The notes beneath the pieces are model-generated. The model worked only from the letters and a program-made list of their open reading frames with translations. It was not told where the DNA came from and made no database searches. Position numbers and translations under genes: made by a program. This document shows positions 1-60,091 of a stretch of 60,091 bases of DNA, in pieces; positions within the stretch are counted from its first letter, which is position 1, and every line of letters begins with the position of its first letter. Origin of the DNA: a virus; IMG/VR virus record IMGVR_UViG_3300046095_000129, positions 1 through 60,091 of that record; one strand, 5' to 3'.

Positions 1-127
1 TCGGTCATCAGGAACCATGCATTGGTATCAGTCAAGAAGTGATTGATGCAGTACCCTTGTGGGATAGAGCCGTTGTTCTTCAAGGCGTTGATATCGTTGT
101 CGGCAGTGCCAACACGTAGATTGGTTT
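1..127. repeat. Terminal overlap, left copy
   Basis: These bases are identical to the last 127 bases of the window (59965-60091). The capsid gene reads straight through the join, so this is the overlap left when a circular molecule is assembled, not a biological terminal repeat. A length of 127 is a common maximum k-mer size in short-read assemblers. Confidence 0.95.
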
Positions 128-755
128 CCAGCAAGCGGGTTGCAGTGAACTGCAATGCTGGCGGGATGACCAATTTTTTGGGCTGTGCTGCGATCAGCAA
201 ACCGCGCTCATCAGTCCAAGCAGCGATCTGAATAACTGCGTTTTCCAACGAAGTTTCGTTCAAATCGGCTGCGGTTGCAGGACGGTTGCTGTTGGTTCCG
301 CCAGACACCAGAGGGTGAGCAGTAGAAATTAAAGAAACCCCGTCACCACCCACATACGCGCTACTGAAAGCGTTGTTGAGGGTTGCAGCGGCCTTGACTT
401 GCTTGGTATACGCCATTGCACGGGCCAGAGCCTTGGTGTAACGGGCAGACAGCGAGTCATACAGGTTGTCCTCAACAGCCTCTTCAGTGATGGAGAAGCC
501 AAGAGCGATAGTCTCGTGGTTGTACCGAGCCGTAAACGCTTCCTGTGCATTGTCATAAGCAATGGCAGAACCCTCGTTCTTAACTGGTGCAGCGGAGAAT
601 CCCGACAGCTTGGTCTCTTCTTCAAAAGAACGCTCTGATTTTTCAGTCTCATAAATTTCTTTATGTTCCTGTTGGTAGGTTGTGTATTCCAAACCAAACA
701 AAGCGTTCAGACCGGGAAGGAGTTCCTTCAGTAGTTGTGCGCGTGAAATAGCCAT
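1..755 (-). CDS. Major capsid protein, N-terminal 251 residues (gene wraps to 59808)
   Basis: Reads from the ATG at 755-753 to the window edge and continues in frame at 59964, ending at the TGA at 59808-59810; the joined gene is 912 nt, 303 residues. The protein begins MAISRAQLLKELLPGLNALF, a start I associate with capsid proteins of Mu-like and podovirus-like phages, and forms the icosahedral shell. It has no signal peptide or membrane segment. It follows the portal, scaffold and two small virion genes, the usual head-gene order. The next upstream gene ends 12 nt before its start. Assignment rests on family resemblance and position; the HK97-type fold is inferred. Confidence 0.82.
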   Translation of the reverse strand, partial: MAISRAQLLKELLPGLNALFGLEYTTYQQEHKEIYETEKSERSFEEETKLSGFSAAPVKNEGSAIAYDNAQEAFTARYNHETIALGFSITEEAVEDNLYDSLSARYTKALARAMAYTKQVKAAATLNNAFSSAYVGGDGVSLISTAHPLVSGGTNSNRPATAADLNETSLENAVIQIAAWTDERGLLIAAQPKKLVIPPALQFTATRLLETNLRVGTADNDINALKNNGSIPQGYCINHFLTDTNAWFLMT

Positions 756-767
756 GATTTATGCTCC

Positions 768-1373
768 TTATATGCCGAGTGAGTTATTGTACTGATGCAT
801 AGTCGCATTGATCTTGACAATAACTTCAGGGAAATTATCAGCAGCAGTGGCGGTATCCCGCACAACATCAATAACACGAATTGGCAGAGTAGCGGTTACA
901 GCGGTAGAGTCCAATAGAGCCACTGCTGAGTTGCCAGAGGTTGTTGAACCAGCGTTCTGAACCAACGTACCGTTATTGCCGATGGCGCTAATGCCAACAC
1001 CGGAGATAACAGTTGTGCCAGACACAACCGCCACTTGGAACAGCGTATCAGGATCATCAGCGACCACAGCGAAGATTTTAGTCCCCGAAGCGATTGCTTG
1101 ACTAGCCGGATAGAACTGTTGTTGCTGGATTTGCCCAGTTGAACTGTTGGTAAAACTAACACCCATAAACACACCGCAAGGTGTGGCAGTAGTTGTGCCC
1201 GTGTCCTTTTGGATTGTGCCGTCAGAAATGCGTTTCACTAAATCACCAAAGAAAATGTTTGTGGCATAGCCACTCGCAATTTCCATCAAGCGGGTTGACC
1301 CCGCAAATACCTGTCCACCGATTAGGTTTACAGGCTTTAGACCGTAAGGGGCCGAGACTGTAGGATAAGCCAT
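768..1373 (-). CDS. Probable virion (head) protein, 201 aa
   Basis: The product begins MAYPTVSAPYGLKPVNLIGG and is rich in Ala, Val, Thr and Gly, with many short alternating hydrophobic stretches typical of a beta-rich virion protein. It has no signal peptide, membrane segment or cysteine cluster. It lies directly upstream of the capsid gene and downstream of the scaffold, where phages often place a head decoration or minor capsid protein. I recognise the type as a recurrent virion protein of environmental podovirus-like phages but cannot name a family. Decoration protein is an inference from position. Confidence 0.6.
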   Translation of the reverse strand: MAYPTVSAPYGLKPVNLIGGQVFAGSTRLMEIASGYATNIFFGDLVKRISDGTIQKDTGTTTATPCGVFMGVSFTNSSTGQIQQQQFYPASQAIASGTKIFAVVADDPDTLFQVAVVSGTTVISGVGISAIGNNGTLVQNAGSTTSGNSAVALLDSTAVTATLPIRVIDVVRDTATAADNFPEVIVKINATMHQYNNSLGI

Positions 1374-1385
1374 TTAAAACTCCTG

Positions 1386-1835
1386 TTATTTAGAACCAGA
1401 ACCAAATCCTTGTCCACGAGTGCTTGTAGATTTTCGGTCTGCAAACAAAGGCATACGAGGGTCGTTGTTCCGCATGAAACTATTATCCACTGACTCCATC
1501 TGCTCAGATGCGTGTTTGTCATAGTACTGCTTTCGGGCCTCTGTGCGGTCGGATGGCTGTTTGCATAACATCAGTCCACCGATTTCCACATTACCACTAG
1601 CACTACCAACAATCATCAGTTCAGGATGGTCTACTGCTTTTACTGGCTCCCAACCATCTCGCATTTGGCGAGATACATTGGTGTGGTGTGCTGTTCCGTT
1701 TACATGCGTTGCAATCCAACGGAACGAGTACCCCGGTTCAGGAGTCGGGTCTGGCAGTGAAGAGGGCGGCACATAGACCGTCCGTGCATTTTTATCGCGT
1801 GACACTAGGTCGCGGGGGGTACGAGCATCAGCCAT
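1386..1835 (-). CDS. Hypothetical head-module protein, 149 aa
   Basis: The start overlaps the stop of the scaffold gene (ATGGCTGA arrangement), so translation is probably coupled to it. The product is hydrophilic, with proline-rich stretches near residues 24-34 and a Ser/Gly-rich tail (residues 135-149). It has no catalytic motif that I can identify. Lying between scaffold and decoration-type genes suggests a role in capsid assembly, but nothing in the sequence proves it. Confidence 0.6.
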   Translation of the reverse strand: MADARTPRDLVSRDKNARTVYVPPSSLPDPTPEPGYSFRWIATHVNGTAHHTNVSRQMRDGWEPVKAVDHPELMIVGSASGNVEIGGLMLCKQPSDRTEARKQYYDKHASEQMESVDNSFMRNNDPRMPLFADRKSTSTRGQGFGSGSK

Positions 1836-2748
1836 TTTGATTCTCCAGTTTAGCTACTTGAACAGCATATTGTTGAGGGGTCAGTCCAAACTTTTTCGCC
1901 AACGCCATTTGCGTTAGTGTAAGCTGAACTTTCTTTGGCCCTGACGAACGAGTCGCCGAGGCTACAACAGATGAAGGTCGAGTGCTTCGTGCTTCACGCC
2001 CCCCAAATGATTCTGGGAAGGTGCTCCGCATCCGGGCATCAATACGTTCAAAATACTCGTCCGAGCGGGGGTCTACCCCCGAATTCACTAGTTTTTGGTG
2101 CAGCCCTAGTGAAAAGCTGGTTAATTCTTCGTTCCCCGGAGCGCCAAACCACTGGTTTTTTGCTTGCCAGCGCAAGGTTTTGTCATCAGGTTCTACCGCT
2201 ACGGGTTCCGATTTCCGTATTTGTACACTATCTGAAGCCGTTTGTAAAGGGGTTGGCCTAAAATTCTGGGCTGAAATCATCTTCAGCTTGGCATCCGTCA
2301 GTGCTTCCTGTGCCGCAATGATAGCATCAGTATCAAAAGCCTCCTGTGCTGCCTTGTAGTTACGCCTTGCAGTCTCAAGCTCACTGCCAACCGCCTGTTT
2401 TACGGTTTCTGCGTACTGTTGAGCACCATTATTGGCGTAATTCTTCAGTTGCCGGTTCTCATCCAGCAATTGTTGGGCAAGATTCTCAAGTTCTTGCTTT
2501 TCTCGGATCGTGGACTCTTTTGCACGGCGTTCGTCGTGTCGGGCATGGGTCAATTCCTTGATCCGACCCTTTACTTTGTCCGAATATGAGTTGATTTCCT
2601 CATCTGTGGGGTCTTCAACAGGTCGGTCAAGAGCTTGTCGTCCCCTGTCTTGGGCTGGGGTGTCATCCACAACCTCAATTTCAACCTCAAACTCTTTTTC
2701 ATCAGCTTTTGCTGCAATTTCATCAGGAAATTCAAACTTTTCAGCCAT
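1828..2748 (-). CDS. Scaffolding protein (probable), 306 aa
   Basis: A highly charged protein with an acidic N-terminus (residues 1-50), a long predicted coiled coil (about 55-165, rich in Glu, Arg, Gln and Lys) and a basic C-terminal segment. This composition is typical of phage scaffolding proteins, whose basic C-terminus contacts the capsid protein and whose helical body organises the procapsid. A good ribosome site (GAGGAG, 6 nt from the ATG at 2748) supports the start. It lies between the co-chaperonin and the head genes. The assignment is by architecture and position only. Confidence 0.68.
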   Translation of the reverse strand: MAEKFEFPDEIAAKADEKEFEVEIEVVDDTPAQDRGRQALDRPVEDPTDEEINSYSDKVKGRIKELTHARHDERRAKESTIREKQELENLAQQLLDENRQLKNYANNGAQQYAETVKQAVGSELETARRNYKAAQEAFDTDAIIAAQEALTDAKLKMISAQNFRPTPLQTASDSVQIRKSEPVAVEPDDKTLRWQAKNQWFGAPGNEELTSFSLGLHQKLVNSGVDPRSDEYFERIDARMRSTFPESFGGREARSTRPSSVVASATRSSGPKKVQLTLTQMALAKKFGLTPQQYAVQVAKLENQNG

Positions 2749-2758
2749 TTTCTACTCC

Positions 2759-3187
2759 TCAAGCACGAGTTAAGCCTCGCGGGTCTTGCACAACAGCGTC
2801 TACTTGGTCATCATTAAGCAGACGGAACTCTTTGCCGTAGATTTTGAAGCGTGTGCCGGAATAGGTACGCACCAAAACAAAATCTCCAGCCTTACACCAC
2901 GCACCACCGGGGAACTTGACCTGATCTTTGTACGCATCAGGGCCAATTTTTACAACAAAGAGCACGGTGGTGGCGTGTTCTTCTTGCCGCATGTAGGGAT
3001 CAGCTTTGACAATGCTGGAATTCTCAAAGGTTTTTTCTACATCAGGCACAACACACAACAATTTCCAACCTGTGGGGTCGGGCAACTGTGTGGCTTTCTC
3101 TTCTTGGGACGCATCTTCACTAGGGTTTTCCCTAGGTCGGATAGTTTTTGGCAAACTAATGCCGGGTGGAAGAATCAGATTACTCAT
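2759..3187 (-). CDS. GroES-like (Cpn10) co-chaperonin, 142 aa
   Basis: The C-terminal third carries the end of a Cpn10 fold: GDFVLVRTYSGTRFKIYGKE followed by a short acidic segment, matching the bacterial GroES pattern of GD-VL then SGT-K-GKE. The first 40 residues are an extra proline-rich extension, so the protein is longer than the roughly 95 residues of GroES. I chose the ATG at 3187, which overlaps the upstream stop (ATGAGTAA) with AAAGAG just before it, rather than the longer frame from 3217. Phage co-chaperonins such as T4 gp31 cap the host GroEL to fold capsid protein. No GroEL is encoded here, so it would act on host GroEL. Confidence 0.72.
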   Translation of the reverse strand: MSNLILPPGISLPKTIRPRENPSEDASQEEKATQLPDPTGWKLLCVVPDVEKTFENSSIVKADPYMRQEEHATTVLFVVKIGPDAYKDQVKFPGGAWCKAGDFVLVRTYSGTRFKIYGKEFRLLNDDQVDAVVQDPRGLTRA

Positions 3188-3374
3188 CGGCTCTTTCTGC
3201 TTTGTCAGCAAGGTCAATTAAATAACGCTCTGCGAGAGCTAGACCCTGAATAGTCCCGCAGAGTTTTTGGTACTCTTCAAAATTGCGACAAGCACCCCCA
3301 GCCAAGTCATCGGCGTAGTTGTTCATGTCGGTACGAATCTTTTCGCGCAGTACCCGCACAAAATCTTTGATCAT
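3180..3374 (-). CDS. Small hypothetical protein, 64 aa
   Basis: A short, mostly helical, charged protein lying between portal and co-chaperonin genes. Its start overlaps the portal stop by 4 nt and its stop overlaps the next start, so all three are probably translationally coupled. No motif is recognised. The tight packing and good coding character support a real gene with a role in head assembly. Confidence 0.62.
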   Translation of the reverse strand: MIKDFVRVLREKIRTDMNNYADDLAGGACRNFEEYQKLCGTIQGLALAERYLIDLADKAERADE

Positions 3375-5905
3375 GTTGGCGCTTTCGGTGTTTTTGGTTG
3401 TTGCATGGCCTGTGCCCTGCTCTTGGCAACATCAATACCCATCCTGACCCCAGATTCTTGTTGCTGCGCTGACAGTTTTGCTTTGCTGTCCTGTATCTGC
3501 GCCCCAACTTTCAACCCGGCAAGCTGGCTTTGCAACTGCGCTTTCTGTTGCTCCAGTTTGATCTTGTCAGCTTGTGTTGTGGCGTCCACAAGCAGCTTCT
3601 TCTCTTGCATAGCCGCCTGTTGAGCCATCTGCTGGTTCTTGGACTGCAACTGCTGCATGGCAAGCTGGTTCTTCATTTGAGAGTCTTGCGCCTTGATTTG
3701 CAACTCCTGCTGCTTAATCTGAAGCTCCATCTGTTGCATTTGAATCAACGGGTCTTGTTGATTTTGTTGTGCTTGCTGCTGCGCCGCCTGCGCTTGGTTC
3801 TGTTGCAAGACCTGTTGAGCAGCTTGAGCCAGCATCCCAGACAGAGCCGTTTCAACTTCGGGTGGCAGCTTCTCATCTTGCGGAGGCATGGGCATCCCAA
3901 GTTGCTGCTCAATCTGCTGTCGGTACTGGAACCCAACATGCTCTGCAAGGTGAGCCATCATGGCCCCCTGAATAAGAGGAGCCTTGGGGCTTTGTCCAAT
4001 TACTTGAGTTACAGACGGGTCTTGCATCATGGCTTGGTGCACTGCAATATGCGCCTTGTGATCTTGGTACGAGAAAGCCTTGACAGGCTCTCCTTTGATG
4101 ATCATCATGTTCTCAGTCACCGGGTCTAGCGGTTTCTGGTCATCTGGCAGGGGAACCAATTTATCTGCGTTCTTAATCCCCAAAACCTCCAGCATGTTGC
4201 GGTGCAACTGAGGCAAGTCATAGATATCCGGGGCCATCTGCGCCATCTGAATCACAGCTTGGTACTGGACAACCCGCTGGCTCATGGTGGCTGCATTCGG
4301 GTCACTGACCGGAATCACATCCACATCGTCGTAGTCTTCCTTCTTGGCTTTCCTGTCCCCAATTTCAGGCTCATAGGTATAGTCAGGGTCGGTGTAGTCG
4401 GCAATGATCCGGGCCAGCAGCTTGAGTTCTTGTTTAAACGCAGCATGAACCCTAGCCTGCACTGCGGTCATCACCTTGAGTTGGCGCTCAAGCAACGCCA
4501 GCGTAGTGCCTACCGGCGACTGCCCCGACATGTCGCTGATCTTTAAATCTGCGGTGGCGGCAAACCTACGGCCTTCCTCAACAATATTTCCCAGCAGGGT
4601 GTAGAGAACTTGGCTTGGTTCCTTGTAAGGCAACGGCAGGATGTTGTCCCGCATCACCCCAGAGCCAATGTCTACATCTCGCCATTCACCGGGGGCAATG
4701 GGGGTGTCATCTCCCTTGATTCGGAGTCCTCTGGTCTTGAGACCACCCGGCAAGTTGGACAGTGTTCCTGCGTCCACAAGCTGTCGCATAATGCTGGTAG
4801 CCGACTTCGCAAACCCTCCGATGAGGTGGAAAAGGCCGAAGCCGTAAGCCCCAAAACCCGGAATGTATTGGTAGTGAACGAAGTGTTGTCGTTTAAGTCG
4901 GAGGTCGTCATCTTCTTCCCAGTTGCGGCGAATCGCCAAAACATCGCCCGTGCCCTTGATTAGCGTCACGACATACGGCAGCATGATCCCGGTCTCTTCA
5001 CCTTCTTTGTCGGTGTCCTCAAACCCCTTCAAATCAAGGTCTGCATGAATTTCATACAGGGTGAAACGGTCATCGTTTAAATCACTGAACCCGGTCTCTT
5101 TGTCCTTGGCCTTCTCAATGTCGGTGGTCTCTTTGGTTGGATCACCAATGTCACATTCCCGGTAAAAACCAGCGGATTGCAGCTTTAATATCTCATTCTT
5201 GGTCTTGTGCATCACATGGGTGACGCGATAGCAAGACTGAATGTCTGATGCCCCATAGGGCAACAAGATATCTTCTGCTGGGATAAATATGGATATCTGC
5301 CTACCAAGGCTTGGGTCGTAGTAGACCTTCTTAAACGCAGAGCCTGTTGCCGGTAGACTCCACAGCATCCTCTCATGCTCTGCCCTGAACTCAACCATCT
5401 TCTCAGTCAGTTGATAGTTCATATCTTCCTGAACCCTGACAGCCGACTCCTTCTTCTCCTTGGTCTCTTTACCAATAATCTTGGTTTTCACCGGGCCAGC
5501 AGCCGGGAAGGTTTCGGTGATGGTCTCGCTTTGGAAGCGCACAACTGCCTCTGTGATCATGGGGTGGAATACCCCACAAGCACCATTCCAAGGCTCTGTG
5601 CGCTCTTCATACTGCAAACCCAACAGCTTCAACCCTTCTGTGTAGGCTTTCTCCCAATCCTTGCGGCCTGCTTTGTCATTGTCAATTTCTGATGCCAGAT
5701 CAGAACCAAGGGTCTGCATGGCTCCATCAGACATTTCCTCTGCAAGATTTGCAGAAAAATCTCCAGCATCTTCTGCATCAGGATCAATCTCAATCTCCAT
5801 GCTCATCGACTCCGGGTCAACAATCTCGATCTCAATGGCTTCCTCGCCCATGTTATCCAATCCCATCGGGGCTTGGTACAGCGCTTTGTCAATGTTGGTT
5901 GCCAT
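3371..5905 (-). CDS. Portal protein, 844 aa
   Basis: The dodecameric portal forms the vertex through which DNA is packaged and ejected and on which the tail is built. The large size, the position right after the large terminase, and segments such as EPWNGACGVFHPMI (about residues 102-115) fit a P22/podovirus-type portal. Residues 1-65 are strongly acidic. The last ~200 residues are an unusual Gln/Ala-rich coiled coil (many QQ and QA pairs), reminiscent of the long helical barrel of P22-type portals that projects into the capsid. Long plus-strand frames opposite this part are compositional shadows. Confidence 0.85.
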   Translation of the reverse strand: MATNIDKALYQAPMGLDNMGEEAIEIEIVDPESMSMEIEIDPDAEDAGDFSANLAEEMSDGAMQTLGSDLASEIDNDKAGRKDWEKAYTEGLKLLGLQYEERTEPWNGACGVFHPMITEAVVRFQSETITETFPAAGPVKTKIIGKETKEKKESAVRVQEDMNYQLTEKMVEFRAEHERMLWSLPATGSAFKKVYYDPSLGRQISIFIPAEDILLPYGASDIQSCYRVTHVMHKTKNEILKLQSAGFYRECDIGDPTKETTDIEKAKDKETGFSDLNDDRFTLYEIHADLDLKGFEDTDKEGEETGIMLPYVVTLIKGTGDVLAIRRNWEEDDDLRLKRQHFVHYQYIPGFGAYGFGLFHLIGGFAKSATSIMRQLVDAGTLSNLPGGLKTRGLRIKGDDTPIAPGEWRDVDIGSGVMRDNILPLPYKEPSQVLYTLLGNIVEEGRRFAATADLKISDMSGQSPVGTTLALLERQLKVMTAVQARVHAAFKQELKLLARIIADYTDPDYTYEPEIGDRKAKKEDYDDVDVIPVSDPNAATMSQRVVQYQAVIQMAQMAPDIYDLPQLHRNMLEVLGIKNADKLVPLPDDQKPLDPVTENMMIIKGEPVKAFSYQDHKAHIAVHQAMMQDPSVTQVIGQSPKAPLIQGAMMAHLAEHVGFQYRQQIEQQLGMPMPPQDEKLPPEVETALSGMLAQAAQQVLQQNQAQAAQQQAQQNQQDPLIQMQQMELQIKQQELQIKAQDSQMKNQLAMQQLQSKNQQMAQQAAMQEKKLLVDATTQADKIKLEQQKAQLQSQLAGLKVGAQIQDSKAKLSAQQQESGVRMGIDVAKSRAQAMQQPKTPKAPT

Positions 5906-5917
5906 GTCAGTGCTTTC

Positions 5918-7462
5918 TTAATAGTATGCAGCTTGTCTGCCACGCCTGAATATTCTAGGCTCTTCTTTCTCATCAGACTCCAACGAGATGAATCCGCCTT
6001 GGCGGTAGCGTAGCAGCGCTTGTGTGGTGGTGTCAACGTAGTCGTCATGCTCCCCCACAGGGAACGCTGCCATTTCTTCTATAACCTCCCGTGCCCAACG
6101 GGTGTCTGGAGCCCATACTTTACCCGAAGTGAACAGGTCAGCTACGGCATTCATCCGCACCATTTTGTCGTTTCCCCGGCTGGGGGTGAACTCTTGCACA
6201 GGTATGCCCATTGCCCGGAGTTCTTGAATCAGAGGAGACCCGGCGGCTTTCTTCTCCACAATAATACTATCAGGTTCCCAATCTTTCCAGTGTTTCAGCG
6301 CTACGGATTTCAACTCTGGGAAGGCCATCCGGTCTTTAAACGCATCCAGCAGTATGAGTTGGGGGGAGCCGTTTTCTTCGTCGTTGTACCAAATCCCCCA
6401 TGTTGTGCACGCACTGTAGTCAGCGGTGGTCTTGGTCTCAAAAGCGGTGTCCCACGACTGTATGATGTACTCACACTTGGGCGCATCATCATGGGGCCAG
6501 ACTCGCCAATCTTTACGGGAGACCACTGCCGACATGTCTGATGTGGGCTGCTGCATGTACTGTGCGTTCCAATACCGAGGCTCCAAACTGGCTTTTTTCT
6601 GCAACATCGACTCCAGCGGCCACTGTTCAGGCCACAGGGCTTTACCCGAAGGCAGGATGGCGGGTAGCTCCACGATCTCCCACGGCATGGAGTCCGGGTT
6701 CTTGGTTTGGTAGTCAAGCAGCCGCCCGGTCAAGTCCAGTAGTGACCAACGGGTCATTACCACGATAATGGCTCCCCCCGGCATCAGTCGTTGTAGCGGC
6801 CCGGTCTGAAACCATGACCATGCCGTATCAAACGCCAAGCGGCTGTTGACCTTTATATCTTGCTCCGAATGCGGGTCATCAATGACGAATAGGTCAGCGC
6901 CGCGCCCAGCAAGTGCACCGCCAACACCCGCTGCGTAGTACTGACCCCCGGCTGTAGTTGACCATTTACCGGCGGCTTTTTGGTCGCTGGCAACAAGGGT
7001 GTTGGGGAAGATTTCATGGTACTCCTCCGAGTCAATTAAGTTACGTACTCGTCTGCCATAGTCTTCGGACAGGGACGCCGTGTGTGTCCCCATGATGATT
7101 TTCTTTTCTGGGTACTTGCCTAAGAAGTATGCAGGGAACAGGTAAGAGGCAAATTCAGATTTTCCGTGCCGAGGGGCTATGTTGACAATTACCCGTTTCT
7201 TGTTGCCCTCAATCACATCCGTAAATATCTTTGCCAGCTTGCGGTGATGGGGGCCAATCTTAAATCCGGGGTACACACCTTGAGCAAATCCCAAGGGGCT
7301 GTGTTTGGCGGCAGTTAGTCTGGCGCGTTCCTCACGAATACTCAAGTCATCAAATAGCTCAATCTTGTCCTGCAATGACATGGATGGCAAAGCGCGTTGG
7401 AGCGCTTCCAGTTCCACCTTACTTAGGCTGGTCAGTGTCTGTAGGTTCATTAACTGGGACAT
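5918..7462 (-). CDS. terL: Terminase large subunit (packaging ATPase-nuclease), 514 aa
   Basis: The motor that cuts concatemeric DNA and drives it through the portal. The ATPase domain shows a Walker A variant NIAPRHGKSE (residues 94-103, Lys101), Walker B FVIDDP (192-197) and a TRW coupling motif (237-239). The RNase H-like nuclease domain shows SWDTAF (Asp338), IVEKKAAG (Glu403) and EHDDYVD (Asp473/474), the three acidic residues expected for metal binding. The full set of motifs makes the call secure. The start overlaps the end of the small-subunit gene by 44 nt; the Met at 7450 is an alternative start. Confidence 0.93.
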   Translation of the reverse strand: MSQLMNLQTLTSLSKVELEALQRALPSMSLQDKIELFDDLSIREERARLTAAKHSPLGFAQGVYPGFKIGPHHRKLAKIFTDVIEGNKKRVIVNIAPRHGKSEFASYLFPAYFLGKYPEKKIIMGTHTASLSEDYGRRVRNLIDSEEYHEIFPNTLVASDQKAAGKWSTTAGGQYYAAGVGGALAGRGADLFVIDDPHSEQDIKVNSRLAFDTAWSWFQTGPLQRLMPGGAIIVVMTRWSLLDLTGRLLDYQTKNPDSMPWEIVELPAILPSGKALWPEQWPLESMLQKKASLEPRYWNAQYMQQPTSDMSAVVSRKDWRVWPHDDAPKCEYIIQSWDTAFETKTTADYSACTTWGIWYNDEENGSPQLILLDAFKDRMAFPELKSVALKHWKDWEPDSIIVEKKAAGSPLIQELRAMGIPVQEFTPSRGNDKMVRMNAVADLFTSGKVWAPDTRWAREVIEEMAAFPVGEHDDYVDTTTQALLRYRQGGFISLESDEKEEPRIFRRGRQAAYY

Positions 7463-8150
7463 CCACTACGTCAATCACATGCATGAACTTGTTCAGTTTT
7501 TCTTTGATGCGCTGCTCCAGTTCGCTATCAGACATGTCGGCTTTCTTGATCTCCACACGTTCCGTAAATAGCGCCACCTCAGTTACCTTGCCCAGCATCT
7601 CCAACGCTTTGAGTCGGAAGCGGGTGTCGGGGTTTTTGGTTTCTTCAAGTATCTGTGACACGGCGTAGCCGCGAAGTTCTTTGGCCTGTTCTACAAAAGC
7701 CCAATCGTATGCTGTCAGCATCCCTACCAGATGTCGCACCGCTTGGGGTGTCTTGACGTTGGTGAGCGCCAACTTGGTGTCTTGGGGTGGGCCTCCAGCA
7801 ACCATCGTGGCAAATGCTGACCGCACTGCCTGTGAGTCCGCAGCCGTCTCAATCTCTTCGTCTGGGATAGCGCCGAGTTGTTTTAACCAATCTGCCGTTT
7901 TAACTTTGGCGTCGATGATGTCCGCAGCCGACTGATTGGCAATAGGGGTGACTACACTCCCGGCTGGGGTGTTTTCTATTTCGGGGTGGTATTCCCCGTT
8001 GATGAGGTGGTTAAACATAGGCAGTACGTAATAGTGTACACTCCTTTTTGAGTGGCGGTAGTTTCCGTTGCTTCTCCTTGATAGGTATACCCTGTCTTTA
8101 CCCCCCGCACTGGGGGGTTTTTTTATGGCTACTTGTCTAACATTAGACAT
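7419..8150 (-). CDS. terS: Terminase small subunit (probable), 243 aa
   Basis: The gene lies immediately before and overlaps terL, the normal place for the DNA-recognition subunit. The product is helical, with a charged C-terminal region (residues 190-230) that could mediate oligomerisation or contact with TerL. Two starts are possible: the ATG at 8150, giving a very basic N-terminal extension, and the ATG at 8018 (MFNHLINGEYHPE). Neither has a clear ribosome site. The longer version would place a perfect palindrome and a terminator-like hairpin (8101-8149) inside codons 1-17, which makes the shorter start worth considering. Confidence 0.7.
   Translation of the reverse strand: MSNVRQVAIKKPPSAGGKDRVYLSRRSNGNYRHSKRSVHYYVLPMFNHLINGEYHPEIENTPAGSVVTPIANQSAADIIDAKVKTADWLKQLGAIPDEEIETAADSQAVRSAFATMVAGGPPQDTKLALTNVKTPQAVRHLVGMLTAYDWAFVEQAKELRGYAVSQILEETKNPDTRFRLKALEMLGKVTEVALFTERVEIKKADMSDSELEQRIKEKLNKFMHVIDVVDVPVNEPTDTDQPK
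8101..8124 (+). terminator. Rho-independent terminator, plus orientation
   Basis: CCCCCCGCACTGGGGGG forms a 6-bp GC stem with a 5-nt loop, followed by seven T. It would stop plus-strand (rightward) transcription. No plus-strand gene ends here, so the likely role is to block antisense read-through into the divergent control region. In the minus direction there is no T tract, so late transcripts would pass. It lies inside the longer reading of the small terminase gene. Confidence 0.6.
8134..8149. promoter_or_regulatory. Operator-like palindrome
   Basis: TGTCTAAcaTTAGACA is a perfect 7+7 inverted repeat with a 2-bp centre, placed exactly at the 5' end of the late transcription unit. Size and symmetry fit the site of a dimeric helix-turn-helix repressor. 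A half-site TTAGACA recurs at 9807-9813. The binding protein is unknown; the 92-residue HTH protein at 25437 is a candidate by inference only. Confidence 0.5.
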
Positions 8151-8252
8151 AGTATGGGGTGGATTTTTATAATTTTTGTGGGGGGTGGTGCTTTGTTTTG
8201 ATAGGGGGTGGGTGCTGTGTAGGTTGCGTGTTTTGCAGAAATGTGCATTTGT

Positions 8253-8269
8253 ATATTTCGTAGAAATAT
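8253..8269. promoter_or_regulatory. Inverted repeat, possible operator
   Basis: ATATTTCgtaGAAATAT is a perfect 7-bp inverted repeat with a 3-bp centre in the divergent control region, about 130 bp upstream of the early -10 box. It differs from the TGTCTAA palindrome, so it would bind a different factor or the host nucleoid proteins that prefer such AT-rich sites. Confidence 0.4.
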
Positions 8270-8396
8270 GGGGTATGGCTATGGATTAGTGTTGTTGTAT
8301 GAGCGGTGCAGCTTGGCCCCAAAGGGGGCTGGGGGTACGGTGGGGTCTGAGACTACTGCATTTCTACTCTCCTGAGATTACTGCAAATACCCCTTA

Positions 8397-8405
8397 TGGT
8401 ATAAT
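8397..8405 (+). promoter_or_regulatory. Early promoter, extended -10
   Basis: TGGTATAAT is a consensus sigma-70 -10 box with the TGn extension. No good -35 is present (ATTACT or TTACTG at 16-17 bp), as is usual for extended -10 promoters. Transcription would start near 8412, putting a 10-bp palindromic hairpin at about +23 and the first early gene at about +73. This is the best promoter seen for the whole early unit. Confidence 0.65.
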
Positions 8406-8434
8406 AGAGGCATCGGTTGGGGGTTCCCGCCGAT

Positions 8435-8457
8435 AGAGGGAGAATGGTTCTCCCTCT
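8435..8457 (+). repeat. Early-region palindrome, copy 1
   Basis: Arms AGAGGGAGAA and TTCTCCCTCT are perfectly complementary around a 3-nt TGG loop. It lies between the early promoter and the first early gene. It belongs to a six-member family with the core GGAGAAC-n-GTTCTCC, all in the plus-strand early region. Confidence 0.8.
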
Positions 8458-8484
8458 GGTACATCAATGTAATTAGGATTTATC

Positions 8485-8880
8485 ATGAAACTCAAATCTA
8501 CAGTAATCTCTCAGTTCATTCAGACTAATGCAGTGGCTTATGCTGCTGCTGCTGATGTGTTCCACACTATTGAGTCGAACACGTTTGCGGAGACCCTCGC
8601 TGCTTCCGGTGTTATCGGGGCGGATGTCAAGGTATTCGCAGTAGTCTTCGTAGCAAAGGAGTCAGGCGTTCTTCCCCATGAGTACCGGGGCGCATGGACA
8701 TTCACCAAAGACTCAGCAGAACATAGCAGAGTCAAGTACTTGGTGGCGGTGGTATCGGGTGCTGCGGCACGCAAAGCGGGGGCGCGCAAGAGCGCCAAGA
8801 TTGACCCCGTGGAAGTGCTGCTCAAGGGCTACAAGGCTTTGACCCCGGCACAGAAAAAGGCTTTCATTGCGGCCATCTAA
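8485..8880 (+). CDS. First early protein, unknown, 131 aa
   Basis: The first gene after the early promoter, with a modest ribosome site (AGGAT, 7 nt before ATG). The protein is Ala-rich (AYAAAADVF near residues 18-26, AAARKAGARKSAK near 93-105), basic in its C-terminal third, and has no membrane segment. Genes in this position often encode host-takeover proteins expressed within minutes of infection. That role is inferred from position only; I do not recognise the family. Confidence 0.65.
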   Translation: MKLKSTVISQFIQTNAVAYAAAADVFHTIESNTFAETLAASGVIGADVKVFAVVFVAKESGVLPHEYRGAWTFTKDSAEHSRVKYLVAVVSGAAARKAGARKSAKIDPVEVLLKGYKALTPAQKKAFIAAI

Positions 8881-8893
8881 GCCGCTATCAATC

Positions 8894-8916
8894 AGAGGGA
8901 GAACAGTTCTCCCTCT
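8894..8916 (+). repeat. Early-region palindrome, copy 2
   Basis: Arms AGAGGGAGAAC and GTTCTCCCTCT are perfect complements around a single A. It sits 14 nt after the stop of the 131-residue gene. Downstream, the leader of the next gene contains two more short inverted repeats (CACAGC/GCTGTG and GGGCAA/TTGCCC), so the whole 108-nt gap can fold. Confidence 0.8.
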
Positions 8917-8988
8917 AAGTCAACTCTCACAGCGCATCCGCAAGGGTGTGCTGTGGGGGCAATCTTGCCCTGACTGTAGGAGATATCA

Positions 8989-9129
8989 ATGAACGTAGCA
9001 CTTGGAATCATAGGCACGGCTTGCGTGGCCGTTGCCTTGAATCAGCTTGTCCCCGAGGGGATGTGGTTGTGGTTGGGGGTGTTGGGATGGGGATGTTGCA
9101 CCCTCACGCTGGCCTTCGTCTGGGACTAG
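8989..9129 (+). CDS. Small membrane protein, 46 aa
   Basis: ATG preceded by TAGGAG at 6 nt and ending at TAG. The protein has two hydrophobic stretches (about residues 2-20 and 25-43) with a short polar turn LVPEG between them, so a two-pass membrane hairpin is likely. It is flanked on both sides by copies of the early-region palindrome. Its size, strong ribosome site and membrane character make it a plausible host-envelope effector, for example in superinfection exclusion; that is speculation. Confidence 0.6.
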   Translation: MNVALGIIGTACVAVALNQLVPEGMWLWLGVLGWGCCTLTLAFVWD

Positions 9130-9172
9130 GTACTCTATAGCCCTGTGACAGGGGGCTATGTAGTGCGCTGTT

Positions 9173-9195
9173 AGGGGGAGAACTGTTCTCCCCCT
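9173..9195 (+). repeat. Early-region palindrome, copy 3
   Basis: Arms AGGGGGAGAAC and GTTCTCCCCCT are perfect complements around a single T. It is preceded by another imperfect hairpin (ATAGCCC pairing with GGGGCTAT, about 9137-9159) and followed 23 nt later by the next start codon. Confidence 0.8.
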
Positions 9196-9217
9196 GAGTG
9201 TCACGTTGGAGAGCATC

Positions 9218-9472
9218 ATGAAATTAGGAACTAAGCATTGGTATCGGGCCAACATCATGGGTGTTGAGTACACAGTCATCCGCAAGCAGCCTTTGCGCAA
9301 TGACCCGTCCTACTGGGTCATCCATGCCGTGAGCGCAGACGGCAGAACAACCCTTCACCACGACAACGACGCATTTTTCAAGTGGGCAGAGAGCGAGGGC
9401 ATGGCCCAACGCTCCGAGAGACGCCCTATGGGCGTGATGAGGGCCGCACTTTTGGATGCTGGTTTGCAGTAA
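9218..9472 (+). CDS. Hypothetical early protein, 84 aa
   Basis: I chose the ATG at 9218 because GGAG lies 7 nt before it; an in-frame TTG at 9206 is less likely. The product begins MKLGTKHWYRANIMGVEYTV and is a small alpha/beta-type soluble protein with several His and Trp residues. No family is recognised. It ends 11 nt before a large inverted-repeat region. Confidence 0.6.
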   Translation: MKLGTKHWYRANIMGVEYTVIRKQPLRNDPSYWVIHAVSADGRTTLHHDNDAFFKWAESEGMAQRSERRPMGVMRAALLDAGLQ

Positions 9473-9482
9473 TCTCGCCCAA

Positions 9483-9831
9483 GGGGGGTGGCCCACCTTT
9501 TTCCTGCAATGTCCAAGACTAATGGGCGCTGTACAGGAAGTGGGCTACCCCTAAGTTGTTGTTCTATAAGCGTTTCCAAAGAGGGGTGTCCTATATATAT
9601 AATTAAATAGATTTACTTTATATATACAGTAATCTTCTTTTATCCATTCGTTCTTTCTTTTGCGTTTGGTTTAAGATAAGATTACAAGGGCTTTGGTTTA
9701 TTTATTTTTGAATGTATACTTGGGACAGGAACCACGCAAACCCTTGTGCCACAAGGGTTTGAAGGTAGCCCACCTCCTGACCGGAGACCTGTAGTCTGGG
9801 ACATCGTTAGACATTTACTGGGCCACCCCCC
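9483..9831 (+). ncRNA. Candidate structured non-coding element with nested inverted repeats
   Basis: No gene lies between 9473 and 9879. Three pairs of complementary segments nest without crossing: GGGGGGTGGCCCA (9483-9495) with 9819-9831, 13/13; ATGTCCAAGACTA (9509-9521) with 9792-9804, 12/13; and CAGGAAGTGGGCTACC (9534-9549) with 9764-9779, 15/16 plus a wobble. The gaps between them match on both arms (13/14 and 12/12 nt). Inside lie three hairpins: TATATATAA near 9593 with TTATATATA near 9617, GTAATCTT (9629) with AAGATTAC (9678), and CAAACCCTTGT with its complement (9737-9761, 3-nt loop). The core 9586-9720 is very AT-rich. It may be a large structured RNA, a replication origin, or a relic of an element with long terminal inverted repeats. 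Confidence 0.5.
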
Positions 9832-9845
9832 ACCCAAAAAGCAGC

Positions 9846-9862
9846 GGGAGAACGGTTCTCCC
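9846..9862 (+). repeat. Early-region palindrome, copy 4
   Basis: GGGAGAAC and GTTCTCCC flank a single G. It lies 17 nt upstream of the next start codon, just before its AGGAG ribosome site, so the RNA hairpin could influence translation of that gene. Confidence 0.78.
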
Positions 9863-9879
9863 CCTAAAAAGGAGCCGAT

Positions 9880-10668
9880 ATGGTCGAATCTTACGCAGCG
9901 CTAACGCCAAAAGCGTTAGCAAACCACCTTGCCAAGCGCAAAAAACCCCTTGTGTTGGTGCAGGCGATCCAAGAGCGTGCTGCCCAACAACGTGCGTTCA
10001 AGCGCTCCGACACGGGCACTAGGCGAACGCACAAGGAACTGTGGGGCAACCTGCTGTTCCCCCTGCGTTATGAGCGCAACAACGTGAAGGCTGGCATCAA
10101 GTATGCCGGTGGCGAAGCAAGGGGTGAAGCAATGCGCAGTTATCTCAGTGTGCTGGAGGAACTGCTCTACCGGCTGAACATGCACGCCACAGCCCGTATC
10201 CTGACCCCGCGCCAACTGTGCAAGGAGCGCAACGACTCGGGCCGAGGCGCACACATACCCAATGCGGGAACCCATTGGTCTGATTGGGTTCCGCAGCACA
10301 TCAAACTGAGGGTGTGTGTCCTGTTCGACGCCATTCCCTATAAACAGCGTGCGAAACGCAAGCTACCTTTCCAGCGTGCCATACCCCCGCTGTTGTACAG
10401 CAGGCTGTACGCAGCCCTTGGCTTGCGGACGCAGGGGTTCCTGAGTGCAGCACAGCGCAAGCATGCCGTTGCGCCCACAGAGGAGACAGCAGCCACTGTT
10501 GCAGCCATACAACACGCGCTGGCTGTCCTGAGAGAGTGGCCCCGCAACACAGCCCTGCCCTACGCATGGCAGAGCCTTGCGGCAACGACCAGTATCAAAC
10601 AGAGGGAGAACGGTTCTCCCCCTGCTGAAAGCGGACGACCGCCGCTGAAAGCGGACGACCGCCGCTGA
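9880..10668 (+). CDS. Hypothetical basic early protein, 262 aa
   Basis: The start has a good ribosome site (AAAGGAG, 6 nt away). The protein is rich in Arg, Lys and Ala with little acid, suggesting nucleic-acid or host-protein binding, but no domain is recognised. The last 25 residues are odd: the frame runs into copy 5 of the palindrome family and into 20-bp tandem repeats, so the stop lies inside the third repeat. The original gene may have ended earlier, with the tail being read-through into repeat DNA. Confidence 0.6.
   Translation: MVESYAALTPKALANHLAKRKKPLVLVQAIQERAAQQRAFKRSDTGTRRTHKELWGNLLFPLRYERNNVKAGIKYAGGEARGEAMRSYLSVLEELLYRLNMHATARILTPRQLCKERNDSGRGAHIPNAGTHWSDWVPQHIKLRVCVLFDAIPYKQRAKRKLPFQRAIPPLLYSRLYAALGLRTQGFLSAAQRKHAVAPTEETAATVAAIQHALAVLREWPRNTALPYAWQSLAATTSIKQRENGSPPAESGRPPLKADDRR
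10601..10623 (+). repeat. Early-region palindrome, copy 5
   Basis: GGGAGAAC-G-GTTCTCCC core with outer pairs extending to 23 nt (one mismatch). Unlike the other copies it lies inside an open reading frame, 45 nt before its stop. Confidence 0.78.
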
Positions 10669-10683
10669 AAGCGGACGACCGCT
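10624..10683 (+). repeat. Three tandem 20-bp repeats
   Basis: The unit GCTGAAAGCGGACGACCGCC occurs three times head to tail, with one end change in the last copy. Each unit contains GCGG-ACGA-CCGC and can form a small hairpin. A 20-bp period shifts the reading frame, so the array is not selected as a protein repeat. It could be an iteron-like or RNA element. Confidence 0.85.
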
Positions 10684-10690
10684 GAACAAC

Positions 10691-10706
10691 GGGGGGGAAA
10701 CCCCCC
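10691..10706 (+). other. GAAA-tetraloop hairpin
   Basis: GGGGGG-GAAA-CCCCCC is a perfect 6-bp stem closed by a GNRA-type tetraloop. It stands 18 nt upstream of the 114-residue gene. No T tract follows, so it is more likely an mRNA stability or translation element than a terminator. Confidence 0.6.
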
Positions 10707-10724
10707 ATACCAAGGAGAAGTGAC

Positions 10725-11069
10725 ATGGGACTAGACATTCAGATATTGAGCGTACCTCGGGCAATGGCCTTGAAAGCCACCGATGTGCGGCTTGGCTCAC
10801 GCTACGACACGCACCCCCGATGGCAGCAAGTGGCCCACGAGCGCGACAACTGGGACTTGCACGCCTTGCTTGCTGCGCTCTATGCCGAGCGAGGCGGGAC
10901 GCAGGACGAGTTCAACAACACAACGGTGCGCCTGTACAAGCGCGACCTACGCCTGTTCCTTCAGACTTTTGAAGGAACTGTGGCCCCTGCCATTAGCCCA
11001 TCCACGGCAGCGCAGGTTATCGAACACATGAGAAAAGGGCGAGTTGTGTACGCCGAATCTAGTTTTTAA
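10725..11069 (+). CDS. Hypothetical protein, 114 aa
   Basis: Ribosome site AAGGAGAAG lies close before the ATG. The protein begins MGLDIQILSVPRAMALKATD and is soluble with balanced charge. No motif is recognised. It opens a run of four short genes with strong ribosome sites before the amidoligase gene. Confidence 0.62.
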   Translation: MGLDIQILSVPRAMALKATDVRLGSRYDTHPRWQQVAHERDNWDLHALLAALYAERGGTQDEFNNTTVRLYKRDLRLFLQTFEGTVAPAISPSTAAQVIEHMRKGRVVYAESSF

Positions 11070-11081
11070 AAGGAGAGTGAG

Positions 11082-11264
11082 ATGAAGACAGTATCAATTG
11101 GCATATTCAACAAAGAGGATGTGTTCACAGCGGTGTGCACCCTGACCAACAACGGGGGGCACATACACCCCGTTGCGTTCGAAGCCCTCGTGGAGAGCAC
11201 AGCGCTGGCCTTGGCTATGCATCTGGGGCAAGAGAGAACCGTAATTATGGAGCAAGGAAAATGA
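11082..11264 (+). CDS. Hypothetical protein, 60 aa
   Basis: Strong ribosome site AAAGGAGAG before ATG. A small soluble protein without a recognisable motif. Its stop overlaps the next start in an ATGA arrangement, so the two are probably translated together. Confidence 0.6.
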   Translation: MKTVSIGIFNKEDVFTAVCTLTNNGGHIHPVAFEALVESTALALAMHLGQERTVIMEQGK

Positions 11265-11377
11265 AGGTGCTACGCAAACTGTTCACGGTCAAGTGCTGTG
11301 AATGCAATGAGGTATGTGTCTGGTGGTGGCAACACCGCTGTGACTTTTGTGATGTAAATGAAGGAGAACTGAAATGA
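11261..11377 (+). CDS. Small cysteine-rich protein, 38 aa
   Basis: ATGA overlap with the preceding gene and AAGGA before the start. It has six cysteines in 38 residues (positions 12, 13, 15, 19, 27, 30), including CEC and CDFC pairs, plus a WWWQH segment. The spacing suggests a single zinc ribbon or knuckle. It also overlaps the next gene by 4 nt. Coupling on both sides supports a real gene. Confidence 0.58.
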   Translation: MKVLRKLFTVKCCECNEVCVWWWQHRCDFCDVNEGELK

Positions 11378-11556
11378 AACCAAACAATGTAAACGAAGCG
11401 CTGGACGGCGTGCATGCACGGCTGATCGCAGCAGGGGCTTATCTGGAGCGCTACTTGCTCAATCCGCAAGACTACTCGCCAGAGCATATCGAGGAAGTTA
11501 AAGACGCTGTGCTTGACGCGCACATGCTGGTGACTTGGATAAAGGACAACATCTGA
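11374..11556 (+). CDS. Hypothetical protein, 60 aa
   Basis: Overlaps the preceding stop (ATGA), with AAGGAG 7 nt before the start. Helical and mildly acidic, beginning MKPNNVNEALDGVHARLIAA. No family recognised. It ends 58 nt before the amidoligase start. Confidence 0.6.
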   Translation: MKPNNVNEALDGVHARLIAAGAYLERYLLNPQDYSPEHIEEVKDAVLDAHMLVTWIKDNI

Positions 11557-11614
11557 AGTAAGAAACCCGTTGCCGATGCGGTTCCATTGGTGTGTTAGTT
11601 ATCAAGGAAACAAA

Positions 11615-13225
11615 ATGAAAATCTATCTTAGTGATTGTGGAAGTGTGCTCAAGGCACAGATCGTGGACGCCAGCACGCTGGTGCAAGTCACGGGCACGCT
11701 GGACGGGGGCTACAGGGAACTGCGGCACTACATGCCAAAGCCTACGTTCTCCACCCCGGCGTATGGGCCAGAGCATGTACGCATGCTGAAGGCAAACAGC
11801 GGGGATGTCTACGGGCAGATGCTCAGTAGCATGGTGAACCAACTCACGCCGTCAGCAGCATGGCGTATGCGTTCGCTCTCCCGCCGTTGGGCAGACAGGG
11901 ACGACACCCGCTCTCCCACAGCGCACTGTCGTGGGGGCCGCTACCAACTGAGCAACATGGGTGTCTACCGGTTCAAGGCAATGAAAGAGTTGTACCGCGA
12001 ACTCAACGTGCATGTCAAGGCATCCATCCTAGGCGATGCGGATGCGCTAGTCGAGTTCGTTATGGAGCACGATGGGAACGACCTGATAGAAAGGATGTTC
12101 GGCAAGATAGTCGACTTCCTTGATGGACAGGTGGTCTTGGCAGACTGTGGTCACATCAGCCGTACGGATGACATCACAGATGTGCACCGCAGTTCAAGGC
12201 TGTTCAGCACCATGTGCATTGACTGCCGGGGCAACGATGCGGTGTACTGCGAGGATGCTGACGAGTACTACCTTGAGACGCATGCATACCGCCACAGTGA
12301 TGGCGAGTGGTATTCGTACGAAGAAGAGCGGGATGAGGAAGAAGACGAGGAGACTGCACACAACGGGCACTCCATGAGCTACTCCGCAGATGTCTTGCGG
12401 TATGCCTCTGCCGATGGGAGCATCCGCAGTTCCAAGTATGGTGACTTCACGATGGGCATTGAGTTGGAGATGGCTCCGGGGCGTGCGTCTAGGTATGATG
12501 CCATTGAGGATGTGCGGAGCCAGCTTGGGCATGACTACTGCATCATCAAGGACGATGGCAGCATCAGCGGGGTCAATGGCTTTGAGGTAGTGACAGCCCC
12601 CCGTGGTCTGAAGGAGCACATCACACGCTTCAAAGCATGGGATGTCAACAAGTCCTACCGTGCTTGGGATGTGGAGAAGTGCGGCACGCATGTGCACATC
12701 GACTCCCGTGCCTTCACTGAGTTGACTCTGGGCAAGTTCCTCATGTTCATCAACTCCAACAACAACGCCGACTTCATCCGCAATATAGCAGGCAGGCATC
12801 CGCTCAAGGACAGCCAAGCACGGGAGTACTGTGCCAATGAGGAGCAGGGCATCTTGCACAACCCCAAGCAGGCCATCCTTGGCAAGACGGCACAGCGCTA
12901 CTACATGGTGAACCTGAACAACTTGGCGTACGACGAGTCCCAACGCTTGGGGTTCAAGCGTACGTACACAGAGGGCAAGTACAACACGATAGAGCTTCGC
13001 ATCTTCCGCGCCACACTCAAGAAGGAGCGCTTGCTTGCACAGATAGAGTTCACCCACGCCTGTGTGCACTTCTGTCGCAGTGCGAGTTTCCGCGAACTCA
13101 ATGGCACAGAGTTCGTGTCATGGCTCAAGACGACCAACAACACCTACCCACACCTGTCCGATTGGTACGGCACACGCCGCCCCAAGCAGGTTCCCCAATC
13201 TCCCGCACTCGCAACAACTGAATAA
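11615..13225 (+). CDS. Amidoligase-type COOH-NH2 ligase, 536 aa
   Basis: The C-terminal half matches the putative amidoligase family (Amidoligase_2, glutamine-synthetase-like COOH-NH2 ligases). Visible motifs are GIELE (Glu283, Glu285), KDDGSISG then GFEVVTAP, CGTHVHID (residues 356-363) and NTIELRIFRATL near the end; these give the acidic and His metal/ATP-binding residues. The N-terminal ~270 residues are phage-specific and include a very acidic stretch and a Cys/His cluster (CGH...CIDC, CEDADEYY). The reaction would be ATP-dependent amide bond formation. I chose ATG 11615 (AAGGAAAC site) over a TTG at 11570. It is followed 11 nt later by a class II glutamine amidotransferase. Confidence 0.78.
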   Translation: MKIYLSDCGSVLKAQIVDASTLVQVTGTLDGGYRELRHYMPKPTFSTPAYGPEHVRMLKANSGDVYGQMLSSMVNQLTPSAAWRMRSLSRRWADRDDTRSPTAHCRGGRYQLSNMGVYRFKAMKELYRELNVHVKASILGDADALVEFVMEHDGNDLIERMFGKIVDFLDGQVVLADCGHISRTDDITDVHRSSRLFSTMCIDCRGNDAVYCEDADEYYLETHAYRHSDGEWYSYEEERDEEEDEETAHNGHSMSYSADVLRYASADGSIRSSKYGDFTMGIELEMAPGRASRYDAIEDVRSQLGHDYCIIKDDGSISGVNGFEVVTAPRGLKEHITRFKAWDVNKSYRAWDVEKCGTHVHIDSRAFTELTLGKFLMFINSNNNADFIRNIAGRHPLKDSQAREYCANEEQGILHNPKQAILGKTAQRYYMVNLNNLAYDESQRLGFKRTYTEGKYNTIELRIFRATLKKERLLAQIEFTHACVHFCRSASFRELNGTEFVSWLKTTNNTYPHLSDWYGTRRPKQVPQSPALATTE

Positions 13226-13236
13226 GGATATCAATC

Positions 13237-14271
13237 ATGTGTCTCATCATCACTGGCAAGTCTGCCAAGATTCGCAGCACCCTGCTCAACACAGCCGGGT
13301 TGCTTGACACCATCTACACCTCCAACCCTGACGGGATTGGGCTGATGTACAACACCGCCAAGGGACTCAAGACCGTCAAGGTGTTGCCCAAGTCAGCAGC
13401 GGATGCACGCGCCATCATCAACAAGATACCCAAGGATGCCCGTGAGATGGCAATCCACTTCCGCTGGGCCACACACGGCAAGACAGACTTGCATAACTGT
13501 CACCCGTACGATGTCATACCGGGCTACGTTGCCATGATGCACAACGGCGTGCTGCACACCGGCAATGAGGCTGACAAGGACAAGTCAGACACATGGCACT
13601 TCATCCATGACTACCTGTCGGAGTCGGTGCACATGGCCCCTGAACTGGTGTTCGTTGATGGGTTCCTCGCCATGATCGCGGAGTTCATTGGAGACAATCG
13701 GTTTGTGTTTATGAATGGCGAGGGGCGCATCAGCCATGTCAACAAGGACTCAGGCATTGAGCACGATGGCATGTGGTTCAGCAACACCTACGCATGGAAC
13801 CCGGCACTGCTGATACCCACATACAGAGCACGCGCTGTGTCCTCACGCTACCTTGGGTCATGGAACGTGACCGACACAGACGAGGAAGACTATGGGTACT
13901 ACAGCCGCAGCTTCAACGCGCACAAGCCCATAGCGGCATCGAAGCCGCTCGTTACTGTGGAGGAGATCACCGCGCACCTTGAGTCATACGATGCGCCGGG
14001 TCTGTGTTACCTGCTAGAGGCGTTCCCTAGCACGACCGTGCACCTGCTGTGCAAGAACTTCATCCCAAGCCCCACCTCTGAGGCGTATCGGGATGAGATC
14101 AGCGCGCATGAGACGGCTGTGTACGACATGCTGCTGGAGCAGGACATGACGGGGTTGCTGACCTACATAGCGCACTCTGCGTCCTCCGCTGCCACAGTGG
14201 CGGATGTGATCTGTTACTACCTGAACTGGGAGAGATGCGTGAGCACCCGGCCCAGCGTAGCAGCAGCTTGA
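13237..14271 (+). CDS. Class II glutamine amidotransferase, 344 aa
   Basis: Begins MCLIITG, so Cys2 becomes the N-terminal nucleophile once Met is removed, as in the Ntn-hydrolase glutaminases of GlmS, PurF and YafJ type. The family blocks HFRWATHG (about residues 72-79), NCHPY and MMHNGVLH follow at the expected distances. It would release ammonia from glutamine. The glutaminase domain ends near residue 200; the rest is an unassigned helical region. Directly downstream of the amidoligase, it probably feeds or balances the ligase reaction. A terminator lies right behind it. Confidence 0.82.
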   Translation: MCLIITGKSAKIRSTLLNTAGLLDTIYTSNPDGIGLMYNTAKGLKTVKVLPKSAADARAIINKIPKDAREMAIHFRWATHGKTDLHNCHPYDVIPGYVAMMHNGVLHTGNEADKDKSDTWHFIHDYLSESVHMAPELVFVDGFLAMIAEFIGDNRFVFMNGEGRISHVNKDSGIEHDGMWFSNTYAWNPALLIPTYRARAVSSRYLGSWNVTDTDEEDYGYYSRSFNAHKPIAASKPLVTVEEITAHLESYDAPGLCYLLEAFPSTTVHLLCKNFIPSPTSEAYRDEISAHETAVYDMLLEQDMTGLLTYIAHSASSAATVADVICYYLNWERCVSTRPSVAAA

Positions 14272-14277
14272 CACCCT

Positions 14278-14300
14278 GCCGGGGGAGACCCCGGCTTTTT
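14278..14300 (+). terminator. Rho-independent terminator
   Basis: GCCGGGG-GAGA-CCCCGGC, a perfect 7-bp stem with a 4-nt loop, is followed by five T. It lies 6 nt after the amidotransferase stop and closes the first early transcription unit. Confidence 0.85.
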
Positions 14301-14328
14301 ACGAAAGGAAAATAAGTTTGTCCAAGGC

Positions 14329-14358
14329 TTGACAAACCGTTTAGATATCGGATACGAT
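14329..14358 (+). promoter_or_regulatory. Sigma-70 promoter
   Basis: TTGACA (14329-14334), 18-bp spacer, TACGAT (14353-14358). It lies just behind the terminator and starts a new unit near 14365, placing palindrome copy 6 at the very 5' end of the transcript. Confidence 0.7.
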
Positions 14359-14371
14359 AAACCCATAACAG

Positions 14372-14390
14372 GTGGAGAACGGTTCTCCCC
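14372..14390 (+). repeat. Early-region palindrome, copy 6
   Basis: Core GGAGAAC-G-GTTCTCC (14374-14388), imperfect outside. It begins about 8 nt after the predicted transcription start, so the mRNA would carry this hairpin at its 5' end. Confidence 0.75.
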
Positions 14391-14410
14391 CTAACAATTT
14401 TGGAGAAGCA

Positions 14411-14617
14411 ATGAGTACCAATAAAACACCGTGGACTGAGGTTCTTAAACAATGGGAGCCTTCCGCTGGAAGCGAAGCGGCAACCGCCCCCACAATGGAG
14501 CAACAACTTGCCCCAGCAAGGGAGCAACGACTTGCTACGGCAAGCAACCTACTGATGTCCCTCAACGTGGTTGAGGCGCGTCTTTTGTACGATGAACTCA
14601 AGAAAGTTTTTAACTAA
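14411..14617 (+). CDS. Hypothetical protein, 68 aa
   Basis: Start chosen at ATG 14411, directly after TGGAGAAGCA, the ribosome-site pattern used by several genes here. The protein has an Ala/Gln-rich centre with an internal partial duplication (EQQLAPA and EQRLATA) and a helical C-terminus. No function is suggested. It is the first gene of the second early unit. Confidence 0.6.
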   Translation: MSTNKTPWTEVLKQWEPSAGSEAATAPTMEQQLAPAREQRLATASNLLMSLNVVEARLLYDELKKVFN

Positions 14618-14625
14618 GGATTTAT

Positions 14626-15588
14626 ATGGCACACGCATTATCAATACACCAAAACGGGCAAGTCGAGTTTGCCTATCTTGAACAAGACGGCCTGCCTTGG
14701 CACGGCCTTGGTCAGCCGATGCCCGTGGGGGCAAGCATTGACGAGTGGCGCAGCAAGGCGGGTATGGACTGGCGCATCCAGCGCTCTGAGGTGCGGTACA
14801 ACACGAGCCGCACTGAGGAGGTGCTGATGAAGATGCCCGAGCAGCATGTGCTGTTCCGCTCTGACAACCACGAGGCGCTGGGGCTGGTATCCAAGAAGTA
14901 CCAAGTGGTACAGCCCAGTGAGGTGATCGAGTTCTTCCGAGACATCGCCAAGGCCGGGGGTCTGGAGTTGTCTGCGGCAGGGACGATCTATGGGGGCAAG
15001 CGCTTCTGGGCCACAGCCAAGATCGGCGAGGCAAGCCCGACCAGTATTAGAGACAAGATCAGTGGGTTCCTGCTCATCAGCACCAGCGCGGATGGCTCAC
15101 TGGCGACTGAGGTGAGGCGCACAACTGTACGTACGGTGTGCTCCAACACGCTGGCTATGGCGATGGCGGATGCTCATGCGGCTGTGAGAGTCACGCACAA
15201 GTCAGTGTTCGACCCCGCAGCCGTGAAGGAGTTCATGGGACTCAACGAGGCTGCATGGGCTGCGTTCAAGCATCAGGTGGTGCGGCTGGCTAACAAGCCT
15301 GTCGTCCTTGAAGAGGCAGAGCAGCTAACCGCCTTCATACTAGGTGGTGGAGAGAAAGTGCAGGCGACAGCCGGGTACAACAAGATACTCGACCTGTTCC
15401 AAGGCGAGGCCAAGGGGTCTAGTCTTGAGGGTGTGCAGGGCACAGCGTGGGGCTACATCAACGCAGTGACTGAGTACGCCGATTGGTTCTCACGGGCACG
15501 TAGCCAAGAGAACCGCTTCGTGTCCGCACAGTGGGGGCCGGGTGCTGACCTCAAGCAGCGTGCACTGGACGCTGTGTTAGCTGTGTGA
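14626..15588 (+). CDS. DUF932 / phage-plasmid-like protein, 320 aa
   Basis: Matches the DUF932 (TIGR03299-like) family by its start, the PWHGLGQP motif (residues 24-31) and the conserved RTTVRTVCSNTLAMA block (about 165-179). The function of the family is unknown; it is widespread in phages and plasmids. The length is normal. It follows the amidoligase and amidotransferase genes, although a terminator and promoter separate them. It is soluble, with no membrane segment. Confidence 0.8.
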   Translation: MAHALSIHQNGQVEFAYLEQDGLPWHGLGQPMPVGASIDEWRSKAGMDWRIQRSEVRYNTSRTEEVLMKMPEQHVLFRSDNHEALGLVSKKYQVVQPSEVIEFFRDIAKAGGLELSAAGTIYGGKRFWATAKIGEASPTSIRDKISGFLLISTSADGSLATEVRRTTVRTVCSNTLAMAMADAHAAVRVTHKSVFDPAAVKEFMGLNEAAWAAFKHQVVRLANKPVVLEEAEQLTAFILGGGEKVQATAGYNKILDLFQGEAKGSSLEGVQGTAWGYINAVTEYADWFSRARSQENRFVSAQWGPGADLKQRALDAVLAV

Positions 15589-15594
15589 TTAACC

Positions 15595-15610
15595 GGGGGC
15601 TTCGGCCCCC
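15595..15610 (+). other. UUCG-tetraloop hairpin
   Basis: GGGGGC-TTCG-GCCCCC is a perfect 6-bp stem with the very stable UUCG tetraloop, right after the DUF932 stop. No T tract follows, so it more likely protects the mRNA 3' end or slows read-through than terminates fully. Confidence 0.65.
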
Positions 15611-15625
15611 ACAACAGGAGAAGCA

Positions 15626-15820
15626 ATGATTACATTTATAAAGAACTACTTTCGCAGACCCACGCCACTGGAGATGGTTGCTAGGGAGTTGGCTGTAGCC
15701 CACCTGTGCAAGCTGGAGGCAGAGACAGCGGTGGACTACGCGGTATCAGTGGTGCGTTACAACGACACACGCATCAAACGGCTAGAGCAACACATCAACA
15801 ACCACAAGGAACAATCATGA
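15626..15820 (+). CDS. Hypothetical protein, 64 aa
   Basis: Preceded by AGGAGAAGCA. Helical and basic, beginning MITFIKNYFRRPTPLEMVAR. No motif is recognised. It is the first member of a long chain of overlapping small genes; its TGA overlaps the next ATG. Confidence 0.6.
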   Translation: MITFIKNYFRRPTPLEMVARELAVAHLCKLEAETAVDYAVSVVRYNDTRIKRLEQHINNHKEQS

Positions 15821-16041
15821 GAACAGACAGCGCGGACAAAACAGAGCAGCCGGTTTACATCCTTAACGGGATAACACTGCTACCACATTACACCCTACCG
15901 TGTTTTGTGACGCCCGGCTTCAGCAGCACCACTCCTATGAAGCTGTGGACAGTGAACGAACTGCTGGACGAGGGCGCTGTCAAGAGCACTGCCTTCCTCT
16001 GGCCCCGGCACACCTTGGCAAGCGGAGGCTGGCATGGATGA
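15817..16041 (+). CDS. Hypothetical protein, 74 aa
   Basis: ATGA overlap with the preceding gene and AAGGAAC before the start. Begins MRTDSADKTEQPVYILNGIT. Soluble, with no recognised motif. The next gene starts within its last codons. Confidence 0.58.
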   Translation: MRTDSADKTEQPVYILNGITLLPHYTLPCFVTPGFSSTTPMKLWTVNELLDEGAVKSTAFLWPRHTLASGGWHG

Positions 16042-16159
16042 TGGCGACTATGGTGGGATAGATGAGTTTATGTACTGGGTGACGCTTGTCATCCTGTTCT
16101 TGATGACGACTGTTTTTCTGGGCGCGGTGGCTGGACTTATGTATTGGGCAATGATATGA
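16034..16159 (+). CDS. Small membrane protein, 41 aa
   Basis: The strong ribosome site GCGGAGG lies 5-6 nt before the ATG. An acidic N-terminus (MDDGDYGGIDEF) is followed by one long hydrophobic stretch (residues 13-41), so a single membrane helix or tight hairpin is likely. It overlaps both neighbours. Possible roles include holin-like or host-membrane modulation; unproven. Confidence 0.58.
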   Translation: MDDGDYGGIDEFMYWVTLVILFLMTTVFLGAVAGLMYWAMI

Positions 16160-16404
16160 ACACCGAAGAAGACGAATTCCGAAGGATCGAACGCGAGGCT
16201 CTGCGCCGAGCAGCGCAGGACGAGGACGACGACACTCAGGTCTACGTGAGTGAGTTCGCCCTGCCACAACTGAGAACCTTCTTGGACAAGTTGAAAGACC
16301 GAATCGTTAAGCGCTATCAAGGTAGCGATAAAGACCAAGACATTGCGTACGGCATGGAGATTGTCTATGTTGATCTGATCGACTTAATTGAGGGGAAGAA
16401 ATGA
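16156..16404 (+). CDS. Hypothetical acidic protein, 82 aa
   Basis: Start at the ATGA overlap (16156), giving MNTEEDEFRRIEREALRRAA. Very charged and helical, with an acidic run EDDD near residues 25-28. No family recognised. Confidence 0.58.
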   Translation: MNTEEDEFRRIEREALRRAAQDEDDDTQVYVSEFALPQLRTFLDKLKDRIVKRYQGSDKDQDIAYGMEIVYVDLIDLIEGKK

Positions 16405-16622
16405 CTAAGCAAGAAATGTTGAAGGCACTAATTGAAGACCTGCGTTTAAATCATGAGTACTGTCCCAAAGAGGGCATCTTGCAGGCGGCAGATGAGTTGG
16501 AAAGAATACAGCAGGGGATTGAAACATTACACGCCATGTACGAACAAGCAAGCCGACAGCGGGATGAGTTGATGGATCAGCAACGAGCGCAGGTTGAGGC
16601 TATGCGAGGGAGGGTGCAATGA
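16401..16622 (+). CDS. Hypothetical coiled-coil protein, 73 aa
   Basis: ATGA-coupled to both neighbours. Helical throughout, with a probable coiled coil over residues 28-70 (Glu, Gln, Arg-rich heptads). No function is suggested. Confidence 0.58.
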   Translation: MTKQEMLKALIEDLRLNHEYCPKEGILQAADELERIQQGIETLHAMYEQASRQRDELMDQQRAQVEAMRGRVQ

Positions 16623-16891
16623 AATACAACGCAGAACAGATTACCTATATGCTGGCTGAAGCCATAGACCAAAACCGTGAGTACAAATCATGGCACTGTA
16701 GTACTCAACACCTGATGGCTCTTGTTGAGAGGGTTGTTGCCGAGGAGCGTGAGGCGTGTGCAAAGGTGTGTGAAGACGAAGCATGGCGCTTAAAAAAGCT
16801 GGCTGTAGACACGAATAGCAGTAGCACCAACTCAAAAGCAATACAGGCAAGCAACGATACTGACGCCATCCGAGCAAGGGGAAACACATGA
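16619..16891 (+). CDS. Hypothetical phage protein, 90 aa
   Basis: ATGA-coupled. Contains EEREACAKVCED (about residues 41-52) and ends in AIRARGNT. This pair of motifs is common in small accessory proteins of proteobacterial phages, especially from Burkholderiales, and is one reason for the host guess. The role is unknown. Confidence 0.62.
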   Translation: MKYNAEQITYMLAEAIDQNREYKSWHCSTQHLMALVERVVAEEREACAKVCEDEAWRLKKLAVDTNSSSTNSKAIQASNDTDAIRARGNT

Positions 16892-17358
16892 CCAACAGAA
16901 AAATTATGCAGCAGGCGCTGGAGTGCATTGAGCGCCTCAACGCGCACGGCTGGATATTGGCAGACTTTGAGGATGAGGTTTATGCAGCCATCACCGCCTT
17001 GAAAGCCGCACTAGAGCAGCCAGAGCAGGAGCCTGTGGCGATAGTGACAAGTGAGACAGGCAACCCGGACATAACAATGTCTTGGTGGCATGAGCCTGCA
17101 TTGCCAATGGGCACAAAACTCTACACGCAACCACCCGCAGCACAGCCAGAGCCGCCACCCGAAAAGGAATGGGTTTACGGCACACCCCTGTTGGATGCCA
17201 TGACTCAGGACTATGTGCCAGCACAGCGCCCGTGGGTAGGGCTGACTGATGAGGAAATAAAAGAAATCGTTGGGCCTTATGGGGACACGCCTGTTAAGGG
17301 CTACACCCGCCAACTGTTTGACCAAATTGAAGCTAAGTTACGGGAGAAAAATCAATGA
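16888..17358 (+). CDS. Hypothetical phage accessory protein, 156 aa
   Basis: ATGA-coupled. Modular: a helical start, the segment ALEQPEQEPVAIV (about 40-52), TKLYTQPP (about 75-82) and RPWVGLTDEEIKEI (about 119-132). Each recurs in mosaic accessory proteins of betaproteobacterial phages. The last motif is shared with the 83-residue gene at 17669, so the two share a module. Function unknown. Confidence 0.62.
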   Translation: MTNRKIMQQALECIERLNAHGWILADFEDEVYAAITALKAALEQPEQEPVAIVTSETGNPDITMSWWHEPALPMGTKLYTQPPAAQPEPPPEKEWVYGTPLLDAMTQDYVPAQRPWVGLTDEEIKEIVGPYGDTPVKGYTRQLFDQIEAKLREKNQ

Positions 17359-17519
17359 ACAACGAAACGCAAAGACTCATGGAAGCACTCATGTTGATCT
17401 ACGGCAGAGACTTGCAAGCCGCCACGATCACGGTGCTACTTAAAGACGGCGACACTGCTGTGCGCTTTATTACAAAGAGAAGAGCAAATGACTCAACCAA
17501 ACAAACAGCACATACATGA
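17355..17519 (+). CDS. Small hypothetical protein, 54 aa
   Basis: Starts in an ATGA overlap with the preceding gene and overlaps the next by 32 nt. Begins MNNETQRLMEALMLIYGRDL, an alpha/beta-like small protein with a basic end. No motif. Support comes from coupling and coding density. Confidence 0.5.
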   Translation: MNNETQRLMEALMLIYGRDLQAATITVLLKDGDTAVRFITKRRANDSTKQTAHT

Positions 17520-17676
17520 GCGCCTTGGCATGTCTGTGGAGGAAGCACTCAACCGCCTGATCTGGTTCGGGCAGATCAGTCACAAGTACAAGGAAGAGTT
17601 TGGGGAGACGATGAACCCGAAACATCTTGAGGCCGTGCTTAATGCCACACCTCCGAAGGAAAAGAGCAATGACTAA
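17488..17676 (+). CDS. Small hypothetical protein, 62 aa
   Basis: AGAAGAGCAA precedes the ATG. Helical, charged, beginning MTQPNKQHIHERLGMSVEEA. No family recognised. Its stop overlaps the next start by 8 nt. Confidence 0.55.
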   Translation: MTQPNKQHIHERLGMSVEEALNRLIWFGQISHKYKEEFGETMNPKHLEAVLNATPPKEKSND

Positions 17677-17920
17677 AGAAGAAATTCACAACATCTATTT
17701 GCACATGAGTGGCAAGGCTGAAGGCATCGCGGAAGCTACGGGGTCAGCAGACTTTCCTGTGCTGTTTGCCAATGCCATCCTTGAATATACCAAGCGTCCT
17801 TGGGTTGGTCTGACGCCAGAAGAGGTTTTGGATTTGTTTGATGTAAACAATGTCTATGGCAGTAAGTGGATTGAGTTCGCCAGAACAGTCGAAGCCGCCC
17901 TGAAAAAGAAGAACACATGA
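17669..17920 (+). CDS. Hypothetical protein with PWVGLT motif, 83 aa
   Basis: Start taken at ATG 17669 after AAAGAGCA rather than the upstream in-frame start at 17627. Contains KRPWVGLTPEEVLDLF (about residues 42-57), the same module as in the 156-residue protein, and a basic end. Function unknown. Confidence 0.58.
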   Translation: MTKEEIHNIYLHMSGKAEGIAEATGSADFPVLFANAILEYTKRPWVGLTPEEVLDLFDVNNVYGSKWIEFARTVEAALKKKNT

Positions 17921-18126
17921 GATGCCCCATATGCAACGCACAGACTGACGTAAAAGACTCACGAGTAAGAAAGGAAACCAACAGTGTTATCAGAAAACGG
18001 AAATGCTTCAACGACCACATCTTCAAAACGGAAGAAAAAGCCAATCAACTTCTACGACCCATTCACGAGGGTAGACCCGAAGCTGCTGGAGCAGATGTAC
18101 CGAGCAGCACAAAGAGAAAAACTTAA
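17917..18126 (+). CDS. NrdR-like zinc-ribbon protein, 69 aa
   Basis: The first 40 residues match the N-terminal zinc ribbon of the NrdR repressor: CPIC (Cys3, Cys6), VKDSRVRKE, VIRKRKC (Cys30) and FKTEE. The fourth ligand is probably His34 rather than Cys. The ATP-cone of NrdR is absent, so it cannot be a normal nucleotide-sensing repressor; it may bind DNA or RNA. The residues after about 41 look like read-through, because a second gene in another frame occupies this DNA. Confidence 0.65.
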   Translation: MRCPICNAQTDVKDSRVRKETNSVIRKRKCFNDHIFKTEEKANQLLRPIHEGRPEAAGADVPSSTKRKT

Positions 18127-18151
18127 ACAACTACCAGAAGCATTGCTATGA
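17984..18151 (+). CDS. Nested out-of-frame gene, 55 aa
   Basis: A GTG start with AAGGAAA 6-8 nt before it, inside the NrdR-like gene but in a different frame, ending in an ATGA overlap with the next gene. The product has a Ser/Thr-rich start, a basic patch KRKKKP (about 15-20) and a convincing helical end (INFYDPFTRVDPKLLEQMYR, then more Lys/Gln). The coupling to the next start is the same as elsewhere in this operon, which argues that it is translated. Confidence 0.5.
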   Translation: MLSENGNASTTTSSKRKKKPINFYDPFTRVDPKLLEQMYRAAQREKLKQLPEALL

Positions 18152-18354
18152 AACGCTGGTCAGAACAAACTATTGAAGAACGCTTGGACAGTTCAATCAG
18201 CGTCTGGGAGAAAGCGCTAGCCAGAGTTGATCACGATGGCACGGCGCTGAATCACGACACGTATGACAAAGACCCCGTGCGCTTTCACACTGCAACGGAC
18301 TACCAAGCGTTTGTGCAAACACTTCATTCAATAAAAGATAGAGGTGTATGGTGA
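18148..18354 (+). CDS. Hypothetical protein, 68 aa
   Basis: ATGA-coupled to the nested gene. Begins MKRWSEQTIEERLDSSISVW; helical and charged with several His. No motif recognised. Confidence 0.57.
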   Translation: MKRWSEQTIEERLDSSISVWEKALARVDHDGTALNHDTYDKDPVRFHTATDYQAFVQTLHSIKDRGVW

Positions 18355-18527
18355 GTGGCATACCCACATTCAGCACTTGGGACAGGGCAACGCTAGATCA
18401 GTTTGCGCTGGACGCATGCGTCAAGATGCAACAGCAGCAAGAAACGATTGAGCAGTTGACGCTGGATAAGAAGACCGCCCTTGAAGCGTACCGCAGGCTA
18501 ATAAAAGAGACTTCACATGACGCCTGA
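18348..18527 (+). CDS. Small hypothetical protein, 59 aa
   Basis: Starts at ATG 18348 or, with better spacing from GAGG, at the adjacent GTG 18351. The protein has a Gln-rich helix (KMQQQQETIEQL, about residues 27-38). It overlaps the preceding gene and the nuclease gene after it. Function unknown. Confidence 0.52.
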   Translation: MVSGIPTFSTWDRATLDQFALDACVKMQQQQETIEQLTLDKKTALEAYRRLIKETSHDA

Positions 18528-18825
18528 AGCAAAAGTTAAAACGGCAATCAAGAAGCTGTTGGATGCCCATGAGGTGTACTACTTCATGCCAGCAGCCAAC
18601 GGATACGGACGCGCAGGGATACCCGACATCGTGTGCTGCATCAACGGGTGCTTCCTTGCGATTGAGTGCAAGGCAGGCAAGGGGAAAACAACAGCCCTGC
18701 AAGACAGGGAGTTGATAGCCATCCACAAGGCAGGAGGTAGCGCTGTGGTTATCAACGAGACATCCCTGCACACATTGCAGGGAATCATTACAGACATCAA
18801 ACAAAGGACAACAAAATGGACTTAG
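18517..18825 (+). CDS. VRR-NUC domain nuclease, 102 aa
   Basis: A stand-alone VRR-NUC (PD-(D/E)XK) nuclease. Catalytic residues are visible: GIPDI (Asp37), IECKAG (Glu50, Lys52) and Gln62. Phage members of this length are thought to act on branched DNA such as Holliday junctions or replication forks before packaging. It opens the replication block and lies 300 nt before the polymerase, which fits processing of replication intermediates. Confidence 0.85.
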   Translation: MTPEAKVKTAIKKLLDAHEVYYFMPAANGYGRAGIPDIVCCINGCFLAIECKAGKGKTTALQDRELIAIHKAGGSAVVINETSLHTLQGIITDIKQRTTKWT

Positions 18826-19103
18826 AGACTGAACGCATGCAAGCCATGCAGAATGAGATGAACGAGCGGCTTGAGCTTTTCTCGGCGGAAGAGAAAGTGC
18901 ATCTGGCAGAACTCATGCTTGTGTTAACCCGGTGCTACGGCCCTGATCCAAACTGCGCTGTGGTGCTGGCCTACAACAACGGCAAACTTTCAATCATGTC
19001 AATGAACAACACAGAGCTAGAAGCACACACGCTTTGCAAAGATGCAGCAAGCATCTTGGCTGACAGCCTAGGCAGCAACAACCAACCAAAGGACATACAT
19101 TGA
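18816..19103 (+). CDS. Hypothetical protein, 95 aa
   Basis: Overlaps the nuclease gene by 10 nt and the polymerase start by 4 nt. Helical N-terminus, then AVVLAYNNGKLSIMSMNN (about 49-66), a short beta segment. No family recognised. Tight packing suggests co-expression with the polymerase. Confidence 0.58.
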   Translation: MDLETERMQAMQNEMNERLELFSAEEKVHLAELMLVLTRCYGPDPNCAVVLAYNNGKLSIMSMNNTELEAHTLCKDAASILADSLGSNNQPKDIH

Positions 19104-21067
19104 GCCAACCATACGACACCATCCTGACCATCGACTTTGAAACCCGATGGGACAAGGCCGACTACACCCTCTCCAAGATGACAACCGAGGAGTACATACG
19201 TGATACTAAATTCATTGCATTCGGAGCATGCATACATGAGTATGGAACTGATAGACCTACTCAGTGGTATGGAGGAGATGAGCTTCATCGAATCCTATCA
19301 ACATATGATTGGACGCGAACAGCAGTCCTTGCACATAACGCCCAATTTGATATCGCCATACTGGAATGGGTATACGGAGTCCACCCTTGTTTCATCTTCG
19401 ACACCCTGTCAATGGCGCGAGCTTTACGGGGCGTGGAGGTTGGCAATTCCCTCGCCAAACTTGCAAGCGATTTTGGCCTTCCCCCCAAAGGGACAGCCGT
19501 ATATTCGACGGATGGATTGGCCGTCCTTGAGCCTGAGACAGAAAGAGAACTTGCTGAGTATTGTAAGCACGACATATATCTCTGCGAACAAATATTCAAA
19601 AGACTCGCGGAAGGCTACCCTACAAAGGAACTACGACTTATCGACATGACTCTGCGGATGTTCACCAACCCCACGCTGGTGCTTGACCCGGACATGCTGG
19701 CAGATGCACTGCTGGATGAGAAGGAGCAGCGGGAGGCACTGCTGCTGCGGCTCAAGATTGACGAGTCGCAGTTGGCATCCAACCCACAGTTCGCCGCCGT
19801 ACTGAACGAGCTTGGTGTGCCCACGCCATACAAGAAGAGCAAGACCACAGGTGAGCAGACCTTGGCGCTGGCTAAGACAGACGCGCTGTTCCAAGCCATG
19901 CTCAACGGAGACAACGAGGAGGTGGCGCTGCTGTGTGAGGCTAGGCTGAAGGTGAAGTCCACAACGGAGCGCACACGGGCACAGCGTTTCCTTGAGATCA
20001 GCACACGGGGCACGCTACCTGTGCCACTGTCCTACTACGGAGCCTCAACGGGACGCTGGACAGCCGCAAGGGGGAGCGCCATCAACATGCAGAACCTCAA
20101 GCGGGGGAGCTTCCTGCGTAAGGCTATCATGGCCCCGGAGGGACATCAGTTGGTGGTGGGTGACCTGTCTCAGATTGAGCCACGGGTGCTGGCATGGCTG
20201 GCTGACTACGATGATCTGCTGCACATCTTCAACGCCGGGGGTGATCCATATGCTGCCTTCGGTGCACAGATGTTCAACATCCCCGGCTTGACCAAGGAGA
20301 GTCACCCTGACTTGAGGCAGTCAGCCAAGTCAGCGCTGTTGGGTGCGGGGTACGGGCTGGGTTGGGCCAGCTTTGCTGCACAACTGCTTGTTGGGTTCCT
20401 CGGTGCGCCACCTGTGCGCTACACCAAGGAGTTTGCCAAGCAGTTGGGGGTGACAAGGGAGTCCGTAACTGAGTTTGTTGAGTGGGAGGGCAACCTAGAG
20501 AAGATGAGGGCCGTGCCACACATCTGTACCGAGCCAGAGTTGCTGATACATTGTGTTGCAGCCAAAGCGATTATTGACAACTACCGCAAGACCGCCGCGC
20601 CGGTTGTGAAATTCTGGAACTTGTGTGGGGATTTGATACACCGCAGCCTGTTCAGCGGTAAGGAGTACACGCACAAGTGCCTGACCTTTAGCAAGGGACA
20701 GATAAAACTGCCCAGTGGGATGTGCTTGCTGTACCCCAACTTGCGGCGAGGAAAGGACGAGGAAGGAAGATTGCAGTGGACGTACGGCCTAGATGCGAGT
20801 AAGATATACGCTGGCAAGATAACGAACAACGTCACGCAGGGCGTAGCAAGATGCGTGATGACAGACGGGATGCTCCGCGTAGCAAAGAGATACCCCGTCA
20901 AAGGCACAGTACACGATGAGTTGATCGCCGTTGTACCGGATGCGGAGGTTGAAGAAGCTAAGACTTGGGTCTTGGAGCAAATGACTATGGAGCCACGGTA
21001 TCTGCCGGGGATTCCATTGAACGCTAACGGCGGCGCACACCGTAGGTATGGACTAGCCAAAGGGTAA
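19100..21067 (+). CDS. polA: Family A DNA polymerase with 3'-5' exonuclease, 655 aa
   Basis: Replicative phage polymerase. The exonuclease domain has IDFET (Asp12, Glu14), AHNAQFD (Asn80, Asp84) and YCKHD (Tyr154, Asp158). The polymerase domain has TGRW (about 317), motif A GDLSQIEPR (Asp355), motif B R406-QSA-K410-SAL-L414-GAG-Y418-G and motif C VHDELI (His605, Asp606, Glu607). The residue matching E. coli Phe762 is Leu414. No 5'-3' exonuclease domain. The start is TTG, overlapping the previous stop (TTGA), with AAAGGA before it. The exonuclease part uses codons unlike the rest (many ATA, AGA), suggesting a recombination junction near 19640. Confidence 0.92.
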   Translation: MSQPYDTILTIDFETRWDKADYTLSKMTTEEYIRDTKFIAFGACIHEYGTDRPTQWYGGDELHRILSTYDWTRTAVLAHNAQFDIAILEWVYGVHPCFIFDTLSMARALRGVEVGNSLAKLASDFGLPPKGTAVYSTDGLAVLEPETERELAEYCKHDIYLCEQIFKRLAEGYPTKELRLIDMTLRMFTNPTLVLDPDMLADALLDEKEQREALLLRLKIDESQLASNPQFAAVLNELGVPTPYKKSKTTGEQTLALAKTDALFQAMLNGDNEEVALLCEARLKVKSTTERTRAQRFLEISTRGTLPVPLSYYGASTGRWTAARGSAINMQNLKRGSFLRKAIMAPEGHQLVVGDLSQIEPRVLAWLADYDDLLHIFNAGGDPYAAFGAQMFNIPGLTKESHPDLRQSAKSALLGAGYGLGWASFAAQLLVGFLGAPPVRYTKEFAKQLGVTRESVTEFVEWEGNLEKMRAVPHICTEPELLIHCVAAKAIIDNYRKTAAPVVKFWNLCGDLIHRSLFSGKEYTHKCLTFSKGQIKLPSGMCLLYPNLRRGKDEEGRLQWTYGLDASKIYAGKITNNVTQGVARCVMTDGMLRVAKRYPVKGTVHDELIAVVPDAEVEEAKTWVLEQMTMEPRYLPGIPLNANGGAHRRYGLAKG

Positions 21068-21072
21068 TCACA

Positions 21073-21375
21073 TTGAAGATACCAAAGAAAATCAAGATAG
21101 GTCGACGATGGTACACCATCGAAGTTGTCGAGAAGATGCCCACAACAGGGCACATGGGGGAGATCGACTACCCCCCAAACCAGCACATCCGTGTTGGCTT
21201 GCATAGCAGCAGGACAGGCAAGAGTTTCAAGCAAGAAGAAGTTGCGGACACGTTCTGGCACGAAGTGGTGCACGCCATACTGCATGACATGGACAGCAGG
21301 CTGTACCGCAACGAGACATTCGTTGGTGCGTTTGCCGCCCGTCTAACCAAAGCAATCAACTCAGCGAGGTTCTAA
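21073..21375 (+). CDS. HEXXH zinc metallopeptidase-like protein, 100 aa
   Basis: Contains HEVVH (His63, Glu64, His67) within TFWHEVVHAILHDM, a typical zinc-dependent peptidase helix, and an N-terminal beta hairpin region. Too short for a SprT or ImmA domain of usual size, but of the same general type. It is often found beside phage replication genes. Start is TTG at 21073 (AAGGG upstream); no nearby ATG. Substrate unknown; DNA-protein crosslink or host-protein cleavage are guesses. Confidence 0.65.
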   Translation: MKIPKKIKIGRRWYTIEVVEKMPTTGHMGEIDYPPNQHIRVGLHSSRTGKSFKQEEVADTFWHEVVHAILHDMDSRLYRNETFVGAFAARLTKAINSARF

Positions 21376-22041
21376 ATGACCAAGGTAGTATGGAGCCACT
21401 CATCCCTCAAAGACTTTGAGGGCTGCGCCCGTAGGTATCACGAAATCAAAGTTCTTAAAAAATACAAGTTTCAAGAAACAGACGCAACGCGATACGGCAC
21501 GGACTTGCACAAAGCGGCAGAAGACTACCTTGCTGATGGGGTGGTACTGCCATCCCGGTTTGCCTTTGTCAAGGACGTTCTGGATGTGCTCGACAAGAAG
21601 CCCGGACGCAAGCTGACGGAGCACAAGATGGCGCTGACAGAAAAGCTGCGTACCTGTGCGTGGGACGCGCCTGATGTGTGGGTGCGCGGCATAGCTGACT
21701 TGCTCATCATTGATGATGAGAACCTGACAGCGTGGGTGGTGGACTACAAGACGGGCAACAACAGATACCCTGACAGAGAACAGCTTGTGCTGATGTCACT
21801 GCTGGTGTTTGCCCACTTCCCCCACATCAGGCAGGTCAGGTCGGCCTTGCTGTTTGTTGTTAAGAACGACATGGTTAAGCACAACATGTCTGTCGATGAA
21901 ACCAAAGACGAGTGGCGGCGCTATCGTGAGCGTTCAGCACGCATTTCCGCATGCATTGACAGTGGCGTGTGGAACCCCAAACAAACACCACTATGCGGGT
22001 GGTGTGCAGTGAAGAGTTGTGAATTTAATCCCAAGCACTAG
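21376..22041 (+). CDS. PD-(D/E)XK nuclease, RecB/Cas4-like, 221 aa
   Basis: Motifs in order: SHSSLKDFEGCARRYHE (Cys17), GTDLHKAAED (His45), GIADLL (Asp108), VVDYKTG (Asp123, Lys125) and Gln136. The C-terminal CGWCAVKSC with Cys17 could bind a 4Fe-4S cluster, as in Cas4 and AddB. Such phage exonucleases resect DNA ends for recombination. It sits between polymerase and helicase genes, so recombination-dependent replication is the natural role. Confidence 0.82.
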   Translation: MTKVVWSHSSLKDFEGCARRYHEIKVLKKYKFQETDATRYGTDLHKAAEDYLADGVVLPSRFAFVKDVLDVLDKKPGRKLTEHKMALTEKLRTCAWDAPDVWVRGIADLLIIDDENLTAWVVDYKTGNNRYPDREQLVLMSLLVFAHFPHIRQVRSALLFVVKNDMVKHNMSVDETKDEWRRYRERSARISACIDSGVWNPKQTPLCGWCAVKSCEFNPKH

Positions 22042-22050
22042 GAGAACAGC

Positions 22051-22287
22051 ATGACACAAGTCAACGGCAAGCGTGACTACAAACACGCATATGTTTTGCA
22101 AAAGAAAAGCGGAGAGACAAAAGACTTTCTTGAACGACAGAAGGCACGCCAAGCATACGATGCCAAAGGCATTGATCGAACGGGGAAAGACATCGACCAC
22201 ATCACACCGATACGCAAGGGGGGCAAGTCAACACCGGGCAACACCCGACTGCGTAGTCCCAAAGCAAATCAAAGCGACAACAAATAA
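22051..22287 (+). CDS. HNH endonuclease, small, 78 aa
   Basis: Carries DIDHITPIRKGGKSTPGNTR (about residues 47-66), the core of an HNH nuclease with DH in place of the first His pair and an Asn in the NTRL part. No zinc cysteines. Strong AGGAGAACAG site. It is embedded neatly in the replication operon and may be a true phage nuclease rather than a homing gene. Confidence 0.7.
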   Translation: MTQVNGKRDYKHAYVLQKKSGETKDFLERQKARQAYDAKGIDRTGKDIDHITPIRKGGKSTPGNTRLRSPKANQSDNK

Positions 22288-22299
22288 CACGGAGAAGCA

Positions 22300-23880
22300 A
22301 TGGAAATCATAGAAAACAAAGCACTGTTACTACGAACTCGTGACCCCGGTAAATACGGCATCATCCCCAAGAGTCGAGTCGTTGAGCAGCACGAAGACGG
22401 GTCGGCCTCGGTAGCAGTTTACTGGGGGCTGGAAGAAGCAAAGGTGCTTAGAAACTTGGGCGTCAAAGATGTACCCTCGCCCATAACCAAGCGCTATCAC
22501 TGGCCCGGACGGTACATACCGATGGCGCACCAGATTGAGACAGCCGGGTTCCTGACCATGAACCGCAAGGCGTTTTGTTTTAGTGAGCCGGGTACGGGCA
22601 AGACCCTGAGTGCGCTGTGGGCCGCAGACTACTTGATGTCACAGGGCGTAGTGCGAAGGTGTCTGATACTGTGCCCCCTGTCCATCATGCACAGCGCGTG
22701 GTTGTCGGACATGACCAGCAGCATCATCCATCGTTCTGCCATAGTCGCCCACCATGCTCAAGCTAGTCGGCGCATTGAGATGGTGCAGCAGAACTACGAG
22801 TTTGTCATTACCAACTACGATGGGCTGAACCTGATTGCGGACGAAGTGCGTAACGATGGGCGGTTTGATTTGGTGATTGCGGATGAGGCCAACGCCTACA
22901 AGATGCCCACTACCAAAAGGTGGAAGTCGTTGCAGAAAGTTGTCACACCTGACACGTACCTGTGGATGATGACCGGCACACCCGCTGCACAGTCTCCCGT
23001 AGATGCGTACGGGCTTGCCAAGTTCGTTAACCCCAACGGTGTGCCGAAGTTCTACACAGCATGGCGGGATCAGGTGATGAACAAAATCACGATGTTCAAA
23101 TGGGCTCCCAAACCAAGTGCGCCTGAGTCTGTGTTTGCTGCCTTGCAGCCTGCGATACGCTTCACCAAAGCACAGTGCCTTGACCTGCCGCCTGTCATCA
23201 CAATGGTGCGCGAAGTGCCGCTGACCCCACAGCAAAACAAGTACTACGTGATGCTCAAGGAACAGATGCTGGTGCAAGCCGCAGGGGAGACTATCACGGC
23301 TGTGAACGCTGCTGCGGGTGTGAGCAAGCTGTTGCAGATCAGTTGCGGGGCTGCGTATACAGACACAAAGGAAGTGGTGGAGTTCGACTCATCCCCACGC
23401 CTTGCTGTGTTGGAGGAAATACTAGGAGAGACACAGCGCAAGGTCATCATCTTTGCCTTGTTTCGTAGCACCATCTCAGCGATACACGCACACCTGTTGA
23501 AGCGGCACATAGCAACCGAAATGATCCACGGCGATGTACCCCCCATCAAACGGGGAGACATCATCAGGCGCTTCCAAAACGAGCCTGAACCAAGGGTGTT
23601 GGTGATGCAGCCAGCAGCATCCGCACACGGCATCACACTGACCGCTGCCGACACGGTGGTGTTCTACGGCCCCCTGATGTCTGTGGAGCAGTACACCCAG
23701 TGCATTGCCAGAGCAGACCGCAAAGGGCAGGACTCAGACAAAGTTACGGTGGTGCACATTCAGGGATCGCCCATAGAAAGACGCATGTTTAAAGCCCTTG
23801 GAGAAAAAGTGAGCGACCACTCTCTACTAACCAAGCTGTTCGACATTGAAATTAAAACAGGAAAGGGGTTGCAAATGTAA
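22300..23880 (+). CDS. SNF2/DEAD-type helicase, 526 aa
   Basis: Superfamily 2 ATPase with Walker A SEPGTGKT (95-102), DEAN box (195-198), TGTP motif III (225-228) and motif VI QCIARADRKGQ (467-477), which is the SNF2 signature. Length and motif spacing are normal for phage SNF2-like helicases, which remodel DNA or protein-DNA complexes at replication forks. The ribosome site is GGAGAAGCA. It lies directly upstream of the coiled-coil and SSB-like genes. Confidence 0.88.
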   Translation: MEIIENKALLLRTRDPGKYGIIPKSRVVEQHEDGSASVAVYWGLEEAKVLRNLGVKDVPSPITKRYHWPGRYIPMAHQIETAGFLTMNRKAFCFSEPGTGKTLSALWAADYLMSQGVVRRCLILCPLSIMHSAWLSDMTSSIIHRSAIVAHHAQASRRIEMVQQNYEFVITNYDGLNLIADEVRNDGRFDLVIADEANAYKMPTTKRWKSLQKVVTPDTYLWMMTGTPAAQSPVDAYGLAKFVNPNGVPKFYTAWRDQVMNKITMFKWAPKPSAPESVFAALQPAIRFTKAQCLDLPPVITMVREVPLTPQQNKYYVMLKEQMLVQAAGETITAVNAAAGVSKLLQISCGAAYTDTKEVVEFDSSPRLAVLEEILGETQRKVIIFALFRSTISAIHAHLLKRHIATEMIHGDVPPIKRGDIIRRFQNEPEPRVLVMQPAASAHGITLTAADTVVFYGPLMSVEQYTQCIARADRKGQDSDKVTVVHIQGSPIERRMFKALGEKVSDHSLLTKLFDIEIKTGKGLQM

Positions 23881-23896
23881 AAAAAACTACTACACT
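23869..23896 (+). promoter_or_regulatory. Possible sigma-70 promoter
   Basis: TTGCAA (23869-23874), 16-bp spacer, TACACT (23891-23896), each 4/6 to consensus, overlapping the helicase stop. It would add expression of the two genes that follow, including the SSB-like gene. Weak evidence. Confidence 0.35.
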
Positions 23897-23930
23897 GTCC
23901 AACCCTTGACAAAACTACATGGAGAAGCAA

Positions 23931-24341
23931 ATGGAAACAGAAGTGATTGAGGTGCTGCCGCTTGATCGGCTTGCCAAAATCTACCGTAAGATGCGTTCCG
24001 CAATTGAGGCCTTGACGAAAGAGTATGACACTCAAGTCGAAGCCATCAAGGAGCAGCAGGAGGGCGTGAAGAACGCCATGAAAGATCAGATGAAGGCGCT
24101 GGGCGTCACATCTGTGAAAACAGCAGAGGGCACGGTCATACTCTCCGTGAAGACCCGTTACAACACGCAGGATTGGGACTCGTTCAAACGATTCATCATC
24201 GAGAACGAAGCCGTTGACTTGCTGGAGAAGCGGATCGCACAGAGCAACATGGCGCAATTCTTGACAGAAAACCCCGGACTCGTACCTCCGGGACTCAACT
24301 CATCGTCTGAGTATGACGTAAGCGTACGCAAACCAACTTAA
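23931..24341 (+). CDS. Hypothetical coiled-coil protein, 136 aa
   Basis: I chose ATG 23931 (GGAG at 6 nt) over ATG 23919. Residues 15-60 form a probable coiled coil; the rest is a small alpha/beta part with TAEGTVILSVKTRYNTQDWD (about 62-81). Placed between helicase and SSB-like genes, it may be a replication or recombination accessory factor. No family recognised. Confidence 0.6.
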   Translation: METEVIEVLPLDRLAKIYRKMRSAIEALTKEYDTQVEAIKEQQEGVKNAMKDQMKALGVTSVKTAEGTVILSVKTRYNTQDWDSFKRFIIENEAVDLLEKRIAQSNMAQFLTENPGLVPPGLNSSSEYDVSVRKPT

Positions 24342-24352
24342 CAGGAACCTCA

Positions 24353-25315
24353 ATGGAAATTATGCTTTTTAACTCTAAGACTGCCCCCGCTCACGTTCGC
24401 GCAGGGCAGCTTTCCGAAACTGCCAAAGCCCTGTCGGGTGGTGCAGGTAACAACATGAAGCGCATCAGCACAAAGGGCGGTGTGTTTCGTTTGATGGCTG
24501 GCGGCAAAGAGGTCGCCAACATTGAGGAGCGCCACCTTGACATCGTGATCGTACTAGCTGCCCCCAAGGTCAGCCGCATTTTCTATGCAGCAGCGTACGA
24601 CAGCGACAAGATTGCGCCCCCTGACTGTTCTTCCACAGATGGCGAAACGCCTGATGCGGGTGTGGCTAACAAGCAGTCCGACAGTTGCATGGGTTGCCCC
24701 CAGAACATCGCTGGCTCTGGCAACGGCAACAGCCGTGCGTGCCGCTACCAACAGCGTCTGGCTGTGGTGCTGGAGGATGCGCCCGATGGTGATGTGCTGC
24801 AACTCACGCTGCCAGCAACGTCTATCTTTGGTAAGGATGAAGGCGACAAGCGCCCCCTGCAAGCCTACGCACGGTTCTTGGCGAACCAGAACCCCCCAGT
24901 TAACCCCGAGGCGGTTGTGACCCGCATGCGCTTTGACACCAAGGCTGAAGCCCCCAAGCTGTTCTTCCAACCCATGCGCTGGCTGACAGACGCCGAGTAT
25001 GCTACCGTCATGCAGCAGGCCACCACGCCTGATGCCAAGCGTGCGATTACATCCACAGTGGCGGCGGTAGACGGTATTAAAGTTGAGCCGTTGGCTCTGG
25101 CAGGCAAGGCTCCTAGCAAGCCCCCCGTTGTTGCCGAAGAAGAGGATGAGGAGGTTGTGCCGCCACCGCCAAAAGCGAAGAGGGCCAAGCCTGCTCCAGC
25201 AGCAGTAGAGGAGGAAGCAGAACCCGAGGTGCGTAAACCCGCAACCAAGGTGACGGCTGTCCCGGCTAAAAAAGGAAGCCTGTCCTCTATTGTGGCTGAT
25301 TGGGATGACGAGTAA
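24353..25315 (+). CDS. Probable single-stranded DNA-binding protein, 320 aa
   Basis: The architecture recalls T4 gp32: a basic N-terminus, a core with a possible zinc site (Cys92, Cys112, Cys115, Cys130; SCMGCP then ACRYQQR), a long Pro/Lys/Glu linker (about 246-305) and an acidic C-terminal tip ending DWDDE. Acidic tips recruit polymerase and helicase in SSBs. Position in the replication block and an expected high level (AGGA site, possible promoter) agree. No direct homologue could be checked. Confidence 0.68.
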   Translation: MEIMLFNSKTAPAHVRAGQLSETAKALSGGAGNNMKRISTKGGVFRLMAGGKEVANIEERHLDIVIVLAAPKVSRIFYAAAYDSDKIAPPDCSSTDGETPDAGVANKQSDSCMGCPQNIAGSGNGNSRACRYQQRLAVVLEDAPDGDVLQLTLPATSIFGKDEGDKRPLQAYARFLANQNPPVNPEAVVTRMRFDTKAEAPKLFFQPMRWLTDAEYATVMQQATTPDAKRAITSTVAAVDGIKVEPLALAGKAPSKPPVVAEEEDEEVVPPPPKAKRAKPAPAAVEEEAEPEVRKPATKVTAVPAKKGSLSSIVADWDDE

Positions 25316-25323
25316 TATGTTGC

Positions 25324-25424
25324 TGGGGTACAAGCAGCGGTCGCATTACGTGGGTCGGGGTTCGTAGATTCCTCGTTAATTGATACATGCATATCCACGA
25401 CTGCGTTTCCTGACTTGTACCCCA
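25324..25424. repeat. Long-range inverted repeat, candidate structured RNA
   Basis: TGGGGTACAAG (25324-25334) is exactly complementary to 25414-25424. Between the arms, CGTGG (25349-25353) can pair with CCACG (25395-25399) and CGGGG with CCTCG around a TTCGTAGATT loop. All nest, giving a plausible folded RNA of about 101 nt in the only sizeable gap of the replication block (25316-25436). It is not a tRNA: no anticodon arm or standard T-loop. Confidence 0.45.
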
Positions 25425-25436
25425 CACTTAATACCT

Positions 25437-25715
25437 ATGGCCTACTCACAAAAAATTATCGGACTTGTGGCGTCCACCCCTAAAACACTGGGCAACCAGC
25501 TAGGGCGGTGGGCAGTCCATCTCGATTTTCCCGTAACCAAGATAGCCCGTTCACTGGGTGTTACCCGTCAAACAGTTTATAACTGGTTCACAGGTACTGA
25601 AGTGTTCGTTGGCTATCGTGGGCGCGTGGAACTGCTTTTAAAAATTATGCAAGCATCATCCACAGCAGATGAAGCATGGAGAAAAATATGCAAGGAATAC
25701 AACCTCAAACCCTGA
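25437..25715 (+). CDS. Helix-turn-helix DNA-binding protein, 92 aa
   Basis: Residues 32-53 (PVTKIARSLGVTRQTVYNWF) form a clear helix-turn-helix of the Cro/CI or terminase-small type. The protein is basic. It starts at ATG 25437 without a clear ribosome site, just behind a structured element. It may regulate the early/late switch or recruit the primase-helicase to an origin. Which of these is unknown. Confidence 0.72.
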   Translation: MAYSQKIIGLVASTPKTLGNQLGRWAVHLDFPVTKIARSLGVTRQTVYNWFTGTEVFVGYRGRVELLLKIMQASSTADEAWRKICKEYNLKP

Positions 25716-25858
25716 CCGATGCAGAACTGGCAAAGTATGCCTACCTGCAAGGAGCGAAGGGATTAAGCCCAGAATGGGTAACAGAACTCATCACACGCTT
25801 TGAATCGTTGCTGATGGACTACGAGGGATTAGAAGCCAAGCTAAAAGCCAAACTGTAA
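25688..25858 (+). CDS. Small hypothetical protein, 56 aa
   Basis: Start at ATG 25688 (GGAG at 6 nt) inside the end of the HTH gene (28-nt overlap). Helical and acidic, beginning MQGIQPQTLTDAELAKYAYL. No motif. Probably co-translated with the HTH protein. Confidence 0.57.
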   Translation: MQGIQPQTLTDAELAKYAYLQGAKGLSPEWVTELITRFESLLMDYEGLEAKLKAKL

Positions 25859-25870
25859 ACAAGGACAGAC

Positions 25871-28804
25871 ATGACCCCGCTTGAATTCCTAGCGGTTGTT
25901 TTACCGTCCCCACAATACGGCTTGTATTGCGCGGCAGAACTCAGCACAAATAAAAGAGAGCACACCTTTGTTCAAAACTTGGAGGACATGTACCCCACCG
26001 TAACCAACTGGGTGGGGGACAACAAAAACGTCTACTTTGCGTTAGCATCTTATGACCCTGCGGTTGCAAAAATCAAAGGGAACAAAGACAGACGCACTGC
26101 CGATAACGCACGCTGGATAAAAGCGTTCTTTATCGACATGGATAATTACACATCCAAGAAGGCGGCGGCTACGGCACTTGATGGGTTCCTGACCAAGACA
26201 GGTCTGGGAGCACTGGGTGTGCCGTGGATTATCGACTCTGGCGGTGGGCTGCACTGTTACTGGCCCTTGAAGGATGCCGTTGACATAACAACGTGGAAGC
26301 CAATCGCAGAGAACCTGAAGCGCCTCTGCAAGCAGGAGCAACTCACCATCGACATGACGGTGACTGCCGATGCCGCACGGGTGCTACGCATCCCTGACAC
26401 CACCAACTTCAAACCGAAGTACACAACGCCGCGCCCCGTGCGCTTGGTGGTAGAAGGTGATGTGTTTACCCTTGCTCAGTTTGCCAGTGTGATCCGGGGG
26501 CAGCTATTGGGATCGGTTTATGAGACCAAACCCACTAGCACGCTGGGGCTGGCGGGGGTGCGCCCTACGGCATCAGTGACGCCAACCAGTATCAAACTGT
26601 TTGAGAACAGCGCAACACGGTTCAAAACAATCTGGCTGGCTACACAGAACGGCAGGGGCTGCGGACAGTTGGCGCACTACGCACTGCATGCTTCAGAGGA
26701 CGGCATGGAACCGTTGTGGCGGGGCATGTTGTCGCTCACCCAGAAGTGCGTGGACGGGGACAAAGCCTCGACATGGTTGAGCAACATGCACCCCTACGAC
26801 CATGACCGCATGCACGAGAAACTGCGGCAGATCAAAGGCCCGTACCCATGCGTCAAGTTCGACTCTGAGAACCCCGGTGTCTGTCCCCAGTGTGAGCATT
26901 GGGGGCGGCTTACCAATCCACTGGCACTGGGGCGTGAGGTGATGACGGACAACACCGAGCGTGAGATTGAGATTAAAACGGTAGCCGCCAGCACCGTTGT
27001 GGAAGATGCGCCGATTAAAGTAACCCGCCCCAAACCGCCTCGTGGCTACAGCTACGGCGCTCGTGGTGGTGTTTTTTGTGAACGTATTGTGGAGGACGCC
27101 GATGGCGTTAAGTCAAAGAAGCAAATAATGATATTGCCGTACGACATGTTCGTGGTAGACATACTCAACCACAACGCTGAACATACGGTGCACTTAATGG
27201 CGCTTCGTCCCGAAGCGGCTACCGATATAACCATGCCTATGAAGGCGATTGTAAGTAAGGATGAAACTGTGAAAGCACTAGCTCAACAAAACATAATCTC
27301 CTCGTTTGGAGCAAACAACGACAAGAACCTTGCGGATTACGTTCGTGCCTGCGTAGAACAATCCAGCACCACCAAGGTAGCGGTCAAAGTACCCGACAGC
27401 TACGGATGGCAACCAGACAACTCATATGTGTTTGCTGGCCGTATTTTTACCAAGGATGCTGCGCCCATCTGTGTGCCCATGCCGGGGCTGGAGAATCTGA
27501 CGGTCAACACCGAACCCAAAGGCACACTGGACAACTGGCGCAAGTTCATACAGATGCTCATCAACCGCAGGATGTACTCGCACCTCGCCATCATGCTGGC
27601 AGGAGCCAGCGCCCCCTTCATGCGCTTCACAGGCATCTACGGGCTGACGTACCACTGCGCGTCCACAGACTCAGGCACGGGCAAGTCACTGGCGCTAGAA
27701 GCAGCAGCATCCATCTGGGGCCACCCCACCCACTACCGCACAGGCAAGGGCACTTCTCCGGTTGCCATGCAGCAGCGTCTGGGTCTGCTCAACAGCCTGC
27801 CTCTCATCACGGATGAGATCACCAGCAAGAACCGGGCAGACTTCGAATGGTTCCCGGCGTTTCTGTTGGATATGACTGAGGGGCGCGGCAAGGAGCGTAT
27901 GGAGTCCGGGGCCAACAAGGAGCGCTTGAACCTGTCCACATGGATGACAACCTGCTTGATGTCATCCAACACCAACGCCGTGGACTACCTGACAGGTGGA
28001 CGCAAGCATGCCTCTGAGGGAGAACTGCGGCGGCTGTTGGAGTTCGTGCAGAACGAGAAACTGAAATGGGAACCGCATGAGATTGAGGTCATCAAGTCTC
28101 TGCAAGAGAACTACGGCGTGGCTGGCTATGTGCTGTCCGACTACTTGGCTAAAAACTTTGACGCCTTCCCAGAACTGGTGTCTGGCAGCGTCAGACGCAT
28201 GTATGTGGAATTCAAAGCCACCAATGATGAGCGCTTCTGGATGGCAGGTGTCGGCGCGCTAGTGACCGCTGGGCTTGTCATGGGCAGCAAGCACGCTAAC
28301 ATCATCGACTTGCCTATGGCGCACATCATCGCCCACCTCAAGACCGTTGTAGAGGGCATGAGGGCAAACATGAAGCACAGTGCAAAGAACGCAGAGGATG
28401 TGCTGAACGCCTACACCCGTGAGTCATACGGCAACTTCATCGTGATCCACGAGGTGGTCGGGGGCTACATGGCAACGCTTGGATTGGAGGACGACCAGAA
28501 GATCAACTGGCGCGAACTCACCCGATCTAACGTAGCAGGACGCATCGAACACGGCGTCACTGAGGGGTACATCGACTACTTCATTGAAGAGCAACTGCTC
28601 AAAGCGTACTGCTCATCCATGAGCTTCGGGTACGCCGAATTCAAACGCCAGTTGTCGGGCATGTGCCGGGTGGAGTTTATAAAGAAGGACATGATGGCGC
28701 GTACCAAGGGGCCACAGATGCGGGTTAACGTGATGAAGATTAGCCGCCGAATAGGGGAGGTCGATGATGCCATTGGTGATTCGCTACCCGTGGCGACTGA
28801 TTGA
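25871..28804 (+). CDS. Primase-helicase, 977 aa
   Basis: The N-terminal part resembles archaeo-eukaryotic-type (RepB-like) primases: FFIDMDNY (about 86-93) for metal binding and DSGGGLHCYWPL (122-133, His128), then a conserved ARVLRIPDTTNFK segment. A Cys cluster near residues 326-341 (C...CPQC) may bind zinc. The C-terminal half has a P-loop STDSGTGKS (Lys605) as in DUF927-type helicases. It would open the fork and lay primers for the family A polymerase. AAGGACAG precedes the ATG. The size is normal for such fusions. Confidence 0.78.
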   Translation: MTPLEFLAVVLPSPQYGLYCAAELSTNKREHTFVQNLEDMYPTVTNWVGDNKNVYFALASYDPAVAKIKGNKDRRTADNARWIKAFFIDMDNYTSKKAAATALDGFLTKTGLGALGVPWIIDSGGGLHCYWPLKDAVDITTWKPIAENLKRLCKQEQLTIDMTVTADAARVLRIPDTTNFKPKYTTPRPVRLVVEGDVFTLAQFASVIRGQLLGSVYETKPTSTLGLAGVRPTASVTPTSIKLFENSATRFKTIWLATQNGRGCGQLAHYALHASEDGMEPLWRGMLSLTQKCVDGDKASTWLSNMHPYDHDRMHEKLRQIKGPYPCVKFDSENPGVCPQCEHWGRLTNPLALGREVMTDNTEREIEIKTVAASTVVEDAPIKVTRPKPPRGYSYGARGGVFCERIVEDADGVKSKKQIMILPYDMFVVDILNHNAEHTVHLMALRPEAATDITMPMKAIVSKDETVKALAQQNIISSFGANNDKNLADYVRACVEQSSTTKVAVKVPDSYGWQPDNSYVFAGRIFTKDAAPICVPMPGLENLTVNTEPKGTLDNWRKFIQMLINRRMYSHLAIMLAGASAPFMRFTGIYGLTYHCASTDSGTGKSLALEAAASIWGHPTHYRTGKGTSPVAMQQRLGLLNSLPLITDEITSKNRADFEWFPAFLLDMTEGRGKERMESGANKERLNLSTWMTTCLMSSNTNAVDYLTGGRKHASEGELRRLLEFVQNEKLKWEPHEIEVIKSLQENYGVAGYVLSDYLAKNFDAFPELVSGSVRRMYVEFKATNDERFWMAGVGALVTAGLVMGSKHANIIDLPMAHIIAHLKTVVEGMRANMKHSAKNAEDVLNAYTRESYGNFIVIHEVVGGYMATLGLEDDQKINWRELTRSNVAGRIEHGVTEGYIDYFIEEQLLKAYCSSMSFGYAEFKRQLSGMCRVEFIKKDMMARTKGPQMRVNVMKISRRIGEVDDAIGDSLPVATD

Positions 28805-28994
28805 ACGGGGGCAGGGGTTTTTCATCCCCTGCCTTGATATTGAGGCGGTAAGGGAGGAGGGGCTAAAGAAAGCGCTCTCCCTCCGCATGCTGGATGCCCG
28901 TGGTGTTACAGGCATCCGCAAGGGGTTTACGGGCGTGTGGTTCTATCGGTTAGCCGTTCGAAACTCACCGCAATCCGGTTCTGTTCCACCTTGA
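28767..28994 (+). CDS. Hypothetical protein at convergence point, 75 aa
   Basis: Very strong ribosome site GGGGAGG, 6 nt from ATG 28767 (another ATG at 28764). The product is compact, with GQGFFIPCLD (about 15-24) and GVWFYR (about 57-62), a pattern I have met in small phage proteins of unknown role. Its last 68 nt overlap the 3' end of the minus-strand polyvalent-protein gene. A GGCAGGGG hairpin (28810-28833) lies inside it. Confidence 0.62.
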   Translation: MPLVIRYPWRLIERGQGFFIPCLDIEAVREEGLKKALSLRMLDARGVTGIRKGFTGVWFYRLAVRNSPQSGSVPP

Positions 28995-31900
28995 TCCTGT
29001 CCAGCATGGTGTCCTTCTGCGCCGTGGTCATCGTGGGGTGCGCCCGTATCTTGCGTTCCACCGCATACAACTCGCCCAAGCGTTTGAATGTTTGCCCGGA
29101 CGTAGCGGCAGCAGCTAGTTCATTGGCGTAGCGTTGTGCAAACGCTGCGGCTTCCGCACGTTGCCCACGTTCCACCATGTTCACATAGGTCTGTCGTGCT
29201 TGTTGGATTCGTTCCATGTGGTCATAGGCCGCATCAAGATCACCACGCCCTTCAGCCGACTGAAAAAACCCTCCAATAAAGGGCTGTTTGTTCAACGGCA
29301 CAGAGGCTTTCTCTCCTGTGCCACTGGCCCCTAACAGCGGATCAAAAACTTGCAGCAGCGCCACACCCAAGCCGCCTGTGTACCCACGCACAAGGTGCGT
29401 CAGCATGATGGGCGACACGCCTGCCATCCCGGTTAGCGACCCGGCTATGCGTAGCGCTTCGGGTGTCGTGTCTTTGAACCGATACTCGGCCTGTATCTTT
29501 TTCTCTCGTTCAGACTCAATTGGGCCAACGGTAGTGCTTCCGTAAAACGCCTCCAGCACAGGCTTGGCGGCTGCTGGGACTACGCCCGGAACCGATTGCG
29601 CCAACACACCACCCATACCTTTAAGAGCATCGCGTGCTTTTGTATCCCGGAAAACAAGGTCAATTATCATTTGCGGCAGTGCAACAAAGATCGCCCCAAC
29701 CTCGTATGGAATAGGTACTTTGAGCGGTTCTTTAAGCCCCGGTAATGGCATGAACAGGTTGCTGTAGCGCTCCTGCGGAGTTGCTTTCTTGTACGCCTTG
29801 TCGTCCTGCATCATGGCAGCGTACGCCATAACACCAACAGTCAACATCGCCCCCCGTGCGTACAGCTTGCGCTTCAAGTCTAGTTGTTCAGAGAACGGCA
29901 GCTTGCCCTCCCGCGCCCGGTTCAACAAATCCAAGCCCTGCACTTGGGAATTAAAAAACGGAATCATCGTACTCAACATATGCATGCTGGGCGACAAGCC
30001 GTGCCGACCGAAGTTCTGAGATTCGGCTGCGCGAAGCTGCGCCCTAAACTCAGACATCCCTTTTTTCAACCCGTCTTGATAAACAGTGGCGCGGGTAGCA
30101 GCGTCTGTCTGCAAGGCAAACGTATCCAGCGCCCCCATTGTTTTTTTCCACCAGTTCTTGCCGGTGGCAATGCTCTCAATGAACTGCTGCATGTCCCGCT
30201 CATTGCCGCTGAACACGTTGCTGCTAACCACCAACCCACCACTGAGCGCATCCTCGGCAGTGCTCGTGCCCATCCGCATTTTGCCAAGCTCTTTCAAGGC
30301 ATTGAGTATGGGAACGCCATCTACGCCAGACAGTATGGCGGCGTTTATAGGGTCGCGGACAAGCTGGCGAAACGGATACACAGGAGCGCGGGTGACAAAC
30401 TTACGCACCAAATCTGCCGGGTAACCCAACGCACGCACAAGGATGGGGATGGTGGTTTTGATCCCCGACATCCCCGCAACAATTAGTTCCGCAGGTATGC
30501 CAAAGGTGTCTGAGTCAATCGTTGCAAAATGCGGCTTACCCTTTTGGCGGTAGCGCACCGTATCTTTAGAATCAATCCCCTGCCCTACACCCATTTTGGA
30601 AACAAACCCCGCCTTGAACAGCGCGTTGCTTGACTCTAACGCCTCTTTGTTTTGCATTGACAAGCGTATGAGCATGTACGTGTTCTGCACCGCGCTTGTA
30701 AAAATAGGCAGGATCGTTTGCTCAGACCCCAGCATGCGGACGAGTTCCTTGTCGTTTGAGATGTCCCCTATGCGGATGGCAGTTTCAGAATCCGAGTACA
30801 GCTTGACAACCCCGTCCTCAATCCGATAGAACGGCACAAACGGCGTCTTCTTCAGTCGGGCAACTTCTTCTGCACTGAGTAAGTCGTGCTGTTCTGCAAA
30901 ATCTAACAGGCCGCCGTTGAACTGTTTGTACTCCAGCAGGGCGGCATCCATGTACTTCTTGGCCGTGGGGTTTGTTTGTAGAGATGCAACGGCGTTTTCA
31001 TATTCAACCTTGGCCTCCGCAGCCTTCTTGCCAGCCAACCGCTCCCACCCATTGGGCACAGCGTCAGCACGTTGCCCCGCAGCAATCCGGGTAAGCATCA
31101 TCTCCCCGTCTTTAACCCCCGACTGCTCAACAAGCTCTGCCACACGCACCATATGAGCGCCAGCCTTGCGTGCATAACCGTACTCGCCTGATTTCATCAC
31201 TATGCTGATGGGCCCGTACGACAGGAACTGACCCACGGCTTGCGAAACTTTGTCCGTCATCCGCATGAAATAACTGGCTTGGAACAGTTCGTTGTTGGTC
31301 ATCTTGCCTGCTTTTTCAGCCGCAGCAAACGCTTCTTCCCTAGCCGCTTTTGAGTCTATGTATTGCATCCGTCCAGCCAACCCCAAGAAGTTACCCCGGA
31401 AAGTTGTCAGCGCATCAGGGCTGCTGCCAATAAACACCGACTGTGTTTTTGCAAAACTTGGCGTTGCTGCACTGTCCACTTGCTGGCTAGACGGCATGAA
31501 GATGTTGTCGATGGCAAGAATAGACGCATCCAGCATGTTGTCCACAGTCTTGGGGTCGATGCCAATGGCACGCAAGATAACACTCTTGAACGCCTGTAGC
31601 ATGTCCGACAGACGCCATGACCGCGCCTTCAACTGTTCTTGCAGCCGTTGGTTTGACATGACTTCGGCCACGAACTCTTTTAACGTCTTTTTGGCATTGA
31701 CGCTGGTAACACCGGGGTCTTTCTTAATCATCGCGTGGATAGCCATAAGCTCTCTTATGGCGGCACGTTGGGTGTCCGTAAGCTGGCTTGGGTCTTTGTC
31801 ATACATGTCGATCACACGGTCAGCGCCAGCGTGTGTGCCCTCATGCAGCAGCGCCTCCTGATTCAGCCCCCCGTTGCGGCTTAAGTACACCGCCTTCTTG

Positions 31901-34900
31901 TAGAACATACCAATGGCTTCTTCGCCTTTGCTGTCCACAATCGTGTCCTGCACAGTAGAATCTGTGTCATCCAACAACAGCGACAGCCGCCGTGCAACAG
32001 CTTTGTTAAGGGCATCCGACCCCTTGTCATTGGCAATATCTGTTAGCGCCCCTTCAAGCTCATTGTTGGCAACCAAATCGATCTGTGTTGGGGACAGGTC
32101 ACGGCTGTACCCTTCGACCCCACGCGAAAAACTTCCGTCTTTTGGTATGGAACCGCTTCCTTGGTAGCGTCTAATCTCACTTGTGCTGTCGCCTTTTTCT
32201 TTTGCAACAGCCACTAGGGTTTGGTTGAGGTCTTTTATTTCTTTTTTCAGGGCTACTTCTTGTATATTAAGCTCCTGCATTGTTTCAGTAAGACGCCCCT
32301 TAACCTTGTCTTTGTTGTTTTCGCGTAAGAAAGTTTGCCTCCGTTGCACTTCAGCAAGCTCGGCTCTTTTGGCTATCAGCGTCTCCATAGCAGCAACACC
32401 CGTTGAACCCATTTGCGCTGTTGCAGATGGGGCTCCTGTTTGCGTAACTTGGTTGTTTTTGCCGTATGCCACGGCTCCTTTTTGCGTAGCAGGTAGTCTG
32501 GCTGCAATCTCCCCCTTTGCGGTTTGTTCGCGTTCGGCCCTTTCTGCTGCGTCTAAAAACAATTTAACAAAATCAGCTTTTTCTTCAGGGTTGATTTCTG
32601 TAATAAGCCGGGATGCTTTTGTACGTACATTAGCCAGTTTGTCTTTTGCAACGGTTAATGCTTTCCGCAACACTGTTTTTTTAACAGGGTCTTTTTCTTC
32701 CTTTATTGCGGCTGGAGCAGCAGCTATTTCACTACGTAAACCCTGTATTTCGGCGCGCAACGCAGACGCAACTTCCGTAACACGCACGCCGGGGAGATCA
32801 AGCCCCTCTCGTCCAGCTTGGATGCTTTCAGCATACGTCTTTGTTGGCTTGGGTGTTGTCTCGTCCTGTTTTGCGGCAGCATCTGCAACTGCTTGACGGG
32901 CCGTTTCCAAGGCTGCTTTTGCTTTTTCTGCTTCTTTGGTTGCTGCGCGCGCGTCTTGTTTGGCTATCTTTGTCAGGGTTCCTGTGGATGCGTTTTCCAC
33001 AAGCAGCAAGTTGTTAAATTTAGCACGCGCTTTTATCACCATTTTTTGTGCGTCTGCAATGTACCGCTCTGTCTCTGCAATCTCTTTAACAAACGGATCG
33101 GAAGAGTGCAGTTGGTTCAGTGCTGCACGCATGGAAGCCCTTTCGCTCGTCGATATTCCTACGTTGTTTACGGTGTTTTCTAATCCCATTTCTTGCAAAA
33201 GTTGTACAAAAGTCTGTTTGGCTGCGGGGTCGCCTTGCAGCAGTAAGATGCCTTCCCGCAAAGAACGTAACTCGGCCAATTCCATTGGAACGCTTTGCAA
33301 GGCCGATTCCAAATCAGACACTTCTCGCACTGCCTTGGCAAACCACACAGGCTCCCCACCAACTAAAGCAATCGTTTCTTTGGCTGCTTTTGCTTTTTGT
33401 AAAGCACGCTTGTGTTGTGTTATTGCGGTACTCAGTGCGTTCTGCACATCCTGCGTTTGTTTTTTTAGTGCCCCGTTTGTCTTTTTAATCTTGTCTTTAA
33501 GGGCTGCAACTGTTTTTGAACCCAACAGCTTTTGAAAACGTTCTTTTGTGCTGCGTACCGTTTGAACAGGGCTTGTGTCAAACAGTTCTAGTTGAGGCTG
33601 TGCACTGGTGCGCTGCAAGTCTGCCAGCGTGGCTCCGGGCTGCGTGCCACTAGCGCCTTCTCTTTCTTGAAACTTTATCGCAGCTTGCAGTTCCAAAACT
33701 GCATTGGGGCTGGGCAAGTTGCCCTCCAAGACCTGTTGCGCTTGCTGCCGTGCCAGAGTAATTATGTCTGGATCGTTTATTTTGGGCAGTGCCTCGGCCA
33801 GTTGCTCTAACAGCGCTTGTGTTGCAGGGTCGGTGCGTGCCGACACCCCCCCGCTTTTTTCTGCGGCAAACAACTGAGCAATGTCTTGCAGACTGCCTAC
33901 TCTTTCCGGGGCTACTTTCTCGGTTGTAGGTACGGCACGAGTTCTGGTTTTGACGGTGCTGAGTACTGACTCAATCAGATTGAGCGCATCTTGTTTCTCA
34001 TTGCTTGCCCGATACGGCGTGCCTTTTAGTTCCAATGTAGCTGGCGCAGCAATTCGTTTTCCTTCTAATGGTGCTGATGGCAAAGGCGTTCTACGCCCTT
34101 GAGCATCCTCATAGTAGTTTGTGGCAGGCTTAGTTATTTTTTCTTGTAGTTCTGCGGTTTGTTTTGGTAGTAAACGGGCTGCGGCCTTTTGCAAGTTGTC
34201 CGTTACGTTGTTCCGCATCTGCTCTTGAATAGCAAGTGCTGCCGCATGCCGAGACTCAAACACATTCCAACGATCTTGCAGTTCATTAAAGCCTTCCATG
34301 ACCCGCGCACGGGCATCTGCGGCTTCCCATGTCGCCATTTCTGGAATACCAAACGCTTTGCGTCTGCCGTTTATTTCTGCCGCATGGGCGGCGGCGTAGG
34401 TTTCTTTGGCTTTGTCAAATTGCGTTTTGATTGCCTTTTCAGGGTCTAAAGATAGCGTGCGAACGCGATTAAACCGCAAGTTGTTTAAAATCTTGACCGT
34501 GTTTACCAGCACGTTGTTCTGCTTGTCGGCTTGCATGTCCGCATTTGCTTCCGCAGCACGCCCCTCCTCTAACGTGCCAAACCCCAATGCCGACTGCAAC
34601 CCCGTGGTAAGTGTCCCCCGCGCCGCCGTGTCTTTTTTACGGGCGTCTTGTAGGTCGGCTACTAGCGTTGCTTGGGCTTCCTTATTTCCTGTAAGCCGCG
34701 CTATTTGGAATTTAGCTTGTAGATCGTTGAGCGTGCGTTGGGGAGAAAAACCCAACCCCTGTTGTATTTGCCCCGGAGTTACGGTAGCGGCCTTGGGCAG
34801 TGTTGCAACAAGCTGTTCTATGGCTGGGATGTCGGCTAGAGTTTCTGGTTCTGTTTCGGGCAAGGCTTCTTGGGTACGCAATGCTTGAAACCCAGCCAAC

Positions 34901-36978
34901 GTGCCCGGTTCCGCAGAACGAAACGGTTTCTGCGCTTCTCGTTCAGCCGCAGTGGTGGCGATGTTTGCATTGGCAAGGTCTTCATTGGACTGCCGAAGCA
35001 GTGCCAACGGGTCTTTGGAGACTGTTGGTTTTTGACTTGCTAACAGATTCGTAGCAGCGTCTGCTTCGTCTTTATCTATTGACCGCTGCTCTGCACGCAA
35101 GCCCTCTATGTAACCGGGTTCTGTAAGAGATCGCTGAACAATCGGTGTGTTTTTAGGAATCCCGTACGATTTGATTTCTTCTTCAAGCGCATCAATCTGT
35201 GCAACAAGCCGGTCTGCTTTAACCGGGTCAAACCCTTCCCCAGCCATGGCTTTAAGTTTTTTCTTAGCCGTATCCAGTTTCTGCTGTGTTTGTGCGGCAA
35301 CATTTTCTGGGGACTGCACTCCGCCTAAATCAGCCAGTTTGTTGGTGACGTAATCCAACTCGGTCTGTAGTTTCTTGCGCTCCCCGCTGAGTTGTTTGAT
35401 TGCTGCCGTATCCGCATCACTAGCCGCATCCGATGCTGCGGTCTGGTTGTATTCCAAAAGCCGTCTGACTTCTTGTTGCTTTGTGGCAAAGTCTGTAATC
35501 AACGCTTGGTTGTCTACATCAGGCGCGGGTGCTGGAGGCTGCTCTACGGCATCCATTCCGGGCAGAGTTGCCTGCGGGGCTTCAAAATACGGTTGCTTTT
35601 GGGCGTCCTGCGCGACATCAGTTTGAGCCCCAGTCTCTATTGCCTGCATCCGGTCGGTTTCCGCAGTATCTAAAAGAGGCTTACCTCTGCGGTATTCTTT
35701 AGCTGTCTCTGTGAGTACTACAGCGTTTTCTTTAAGCTGTATTACAGTTTCTTTGTTTGCTTGCTTGTCTACTTCCGTCAGGGGTTTGTCTTTAGTGCCC
35801 TTAATTATTTGAGCAAGCAGGTCAGCTTTATTCTTTTCGGCTGCAAAGTATGCTTGCTCCGCCTGTTTAGCATATGGAAGGGTTTGTTTGTCGGCTTCCA
35901 GTTGGGCAGCGGCAGCGTCCTGTTGGGCTTTCTGGGCTAGGTTGGCTTCTGCATTTGCTTGTATTTTTTGTTGAGCAGTTACATCTCGGGCATTGCTGCG
36001 TTCTTTTAAAGCAAACCCGCCCCCAAGCGGAGCCGCCAGTGCCATGTTTAGCGCTGTGTTGCGGTACTGCGTGATGGCTTCATCGTCTGCAAGAGGTTTG
36101 CCAATAGCCGCACGGTCTATGACATCTTGGAAAATCTCAGTGGGCAACTCACCAATGGCAAACCGCCCCGTACCGTAGCCAATCGCAGCCATAGTGCCGC
36201 GCCCAGCGGTCTTGGTAGCTTCGGCCATCAGCGCTGCACGAGCCGCATCGCCCGATTCCTCTGCCACTCTCTGACCAATGGCTTTCTTAAAGATACCCGG
36301 CATTGCAATGCGCGTACCAACTAGATTGGCTGCGGCATTGGCTGCTGCATAGGGCGCAAGCTCCAGTGCATTAACGTCTGGTTTTTCCCCGGCTTCTATT
36401 TGGGTCTGTACTTTTTCTTGTGCTTGGCTACCCAGTGCTTGAATAGCATTGACAATCAAAGGAACCGCATACTGCCCAACGGTTGCCCCGAGGGCGGCTC
36501 CGCCGGGAATAGGAAGCACAGCCCCCAGCGCTCCAAACCCCACCCTGCCAAGTGCAGCCGATCCTATTTCTTGCCCAACAGACGGAAGCAGTCCAGCAAT
36601 GGCAGACGGCACTTGACTGATGGCTTCTCCAGCAGCGCCAAAGTACTCCCCGCTGTTGAACTTGTCTACGATTTTCTGTGGCTGAAACCCCGGCGTGTAT
36701 GCTTTTGCCGCTTCTTCTTGGCGTTTGGCCCCCTCCATTGCGGCAGCAGTGGTGTCCCCTGTGAGAGCGCCCAGACCCGTACGCCCAATATTCAGTAGGT
36801 TTTTGGCACTGGATTTAACATCCGCCAACAGCCCTGTTTCGGGTTTGGGGCCTTCTACCGGTGCAATACTTGCCAAATGTGTTTGCAACGCCCGAATAAC
36901 TTGAGCGTCAGAAGCCCCGTCTGGCCCCTCAATGGAATAGGTGCGCCCGTCAGGGCCGTCTACGTTGTATATACGCAT
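28927..36978 (-). CDS. Giant polyvalent internal virion protein, 2683 aa
   Basis: The last late gene. The N-terminal 350 residues contain several Gly/Ala-rich hydrophobic stretches (about 110-200), able to cross a membrane. A long helical, Gln/Lys/Ala-rich centre (350-1600) follows. LLHEGTH (His1712, Glu1713, His1716) is a zinc-peptidase motif. The last ~550 residues, with PVYPFRQLVRDPINAAI and PIPYEVGAIFVALPQ, match the large polyvalent protein-associated domain LPD38. Such proteins are packaged in the head and injected with the DNA, where they help form a channel and act on host targets. It would be the ejection protein with effector activity. Confidence 0.78.
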   Translation of the reverse strand: MRIYNVDGPDGRTYSIEGPDGASDAQVIRALQTHLASIAPVEGPKPETGLLADVKSSAKNLLNIGRTGLGALTGDTTAAAMEGAKRQEEAAKAYTPGFQPQKIVDKFNSGEYFGAAGEAISQVPSAIAGLLPSVGQEIGSAALGRVGFGALGAVLPIPGGAALGATVGQYAVPLIVNAIQALGSQAQEKVQTQIEAGEKPDVNALELAPYAAANAAANLVGTRIAMPGIFKKAIGQRVAEESGDAARAALMAEATKTAGRGTMAAIGYGTGRFAIGELPTEIFQDVIDRAAIGKPLADDEAITQYRNTALNMALAAPLGGGFALKERSNARDVTAQQKIQANAEANLAQKAQQDAAAAQLEADKQTLPYAKQAEQAYFAAEKNKADLLAQIIKGTKDKPLTEVDKQANKETVIQLKENAVVLTETAKEYRRGKPLLDTAETDRMQAIETGAQTDVAQDAQKQPYFEAPQATLPGMDAVEQPPAPAPDVDNQALITDFATKQQEVRRLLEYNQTAASDAASDADTAAIKQLSGERKKLQTELDYVTNKLADLGGVQSPENVAAQTQQKLDTAKKKLKAMAGEGFDPVKADRLVAQIDALEEEIKSYGIPKNTPIVQRSLTEPGYIEGLRAEQRSIDKDEADAATNLLASQKPTVSKDPLALLRQSNEDLANANIATTAAEREAQKPFRSAEPGTLAGFQALRTQEALPETEPETLADIPAIEQLVATLPKAATVTPGQIQQGLGFSPQRTLNDLQAKFQIARLTGNKEAQATLVADLQDARKKDTAARGTLTTGLQSALGFGTLEEGRAAEANADMQADKQNNVLVNTVKILNNLRFNRVRTLSLDPEKAIKTQFDKAKETYAAAHAAEINGRRKAFGIPEMATWEAADARARVMEGFNELQDRWNVFESRHAAALAIQEQMRNNVTDNLQKAAARLLPKQTAELQEKITKPATNYYEDAQGRRTPLPSAPLEGKRIAAPATLELKGTPYRASNEKQDALNLIESVLSTVKTRTRAVPTTEKVAPERVGSLQDIAQLFAAEKSGGVSARTDPATQALLEQLAEALPKINDPDIITLARQQAQQVLEGNLPSPNAVLELQAAIKFQEREGASGTQPGATLADLQRTSAQPQLELFDTSPVQTVRSTKERFQKLLGSKTVAALKDKIKKTNGALKKQTQDVQNALSTAITQHKRALQKAKAAKETIALVGGEPVWFAKAVREVSDLESALQSVPMELAELRSLREGILLLQGDPAAKQTFVQLLQEMGLENTVNNVGISTSERASMRAALNQLHSSDPFVKEIAETERYIADAQKMVIKARAKFNNLLLVENASTGTLTKIAKQDARAATKEAEKAKAALETARQAVADAAAKQDETTPKPTKTYAESIQAGREGLDLPGVRVTEVASALRAEIQGLRSEIAAAPAAIKEEKDPVKKTVLRKALTVAKDKLANVRTKASRLITEINPEEKADFVKLFLDAAERAEREQTAKGEIAARLPATQKGAVAYGKNNQVTQTGAPSATAQMGSTGVAAMETLIAKRAELAEVQRRQTFLRENNKDKVKGRLTETMQELNIQEVALKKEIKDLNQTLVAVAKEKGDSTSEIRRYQGSGSIPKDGSFSRGVEGYSRDLSPTQIDLVANNELEGALTDIANDKGSDALNKAVARRLSLLLDDTDSTVQDTIVDSKGEEAIGMFYKKAVYLSRNGGLNQEALLHEGTHAGADRVIDMYDKDPSQLTDTQRAAIRELMAIHAMIKKDPGVTSVNAKKTLKEFVAEVMSNQRLQEQLKARSWRLSDMLQAFKSVILRAIGIDPKTVDNMLDASILAIDNIFMPSSQQVDSAATPSFAKTQSVFIGSSPDALTTFRGNFLGLAGRMQYIDSKAAREEAFAAAEKAGKMTNNELFQASYFMRMTDKVSQAVGQFLSYGPISIVMKSGEYGYARKAGAHMVRVAELVEQSGVKDGEMMLTRIAAGQRADAVPNGWERLAGKKAAEAKVEYENAVASLQTNPTAKKYMDAALLEYKQFNGGLLDFAEQHDLLSAEEVARLKKTPFVPFYRIEDGVVKLYSDSETAIRIGDISNDKELVRMLGSEQTILPIFTSAVQNTYMLIRLSMQNKEALESSNALFKAGFVSKMGVGQGIDSKDTVRYRQKGKPHFATIDSDTFGIPAELIVAGMSGIKTTIPILVRALGYPADLVRKFVTRAPVYPFRQLVRDPINAAILSGVDGVPILNALKELGKMRMGTSTAEDALSGGLVVSSNVFSGNERDMQQFIESIATGKNWWKKTMGALDTFALQTDAATRATVYQDGLKKGMSEFRAQLRAAESQNFGRHGLSPSMHMLSTMIPFFNSQVQGLDLLNRAREGKLPFSEQLDLKRKLYARGAMLTVGVMAYAAMMQDDKAYKKATPQERYSNLFMPLPGLKEPLKVPIPYEVGAIFVALPQMIIDLVFRDTKARDALKGMGGVLAQSVPGVVPAAAKPVLEAFYGSTTVGPIESEREKKIQAEYRFKDTTPEALRIAGSLTGMAGVSPIMLTHLVRGYTGGLGVALLQVFDPLLGASGTGEKASVPLNKQPFIGGFFQSAEGRGDLDAAYDHMERIQQARQTYVNMVERGQRAEAAAFAQRYANELAAAATSGQTFKRLGELYAVERKIRAHPTMTTAQKDTMLDRIKVEQNRIAVSFERLTDRTTRP

Positions 36979-36987
36979 GGTTGTTAT

Positions 36988-39009
<2,022 letters not shown>

Positions 39010-39018
39010 TTTGATTCC

Positions 39019-41892
39019 TTATGTCATGCTGTGGATAGCCAACGCAACAAGACCTTGTGGGCGGGATCTTACCAGACCCCCTTTGGCGTAACGTCCGATC
39101 ATGCCACCGTTTGCGGCTGATTTAAACCCACCCGAAGCACCAAATGCTCCCAACGCAGATGCGCCTAAACCGCCTATCTGGCTTAACGTGCTAGGAGCAG
39201 CTTGGTACATGGTGCTGCCCAGATTGGCTGTTGGCGCTGCACTGGCTGTGTTTGCCATGAAGCCAAGTTTCTTGTACGGGTCGTTCTGTTCGTTTAAGAA
39301 GTCTCCGTACTGCGTGTTCAACCGCTGCTGCTCTGCACCCTGTTGTTGATTGCCATAAGCAGACAACATTTGGTTTGTTTGCACACCTTGATTGAAGCCC
39401 TGCCCTGCAATGTTAGACATCCCGGTAGCGCCTTGCATGGCTGCTTGCTGTGCTTGTAGGTCGTAGTTAGCGCCAAACTGACCGGACTGTTCGTTTAGTT
39501 GATTGGCTGCTTGTCCGTACTGTGCGCCTGTTCCTGCTGAAGTTAATTCTTGTCCTAGTCCAAATTCACTTGCTCTGTTCCCTGCTGCTTGGTTGGCTAG
39601 TTCTGCTTGTTGCTTGTTACTGGTGTTGTACTGCGCCCTTTCGTTTTGGGCTTGTGCGCCATACATTTCTGCGGCTTGTTTATTTGCCGCTGTTTGCATA
39701 GCCGCTTGCTGATCCATCGTGCCCTGCTGCATTCCATATTGGCCTGCCAAAGCTTGGTCTGCCATACCCGTTTGTTGCTTATAACCAGTATTTGCAATGT
39801 CGGTTTGCTGTCTGTTGGCAAGATTGGAAAGCCCGTATTGACTGTTAACGGCTTGATTTTGCCTTTCTGCTTCTTGCCGGTTTGCTAGATTTGCTAACCC
39901 AGTTTGTTGCTGATAGCCAGAGGTAGCCATGTTTGCTTGTTGCTGATTACCTGTGTCAGACAAGCCATACTGCCCAGCCATTGCCTGATTCTGCCTTTCA
40001 GCTTCTTGTGCTTGTGCAGATGTCTGCATAGCAGCTTGCTGATTCATAGTGCCCTGCTGCATTCCATACTGACCTGCCAAAGCGTTGTTGGCTAACTCAG
40101 TCTGCTGACGCAACTGTGCATTCTGTGCGTTGGTGTTGTACTCCATGCCTTGGTTGGCTTGTTGCGCTGCAAGATCAGTTTGTTGATTAGCAAGTTTTCC
40201 TTGCATGTTGTACTGCTGATTGGACTGCTGCGCTTGTAGCCCGGTTTGAGCGCCTAGACCTTGCGTCTGAAGACCTGCACTAAGATTCTGTACATTGGCT
40301 TGTTGTTGCACTCCTTGATTAGCCAACGCAGCCTGCATTGCTTGGCCTGCTGTTAACCCCTGCGCTTGAAGCCTGTTGGATTCGTTTTGAACAGCCGCTT
40401 GTTGTTCATTGTTTAGATTGGCAAGTTTGGTTTGAAGGTTTATCTGGCCTTCACCTAATTGCTGCACCCCTAAATTAGCAGCAAGGTTTTGTTGGCCTAC
40501 GGTTAACCCGGCTTGCTGGTTGGCGGTCTGGGCCTGTAGACCTTGGCTTTGTTCCGTATTGAACTGCTGCTGTGCTTGTTTATACGCTTCCTGCAAGCCC
40601 TGTGCTTGGATGTCCCCTTGTTGAGTGGCAAGGTTACGTGCCGCTTCAGCGTCCATGATGGCTGCTCTAGAACCCCCAAAAGCACCTGCTCTGGTCTGCT
40701 CCCCTTTGCGTCCAGTTGAGGCTATGTCTGCGGCTCGTTGCGCTTCCCGTTGCTGAATACCCACCACGCTCTGCATGTAAGGCGACATGTACGCATCTGC
40801 CGAGCCGGGTTGGGCAAAACTCTTTGTCTCTACTCGTTCCGCTGGCCCCATCTGGTAGTTTTTAAGACTCGCCAAACCAGTGTCTTTGGCGGCTTTTATA
40901 TCTCTGGATTCAACTGTGGAACCAACGACATCTTTTGCCGCATCCATCCGCAAGTCTTTTAAGTTAGGTGCGTTTATACGCTCCTCTCTAACTTGCTGGG
41001 CTTTTACATCTTTCGGCCCTGCAAACTGCTGCTGCTGAGCTTCCGGGGCTGCACCCAGTGTGGCTGCATTGGCTGCTTGCGCTTTCATCTCAGGTGTTGC
41101 TTTGTTAAGAGCCGCTATGCCAGTTGCTGCCGTCCCCGTTTGCGCCGTCATTTGAGGCGCGTTTGTATCTTGTTGCGCTGTTCCAATTGCAGCTATACCT
41201 GTTGGGGCTTTACCCATTGTGGCTGCTGTGGCAGCTTGGGCTGTAGGCAGAGAAGCAATCCCTGCTTCTTTAGCAGCTGCTTCTTTTGCGGTGTAGTCTA
41301 GTTTTTTGGGAGCAGTGTACTGATTGCCAAATGCACTCGGATCGTATGAAGACCCCGCAGCAGTATCTGCCGCAGTTTTCATAATGTCTTGAGCACTCTG
41401 GTTGGCAACTTCGGCTTTACCGCCAACCATATCTTTAGCGCCCTGCATGGCTTGCTTCTGCAAGTCTGAAAACTCGGCTTGCCTTTCGTACCCTTTAAAT
41501 TCTGTTAAAGGTTTTCCATCTGCACCTGTTTGCTGAACTTGGTATTTAGGGTCTTTATATTTGGGATCGTCTGGATTTTTATTTAAAGCAATTGCATCTG
41601 AGTTTGTAAAACCATAGGGATTATCTTTCTCCTGATTCGGAGAAGTAATCATTTTGGTCATTTGAGCAGGGGTAATAGTCCCCATTACCGGAGCTTGAGC
41701 ACCATATTTTTCTGGTGCTTTAAAACTCTCAATCTCGGGCATCCCATTTGCGCCGATGATGGGCTTCCCGTCTGGCCCCATCTTGTAGTTGTAAATCAGC
41801 GCTCGTGCCTGACCCGTGTTCTCCTTCAGATACGGAGCAACTTCTGGGTTATACCCAACTTGATTTACAACGGTTTGTGTTGCGTCTGCCAT
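39019..41892 (-). CDS. Gln-rich repetitive virion protein, 957 aa
   Basis: Residues 380-860 are an extended Gln/Asn/Ala-rich helical array with imperfect repeats such as GQYGMQQGTMNQQAAMQT (seen twice with small changes) and NRQEAERQNQA. The C-terminus carries GGMIGRYAKGGLV, the Gly-Gly motif common to several proteins here. Probably a long fibrous or internal core protein. It has no enzymatic motif. Starts at ATG 41892, 10 nt after the previous stop. Confidence 0.62.
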   Translation of the reverse strand: MADATQTVVNQVGYNPEVAPYLKENTGQARALIYNYKMGPDGKPIIGANGMPEIESFKAPEKYGAQAPVMGTITPAQMTKMITSPNQEKDNPYGFTNSDAIALNKNPDDPKYKDPKYQVQQTGADGKPLTEFKGYERQAEFSDLQKQAMQGAKDMVGGKAEVANQSAQDIMKTAADTAAGSSYDPSAFGNQYTAPKKLDYTAKEAAAKEAGIASLPTAQAATAATMGKAPTGIAAIGTAQQDTNAPQMTAQTGTAATGIAALNKATPEMKAQAANAATLGAAPEAQQQQFAGPKDVKAQQVREERINAPNLKDLRMDAAKDVVGSTVESRDIKAAKDTGLASLKNYQMGPAERVETKSFAQPGSADAYMSPYMQSVVGIQQREAQRAADIASTGRKGEQTRAGAFGGSRAAIMDAEAARNLATQQGDIQAQGLQEAYKQAQQQFNTEQSQGLQAQTANQQAGLTVGQQNLAANLGVQQLGEGQINLQTKLANLNNEQQAAVQNESNRLQAQGLTAGQAMQAALANQGVQQQANVQNLSAGLQTQGLGAQTGLQAQQSNQQYNMQGKLANQQTDLAAQQANQGMEYNTNAQNAQLRQQTELANNALAGQYGMQQGTMNQQAAMQTSAQAQEAERQNQAMAGQYGLSDTGNQQQANMATSGYQQQTGLANLANRQEAERQNQAVNSQYGLSNLANRQQTDIANTGYKQQTGMADQALAGQYGMQQGTMDQQAAMQTAANKQAAEMYGAQAQNERAQYNTSNKQQAELANQAAGNRASEFGLGQELTSAGTGAQYGQAANQLNEQSGQFGANYDLQAQQAAMQGATGMSNIAGQGFNQGVQTNQMLSAYGNQQQGAEQQRLNTQYGDFLNEQNDPYKKLGFMANTASAAPTANLGSTMYQAAPSTLSQIGGLGASALGAFGASGGFKSAANGGMIGRYAKGGLVRSRPQGLVALAIHSMT

Positions 41893-41901
41893 GATTCGTC
41901 C

Positions 41902-44598
41902 TTATGCGGGAAGGTATTTGTGTGACTTGGAATTTACAGCCACACTGTTTTTGCCAGTAGTTTTACGGCGGTTGGCTTGTATACGATCCATCATTTTATA
42001 TAGCGCCCGTGCGCCTGCTTCGGTGGAGCCGTTGCCCAGTTCAGACACAATTCGGGCAGACACAACAAACTCACCATCTGCAAGTCGAGCAGGCTGACGG
42101 TCACCTACAGTGGCGGGGATTGAGTCTGACACACCATCACCCGGCCCACGCAGGAGCCTGCCACCGTCTGAGTAGCCACCGAGGGAGCCTAGACCACCTT
42201 GGGCATAACCTGCCATACCACCGTAAGCAAATTGACTGCCATTACCCTCTACACCACCGCCACCTACACCACCTACACCACCTACACCACCTACACCACC
42301 TACGCCACCTACGCCACCCTCACCAGCATTGGGATCAACGCCGCCAACAGGAGTAGAAGATGTTACGTCACCGCCTAAAGGATTAGGATTGGTGGGATTA
42401 TCCGCATTGTCTTTTGCAGCCTGTCTAGCATCTGATTGCACTGCTGCTGCTGCTGCTGCTGCTGCTGCTTGTGCGTTTGCTAAGTCTCTAGCTTCTCTAT
42501 CATCTGCGGCCCTTAATGCTTGTGAGGCCCGGGCGTTATTTGCGAGAGCAGATATCCTATCTGATAAGGTCGTAGTTACTGGCTCTCGGTTACTAAGCTC
42601 TCCGGCATCAAGGTTCACGCCCAATGCTGCAATCCCCGGGCTATTTGCTCTGCCCCCAGTTGCTGTTGGGCTGTTTGCGCTGGTAACTGCGTCTCTTTGT
42701 GCTTGATTCGCGCTATTTACTGCGTCTGCTGCTTGTAGTGCATCCTCATACTGAGTTGTTAAGTTAATATGTGTTTGCTTTCCAAGTGCTTGGCTTTCTG
42801 CATTTAATGCTGCTTCCGCATCTGTCTCAGCTTGCCTTGCTTGCAACCCCGACAAGCTGCTGTATCTTCCTAGCCTTCCCTCTCGCTCTGCTACAGCAGA
42901 CGGCGTATACATATCTTTGGTTACAACCGGTGCGGAATCTTGTGTAGTTCTCCCTAAGATACTTGAGAAAAACCCGTTGTTGGCAATAGGCGTTGTATCA
43001 CGAGGGGTTATTGAGTCGTTTCCCCGGCCCTCACCACCCATCAATGTTTCAACACCGGGGTTTGTTTTTGCTTCGGCTTCTTTGATGACATACCAGCTTC
43101 TTTTTATGGGGTCATAACGGTATGTTTTGCCGTCTGCTGCAAGGAAATCTGGCTTGGGTACATCTGGCATTGGGGTTGCCGGCCTTGTTACATCTGTTTT
43201 CTTCCTGCCATATCCTGAGTAGTCATAGTCAGGGTCGAGGGGAACACCGCCGCCAACAGCAAGGGCCATCAACCCACCTTTTGCAGCGGAGTCTCGTCCA
43301 CCTTCTAGCCTTGGAACAATCACAGGGTTCTCAACCACTTGTTTAGGAACCATTCCAGTTTCGTCAACATGCCGTTGAGGGGGTCGAGTAGGTTCCATAG
43401 GTTGTTGTGGCCTAGGCGGTTCCATAGGCTGTTGCGCTACAGGCCGAGTAGGCTCTATAGGTTGTTGTGTTACAGGCTGAATGGGTTGCTGTGGTGCAGG
43501 TTGAATTGGTTGCTGTACTACGGGTTTTTCTACAAATGTGCTGCTTCGTTGAGCACTATTTGCTGGGTTTGCGTAACCAGAAGGGTTTACGTTTGGTTTA
43601 CCGGGGGGTAAACTATCTTTGCCAATTTCAGAAGGATAGTAAAACGGTAGAGGTTTTACAGGTGTAAATCTTCTTGAACCTCTGTTTTCAAGATTTATTA
43701 AATCTGCGGGGGTTAGATTTTGTCCGGGTCTAATTATTGGCATGTTTTCAACAGGGTCTCTTCTGGTGCGACCACCAGCACCAAAATGCTCTATGCCGTT
43801 ATCTGAAACAGCCTCGCCGCCACCAGCATACTGAGTTACATAAGTAGGCCCAAAATAACCTCGTTGGCCAGAACTACCTGTGTCTCTCTGGTATGGAAGT
43901 TGATCTCTGCGAATGTTTATATTGGCAGGGCGGGGGTCAAACTTTATTTGATCAAAAGTTGGGACTGATGTTTGGTCTTGGCTTGATAGTGCTGACAACA
44001 ATGGAGCGCCAATCATTGCCGCACCTTGAAGTTTACTGCCGCCACCGATTGCGCTGAACGCACCCATTGGGTTTTTAAACCCTTCTGTTACGCCTCTTGA
44101 TAATCTATCGAAGTTTGATGCACCAGCGCGTGCTGCTTTGCTTGCTGTCTCTGTTATTCCTGCGCCTTCTCCTCCTAACGGAAAAACGTCAGAAGGCATA
44201 GCCGATTTTGCAGCTTCAGCGCCGATTGCGGCTTCACCAAAATTCATCAGCCCTCCAGCAATACCTGCACCGCCATAAGCACCCAGACCTGCCATCAGCC
44301 CTTTGCCTAGGTCTTTGCTGGTCAAAGCTGTCAGACCGCCAACACCTAAAGCTGCCATAAATGGAGTGATGGCTCCTCCCGAGAAGAAGGTGGCTGCACC
44401 GCCAAGAAGAGTTGGCATCAAGCTGTCTAGGAACCCGGCTTCTGGTAACCCTGTTTGCGGGTTGATGGTCAGGGTTCCTCCATGTGCCATAGCCAGACTT
44501 TGCAGACCTGATACCTCACGGGGGGACATGTGTACAAGGGTTGAGTCTGGGCCTCTGCCTTGAGCAGACATGTGGTTAGCTAGTTGATGTAGGCTCAT
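41902..44598 (-). CDS. Virion protein with Gly-Gly-Val repeats, 898 aa
   Basis: The N-terminal 200 residues contain Gly/Ala-rich hydrophobic stretches (about 52-125) that could insert in a membrane. A Pro/Gln-rich linker (340-420) and helical middle follow, then seven GGV tripeptide repeats (near 780) coded by 9-bp tandem repeats and a conserved end with GDRQPARLADGEFVVSARIV (about 835-854). The ending resembles assembly proteins seen in other podovirus-like phages. Probably an ejection-complex protein. Overlaps the next gene upstream by 4 nt. Confidence 0.62.
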   Translation of the reverse strand: MSLHQLANHMSAQGRGPDSTLVHMSPREVSGLQSLAMAHGGTLTINPQTGLPEAGFLDSLMPTLLGGAATFFSGGAITPFMAALGVGGLTALTSKDLGKGLMAGLGAYGGAGIAGGLMNFGEAAIGAEAAKSAMPSDVFPLGGEGAGITETASKAARAGASNFDRLSRGVTEGFKNPMGAFSAIGGGSKLQGAAMIGAPLLSALSSQDQTSVPTFDQIKFDPRPANINIRRDQLPYQRDTGSSGQRGYFGPTYVTQYAGGGEAVSDNGIEHFGAGGRTRRDPVENMPIIRPGQNLTPADLINLENRGSRRFTPVKPLPFYYPSEIGKDSLPPGKPNVNPSGYANPANSAQRSSTFVEKPVVQQPIQPAPQQPIQPVTQQPIEPTRPVAQQPMEPPRPQQPMEPTRPPQRHVDETGMVPKQVVENPVIVPRLEGGRDSAAKGGLMALAVGGGVPLDPDYDYSGYGRKKTDVTRPATPMPDVPKPDFLAADGKTYRYDPIKRSWYVIKEAEAKTNPGVETLMGGEGRGNDSITPRDTTPIANNGFFSSILGRTTQDSAPVVTKDMYTPSAVAEREGRLGRYSSLSGLQARQAETDAEAALNAESQALGKQTHINLTTQYEDALQAADAVNSANQAQRDAVTSANSPTATGGRANSPGIAALGVNLDAGELSNREPVTTTLSDRISALANNARASQALRAADDREARDLANAQAAAAAAAAAVQSDARQAAKDNADNPTNPNPLGGDVTSSTPVGGVDPNAGEGGVGGVGGVGGVGGVGGVGGGGVEGNGSQFAYGGMAGYAQGGLGSLGGYSDGGRLLRGPGDGVSDSIPATVGDRQPARLADGEFVVSARIVSELGNGSTEAGARALYKMMDRIQANRRKTTGKNSVAVNSKSHKYLPA
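42258..42320. repeat. Tandem 9-bp repeats
   Basis: About seven copies of a CCACCTACA-type 9-mer, drifting to CCACCTACG at the right end. They encode the Gly-Gly-Val repeats of the 898-residue protein. The near-identity of copies suggests recent expansion. Confidence 0.85.
42439..42468. repeat. Triplet run coding poly-Ala
   Basis: About nine GCT/GCA-type triplets (CTG on the plus strand) encode an alanine tract in the 898-residue protein, comparable to the tract in its 673-residue neighbour. Confidence 0.8.
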
Positions 44599-44912
44599 AG
44601 TGCAGTCTTTATTTTAAGCGTTTGGTTGTTGCTCATCACACCGTTCTGGGTGTCTCTGTAAACGTCCCCGATTCGCAAATTGGCAAAGTCAAGGTCTGTG
44701 GGCAGGCTGGGGTTTGTGCCAGACGTAGGGAAGAAACTCAGGCCCGATACTACAGTGGTTCCGTTGGTTTGGGTCGAACCTGCCATTGGCCCTGCGTTGT
44801 CCAGTTGGTTGAAATACAGACGCAGCAAGCTCAACAGTTGGTTCATGTAAACAGGGTCGTACTCCTGTGGTGGGCTAGGTAGTCGGGGGGCTACTACGTT
44901 CTTTTGTGCCAT
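44595..44912 (-). CDS. Small virion-associated protein, 105 aa
   Basis: Begins MAQKNVVAPRLPSPPQEYDP and includes YMNQLLSLLRLYFNQLDNAG (about 22-41), an amphipathic helix I associate with short proteins beside the nozzle gene in similar phages. Overlaps neighbours at both ends (ATGA and shared base). The precise role is unknown. Confidence 0.62.
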   Translation of the reverse strand: MAQKNVVAPRLPSPPQEYDPVYMNQLLSLLRLYFNQLDNAGPMAGSTQTNGTTVVSGLSFFPTSGTNPSLPTDLDFANLRIGDVYRDTQNGVMSNNQTLKIKTAL

Positions 44913-47014
44913 TACCCACCCCGCCTGCCATCAGGACGCAAATCGATTCTTGGAGCGCCCATCTGCCACTGTGTACCAAGGGTGTTTGAACTGATCTTCA
45001 TCGACATCTGCCTTGCCCTGACCCGTATGTTCAACTGCCCGTTGTAGGTGTCTAGGTCAATGGGGTAGGTCTGGGTGGCTGTGACTGTGCCTTCTGCGCT
45101 GCTGCTGTCGCCACCGACTGACTTGGGGCTGTTGTAGCCAGAGCCTGAGTTCTGCAAAGGTAGGAGTTGCATAGTCAGGCTGGGTGTTGTCCCGGCGGTG
45201 GAGCCGTTGAAGGTCAGGTCAGGCAGCATCCTCCAGACAAAAGCAAAGTTGTGCCCATCGCCAATGTCAAACTGGGATGAGGTGATGAATGCCGTGATTG
45301 GAAGAGCCGTGGCTGCTGTACCATCGTCTACGCCCAGTTCGTGGTTGACAAGGTTGCTGCTGTAGGTGGCTGCAACGGGATAGTCTTGAAGGCCGCTGTC
45401 TAGCCATGCGGTACGGGCCATAGAGCCGTAGTACCAGATGTTTTCTAGGTAGTTGTAGACCACATAGCTGTCGTTGGTTGTCGATCCATCACTGGGGTAA
45501 AACCACCATACCTCGTTGAACCCCTCGTTGGTGGCGGCATAAACCTGCTCAAACTGCACACGGTCAATGTCGTTGTAAACATACCTGAGTAGGTCACAGT
45601 TGAGGGTTTGTAGCCGCCCATCGTACTTGTAAAACTTGTCTACGCCCATCCAGTAAATGGTTCCTGCTGCCAAAGCCACTGCATTGGGGCCGCAAATAGA
45701 GGTGTTGTCCGCAAGAAGCTGTGACCCCCAAACATAGGGTGGGCCAAGGTACTGGAGTGAATACAGCGCAGAATCTGTAAAGATCACAATCTCTTGCTTG
45801 CTCTGTATTGCAGTGACAATGGTGGAGCCGTGGGACAGACCGATACTGCCAGACTGATTGGTGATGGCCGGCGTCCACATGGTGGGGTCTTCTTGGTCTG
45901 ACCACCGAACCAGCATCGGATTGACTGTGGAAGAACCGTAGTCGTTGGTTCCAAAGCAAATGACAAACCGGCTGGCGTCAGAGATAAGAAAGAAGATTTG
46001 ACTTAGCGGAACGCTGCTTGCTGTTGCCAACGCAGATAACAAAACACCTCTTTGAGATATCTTGTGTGTACCGGACTGACTGACTGAGGAGATAATGAGC
46101 GCCCCTGCGGGGGTTAGCGACAGGTTGAAAGTGGTAGCCGATACATACCGGGTGTAGTAGATTGTGCCTACCAGCAGACCTGTGGGTAATGCACCAGAAG
46201 TCTCAAAAACAATTGGGGTCAGATCAGGCAGATTCAGTGTGGTGGTGACAACGCAGGGGTTGGCAATTGTCATGGTCACCGTGGGTGCTACGTAGCCAAT
46301 GGAGGCGTCCCAGTAGTACAGAGGCCCACCCCTTGGGCCATACAACAGGTCTTCACCAAAGTTGAATTGGTTCCAAATCCTTAGCGACTCCGCAGAGGCT
46401 GCACTGTTTCCCCAAGACCCAGAACTCCATGCACCAGAACCCCATCCAGACAAGGGCGCGGCGTAGCTTGGGCCGGGGTTGACTTGGTACACAGCATAGA
46501 CTGTCCCGCCGCCAGAAGCTGTGGACGTTGCAGCAGATGTAAACGTGATGGTGTAGCTTGAACCGGCAGAATACGTTATCTGAAACTCTCCCAGTATGGT
46601 CAGGCCACCCACCGCCGTGCTGCCTGTAAACGTCACATAGCCGTTGTTGATGTAGCCGCCAGTGGCGTCCGTGACTGTGACTGTGGCAGAGCCGCTAACT
46701 GTGGTAAACGGATTGGTTAGTGTGTGGACGGTCTGCGTGGGCGTGATGTCGTAGTAATAGCCGCCATTGGATATGTAGAACTTGAGGTTTGTGCCGACCC
46801 CAATAAGGTTTTGGTAACCCAGCGTGACCCAGTTCCACAGGGAGCGACAGACGCCTACAAATATGTTGGCAGAGATGCGTAGCCAGCCGCCTATCTTTTC
46901 AGGCGTGCCTTGCCGAAACCGGACGTTATCCGACTCATAGTAGCCGCCTTCATTGGTGTATCTGGTGTTCTCCCTGTTTACACCCGGCTTGAGTTGAATT
47001 TTCTGTAACGGCAT
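44912..47014 (-). CDS. Tail nozzle / DNA-stabilisation protein, 700 aa
   Basis: Begins MPLQKIQLKPGVNRENTRYT and has NVRFRQGTPEKIGGW (about 30-44), characteristic of the P22 gp10 / T7 gp12-like nozzle proteins. RWSDQEDPTMWTPA (about 372-385), IYWMGVDKFYKYDG and repeated beta blades suggest the propeller of the nozzle that closes the short tail. The length is larger than P22 gp10 (472 aa), with Ser/Gly/Thr-rich insertions (about 100-220). No sheath or tape measure exists, which agrees with a short tail. Confidence 0.72.
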   Translation of the reverse strand: MPLQKIQLKPGVNRENTRYTNEGGYYESDNVRFRQGTPEKIGGWLRISANIFVGVCRSLWNWVTLGYQNLIGVGTNLKFYISNGGYYYDITPTQTVHTLTNPFTTVSGSATVTVTDATGGYINNGYVTFTGSTAVGGLTILGEFQITYSAGSSYTITFTSAATSTASGGGTVYAVYQVNPGPSYAAPLSGWGSGAWSSGSWGNSAASAESLRIWNQFNFGEDLLYGPRGGPLYYWDASIGYVAPTVTMTIANPCVVTTTLNLPDLTPIVFETSGALPTGLLVGTIYYTRYVSATTFNLSLTPAGALIISSVSQSGTHKISQRGVLLSALATASSVPLSQIFFLISDASRFVICFGTNDYGSSTVNPMLVRWSDQEDPTMWTPAITNQSGSIGLSHGSTIVTAIQSKQEIVIFTDSALYSLQYLGPPYVWGSQLLADNTSICGPNAVALAAGTIYWMGVDKFYKYDGRLQTLNCDLLRYVYNDIDRVQFEQVYAATNEGFNEVWWFYPSDGSTTNDSYVVYNYLENIWYYGSMARTAWLDSGLQDYPVAATYSSNLVNHELGVDDGTAATALPITAFITSSQFDIGDGHNFAFVWRMLPDLTFNGSTAGTTPSLTMQLLPLQNSGSGYNSPKSVGGDSSSAEGTVTATQTYPIDLDTYNGQLNIRVRARQMSMKISSNTLGTQWQMGAPRIDLRPDGRRGG

Positions 47015-47022
47015 TTTTCATC

Positions 47023-47499
47023 CTAAGACAGGAATAGGGCACGTTCGTCATTGCGGCGCTTGACCAACCCCGGCAGAATTTTACCCCCGCCCCTCGTAAA
47101 TTTCAAGAACTCGTCGGCAGCTTCTTCGATCTCGCCCCGAAGCATCTTCTGACGGAGGGTGCTTCGCTGTACGCCCCCCAAACCCAAATTAAAAGCAAAG
47201 CTGACAAGAGCATCGTTTTGACCTGCGGTAAGCACCACAGGAAAAAGTCTGGCGACCCCAACCTCAAATCGCTGGAGATCAAAAGCAAGGGTTCCATCTA
47301 CTTCGTCTTTTGAAAAAGTACGGTTGTCATGCGGCTCCAACGGGAAAGCGTCCCTCTGATCCAGTGGTAAACGACCTTGATCGGGGTATAAAACATGGCC
47401 TACTCCTACAGTCCAGAGCCGCGCTGGGCAGCGGTATGGCTTAAATCGCACGCCTTCATGGTGCTTAATCATCTCCTTGCAACGGTCGGAGACTTTCAA
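47023..47499 (-). CDS. Endolysin, GH24 lysozyme, 158 aa
   Basis: Shows the GH24 phage lysozyme pattern E-8-C/D-5-T: Glu15 (HHEGVRF), Cys24 and Thr30 (WTVGVGH). It has no signal or SAR helix, so it needs a holin to reach the cell wall. It cleaves the glycan bond in peptidoglycan. The start overlaps the stop of the membrane protein gene upstream by 4 nt, forming a lysis cassette inside the tail genes. Confidence 0.88.
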   Translation of the reverse strand: MKVSDRCKEMIKHHEGVRFKPYRCPARLWTVGVGHVLYPDQGRLPLDQRDAFPLEPHDNRTFSKDEVDGTLAFDLQRFEVGVARLFPVVLTAGQNDALVSFAFNLGLGGVQRSTLRQKMLRGEIEEAADEFLKFTRGGGKILPGLVKRRNDERALFLS

Positions 47500-47987
47500 T
47501 CTTTGCCACCTTTAAACGCTCTGCCACCGAAATGGAAACTGATGATGCTTGCAAAGATGATCTGGGTGTCGGCGTCCCACAGCTTGGCAATCAGCACATC
47601 AAAGGCAATATCACGATGCCAAGCGTAGACAAACCCGCCGATTTCCACAAAGGCAAACAACAGGAAGAAACCGTAGGTCAGCACCGGCCTAACACCGGAG
47701 CGCAGGTTGACCATCCACTGTGATGCCCCCTGTCCTATGGCTATGTCATGCGCGTAGAGTGCAGCCCGTTCTGATGCCTCGGCTTCGATGGCCTGACCTT
47801 CGACCTTGATCTCCTCCACCCGCTGCTGGGCTTCAAAGCCAGCTTTGCGTAGCTCAAGCTCACGCTCAATCTGGAGTTGAGCCATTGCCATCTCATGCTT
47901 CTTATCTGCCCTGTCCTGAAAAAATCCAAGCAGTTTGGGCAAACCACCAGCCAGAAAACTGATCAGGGTTGAGAGTAGGGTTAGCAT
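47496..47987 (-). CDS. Holin, 3-TM type (probable), 163 aa
   Basis: Hydrophobic segments at about 3-23, 103-125 and 139-155, with a charged coiled coil (25-75) between the first two. This matches the 3TM holin type found beside endolysins. It would form pores in the inner membrane and time lysis. ATGA overlap with the lysozyme gene supports this. Confidence 0.7.
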   Translation of the reverse strand: MLTLLSTLISFLAGGLPKLLGFFQDRADKKHEMAMAQLQIERELELRKAGFEAQQRVEEIKVEGQAIEAEASERAALYAHDIAIGQGASQWMVNLRSGVRPVLTYGFFLLFAFVEIGGFVYAWHRDIAFDVLIAKLWDADTQIIFASIISFHFGGRAFKGGKD

Positions 47988-48310
47988 TATTTCTTCTCCA
48001 GCTTGGTGTTGATCACGGCAATGTCTTGCCTGTTGTGCATGATGTCGTCACGGTTCTTTTGAATCTCTTTTTCAAGGTCTTGTCGCAACTTCTCACGAGC
48101 CAGTTCGGCTCCAGAATTTGTTGCCTGCCTGTTGTCCGAGGTAACCACCAGCGAAATTTTGCTGTTGAGGATGGTGACCTCATGCGCCAAGTTGGACAAG
48201 GCACTCATCAGGTAAACAACGCAAGAAAAAAGCAGAGGCAGAAGAGCAAAAGTGATCTTCTCAATGAGTTGACCCTTGGCCTCCATGTTCTGAATTTTTT
48301 CCTCGCTCAT
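47987..48310 (-). CDS. Membrane-anchored coiled-coil protein, 107 aa
   Basis: One membrane helix (about 20-42) followed by a long coiled coil (residues 45-105), Gln/Asn/Lys-rich. No lipobox. It could be an inner-membrane spanin-like or holin-modulating protein. Its stop and the next start share one base with the holin gene. Confidence 0.6.
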   Translation of the reverse strand: MSEEKIQNMEAKGQLIEKITFALLPLLFSCVVYLMSALSNLAHEVTILNSKISLVVTSDNRQATNSGAELAREKLRQDLEKEIQKNRDDIMHNRQDIAVINTKLEKK

Positions 48311-48532
48311 TTAGATCCCCAGTAGTTTTTTGACAAACTCGGCTGCAACGCCGGGACCAAGCAGCACCACCGCGATCAGGATGTACAGCAAGTACTCGAT
48401 CTTGGTCATGCGCTTGGAACCGTCGTCAAATCGGGCCTGAATGCTCTCGTATCTTTGTTGACAAATTGCCTCATGAACGCTCAAGCGCTTGTCGGTTTCA
48501 GTGGCAAGTTCGTGAATCGGTTCCACCGGCAA
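48311..48532 (-). CDS. Small membrane protein, XhlA-like, 73 aa
   Basis: An N-terminal helical part (1-42) and one C-terminal membrane helix (about 44-65, YLLYILIAVVLLGPGVAAEF). The topology resembles XhlA-type holin partners. Directly precedes the coiled-coil membrane gene. Probably part of lysis. Confidence 0.62.
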   Translation of the reverse strand: MPVEPIHELATETDKRLSVHEAICQQRYESIQARFDDGSKRMTKIEYLLYILIAVVLLGPGVAAEFVKKLLGI

Positions 48533-48550
48533 TTTGTCCCAAGTTAGAGT

Positions 48551-48709
48551 TTATTCAGCAGCAGGCGCTTCAGGAGCTGCGGGGGCAGCTTGGGCTTGCG
48601 CCTCTTGCTGGATGCCGTTGATCAATTGCGTTACATGAACAAAGGGCTGATTGCCCAAATATTGCAGGATTGCGTTGACCAGCTCAGTTGAAAGTGCAAT
48701 TTTTTGCAT
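48551..48709 (-). CDS. Small hypothetical protein, 52 aa
   Basis: ATG 48709 with GGAGAG 7 nt before it. Begins MQKIALSTELVNAILQYLGN and ends in an Ala/Pro/Glu-rich tail. A helical protein of a kind I recall beside fibre and lysis genes in freshwater phages. Function unknown. Confidence 0.6.
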   Translation of the reverse strand: MQKIALSTELVNAILQYLGNQPFVHVTQLINGIQQEAQAQAAPAAPEAPAAE

Positions 48710-48764
48710 GAAATACTCTCCGTGTAATTGCCGCTGTTAGGGCCAGCGGTTTGCCCTTTTATGA

Positions 48765-49088
48765 TTATGCCGCAGGCGTAGCCCATGGCAGTGGAGGAGT
48801 CACCACAGGCGGGTTAATCTGCGCTTGCAGTTGAGCCTCTACAGCCGCTTCAGTTGCGGTCTTGTCTACTCCGTTGGCATAGCACCAACCCAATACTTGC
48901 TCTTGAGTCAGTGAGGCGTAAGGAGTGAACGTGCCAGTAGGTGATGGCACTGAGCAAGTGGAGTAAATGGAAGCGTTGTAAGTGCCATCTGTGCCAGCGC
49001 AAGTCCAGTGGCACACGATTACTGTGTCAGGGTTTTGCTCAGTTGTTGAGCAATTCATTGCTGAGATGCTCCAAGTGATAGTAGTCAT
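48765..49088 (-). CDS. Hypothetical tail-region protein, 107 aa
   Basis: Begins MTTITWSISAMNC and ends INPPVVTPPLPW with a short tail. Both ends are shared with a family of small phage proteins with an immunoglobulin-like look (DUF7936-type by memory). Contains YASLTQEQVLGW (about 58-69). It is likely a virion accessory or fibre chaperone; uncertain. Confidence 0.65.
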   Translation of the reverse strand: MTTITWSISAMNCSTTEQNPDTVIVCHWTCAGTDGTYNASIYSTCSVPSPTGTFTPYASLTQEQVLGWCYANGVDKTATEAAVEAQLQAQINPPVVTPPLPWATPAA

Positions 49089-49113
49089 AATTTACCTTTC
49101 AGTTTATTAAAAA

Positions 49114-50610
49114 TTAACCACCGTTGTGGCCCGTGTAAGTCATATTGATTTGTGTATTTCCTGCATAAGTATTTGTTACTGTTATAACGCCATTGCTTAC
49201 GCAAGTAACAGTAAAAGACGCTCCACTTGTAGTGCCATCAGCCGTAGCAAGTTGAGTTGCAGTAAAATTTGTACCACGACCCATAATTGCATAAAGAGCT
49301 TGTGTTCTACTTGCTGCATTAGCCACGAAAACATTTGAAACAGATAAAAATCCAGTAAAAGAACCCCCGCCTGAATTTGCCGTAAGTGTAAGAGTTCCAT
49401 TTTGAGCAACACTTGCAGAACTAGCATCAACAATACCACTACTACCTAATGTTTGAACTTTCGTTCCAGACATATTATTTGTAGTTGTAGTCCCCACCAG
49501 CAAATTCCCACTCGCATCCAGAGTCATCGCCTGAGTAAAGCTAATAGCGTCTCCTGCTGTGCCGGAGGGGGCTACGCTCCAAACATGCCGACCGGTATTT
49601 TGGTTGTATGCCGATGCAAAACCATTATTAACGTACTTTTCTGTGCCGTCATGAAAGACGTTTTGCACAATCGTCATGTTGACGTTGTTAAAGTTCCAAA
49701 TAGCACCAGCAGGAGTTTGCAATGCTCTTTGACCACTTCCCCAAGCACTAGGAGTAACTCCCAAGCCTAAATTAGTCCCATCAAACGTCAGCGCAGACCC
49801 AGTAGCCAATGCACTAGAACTAGATGCGTAAACCACACCGCCTGATGTGAATGATGTTAGGTTTGTACCACCGTTGGCGGTGGGCAATGTGCCTGTGACG
49901 CCCGTGGTTAATGGCAAGCCTGTTAAGTTTGTTGCTGTGCCGCTGCTGGGTGTGCCGAGTGCCCCGCCGTTGACGACAAACGCCCCGGCAGTGCCCGTAT
50001 TGACGCCAAGGGCCGTGACTACCCCTGTACCTGTGGTTGTGGTGCTTGGAGCCGCACCAGCCCCGCCGCCAATAACCAATGCGCTTGCTGCAAGTGCAGT
50101 GGATGATGCCAATGTGCCCGTAGCTGTGTAGGCTAGAACACCACCGGATGTGCCTGATGACAAGCCTGTGCCGCCGTTGGCTACGGGAAGAACACCCGTG
50201 GTTGAGGTCACTGATGCTGTTACAAAATCAACGCCGTTCCAGACTACAAAGGCTGCTGTGCCAGCAACAATGGTCACACCTGTGGTGGGGCCAACCCCGA
50301 TAATCTTGATGCTCTGGGAACTGCTGGTTTTGTTAATGACGATGTAGGATTTACTCTGCGCCGGGACGGTGATCGTGCGCGTAACTGTACCGCCTGCTGT
50401 CCACAGGATAATTGCCTGTCGAGCTTGGTTTGCTGCAAGGGTTGTGGTGGTAAGGGTAACGTCTGAGTCAGCGCTCAGAGTGGTTGTCCCGGCAACGGCT
50501 GTATCTAGCAGAGCGGTTATGGACACATTGACTGTATCGCCCCATGTGCCAGATAGCTCTCCGGTGACCGGGAGTGCCAAACCAAGAAGTGATGTTGCTG
50601 CTGTTGCCAT
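49114..50610 (-). CDS. Tail fibre / spike-like protein, 498 aa
   Basis: A Gly/Thr/Ser-rich protein with fibre repeats LPVANGGTGLSSGTSGGVL (about 140-158) and TLPTANGGTNLTSFTSGGV. These are common in tail fibre proteins. The N-terminus (SLLGLALPVTGELSGTWGD) may attach to the tail; the C-terminal half probably forms a receptor-binding trimer. The final 100 residues use more AT-rich codons than the rest, as expected when tips are swapped. The host receptor is unknown. Confidence 0.72.
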   Translation of the reverse strand: MATAATSLLGLALPVTGELSGTWGDTVNVSITALLDTAVAGTTTLSADSDVTLTTTTLAANQARQAIILWTAGGTVTRTITVPAQSKSYIVINKTSSSQSIKIIGVGPTTGVTIVAGTAAFVVWNGVDFVTASVTSTTGVLPVANGGTGLSSGTSGGVLAYTATGTLASSTALAASALVIGGGAGAAPSTTTTGTGVVTALGVNTGTAGAFVVNGGALGTPSSGTATNLTGLPLTTGVTGTLPTANGGTNLTSFTSGGVVYASSSSALATGSALTFDGTNLGLGVTPSAWGSGQRALQTPAGAIWNFNNVNMTIVQNVFHDGTEKYVNNGFASAYNQNTGRHVWSVAPSGTAGDAISFTQAMTLDASGNLLVGTTTTNNMSGTKVQTLGSSGIVDASSASVAQNGTLTLTANSGGGSFTGFLSVSNVFVANAASRTQALYAIMGRGTNFTATQLATADGTTSGASFTVTCVSNGVITVTNTYAGNTQINMTYTGHNGG

Positions 50611-50619
50611 TAAATTCCC

Positions 50620-51396
50620 CTAATTCGTTGTCACATCAGCCCAAGCTGCTGTTTGCGTGTTGCCAATATTCTGCCAGTTTGCTGTTTGCGTGTTGCCAAT
50701 ACCCTGCCAGTTTGCATTCTGTGTGTCGTCTATTACTTCCCAGAATGGTAGTGCTGTAATTAAATCTGTTCCGGTTGCCAACTCGTTAAGAGATGCTATA
50801 AACGCCGCCGCTGCCGTATCTACATCAGTACCCGTTGCTGTCTCTGTAACCACACCTTTAAACGCAGCACTAGCACCAACAACATCAGACCCGATGGCTG
50901 TCTCACTGACAACCGCCCCAATAGACAAACTACTTAATACCGCATCCGTCCCGGTAGCCGACTCATTGATAGTGCCCGAGAACGAAAAAGACGAAGTTAC
51001 CGCATCTGTACCTGTCGCTGTTTCTGTGATCTGACCCAAGAAGATGGCAAACGCCGCATCTACATCAGACCCCGTAGCAGTCTCACTAACCGAGGAACTC
51101 ATCGTGAGCAATGCTGTTACGGCATCACTACCCGTACCCGTTTCACTGACCGAAGACCCAAATGTCGCCGTTGCGTTTATTGCGTCTGTACCCGTACTTG
51201 TCTCGCTGACTACCGCATTGACCTGTACCAAACTTGATACAGCATCCGATCCCGTAGCAGTCTCACTGACCGAAACCCCAACACCGTTTGCCGCCGCTAC
51301 AGAGTCCGTGCCTGTTGCGGTCTCATCAATCGTGCTTGAGAAAGCCGTGAAGCCCCAGCCGCCATCACCCCATGCGCCAGAACCCCACGTTGACAT
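50620..51396 (-). CDS. Ten-repeat fibre protein, 258 aa
   Basis: Starts MSTWGSGAWGDGGWG, then ten near-perfect 20-residue repeats of the form (V/I)SETATGTDAV plus about ten variable residues (residues 21-220). It ends with three repeats of NTQTANWQ type. A protein built this way is likely an elongated beta structure, such as a fibre shaft or adhesin. It lies between fibre and structural genes. No enzymatic feature. Confidence 0.68.
   Translation of the reverse strand: MSTWGSGAWGDGGWGFTAFSSTIDETATGTDSVAAANGVGVSVSETATGSDAVSSLVQVNAVVSETSTGTDAINATATFGSSVSETGTGSDAVTALLTMSSSVSETATGSDVDAAFAIFLGQITETATGTDAVTSSFSFSGTINESATGTDAVLSSLSIGAVVSETAIGSDVVGASAAFKGVVTETATGTDVDTAAAAFIASLNELATGTDLITALPFWEVIDDTQNANWQGIGNTQTANWQNIGNTQTAAWADVTTN
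50733..51336 (-). repeat. Ten 60-bp coding repeats
   Basis: DNA encoding the 20-residue repeats. The consensus GAGACNGCNACNGGNAC is retained in each copy while the intervening half varies, so the copies are old enough to have diverged outside the constrained half. Confidence 0.75.
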
Positions 51397-51397
51397 A

Positions 51398-51976
51398 TTA
51401 CCCCGCCAAGCTAAATGTGTAAGTCACAGACAGCGTATCACTGTTCACCACAGAGCGATCACCGGGTGAGCCAAAGTCAGCCGCAGAGAACAGTGTGCCT
51501 GCCGTACCACTCTTGGCACTGCCGCTGGTCAGGAAAGCCCCGCCCACAGTCGTTGTGCCGTTGATGTTAAACGTAGCAGGAGAAGCTGTGTTAGTCACTA
51601 CAGATGGGTTGGCAGTGGTTGCTGTTGCAAACGTAGCAGCTACACGGGTTGCATTGCTGTACGCCACAACCTCTGTCCAGCCAGCGTGGGAAGACATCGT
51701 ATCTGCTGCCGCAGGGGTGTTACTTGCCCCAGCACCATACAAACCAAGATACCAAGTGGTAATTTGCGTGACTGAAGTCAAGGCCGAACCCGCCATGTAC
51801 TGAAGCCCGACATTGACTACCAGATTCTTGGACTGCGCTTCCCATTTCAAGTTACCGTCTTTGTCATGGCACTTGATCTCAAACATGCCAGTGGCTTGTG
51901 CGTCCTCACCAGTTTTTAAGTTGCATGTCAGACCACTAGAAACAGTGTCAGTAGCTTTGAGTTTTTCGGTAGTCAT
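51398..51976 (-). CDS. Structural protein, 192 aa
   Basis: N-terminus with CNLKTGEDAQATGMFEIKCH (about 18-37), then Thr/Ala/Ser-rich beta segments with WYLGLYGAG (about 76-84). The type recurs in phages as a virion or fibre-linked protein. Its start overlaps the upstream stop. Precise role unknown. Confidence 0.6.
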   Translation of the reverse strand: MTTEKLKATDTVSSGLTCNLKTGEDAQATGMFEIKCHDKDGNLKWEAQSKNLVVNVGLQYMAGSALTSVTQITTWYLGLYGAGASNTPAAADTMSSHAGWTEVVAYSNATRVAATFATATTANPSVVTNTASPATFNINGTTTVGGAFLTSGSAKSGTAGTLFSAADFGSPGDRSVVNSDTLSVTYTFSLAG

Positions 51977-52389
51977 GGTAGCCTTATCAATGAGGTGGTG
52001 GATGAGTTGGTTGGCATTACAACGGTGAACGATGAGGTGGTGGTTTTGTCAGCGCCAAAGTCCAATACTGCCACCGATTTGTTGCTCTTGGTTAAATTGT
52101 AAATCAGCGCACCCCGTGCTGTAAACGCACCTGTTGTCCAGACCACATTGCTGAAGTTTACAAAGGCTGTGGTATCTGTAACACTGACCGAGATGCCTGT
52201 CATCACCTGACCCCCTGCGGTGTAGCCTGTGCCTGTAATCTCCCCGGTCGCTGTGTAAACGGTGGTAGCTGCCCCTATATCGGCATTGGCTGTGTACAGC
52301 GCCATATAGAAGGTGTCCGTGTCAAAGTCATGTACCGCTTTAAGCAGTTGCTGCTTGAAAGATGTGGTCAGGGTTTGGGAGATGCTCAT
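51973..52389 (-). CDS. Structural protein, 138 aa
   Basis: Begins MSISQTLTTSFKQQLLKAVH and includes DTFYMALYTANADIG (about 24-38), a pattern of beta-rich virion proteins near tail fibres. Coupled to both neighbours by 4-nt overlaps. Role not known. Confidence 0.6.
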   Translation of the reverse strand: MSISQTLTTSFKQQLLKAVHDFDTDTFYMALYTANADIGAATTVYTATGEITGTGYTAGGQVMTGISVSVTDTTAFVNFSNVVWTTGAFTARGALIYNLTKSNKSVAVLDFGADKTTTSSFTVVMPTNSSTTSLIRLP

Positions 52390-53039
52390 GTGACGGGAAC
52401 CCTAGCTTGCCCACTGCGGTATGCGTCTTGCCTCTCAAGTCCATCACCCAGACGCTTGAGTTGGCCCATTGCTTCTTTGTACTTGCCATCATACAAGCCA
52501 ATCATGTCCGTCTCACCCTTCATGTAGGTGTAGGCTTCAACCAATGTCCCATACAGGAGTGCGGGATCGTAGTTATCACCGAGCCATGTGTTTGAAGCCG
52601 TGACGATGGACTCTGGGTAGTAGAAGTAGTGGAGTTCCGTACTATAGGCAGCGTTGGGTGTAGGGCCAAGAATAAAGGTGAGTTCTGTTTCGTTGTCTGA
52701 ACGAGGGCCAAATATGGCGTAATGCTTGGGCGTTCCTGTAGATGTTGGCTTGGGGTACGCTTCCCTGATAAAGTTTACATCCTTGTTTAGTAGAAATGTG
52801 TACGCACCCGTAGTTGGGTCTATTACTGCCAAGGAGAATGTGGATAGAAAATCAAGGGGGCATTGCAAATACTTGTTACTTGCGGTGGTGACGCCAGTTA
52901 CATTCTTGCGTAGGGATGGAATCTGTACGGTGTTGTATATACGCTTCTCTGCCTGTGTGATAAACAAATTCATGTCCACAGTAGGAAAAGTGTTCTCCGT
53001 GTAGGAGGCAACGGCAGAAACCAACGCAGCGTAGTTCAT
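52386..53039 (-). CDS. Head-tail adaptor / tail tube-like protein, 217 aa
   Basis: Helical N-terminus with TVDMNLFITQAEKRIYNTVQ (about 20-39), then a beta-rich centre and a helical end. The arrangement fits the adaptor (T7 gp11-like) proteins that join portal and nozzle. Position near the P22 gp4-like gene supports this. Assignment is tentative. Confidence 0.6.
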   Translation of the reverse strand: MNYAALVSAVASYTENTFPTVDMNLFITQAEKRIYNTVQIPSLRKNVTGVTTASNKYLQCPLDFLSTFSLAVIDPTTGAYTFLLNKDVNFIREAYPKPTSTGTPKHYAIFGPRSDNETELTFILGPTPNAAYSTELHYFYYPESIVTASNTWLGDNYDPALLYGTLVEAYTYMKGETDMIGLYDGKYKEAMGQLKRLGDGLERQDAYRSGQARVPVT

Positions 53040-53272
53040 GCCATCGGGCCTCTTGCGGTGATGCCTTTAGTGGCTGCACCGTTGCCGCGAGTCACAAGCC
53101 CAGATGTTTTCACACCGGGTTGCTCTTGGCTGGTGATGCTTCCAATCGAAGCACGGGCATTGTTCAACACGCTCATGTCCTTGCCCTTGCCGGGGTTGGC
53201 CTCGACCGTGACGGCTTTACCCGACATGGTGTGGGGCTTGGCGTAAGCCGCTGCTTGTTTGTTGTTGATCAT
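53036..53272 (-). CDS. Small basic virion-type protein, 78 aa
   Basis: Low complexity with a C-terminal TRGNGAATKGITARGPMA, a Gly/Arg/Lys tail that I recall from short proteins of marine and freshwater phages. Overlaps the adaptor gene by 4 nt. Probably a minor virion protein. Confidence 0.6.
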   Translation of the reverse strand: MINNKQAAAYAKPHTMSGKAVTVEANPGKGKDMSVLNNARASIGSITSQEQPGVKTSGLVTRGNGAATKGITARGPMA

Positions 53273-53273
53273 C

Positions 53274-53462
53274 TTAACCTCCGCGACCAGATTTCTGGTT
53301 CATCACTTTAGCCATGCCACGACCGTACTTCATCATGTCCATGTCGGTCTTGCCGCCTTTGGCAAACTTGGTCATGGGTTTGCCGGGATGCATACCTTTT
53401 TCATGCTTATTCACCATGCCAGCCACCATCTTCTTGTCCTGTTTCATATCTGCCTTATCCAT
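53274..53462 (-). CDS. Small Lys/Met-rich protein, 62 aa
   Basis: Very rich in Lys, Met and Gly, including FAKGGK (about residues 33-38), the same AKGG unit seen in several other late proteins. No hydrophobic segment. Probably a DNA- or virion-associated minor protein. Confidence 0.57.
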   Translation of the reverse strand: MDKADMKQDKKMVAGMVNKHEKGMHPGKPMTKFAKGGKTDMDMMKYGRGMAKVMNQKSGRGG

Positions 53463-53470
53463 ATAAGCTC

Positions 53471-53854
53471 CTAATTTACTGTAACTGAACCAAGTTCTAA
53501 TTCTGCCACCAAATAGTTGGGTGTCAGCCCATCATCGTTTGCTCTAGACCCGCCTACCGGGTTCCAGTTCCACTGAAATATCCTGCTTCCCTCGCCCGGA
53601 TACCCGTCTACCAGCAAGCCAGAAACCGTATAACTCAAGTCCCTGCGCGGCTCCCGCACTGCCTGTGGGTCATCTACCGGGTACATCCCCAACTGCAACT
53701 GAGGCTGATCCGGTGTCCAGCAGGTTGGGCACACCAGCAAGTTGTAGGTTTTAGTCTTAACAACTTCCTTCTTCAGTTCCTTCAGCTTGTAACGGAAACC
53801 ACAACGGTCACATTCCGCTATTGAATTCTTACCTGATGCAAACCTATTGCCCAT
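53471..53854 (-). CDS. Zinc-ribbon virion protein, 127 aa
   Basis: CDRCGF (Cys15, Cys18) and CPTCW (Cys42, Cys45) form a zinc ribbon at the N-terminus. A region GMYPVDDPQAVREPR follows. This combination occurs in small proteins next to head-tail connector genes of similar phages. Structural role inferred. Confidence 0.66.
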   Translation of the reverse strand: MGNRFASGKNSIAECDRCGFRYKLKELKKEVVKTKTYNLLVCPTCWTPDQPQLQLGMYPVDDPQAVREPRRDLSYTVSGLLVDGYPGEGSRIFQWNWNPVGGSRANDDGLTPNYLVAELELGSVTVN

Positions 53855-53856
53855 AA

Positions 53857-54777
53857 TTAGCTCAGGAACATCTGCCGGGGCACGAATCGCACCGCTGCTT
53901 TCTCCCGGTCTTCATCTTGTGCCAACTGCCACGCTTCATCATATTGCATCTTCAATACTTGTAAACGCTCCATGCCGTTGGGCAGCTTTAGGGCCAAGTA
54001 GTAAGCCAGCCCTGCTGCTACGCAAGGTATAAACCTGAACGGCACATCCATTGTGTCAGAGCCATCCCCAGCGTTCTGGTTCCTACGCAGCCGCCAGTAC
54101 ACGAAGGTATAGGTCTGGGAGCCATCAGGTGTGGGCCACACGGTCACTGCTGGGGGATTTGATACGTAGACCGCTGTGGTGCTTGTGTGCGTTGCTGCGG
54201 TGGTGTTAGCCTGTCCTCTGGAGCAAGCTGTCAGGACGTTGCCCACGATGTAGCCGTAGTAGATGATCTCGTTGTCCACCTTGATGTACCCGGCAGCAGC
54301 TAGTCCTATGACTGAACTCAGGGTGATGGTGGTGGCTGTTGCGGTCACGGCTCCATTCAAGGTCAGCGTTGTGGCTGATGTCTGCCCTGAGTTACGCTGC
54401 ACCATGACTTGGATGGGCCGCGCTTGCTGCAACTTGTTGGGTAGCGTAGCGTAGGTGCTGACGCTGATGCGGGTGATGGTCAGGTCTGCTTGGTTAGAGG
54501 TCGAGTTGGCATCGGTGCGGATGACATGCTCAAGCAAATCCACGGTGTCTGTGGGTAGCGCATAGGTGTTTAAACCCTGAGTCAGGGTGAACGACCCCTG
54601 CTCAATCGTCCACATGTTGATGCCCCGGTTGGCCCAATCTGCAAACATGATATTCAGGGATCGCCGTGCGGTACGCATGTCATAGCCAGAGCGAAGCTCA
54701 GAACCCGCACGTTCAAATGCGTCTTCTATGACTTCACTCAAGTCCATGTCAAAGGTGGCTACGCCTGATGTAGTCAT
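53857..54777 (-). CDS. P22 gp4-like head-tail adaptor, 306 aa
   Basis: N-terminal DLSEVIEDAFERAGSELRSG then ARRSLNIMFADWANRGINMW, typical of the gp4-type tail accessory factor that binds below the portal. Residues 125-215 form an extra Thr-rich beta insertion. The C-terminal helices (260-300) include RLQVLKMQYDEAWQLAQDED. The call is firm by pattern, though no search was done. Confidence 0.72.
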   Translation of the reverse strand: MTTSGVATFDMDLSEVIEDAFERAGSELRSGYDMRTARRSLNIMFADWANRGINMWTIEQGSFTLTQGLNTYALPTDTVDLLEHVIRTDANSTSNQADLTITRISVSTYATLPNKLQQARPIQVMVQRNSGQTSATTLTLNGAVTATATTITLSSVIGLAAAGYIKVDNEIIYYGYIVGNVLTACSRGQANTTAATHTSTTAVYVSNPPAVTVWPTPDGSQTYTFVYWRLRRNQNAGDGSDTMDVPFRFIPCVAAGLAYYLALKLPNGMERLQVLKMQYDEAWQLAQDEDREKAAVRFVPRQMFLS

Positions 54778-55010
54778 TATCTAAATCCTGCTGTTTTCTT
54801 GGCAATCGTTTTAGGCTGTGCTACAAATTGTTTTCCACTGGCTTTACCTGCTCTTTTGGCTTTGGTTGTCGCGGCGTACTCAGCAGGGCTGAGAGCTTTA
54901 ATCGCAGCTTCCGGTAGATATCTTTCACCAGTTTTAGAAGACGGTTTACCAGATTTTGTTTTCCATTTTTGGGCTGTCCAATCTTTCAGGGATTGCTGCG
55001 GAGCTTTCAA
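54777..55010 (-). CDS. DUF5872-like basic protein, 77 aa
   Basis: Basic protein with SLKDWTAQKWKTKSGKPSSK (about 7-26), GERYLPEAAIKAL and KQFVAQPKTIAKK. I recall this as a conserved short phage protein (DUF5872-type). It shares a base with the adaptor start. Probably DNA-binding or virion-associated. Confidence 0.62.
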   Translation of the reverse strand: MKAPQQSLKDWTAQKWKTKSGKPSSKTGERYLPEAAIKALSPAEYAATTKAKRAGKASGKQFVAQPKTIAKKTAGFR

Positions 55011-55210
55011 TCTTTAGCCATTTCTTTATCAAAAAGTTCTTCGTCAATTTCTTCGTCTATCGTACTTGGCCGGGACAGGTCTATGACCACTTGCTGGAGC
55101 ATTTCTAGGGTAACACCGTTCTGCAATTTTTCTAAACCACAATCACATGGCCCACTATCATAAACAAGACACCGATAATCATGCGTCTGTCTAATCACGA
55201 TAGCCCCCAC
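55007..55210 (-). CDS. Hypothetical protein, 67 aa
   Basis: Acidic C-terminus (EEIDEELFDKEMAKD) and a CDC pair near residues 22-24. Overlaps the stop of the upstream gene. No known family. Confidence 0.57.
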   Translation of the reverse strand: MGAIVIRQTHDYRCLVYDSGPCDCGLEKLQNGVTLEMLQQVVIDLSRPSTIDEEIDEELFDKEMAKD

Positions 55211-55523
55211 CAGCGGCTTTATACCGTTTGGCCATAACTTGCGCTTTTCTCGCGCTCCATTGCCCTGCGCCCGTGCCTACAATTGCCGCAGCCTTGACGC
55301 TGTTGAAAATCTGTTTACGCAGGTCAGGCTTGGTGTAGTTGCCAGCTTCATTGACCTTGGATTTGACTTCCCCACCCTCTTTGTACTGCGTGAAATCCGT
55401 GTTGTCACGGCGCTTCTTGCGTTTGCCAGTGGGCATCTTGCTGGGGTCAATGGCCCCCATGCCACGTGAGGCTCTCAAGACACATCCCTCAATTGCTGTC
55501 CATGCACAGGGTTCATTTAGCAC
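55191..55523 (-). CDS. Conserved small virion-type protein, 110 aa
   Basis: The conserved part is EAGNYTKPDLRKQIFNSVKA (about 60-79), then GQWSARKAQVMAKRYKAAGG (88-107), a pattern frequent in environmental phages. The start is the GTG at 55523, which overlaps the upstream stop; ATG 55460 (MGAIDPSKM) is an alternative. Role unknown but likely virion-associated. Confidence 0.64.
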   Translation of the reverse strand: MLNEPCAWTAIEGCVLRASRGMGAIDPSKMPTGKRKKRRDNTDFTQYKEGGEVKSKVNEAGNYTKPDLRKQIFNSVKAAAIVGTGAGQWSARKAQVMAKRYKAAGGGYRD

Positions 55524-56245
55524 ATCCGTCCACGGGTCTTACCCCGTTGAGCTATGCCATCACCACGGCGGGATGCCGAGACTACGCCACCTTTGGCATA
55601 GTTAGATGATTCCAAAAAGTCTTTAACACCTAGTGATTTTTTAAAATCTGCTTTTAGTTTCTGTGCATTTTCCCCAAGAACAGCATCTGTTTCACCGCGC
55701 AGTCCTGCACCTCTAGCTTGTTGTGCTTGGCCTTTGGCTCTTAAATCGTTTGACGTATTTTTTACTTCTGAGCGTGCAACAGGAACATCAGCAGGGACAG
55801 CAACCGGTGTCGGTTTGTTCCTATTTTTAACAAAATCTAAAAAGGCTTTGTCTGATGTAGCCCCCATGTCAGGGTTAACTTTATTTCTACGTTTCAGCCC
55901 TCCTGCTTGAGCATTCATGTAGTCTGTTAAATCTTTGTCAGCGCCATACTTTGTTTTAAACGCATTTAATTGTTGCAGGGTGACTATTGCAGGTTTAGCT
56001 TTTGGCGCTGCTGCTACAGGCCTTGCTGCTACCGGGGCTGTTGAGGTCATAGAACGCGATGCGGGGGTTTCCGTTGGCGTTTCCAACACTCGGCTACTGT
56101 CCACACTTTCGTCCGCAAGTCGCGCCATACGATCTATCGGATTTTGACGCGCAACAAAATTCAGCGCCCTAGCGCGGGTTTCCTTGTCGATATTTGGATT
56201 TTCGCCTTCTTCAATACCTTCATCTGCAAATTTACGCATCTTCAT
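55517..56245 (-). CDS. Virion-type protein with RGKT-RMC tail, 242 aa
   Basis: A charged, Ala/Pro-rich linker protein with a helical C-terminus and the end NYAKGGVVSASRRGDGIAQR followed by GKTRGRMC. This end is shared with two neighbouring proteins, suggesting a common attachment or sorting tag. It has no enzymatic motif. Probably a minor virion protein. Confidence 0.6.
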   Translation of the reverse strand: MKMRKFADEGIEEGENPNIDKETRARALNFVARQNPIDRMARLADESVDSSRVLETPTETPASRSMTSTAPVAARPVAAAPKAKPAIVTLQQLNAFKTKYGADKDLTDYMNAQAGGLKRRNKVNPDMGATSDKAFLDFVKNRNKPTPVAVPADVPVARSEVKNTSNDLRAKGQAQQARGAGLRGETDAVLGENAQKLKADFKKSLGVKDFLESSNYAKGGVVSASRRGDGIAQRGKTRGRMC

Positions 56246-56254
56246 GTCGTTCTC

Positions 56255-56611
56255 CTAGCAAGCCATGCCGCCGCTTTTCATTTTGATTTGCTTGGCTTTG
56301 GTTTTGCCTTTGGAAGCAACCCCGTCAGCCTGACGAACAAACCCGCCGGTTGCCATCTTCTTCATGGCAGAGTCTTTCATCATCTTGCCATCAGGCATCT
56401 TGTGCTTGCCTTCTTTTTTCTTGGCAATCATTGCCATGAAACCGGAGTTCATTTTCGTAGCCATATCACCACCTTTTGAGAAAGATTTGCCTTTGTCGGC
56501 GTTAGAGAAATCCTTGCCCACGGACTGTGGGATACCTACCTTCTTGGCAAAGCCCGGATTGTGGGCTATTGCCTCCATGAAGTTGTGCTGCTTTTTGCTG
56601 GAGCTTGGCAT
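56255..56611 (-). CDS. Small basic virion-type protein, 118 aa
   Basis: Begins MPSSSKKQHNFMEAIAHNPG, a start I associate with a conserved phage family; it is very rich in Lys, Met and Gly. It ends with MATGGFVRQADGVASKGKT and a Lys-rich AC end, a diverged form of the tag in its neighbours. Probably packaged in the virion. Not certain. Confidence 0.62.
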   Translation of the reverse strand: MPSSSKKQHNFMEAIAHNPGFAKKVGIPQSVGKDFSNADKGKSFSKGGDMATKMNSGFMAMIAKKKEGKHKMPDGKMMKDSAMKKMATGGFVRQADGVASKGKTKAKQIKMKSGGMAC

Positions 56612-57145
56612 TTAACACATCCGACCTTTAGTTTTGCCACGCTGGGCTATGCCGTCTGCTGACTTGACGTAGCCACCTTTGGCGTATTTTTTTGTTTCTT
56701 TCTCTGCATCAACTTCCCGCATTGCTTGGTCATTTTGCATATCCGCAATGCGGTTCTTAGAATCTTCGGACAGTTTTACTCTGTCGCTATCGCCCATCTT
56801 ATCGGCAATAGATTTAAGTCTTTCAGAACCTTCAACCATCTTTTTGCCTGCGCCAGTGCGCTCATCAATCTCGCGGCCCAAGCCATACCCAACTTCCCCA
56901 GCTAACCCAGCAAGTCCAGCACGACCTGCGGAACGCACAGTAGCACGACCTCCTGCCTCTTGCACCTGCTTTCGATTTTGTGAGCGGGTCTCAGCAGTAT
57001 TTAGCCCGCGACGAATACGTTCTGCATCTGCATTCTGGGACTCAAGCACATCCTCACGCAAGTTTGGCATGAGGTCTCTAGCATTAGTCTGCCCCGGAGA
57101 ACGATACCTGTATCCGGGGATTTCAGGTTTATTAAGTCTGCCCAT
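56612..57145 (-). CDS. Virion-type protein with RGKT-RMC tail, 177 aa
   Basis: Helical and charged (many Arg, Glu, Asn) with a Gly/Ala segment near residues 70-90 and the C-terminus KYAKGGYVKSADGIAQRGKT then KGRMC. Nearly the same tag as the 242-residue protein. The stop is adjacent to the next start. Minor virion protein by inference. Confidence 0.62.
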   Translation of the reverse strand: MGRLNKPEIPGYRYRSPGQTNARDLMPNLREDVLESQNADAERIRRGLNTAETRSQNRKQVQEAGGRATVRSAGRAGLAGLAGEVGYGLGREIDERTGAGKKMVEGSERLKSIADKMGDSDRVKLSEDSKNRIADMQNDQAMREVDAEKETKKYAKGGYVKSADGIAQRGKTKGRMC

Positions 57146-57154
57146 AATATTCTC

Positions 57155-57412
57155 CTAACATTTCCATCTTGCAAGAGCCGCTGCTTTGCGGGTTGGTTTG
57201 CCTTTTTCGTCTTTCATTGGCCCCGGCATACCTGTCATGCGAGAGCAAAATGAATCCTTGCGTGCGCCACCTTGGGGCTGGGGAGCCTTGAGGTTGCTGC
57301 CGGTTTTTGCATTGTATGCTTTTCGGCCAGCAGCAGTCATACCCGCGCCTTCTTTTGTGCTAAGGTAATTACGACCTTTTCCTTTGGTAGTTTTTGGGAT
57401 TGCATTCGCCAT
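57155..57412 (-). CDS. DUF6321-like protein, 85 aa
   Basis: Lys-rich with TKGKGRNYLSTKEGAGMTAA (about 8-27), KAYNAKTGSNLKAP and CSRMTGM near the C-terminus, matching the DUF6321-type phage family. The start overlaps the HNH gene stop (TAATG). A truncated relative lies upstream at 57992-58096. Function unknown. Confidence 0.66.
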   Translation of the reverse strand: MANAIPKTTKGKGRNYLSTKEGAGMTAAGRKAYNAKTGSNLKAPQPQGGARKDSFCSRMTGMPGPMKDEKGKPTRKAAALARWKC

Positions 57413-58002
57413 TAAACAACCTCAAACTTGTTATGTTTTGAAATATTTTCCTTGCCCCGCAATACCCTCATATTGCTAGGCACATGCAAACCGGAAATCA
57501 ATTTACCCTGTAACGGAAGTACATGGTCAACGTGCCAAGGTTCTTTATTTTCACGGGTCAACATTGCAGCCACAGAGTACAGGCATTTAATTTTTAACTT
57601 ATCAAAATCCGTAAGCCACACGGGTGTCCGTTGCAGTTTAGCCGCTCGGTGCGCGGCTGCAGCGGAGGCATATTCGGCAGGGTTAGCTTTTTGGTAGGCA
57701 CGTAGCCGTTCTTTGGATTTTGCGTGGTTTGCATAATACGCAACCAATGCTTGCGCCCTACGCGCCACTCTGTTTTTTTGGTACTCAGCAGCGGGATTGC
57801 ATTGCGAATCAGATGTCATCCGTTTATGTTCACGACTACAAAACTTTGCGCCTTTGCGTTTAGTCGAAATGCCAATGCCACATAGCGCACAGCACCTATT
57901 GTCGGCAGGTAGCAACGCCTTGCTTTGTTTTATTCTTGCCCTGTAAATAGCGGTGTATTCACGCGCTTTTACTCGGCGAGTCTCTTGGTCTTTATACGGC
58001 AC
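57412..58002 (-). CDS. HNH homing-type endonuclease, 196 aa
   Basis: C-terminal WHVDHVLPLQGKLISGLHVP (about 155-174) with NMRVLRG and NISKHNKF forms an HNH nuclease. A Cys pair CALCG (about 38-42) and CSREH (55-59) suggests a zinc finger. The GTG start overlaps a 34-codon remnant upstream. Such free-standing HNH genes spread by cutting phages that lack them. The insertion appears to have split or displaced a DUF6321-like gene. Confidence 0.78.
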   Translation of the reverse strand: MPYKDQETRRVKAREYTAIYRARIKQSKALLPADNRCCALCGIGISTKRKGAKFCSREHKRMTSDSQCNPAAEYQKNRVARRAQALVAYYANHAKSKERLRAYQKANPAEYASAAAAHRAAKLQRTPVWLTDFDKLKIKCLYSVAAMLTRENKEPWHVDHVLPLQGKLISGLHVPSNMRVLRGKENISKHNKFEVV

Positions 58003-58096
58003 AGCTTTGCCCCTTGGCGGTCAGACCCGCCCCCTGAGAAATCGGTAGCTTCTCGCCCCGACCAACAGAGAGAACCGGGCCTTTCTTCTTAGCCAT
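57992..58096 (-). pseudogene. Truncated DUF6321-like gene remnant, 34 codons
   Basis: MAKKKGPVLSVGRGEKLPIS, then QGAGLTAKG and an abrupt QSCAV stop. The GAGLTAKG part matches GAGMTAAG of the intact DUF6321-like gene. The remainder (KAYN...WKC) is missing and the HNH gene begins here. It looks like the 5' end of a paralogue cut off by the HNH insertion. It could still encode a short peptide. Confidence 0.6.
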
Positions 58097-58367
58097 AGAA
58101 CACCGTTAGTTTGGACGATGCTGGCAGGGTTACATGTATGTCTGTTAGAAACAAAACACCCTCACCCGGCACTGTGAAAGAGAACGCAGACTGATTGGTA
58201 GACAAATTAAACTGAAGCCGAGTAGTGCCACCGGAGCCACCATCTTTCAGAATAATGTCTCCAGCAGTGCCACCGGGGGTAACAATAAGACCTTTAACCC
58301 TATTGCGCCCCGACACCACTGTGCCTGTGGTCTCTTTATGAACCGCTAGTACGTCTGTTTGCATCAT
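58089..58367 (-). CDS. Small structural protein, 92 aa
   Basis: Start at ATG 58367 (GGAG at 7 nt), giving MMQTDVLAVHKETTGTVVSG. Beta-rich with GTAGDIILKDGGSGGTTRLQ (about 34-53), and no cysteine. Its pattern fits capsid-surface proteins found behind major capsid genes. A likely decoration or head protein. Confidence 0.62.
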   Translation of the reverse strand: MMQTDVLAVHKETTGTVVSGRNRVKGLIVTPGGTAGDIILKDGGSGGTTRLQFNLSTNQSAFSFTVPGEGVLFLTDIHVTLPASSKLTVFYG

Positions 58368-58401
58368 AGTCAATCTCCAGTTGTGGGGTTGCCCCCGAAG
58401 A

Positions 58402-58821
58402 TTAAGCTGTGCGTGTAAACACGTAGGCTGTTGCGCTGGAGAACATGATGGTAAACCGGGCCAAGCCCGTGACACCAGAAGCAATAGTCAGGTCACCAAA
58501 TGAACCGGCAGTGTCAGCGGCGGCGGTGGACAAAATACCGTTTACAGCAACGACGATAGTCACAGTTGATGCGCCTGCGGTGTTGTCAATGTACAGGTCA
58601 AGCACAGTGCCTTGAGTTGCACCCAATGCTGCGCCAAGAAGTGTGCCTGTGGGTAGCGTAATAGCTGTTGCGGCTGCGGAGGTTGAGGTGATGTACCCAG
58701 CAACTACCTGTGCTGCTGTGGCAGTGGCAGTGGCATTGATTGCATTAGCAGCGGCAACTTGATGCCCATCAACAAAGCCATTTTGGGATGTTACCGGGCC
58801 GTTAAACGTGGTTTTAGCCAT
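58402..58821 (-). CDS. Head decoration-type protein, 139 aa
   Basis: Ala/Thr-rich and beta-like, beginning MAKTTFNGPVTSQNGFVDGH, then AITLPTGTLLGAALGAT and a hydrophobic end. It probably sits on the capsid surface. It follows a promoter at 58910-58939. The first gene after the homing endonuclease, it would have been next to the capsid gene before the insertion. Confidence 0.62.
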   Translation of the reverse strand: MAKTTFNGPVTSQNGFVDGHQVAAANAINATATATAAQVVAGYITSTSAAATAITLPTGTLLGAALGATQGTVLDLYIDNTAGASTVTIVVAVNGILSTAAADTAGSFGDLTIASGVTGLARFTIMFSSATAYVFTRTA

Positions 58822-58909
58822 GATTTTTCCTTACATACAAGTTAGGCGCATTAGTCTGTATGTCGTCAGCCGGGGCTGTCTAATGCACCGGAAAGCCCGG
58901 AGTAGCTGG

Positions 58910-58939
58910 AATATATCACACTTTTTTGGGGGGTGCAAA
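58910..58939 (-). promoter_or_regulatory. Possible late promoter
   Basis: On the minus strand: TTTGCA (58939-58934), 18-bp spacer, TATATT (58915-58910), overlapping the stop of the endonuclease gene. It would drive the head genes from 58821 downwards. The leader (58822-58909) can also fold: GCATTAG pairs with CTAATGC. Confidence 0.45.
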
Positions 58940-59776
58940 TTTTTTTAGGTAGGTTGCTGCGGCTTCTAACTTTTCAACGTTGTCGCTAAACATGCCTAAT
59001 CCCCGATTGCACTGAGTACATAGCAGCGCCCTTACCTTCCCGGTTGCGTGATCATGGTCTACCGGCATCATGCGTGGGCCACCATCTTTGTCTTTAGTTG
59101 TTTCTTTTTCACCACAAATAGCGCAGTTCCAACCTTGTGATTCTCCCATTGCTTGGTATTGTTCCAAGTCAATGCCGTAGCTTTTCCGTAAATTATGTGT
59201 CTTTGCGCGTTCTGGATTGTTGGCCCGCCACACTCGTTGGTATTTGGCCGGGTCGTCATTAGCTATTGGTTCTTTCCAATACCAGTTTTCCGGGCCTATT
59301 GGTTTGGTCGTATCCAATCTACGCATAGAGTGCCCCGTAGGGCGAACACCAACTATCTCTACAAACCTCCAAAAGCTTGCTCTCCATTCATCCACCATCC
59401 CCGCAACTGTATTTCTACGGGCCGCATGATACGTTTGGTACAGTGGATGTTGTTCCCGAGACCCCCAATCTGCGGGTCGAGTCTGCTCTATGCTGCCATG
59501 TCTTCGCGCACGAAACTCGTGTTTTTCGCAAAAGCCAGAGGTTAAGTTTTTTTGATGTGCGCCGCAATTAGGTACTACGCATAGCGGCTTACCTTCTAGT
59601 AGCTTTATTCTGTAGTGTGCTGTACACAAAGTACCTCGAAAAGCTTTAGCTGTGCAGCCCAAAAAAGAACAGGGAGAAGCCATTTCTAGCCTCTCCCTGT
59701 CATAGTGTTTACGGCACAACCCGCCAGCAAAAACTGGGTTGCCACATTCGGGGATTTTGCATTCTGTATAGGTCAT
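58916..59776 (-). CDS. Endonuclease VII-type HNH homing endonuclease, 286 aa
   Basis: The C-terminal domain has CAICG, PVDHDHATGKVRALLCTQCN and RGLGMFS, the recombination endonuclease VII pattern (zinc Cys pairs and catalytic DHDH). The N-terminal half has at least three Cys/His zinc-finger-like modules (CKIPEC...C...H; CSFLGC...C...H; CVVPNC...C...H) likely for target DNA recognition. It starts at ATG 59776; a longer frame into the capsid gene is not used. It sits directly after the capsid gene with its own promoter, typical of a selfish homing gene. Confidence 0.8.
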   Translation of the reverse strand: MTYTECKIPECGNPVFAGGLCRKHYDRERLEMASPCSFLGCTAKAFRGTLCTAHYRIKLLEGKPLCVVPNCGAHQKNLTSGFCEKHEFRARRHGSIEQTRPADWGSREQHPLYQTYHAARRNTVAGMVDEWRASFWRFVEIVGVRPTGHSMRRLDTTKPIGPENWYWKEPIANDDPAKYQRVWRANNPERAKTHNLRKSYGIDLEQYQAMGESQGWNCAICGEKETTKDKDGGPRMMPVDHDHATGKVRALLCTQCNRGLGMFSDNVEKLEAAATYLKKFAPPKKV

Positions 59777-59782
59777 AAACCT

Positions 59783-59811
59783 ATTGTAGTTGCTAATCCC
59801 CTTGATGTCAA
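59783..59811 (-). promoter_or_regulatory. Strong sigma-70 promoter before the homing endonuclease
   Basis: On the minus strand: TTGACA (59811-59806), 17-bp spacer, TACAAT (59788-59783). The capsid stop codon TGA is part of the -35 box. The expected start of transcription is at or within 1-2 nt of the ATG at 59776, so the mRNA may be leaderless. Confidence 0.72.
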
Positions 59812-60091
59812 CTAGCCCCCGGCGATCCAAAAATTCCGAGCGGGTCACTCCATCCAAAGCTGTACCTTTCGCGGCTCTTGTAACGCACGTTTCCGGTATC
59901 GAAGTCTCCATCCATGGAATTTGCCAACGCTGCACGTTCAAAATGCTTCAGGCCGTTAGGCACATCGGTCATCAGGAACCATGCATTGGTATCAGTCAAG
60001 AAGTGATTGATGCAGTACCCTTGTGGGATAGAGCCGTTGTTCTTCAAGGCGTTGATATCGTTGTCGGCAGTGCCAACACGTAGATTGGTTT
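59808..60091 (-). CDS. Major capsid protein, C-terminal part (continues at 755)
   Basis: The last part of the capsid gene that begins at 755; the last 127 bases of the window repeat its interior. Ends with SDPLGIFGSPGAS and TGA. The segment has MDGDFDTGNVRYKSRERYSF. Bases 59965-60091 must not be counted twice when joining the two parts. Confidence 0.82.
   Translation of the reverse strand, partial: TNLRVGTADNDINALKNNGSIPQGYCINHFLTDTNAWFLMTDVPNGLKHFERAALANSMDGDFDTGNVRYKSRERYSFGWSDPLGIFGSPGAS
59965..60091. repeat. Terminal overlap, right copy
   Basis: Identical to bases 1-127. It is the end overlap of a circular assembly. Confidence 0.95.

Follow-up and report, generated by a model that had tools for sequence, protein, structure and literature searches.

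A mirror-image DNA element of 290-350 bases was found in the ~60-kb genome of an uncultured phage, and it appears to be a cis-acting site that works at the level of DNA, for which a phage replication origin is the most likely, if still tentative, function. The window, i.e., the whole stretch of 60,091 nucleotides that was analyzed, is apparently a complete genome with an exact 127-bp terminal repeat, and the element lies 9.5 kb inside it. Its setting is an early, rightward gene block, where it is flanked by an 88-aa ORF on one side and by a gene for a 262-aa protein (p9880) on the other. The coordinates of the main features are listed in the table.

Features of the element and of the gene next to it in the 60,091-nt window
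Feature	Positions	Strand	Remarks
Whole element as first delimited	9483..9831	none	gapless dyad, centre 9656.5
Outermost 13-bp arm	9483..9495	+	13/13 paired; window's group only
Partner of outermost 13-bp arm	9819..9831	-	window's group only
Second nested pair	9509-9521/9792-9804		12/13 paired
Third nested pair	9534-9549/9764-9779		15/16 paired
Left arm of shared dyad (45-145 bp off centre)	9511..9612	+	53/101 positions complementary to right arm
Right arm of shared dyad	9701..9802	-	pairs with left arm 9511..9612
TGTCC box, outer left	9510..9514	+	~144 bp off centre
TGTCC box, inner left	9587..9591	+	~68 bp off centre
TGTCC box, inner right	9723..9727	-	+ strand reads GGACA
TGTCC box, outer right	9799..9803	-	+ strand reads GGACA
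AT-rich, non-symmetric core (candidate unwinding region)	9589..9688	none	AT 0.77; genome's AT-richest 100 bp
AT hairpin CTATATATATAA...TTATATATACAG	9591..9629	none	most relatives have an AT hairpin
Perfect 12-bp hairpin within right arm	9737..9761	none	kept in close relatives
p9880 (candidate element-binding protein)	9880..10668	+	always directly downstream of element

A sequence-only reading of this DNA had described an AT-rich, gene-free segment closed by three nested pairs of inverted repeats with three hairpins inside. All three pairs are present as claimed and no credible gene was found within the segment, whereas the label AT-rich fits the core and not the arms. Two of the hairpins are real, and the third, a weaker one in the core, was seen in the predicted fold. 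Comparison with shuffled sequence, which that reading had proposed as a check, placed the nested helices far beyond chance and made the inverted repeats more significant than first claimed: the folding energy of the segment was -140.9 kcal/mol for the + strand (z -9.6, reached by 0 of 100 shuffles) and -133.5 kcal/mol for the - strand (z -8.9).

Relatives were collected by searches with p9880 and terminase, which returned close sequences (91-95%) and then many distant ones, all of them uncultured contigs. A gene-free stretch of ~300-450 bp precedes the clear p9880 homologs in nearly all cases with enough upstream sequence, the exceptions being L043 and L067. No cultured relative carrying the element was found: BLAST of the element and its neighbors against isolate phages and plasmids gave no matches, 50,697 isolate phage records contained no similar DNA or protein, and GTDB genomes gave no hit to p9880. 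The isolates related through TerL (HTVC027P and DSL-LC04) have a different gene order around terL. Judging from the sample types of related contigs, the phage presumably lives in fresh water. In addition, a blind scan for dyads found the element again, as the highest-ranking dyad, in two further genomes without a hit in the p9880 search; in both, it lies ~3 kb upstream of terL, has TGTCC-type boxes and a similar AT core, and the gene directly downstream encodes a distant p9880 homolog with an N-terminal CxxC...CxxC segment. A third genome missed by the p9880 search (G006) has a weaker copy of the element with a gene of this type downstream of it.

The anatomy of the element was defined in a non-redundant set of 81 related elements by trying every possible centre and counting complementary pairs without gaps. 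A significant single gapless dyad was detected in 72 of them, at a constant location immediately upstream of p9880 homologs. The complementarity profile, averaged over 16 sequence groups, is at the chance level less than 45 bp from the centre, high at ~45-145 bp and falls sharply outside, i.e., the symmetry common to the relatives runs from about +/-45 to +/-145 bp, and the outermost 13-bp pair of the window is half a base off the dyad register. Short boxes recur in both arms at fixed distances from the centre: GTCC at 67-68 and 143-144 bp in 7-10 of the 16 groups (~0.15 expected per position), and CCGCA at 98 bp in 12 and 11 of the 16 groups in the two arms. The window has all four GTCC boxes and lacks CCGCA. 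Its TGTCC boxes are spaced 77/136/76, compared with 76/134/76 in L060, whose arms are otherwise different. Boxes at conserved spacing, as expected of an origin, were thus present in many groups but not in all, and in some they are absent or altered (TGGC-type in, e.g., L088 and L065). No 10.5-bp periodicity was seen inside the arms.

The two arms evolve together. Within one element, the left arm is complementary to the right at 60% of positions, compared with 34% for a left arm set against the right arm of another group and 22-31% when the arms are slid by 1-10 bases; the centre was picked to maximize complementarity, and the best chance centre elsewhere in the sequence reached only ~0.34-0.43. 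Across groups, left arms share only 37% identity. Pairing is kept in at least 70% of groups at 31 positions, of which 30 have two or more Watson-Crick types and 23 have three or four. Compensatory changes, whose absence from related phages would have counted against the sequence-only reading, are abundant. Since alignment of the whole cluster with MAFFT and RNAalifold blurred the structure, the groups were analyzed separately. With three or four base-pair types per position, the complementarity points to physical pairing of the arms and not to protein recognition alone, which counts against a site read by protein boxes only.

The core between the arms is the second extreme feature. In all seven element-bearing genomes that were read whole, the AT-richest 100 bp of the genome, an easily melted region as expected of an origin, is the element core (in G003 another stretch ties with it), and in six of the seven, the window included, the element is also the strongest gapless dyad of the genome. 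The window genome encodes a terminase, a portal, and its own PolA-type polymerase and primase-helicase, the last two of which support an origin; a SNF2-type helicase is encoded at 22300-23880. Elsewhere in the early region (11570-14271), amidoligase-like and glutamine-amidotransferase-like genes are adjacent and possibly form a ligation/modification pair. The sequence-only reading had also proposed looking for a GC-skew switch at the element; however, in six of the seven genomes the minimum of the cumulative GC skew was located 1.7-2.2 kb left of it, at a gene-orientation switch near terS, and this is the main weakness of the origin reading. A skew switch is no strict requirement for phage origins, and the result is weak either way because skew is confounded by coding strand.

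Among the functions proposed from the sequence alone, a replication origin with a melting core is the best supported by the AT-richest core, the dyad boxes and the early-gene position, although it remains a leading reading and not a proven one. The mechanism that we envisage is as follows. Protein-binding boxes (GTCC at ~68 and ~144 bp and, in most groups, CCGCA at 98 bp) would lie in the two arms of ~100 bp each, which face each other in exact inverted register on either side of an AT-rich core of ~90 bp, where the genome melts most readily. Symmetric binding of a phage protein to these boxes, p9880 being one possibility, would be accompanied by opening of the core. After strand separation, the arms would probably fold back into a hairpin or cruciform, because their mutual complementarity persists while their sequence changes freely; such folding back may be part of recognition or a by-product of template switching.

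The closest functional analogs of such an origin are herpes simplex oriS and oriL with their UL9 boxes. In oriS, inverted boxes surround an AT-rich spacer, and a hairpin forms in the unwound origin (PMC12543377). Inverted boxes flanking an AT-rich spacer are common to the viral origins and the phage element, whereas the element has arms of ~100 bp each, whose sequence varies between relatives and yet stays complementary, and a bacterial host. Moreover, no UL9-like helicase is encoded beside it (the SNF2-type helicase gene lies elsewhere), and p9880 is only a candidate binder. The origin of phage lambda combines O-protein iterons with an AT-rich region, the iterons being direct repeats inside gene O in an asymmetric layout. 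The element resembles a lambdoid origin in that an AT-rich unwinding region and adjoining boxes, putatively recognized by a phage-encoded protein, lie in the early region, but its boxes are inverted, form a strict dyad and lie outside genes.

The protein p9880 is the first candidate binding partner of the element, because it is always encoded next to it and because distant members of the family have a zinc-ribbon-like segment at the N-terminus. It is basic, with a pI of 10.6 (9.2-10.6 among the family members checked) and is predicted to be all-helical (pLDDT 85). No match was found to solved or characterized folds, and its confident structural neighbors are only uncharacterized proteins of uncultured phages. 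No recognized initiator domain was found in the proteins adjoining the element.

Several other repeats occur around p9880. A 23-bp palindrome, AGGGGGAGAACNGTTCTCCCCCT, has six copies (8435-8457, 8894-8916, 9173-9195, 9843-9865, 10601-10623, and 14370-14392) in the gaps between early genes or at their ends, and one copy extends the p9880 reading frame; relatives have their own version, such as GGGGAACNGTTCCCC, and this type of palindrome looks like a phage-specific intergenic signal. A tandem array of three 20-bp GCTGAAAGCGGACGACCGCC copies (10620-10682) reads through the C-terminus of p9880, the last residues of which vary among close relatives. In relatives such as L050, L065, L088, and L121, an inverted repeat, GATTATTGA...TCAATAATC, encloses the complete element, overlapping the start-codon region of p9880, and it was also found around other early genes.

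The constant adjacency of p9880 also bears on the strongest rival to an origin, namely a regulatory role at the p9880 promoter. The element would then be a control region for early transcription, a DNA-looping operator or enhancer with a regulator (p9880 or another protein) on the dyad boxes and the p9880 promoter at its right edge. The position of p9880, always immediately downstream, is consistent with such a role, as are the promoter-like sites that 6 of 16 groups have on the + strand ~132-176 bp to the right of the centre. The distances from the centre to the p9880 start in the 16 groups also cluster in ~10.5-bp steps, roughly a helical turn each (170.5, 181, 191.5, 202, and 223.5, with 215.5 off the series), a clustering recognized post hoc with a Rayleigh p of ~0.02 on distinct values. 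However, no promoter position is common to all groups and the window has none in the right place, and an operator needs neither the AT-richest 100 bp of a genome nor arms complementary at nearly all positions. We consider a control region unlikely, about as probable as an RNA and ahead of the remaining rivals to a replication origin.

Compensatory change is ordinarily taken as a sign of RNA, and a new noncoding RNA was among the possibilities raised from the sequence alone. Such an RNA, or an RNA leader, on either strand would be a large structured rod of ~350 nt, and the very low folding energy and the abundant compensatory changes agree with it; the latter, though, are also expected of DNA that folds back. 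The strand asymmetry expected of a transcribed RNA, in which G-U is tolerated and A-C is not, was not observed. In 32 sequences, the mean fold z against shuffles was -6.6 and -6.4 for the two strands, i.e., equal, and single mismatches within helices comprised 50 G-T and 79 A-C (7 and 17 with one element per group), compared with 8 G-T and 2 A-C in a small control set of E. coli 6S, 16S, 23S, and RNase P RNAs. Neither measure has a plus-strand bias, and the slight excess of A-C would fit an RNA from the minus strand. The arms keep an exact gapless register around one point over 145 bp, whereas 6S, RNase P, and 16S RNA have no such register in the same dyad test (z at most 3.2). No Rfam match was detected in the window or nine relatives and no tRNA in the window, and no terminator or upstream promoter is common to the groups. 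In several groups, the candidate promoter of p9880 is within the right arm or past it, and the p9880 mRNA would thus leave the element out. GOLLD and ROOL are large structured noncoding RNAs of phages and bacteria; the element is likewise large, structured, gene-free, and phage-associated, but it has no Rfam match or strand preference and forms a gapless dyad and not a branched fold. Overall, an RNA is improbable, and we are fairly confident that the element acts as DNA.

A packaging (pac/cos) or segregation site, with the boxes bound by the terminase small subunit or a partition-like protein, is less probable still. The terminase genes are ~1.3-3 kb from the element in all relatives examined; nevertheless, at least three genes lie between it and terS, its association is with p9880 and not with terS, and the assemblies are circular or permuted, with contig ends in complete genomes never at the element.

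The least credible alternatives are a MITE-like insertion and a neutral palindrome that owes its persistence to nothing but template switching (quasi-palindrome correction). Template switching is described in PMC8604942 as homogenizing the arms of inverted repeats, would be strand-symmetric, and may explain why complementarity survives sequence change; by itself it leaves the boundary, the boxes, and the place unexplained, and a fixed outer boundary (+/-145), boxes, and location over deep divergence imply selection. The imperfect terminal inverted repeats of ~67 bp noted from the sequence alone do exist (72% identical) and recall a MITE, but the element occurs as one copy per genome at the same site in all relatives, its arms covary, and no target duplication or sign of mobility was recognized.

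If the element is a replication origin, it could be one recognized largely by shape, whose arms are free in sequence provided that they fold back on one another in exact register around an AT core, served by a new family of origin-binding proteins (p9880, with a zinc ribbon in distant relatives) found only in uncultured phages; we regard this fuller proposal as doubtful at present. Conservation of complementarity without conservation of sequence and without strand bias is a rare pattern that can be used for blind searches, and it also warns against taking compensatory changes by themselves as proof of an RNA. For an abundant group of uncultured phages, these findings would provide a defined cis element and a candidate protein that binds it.
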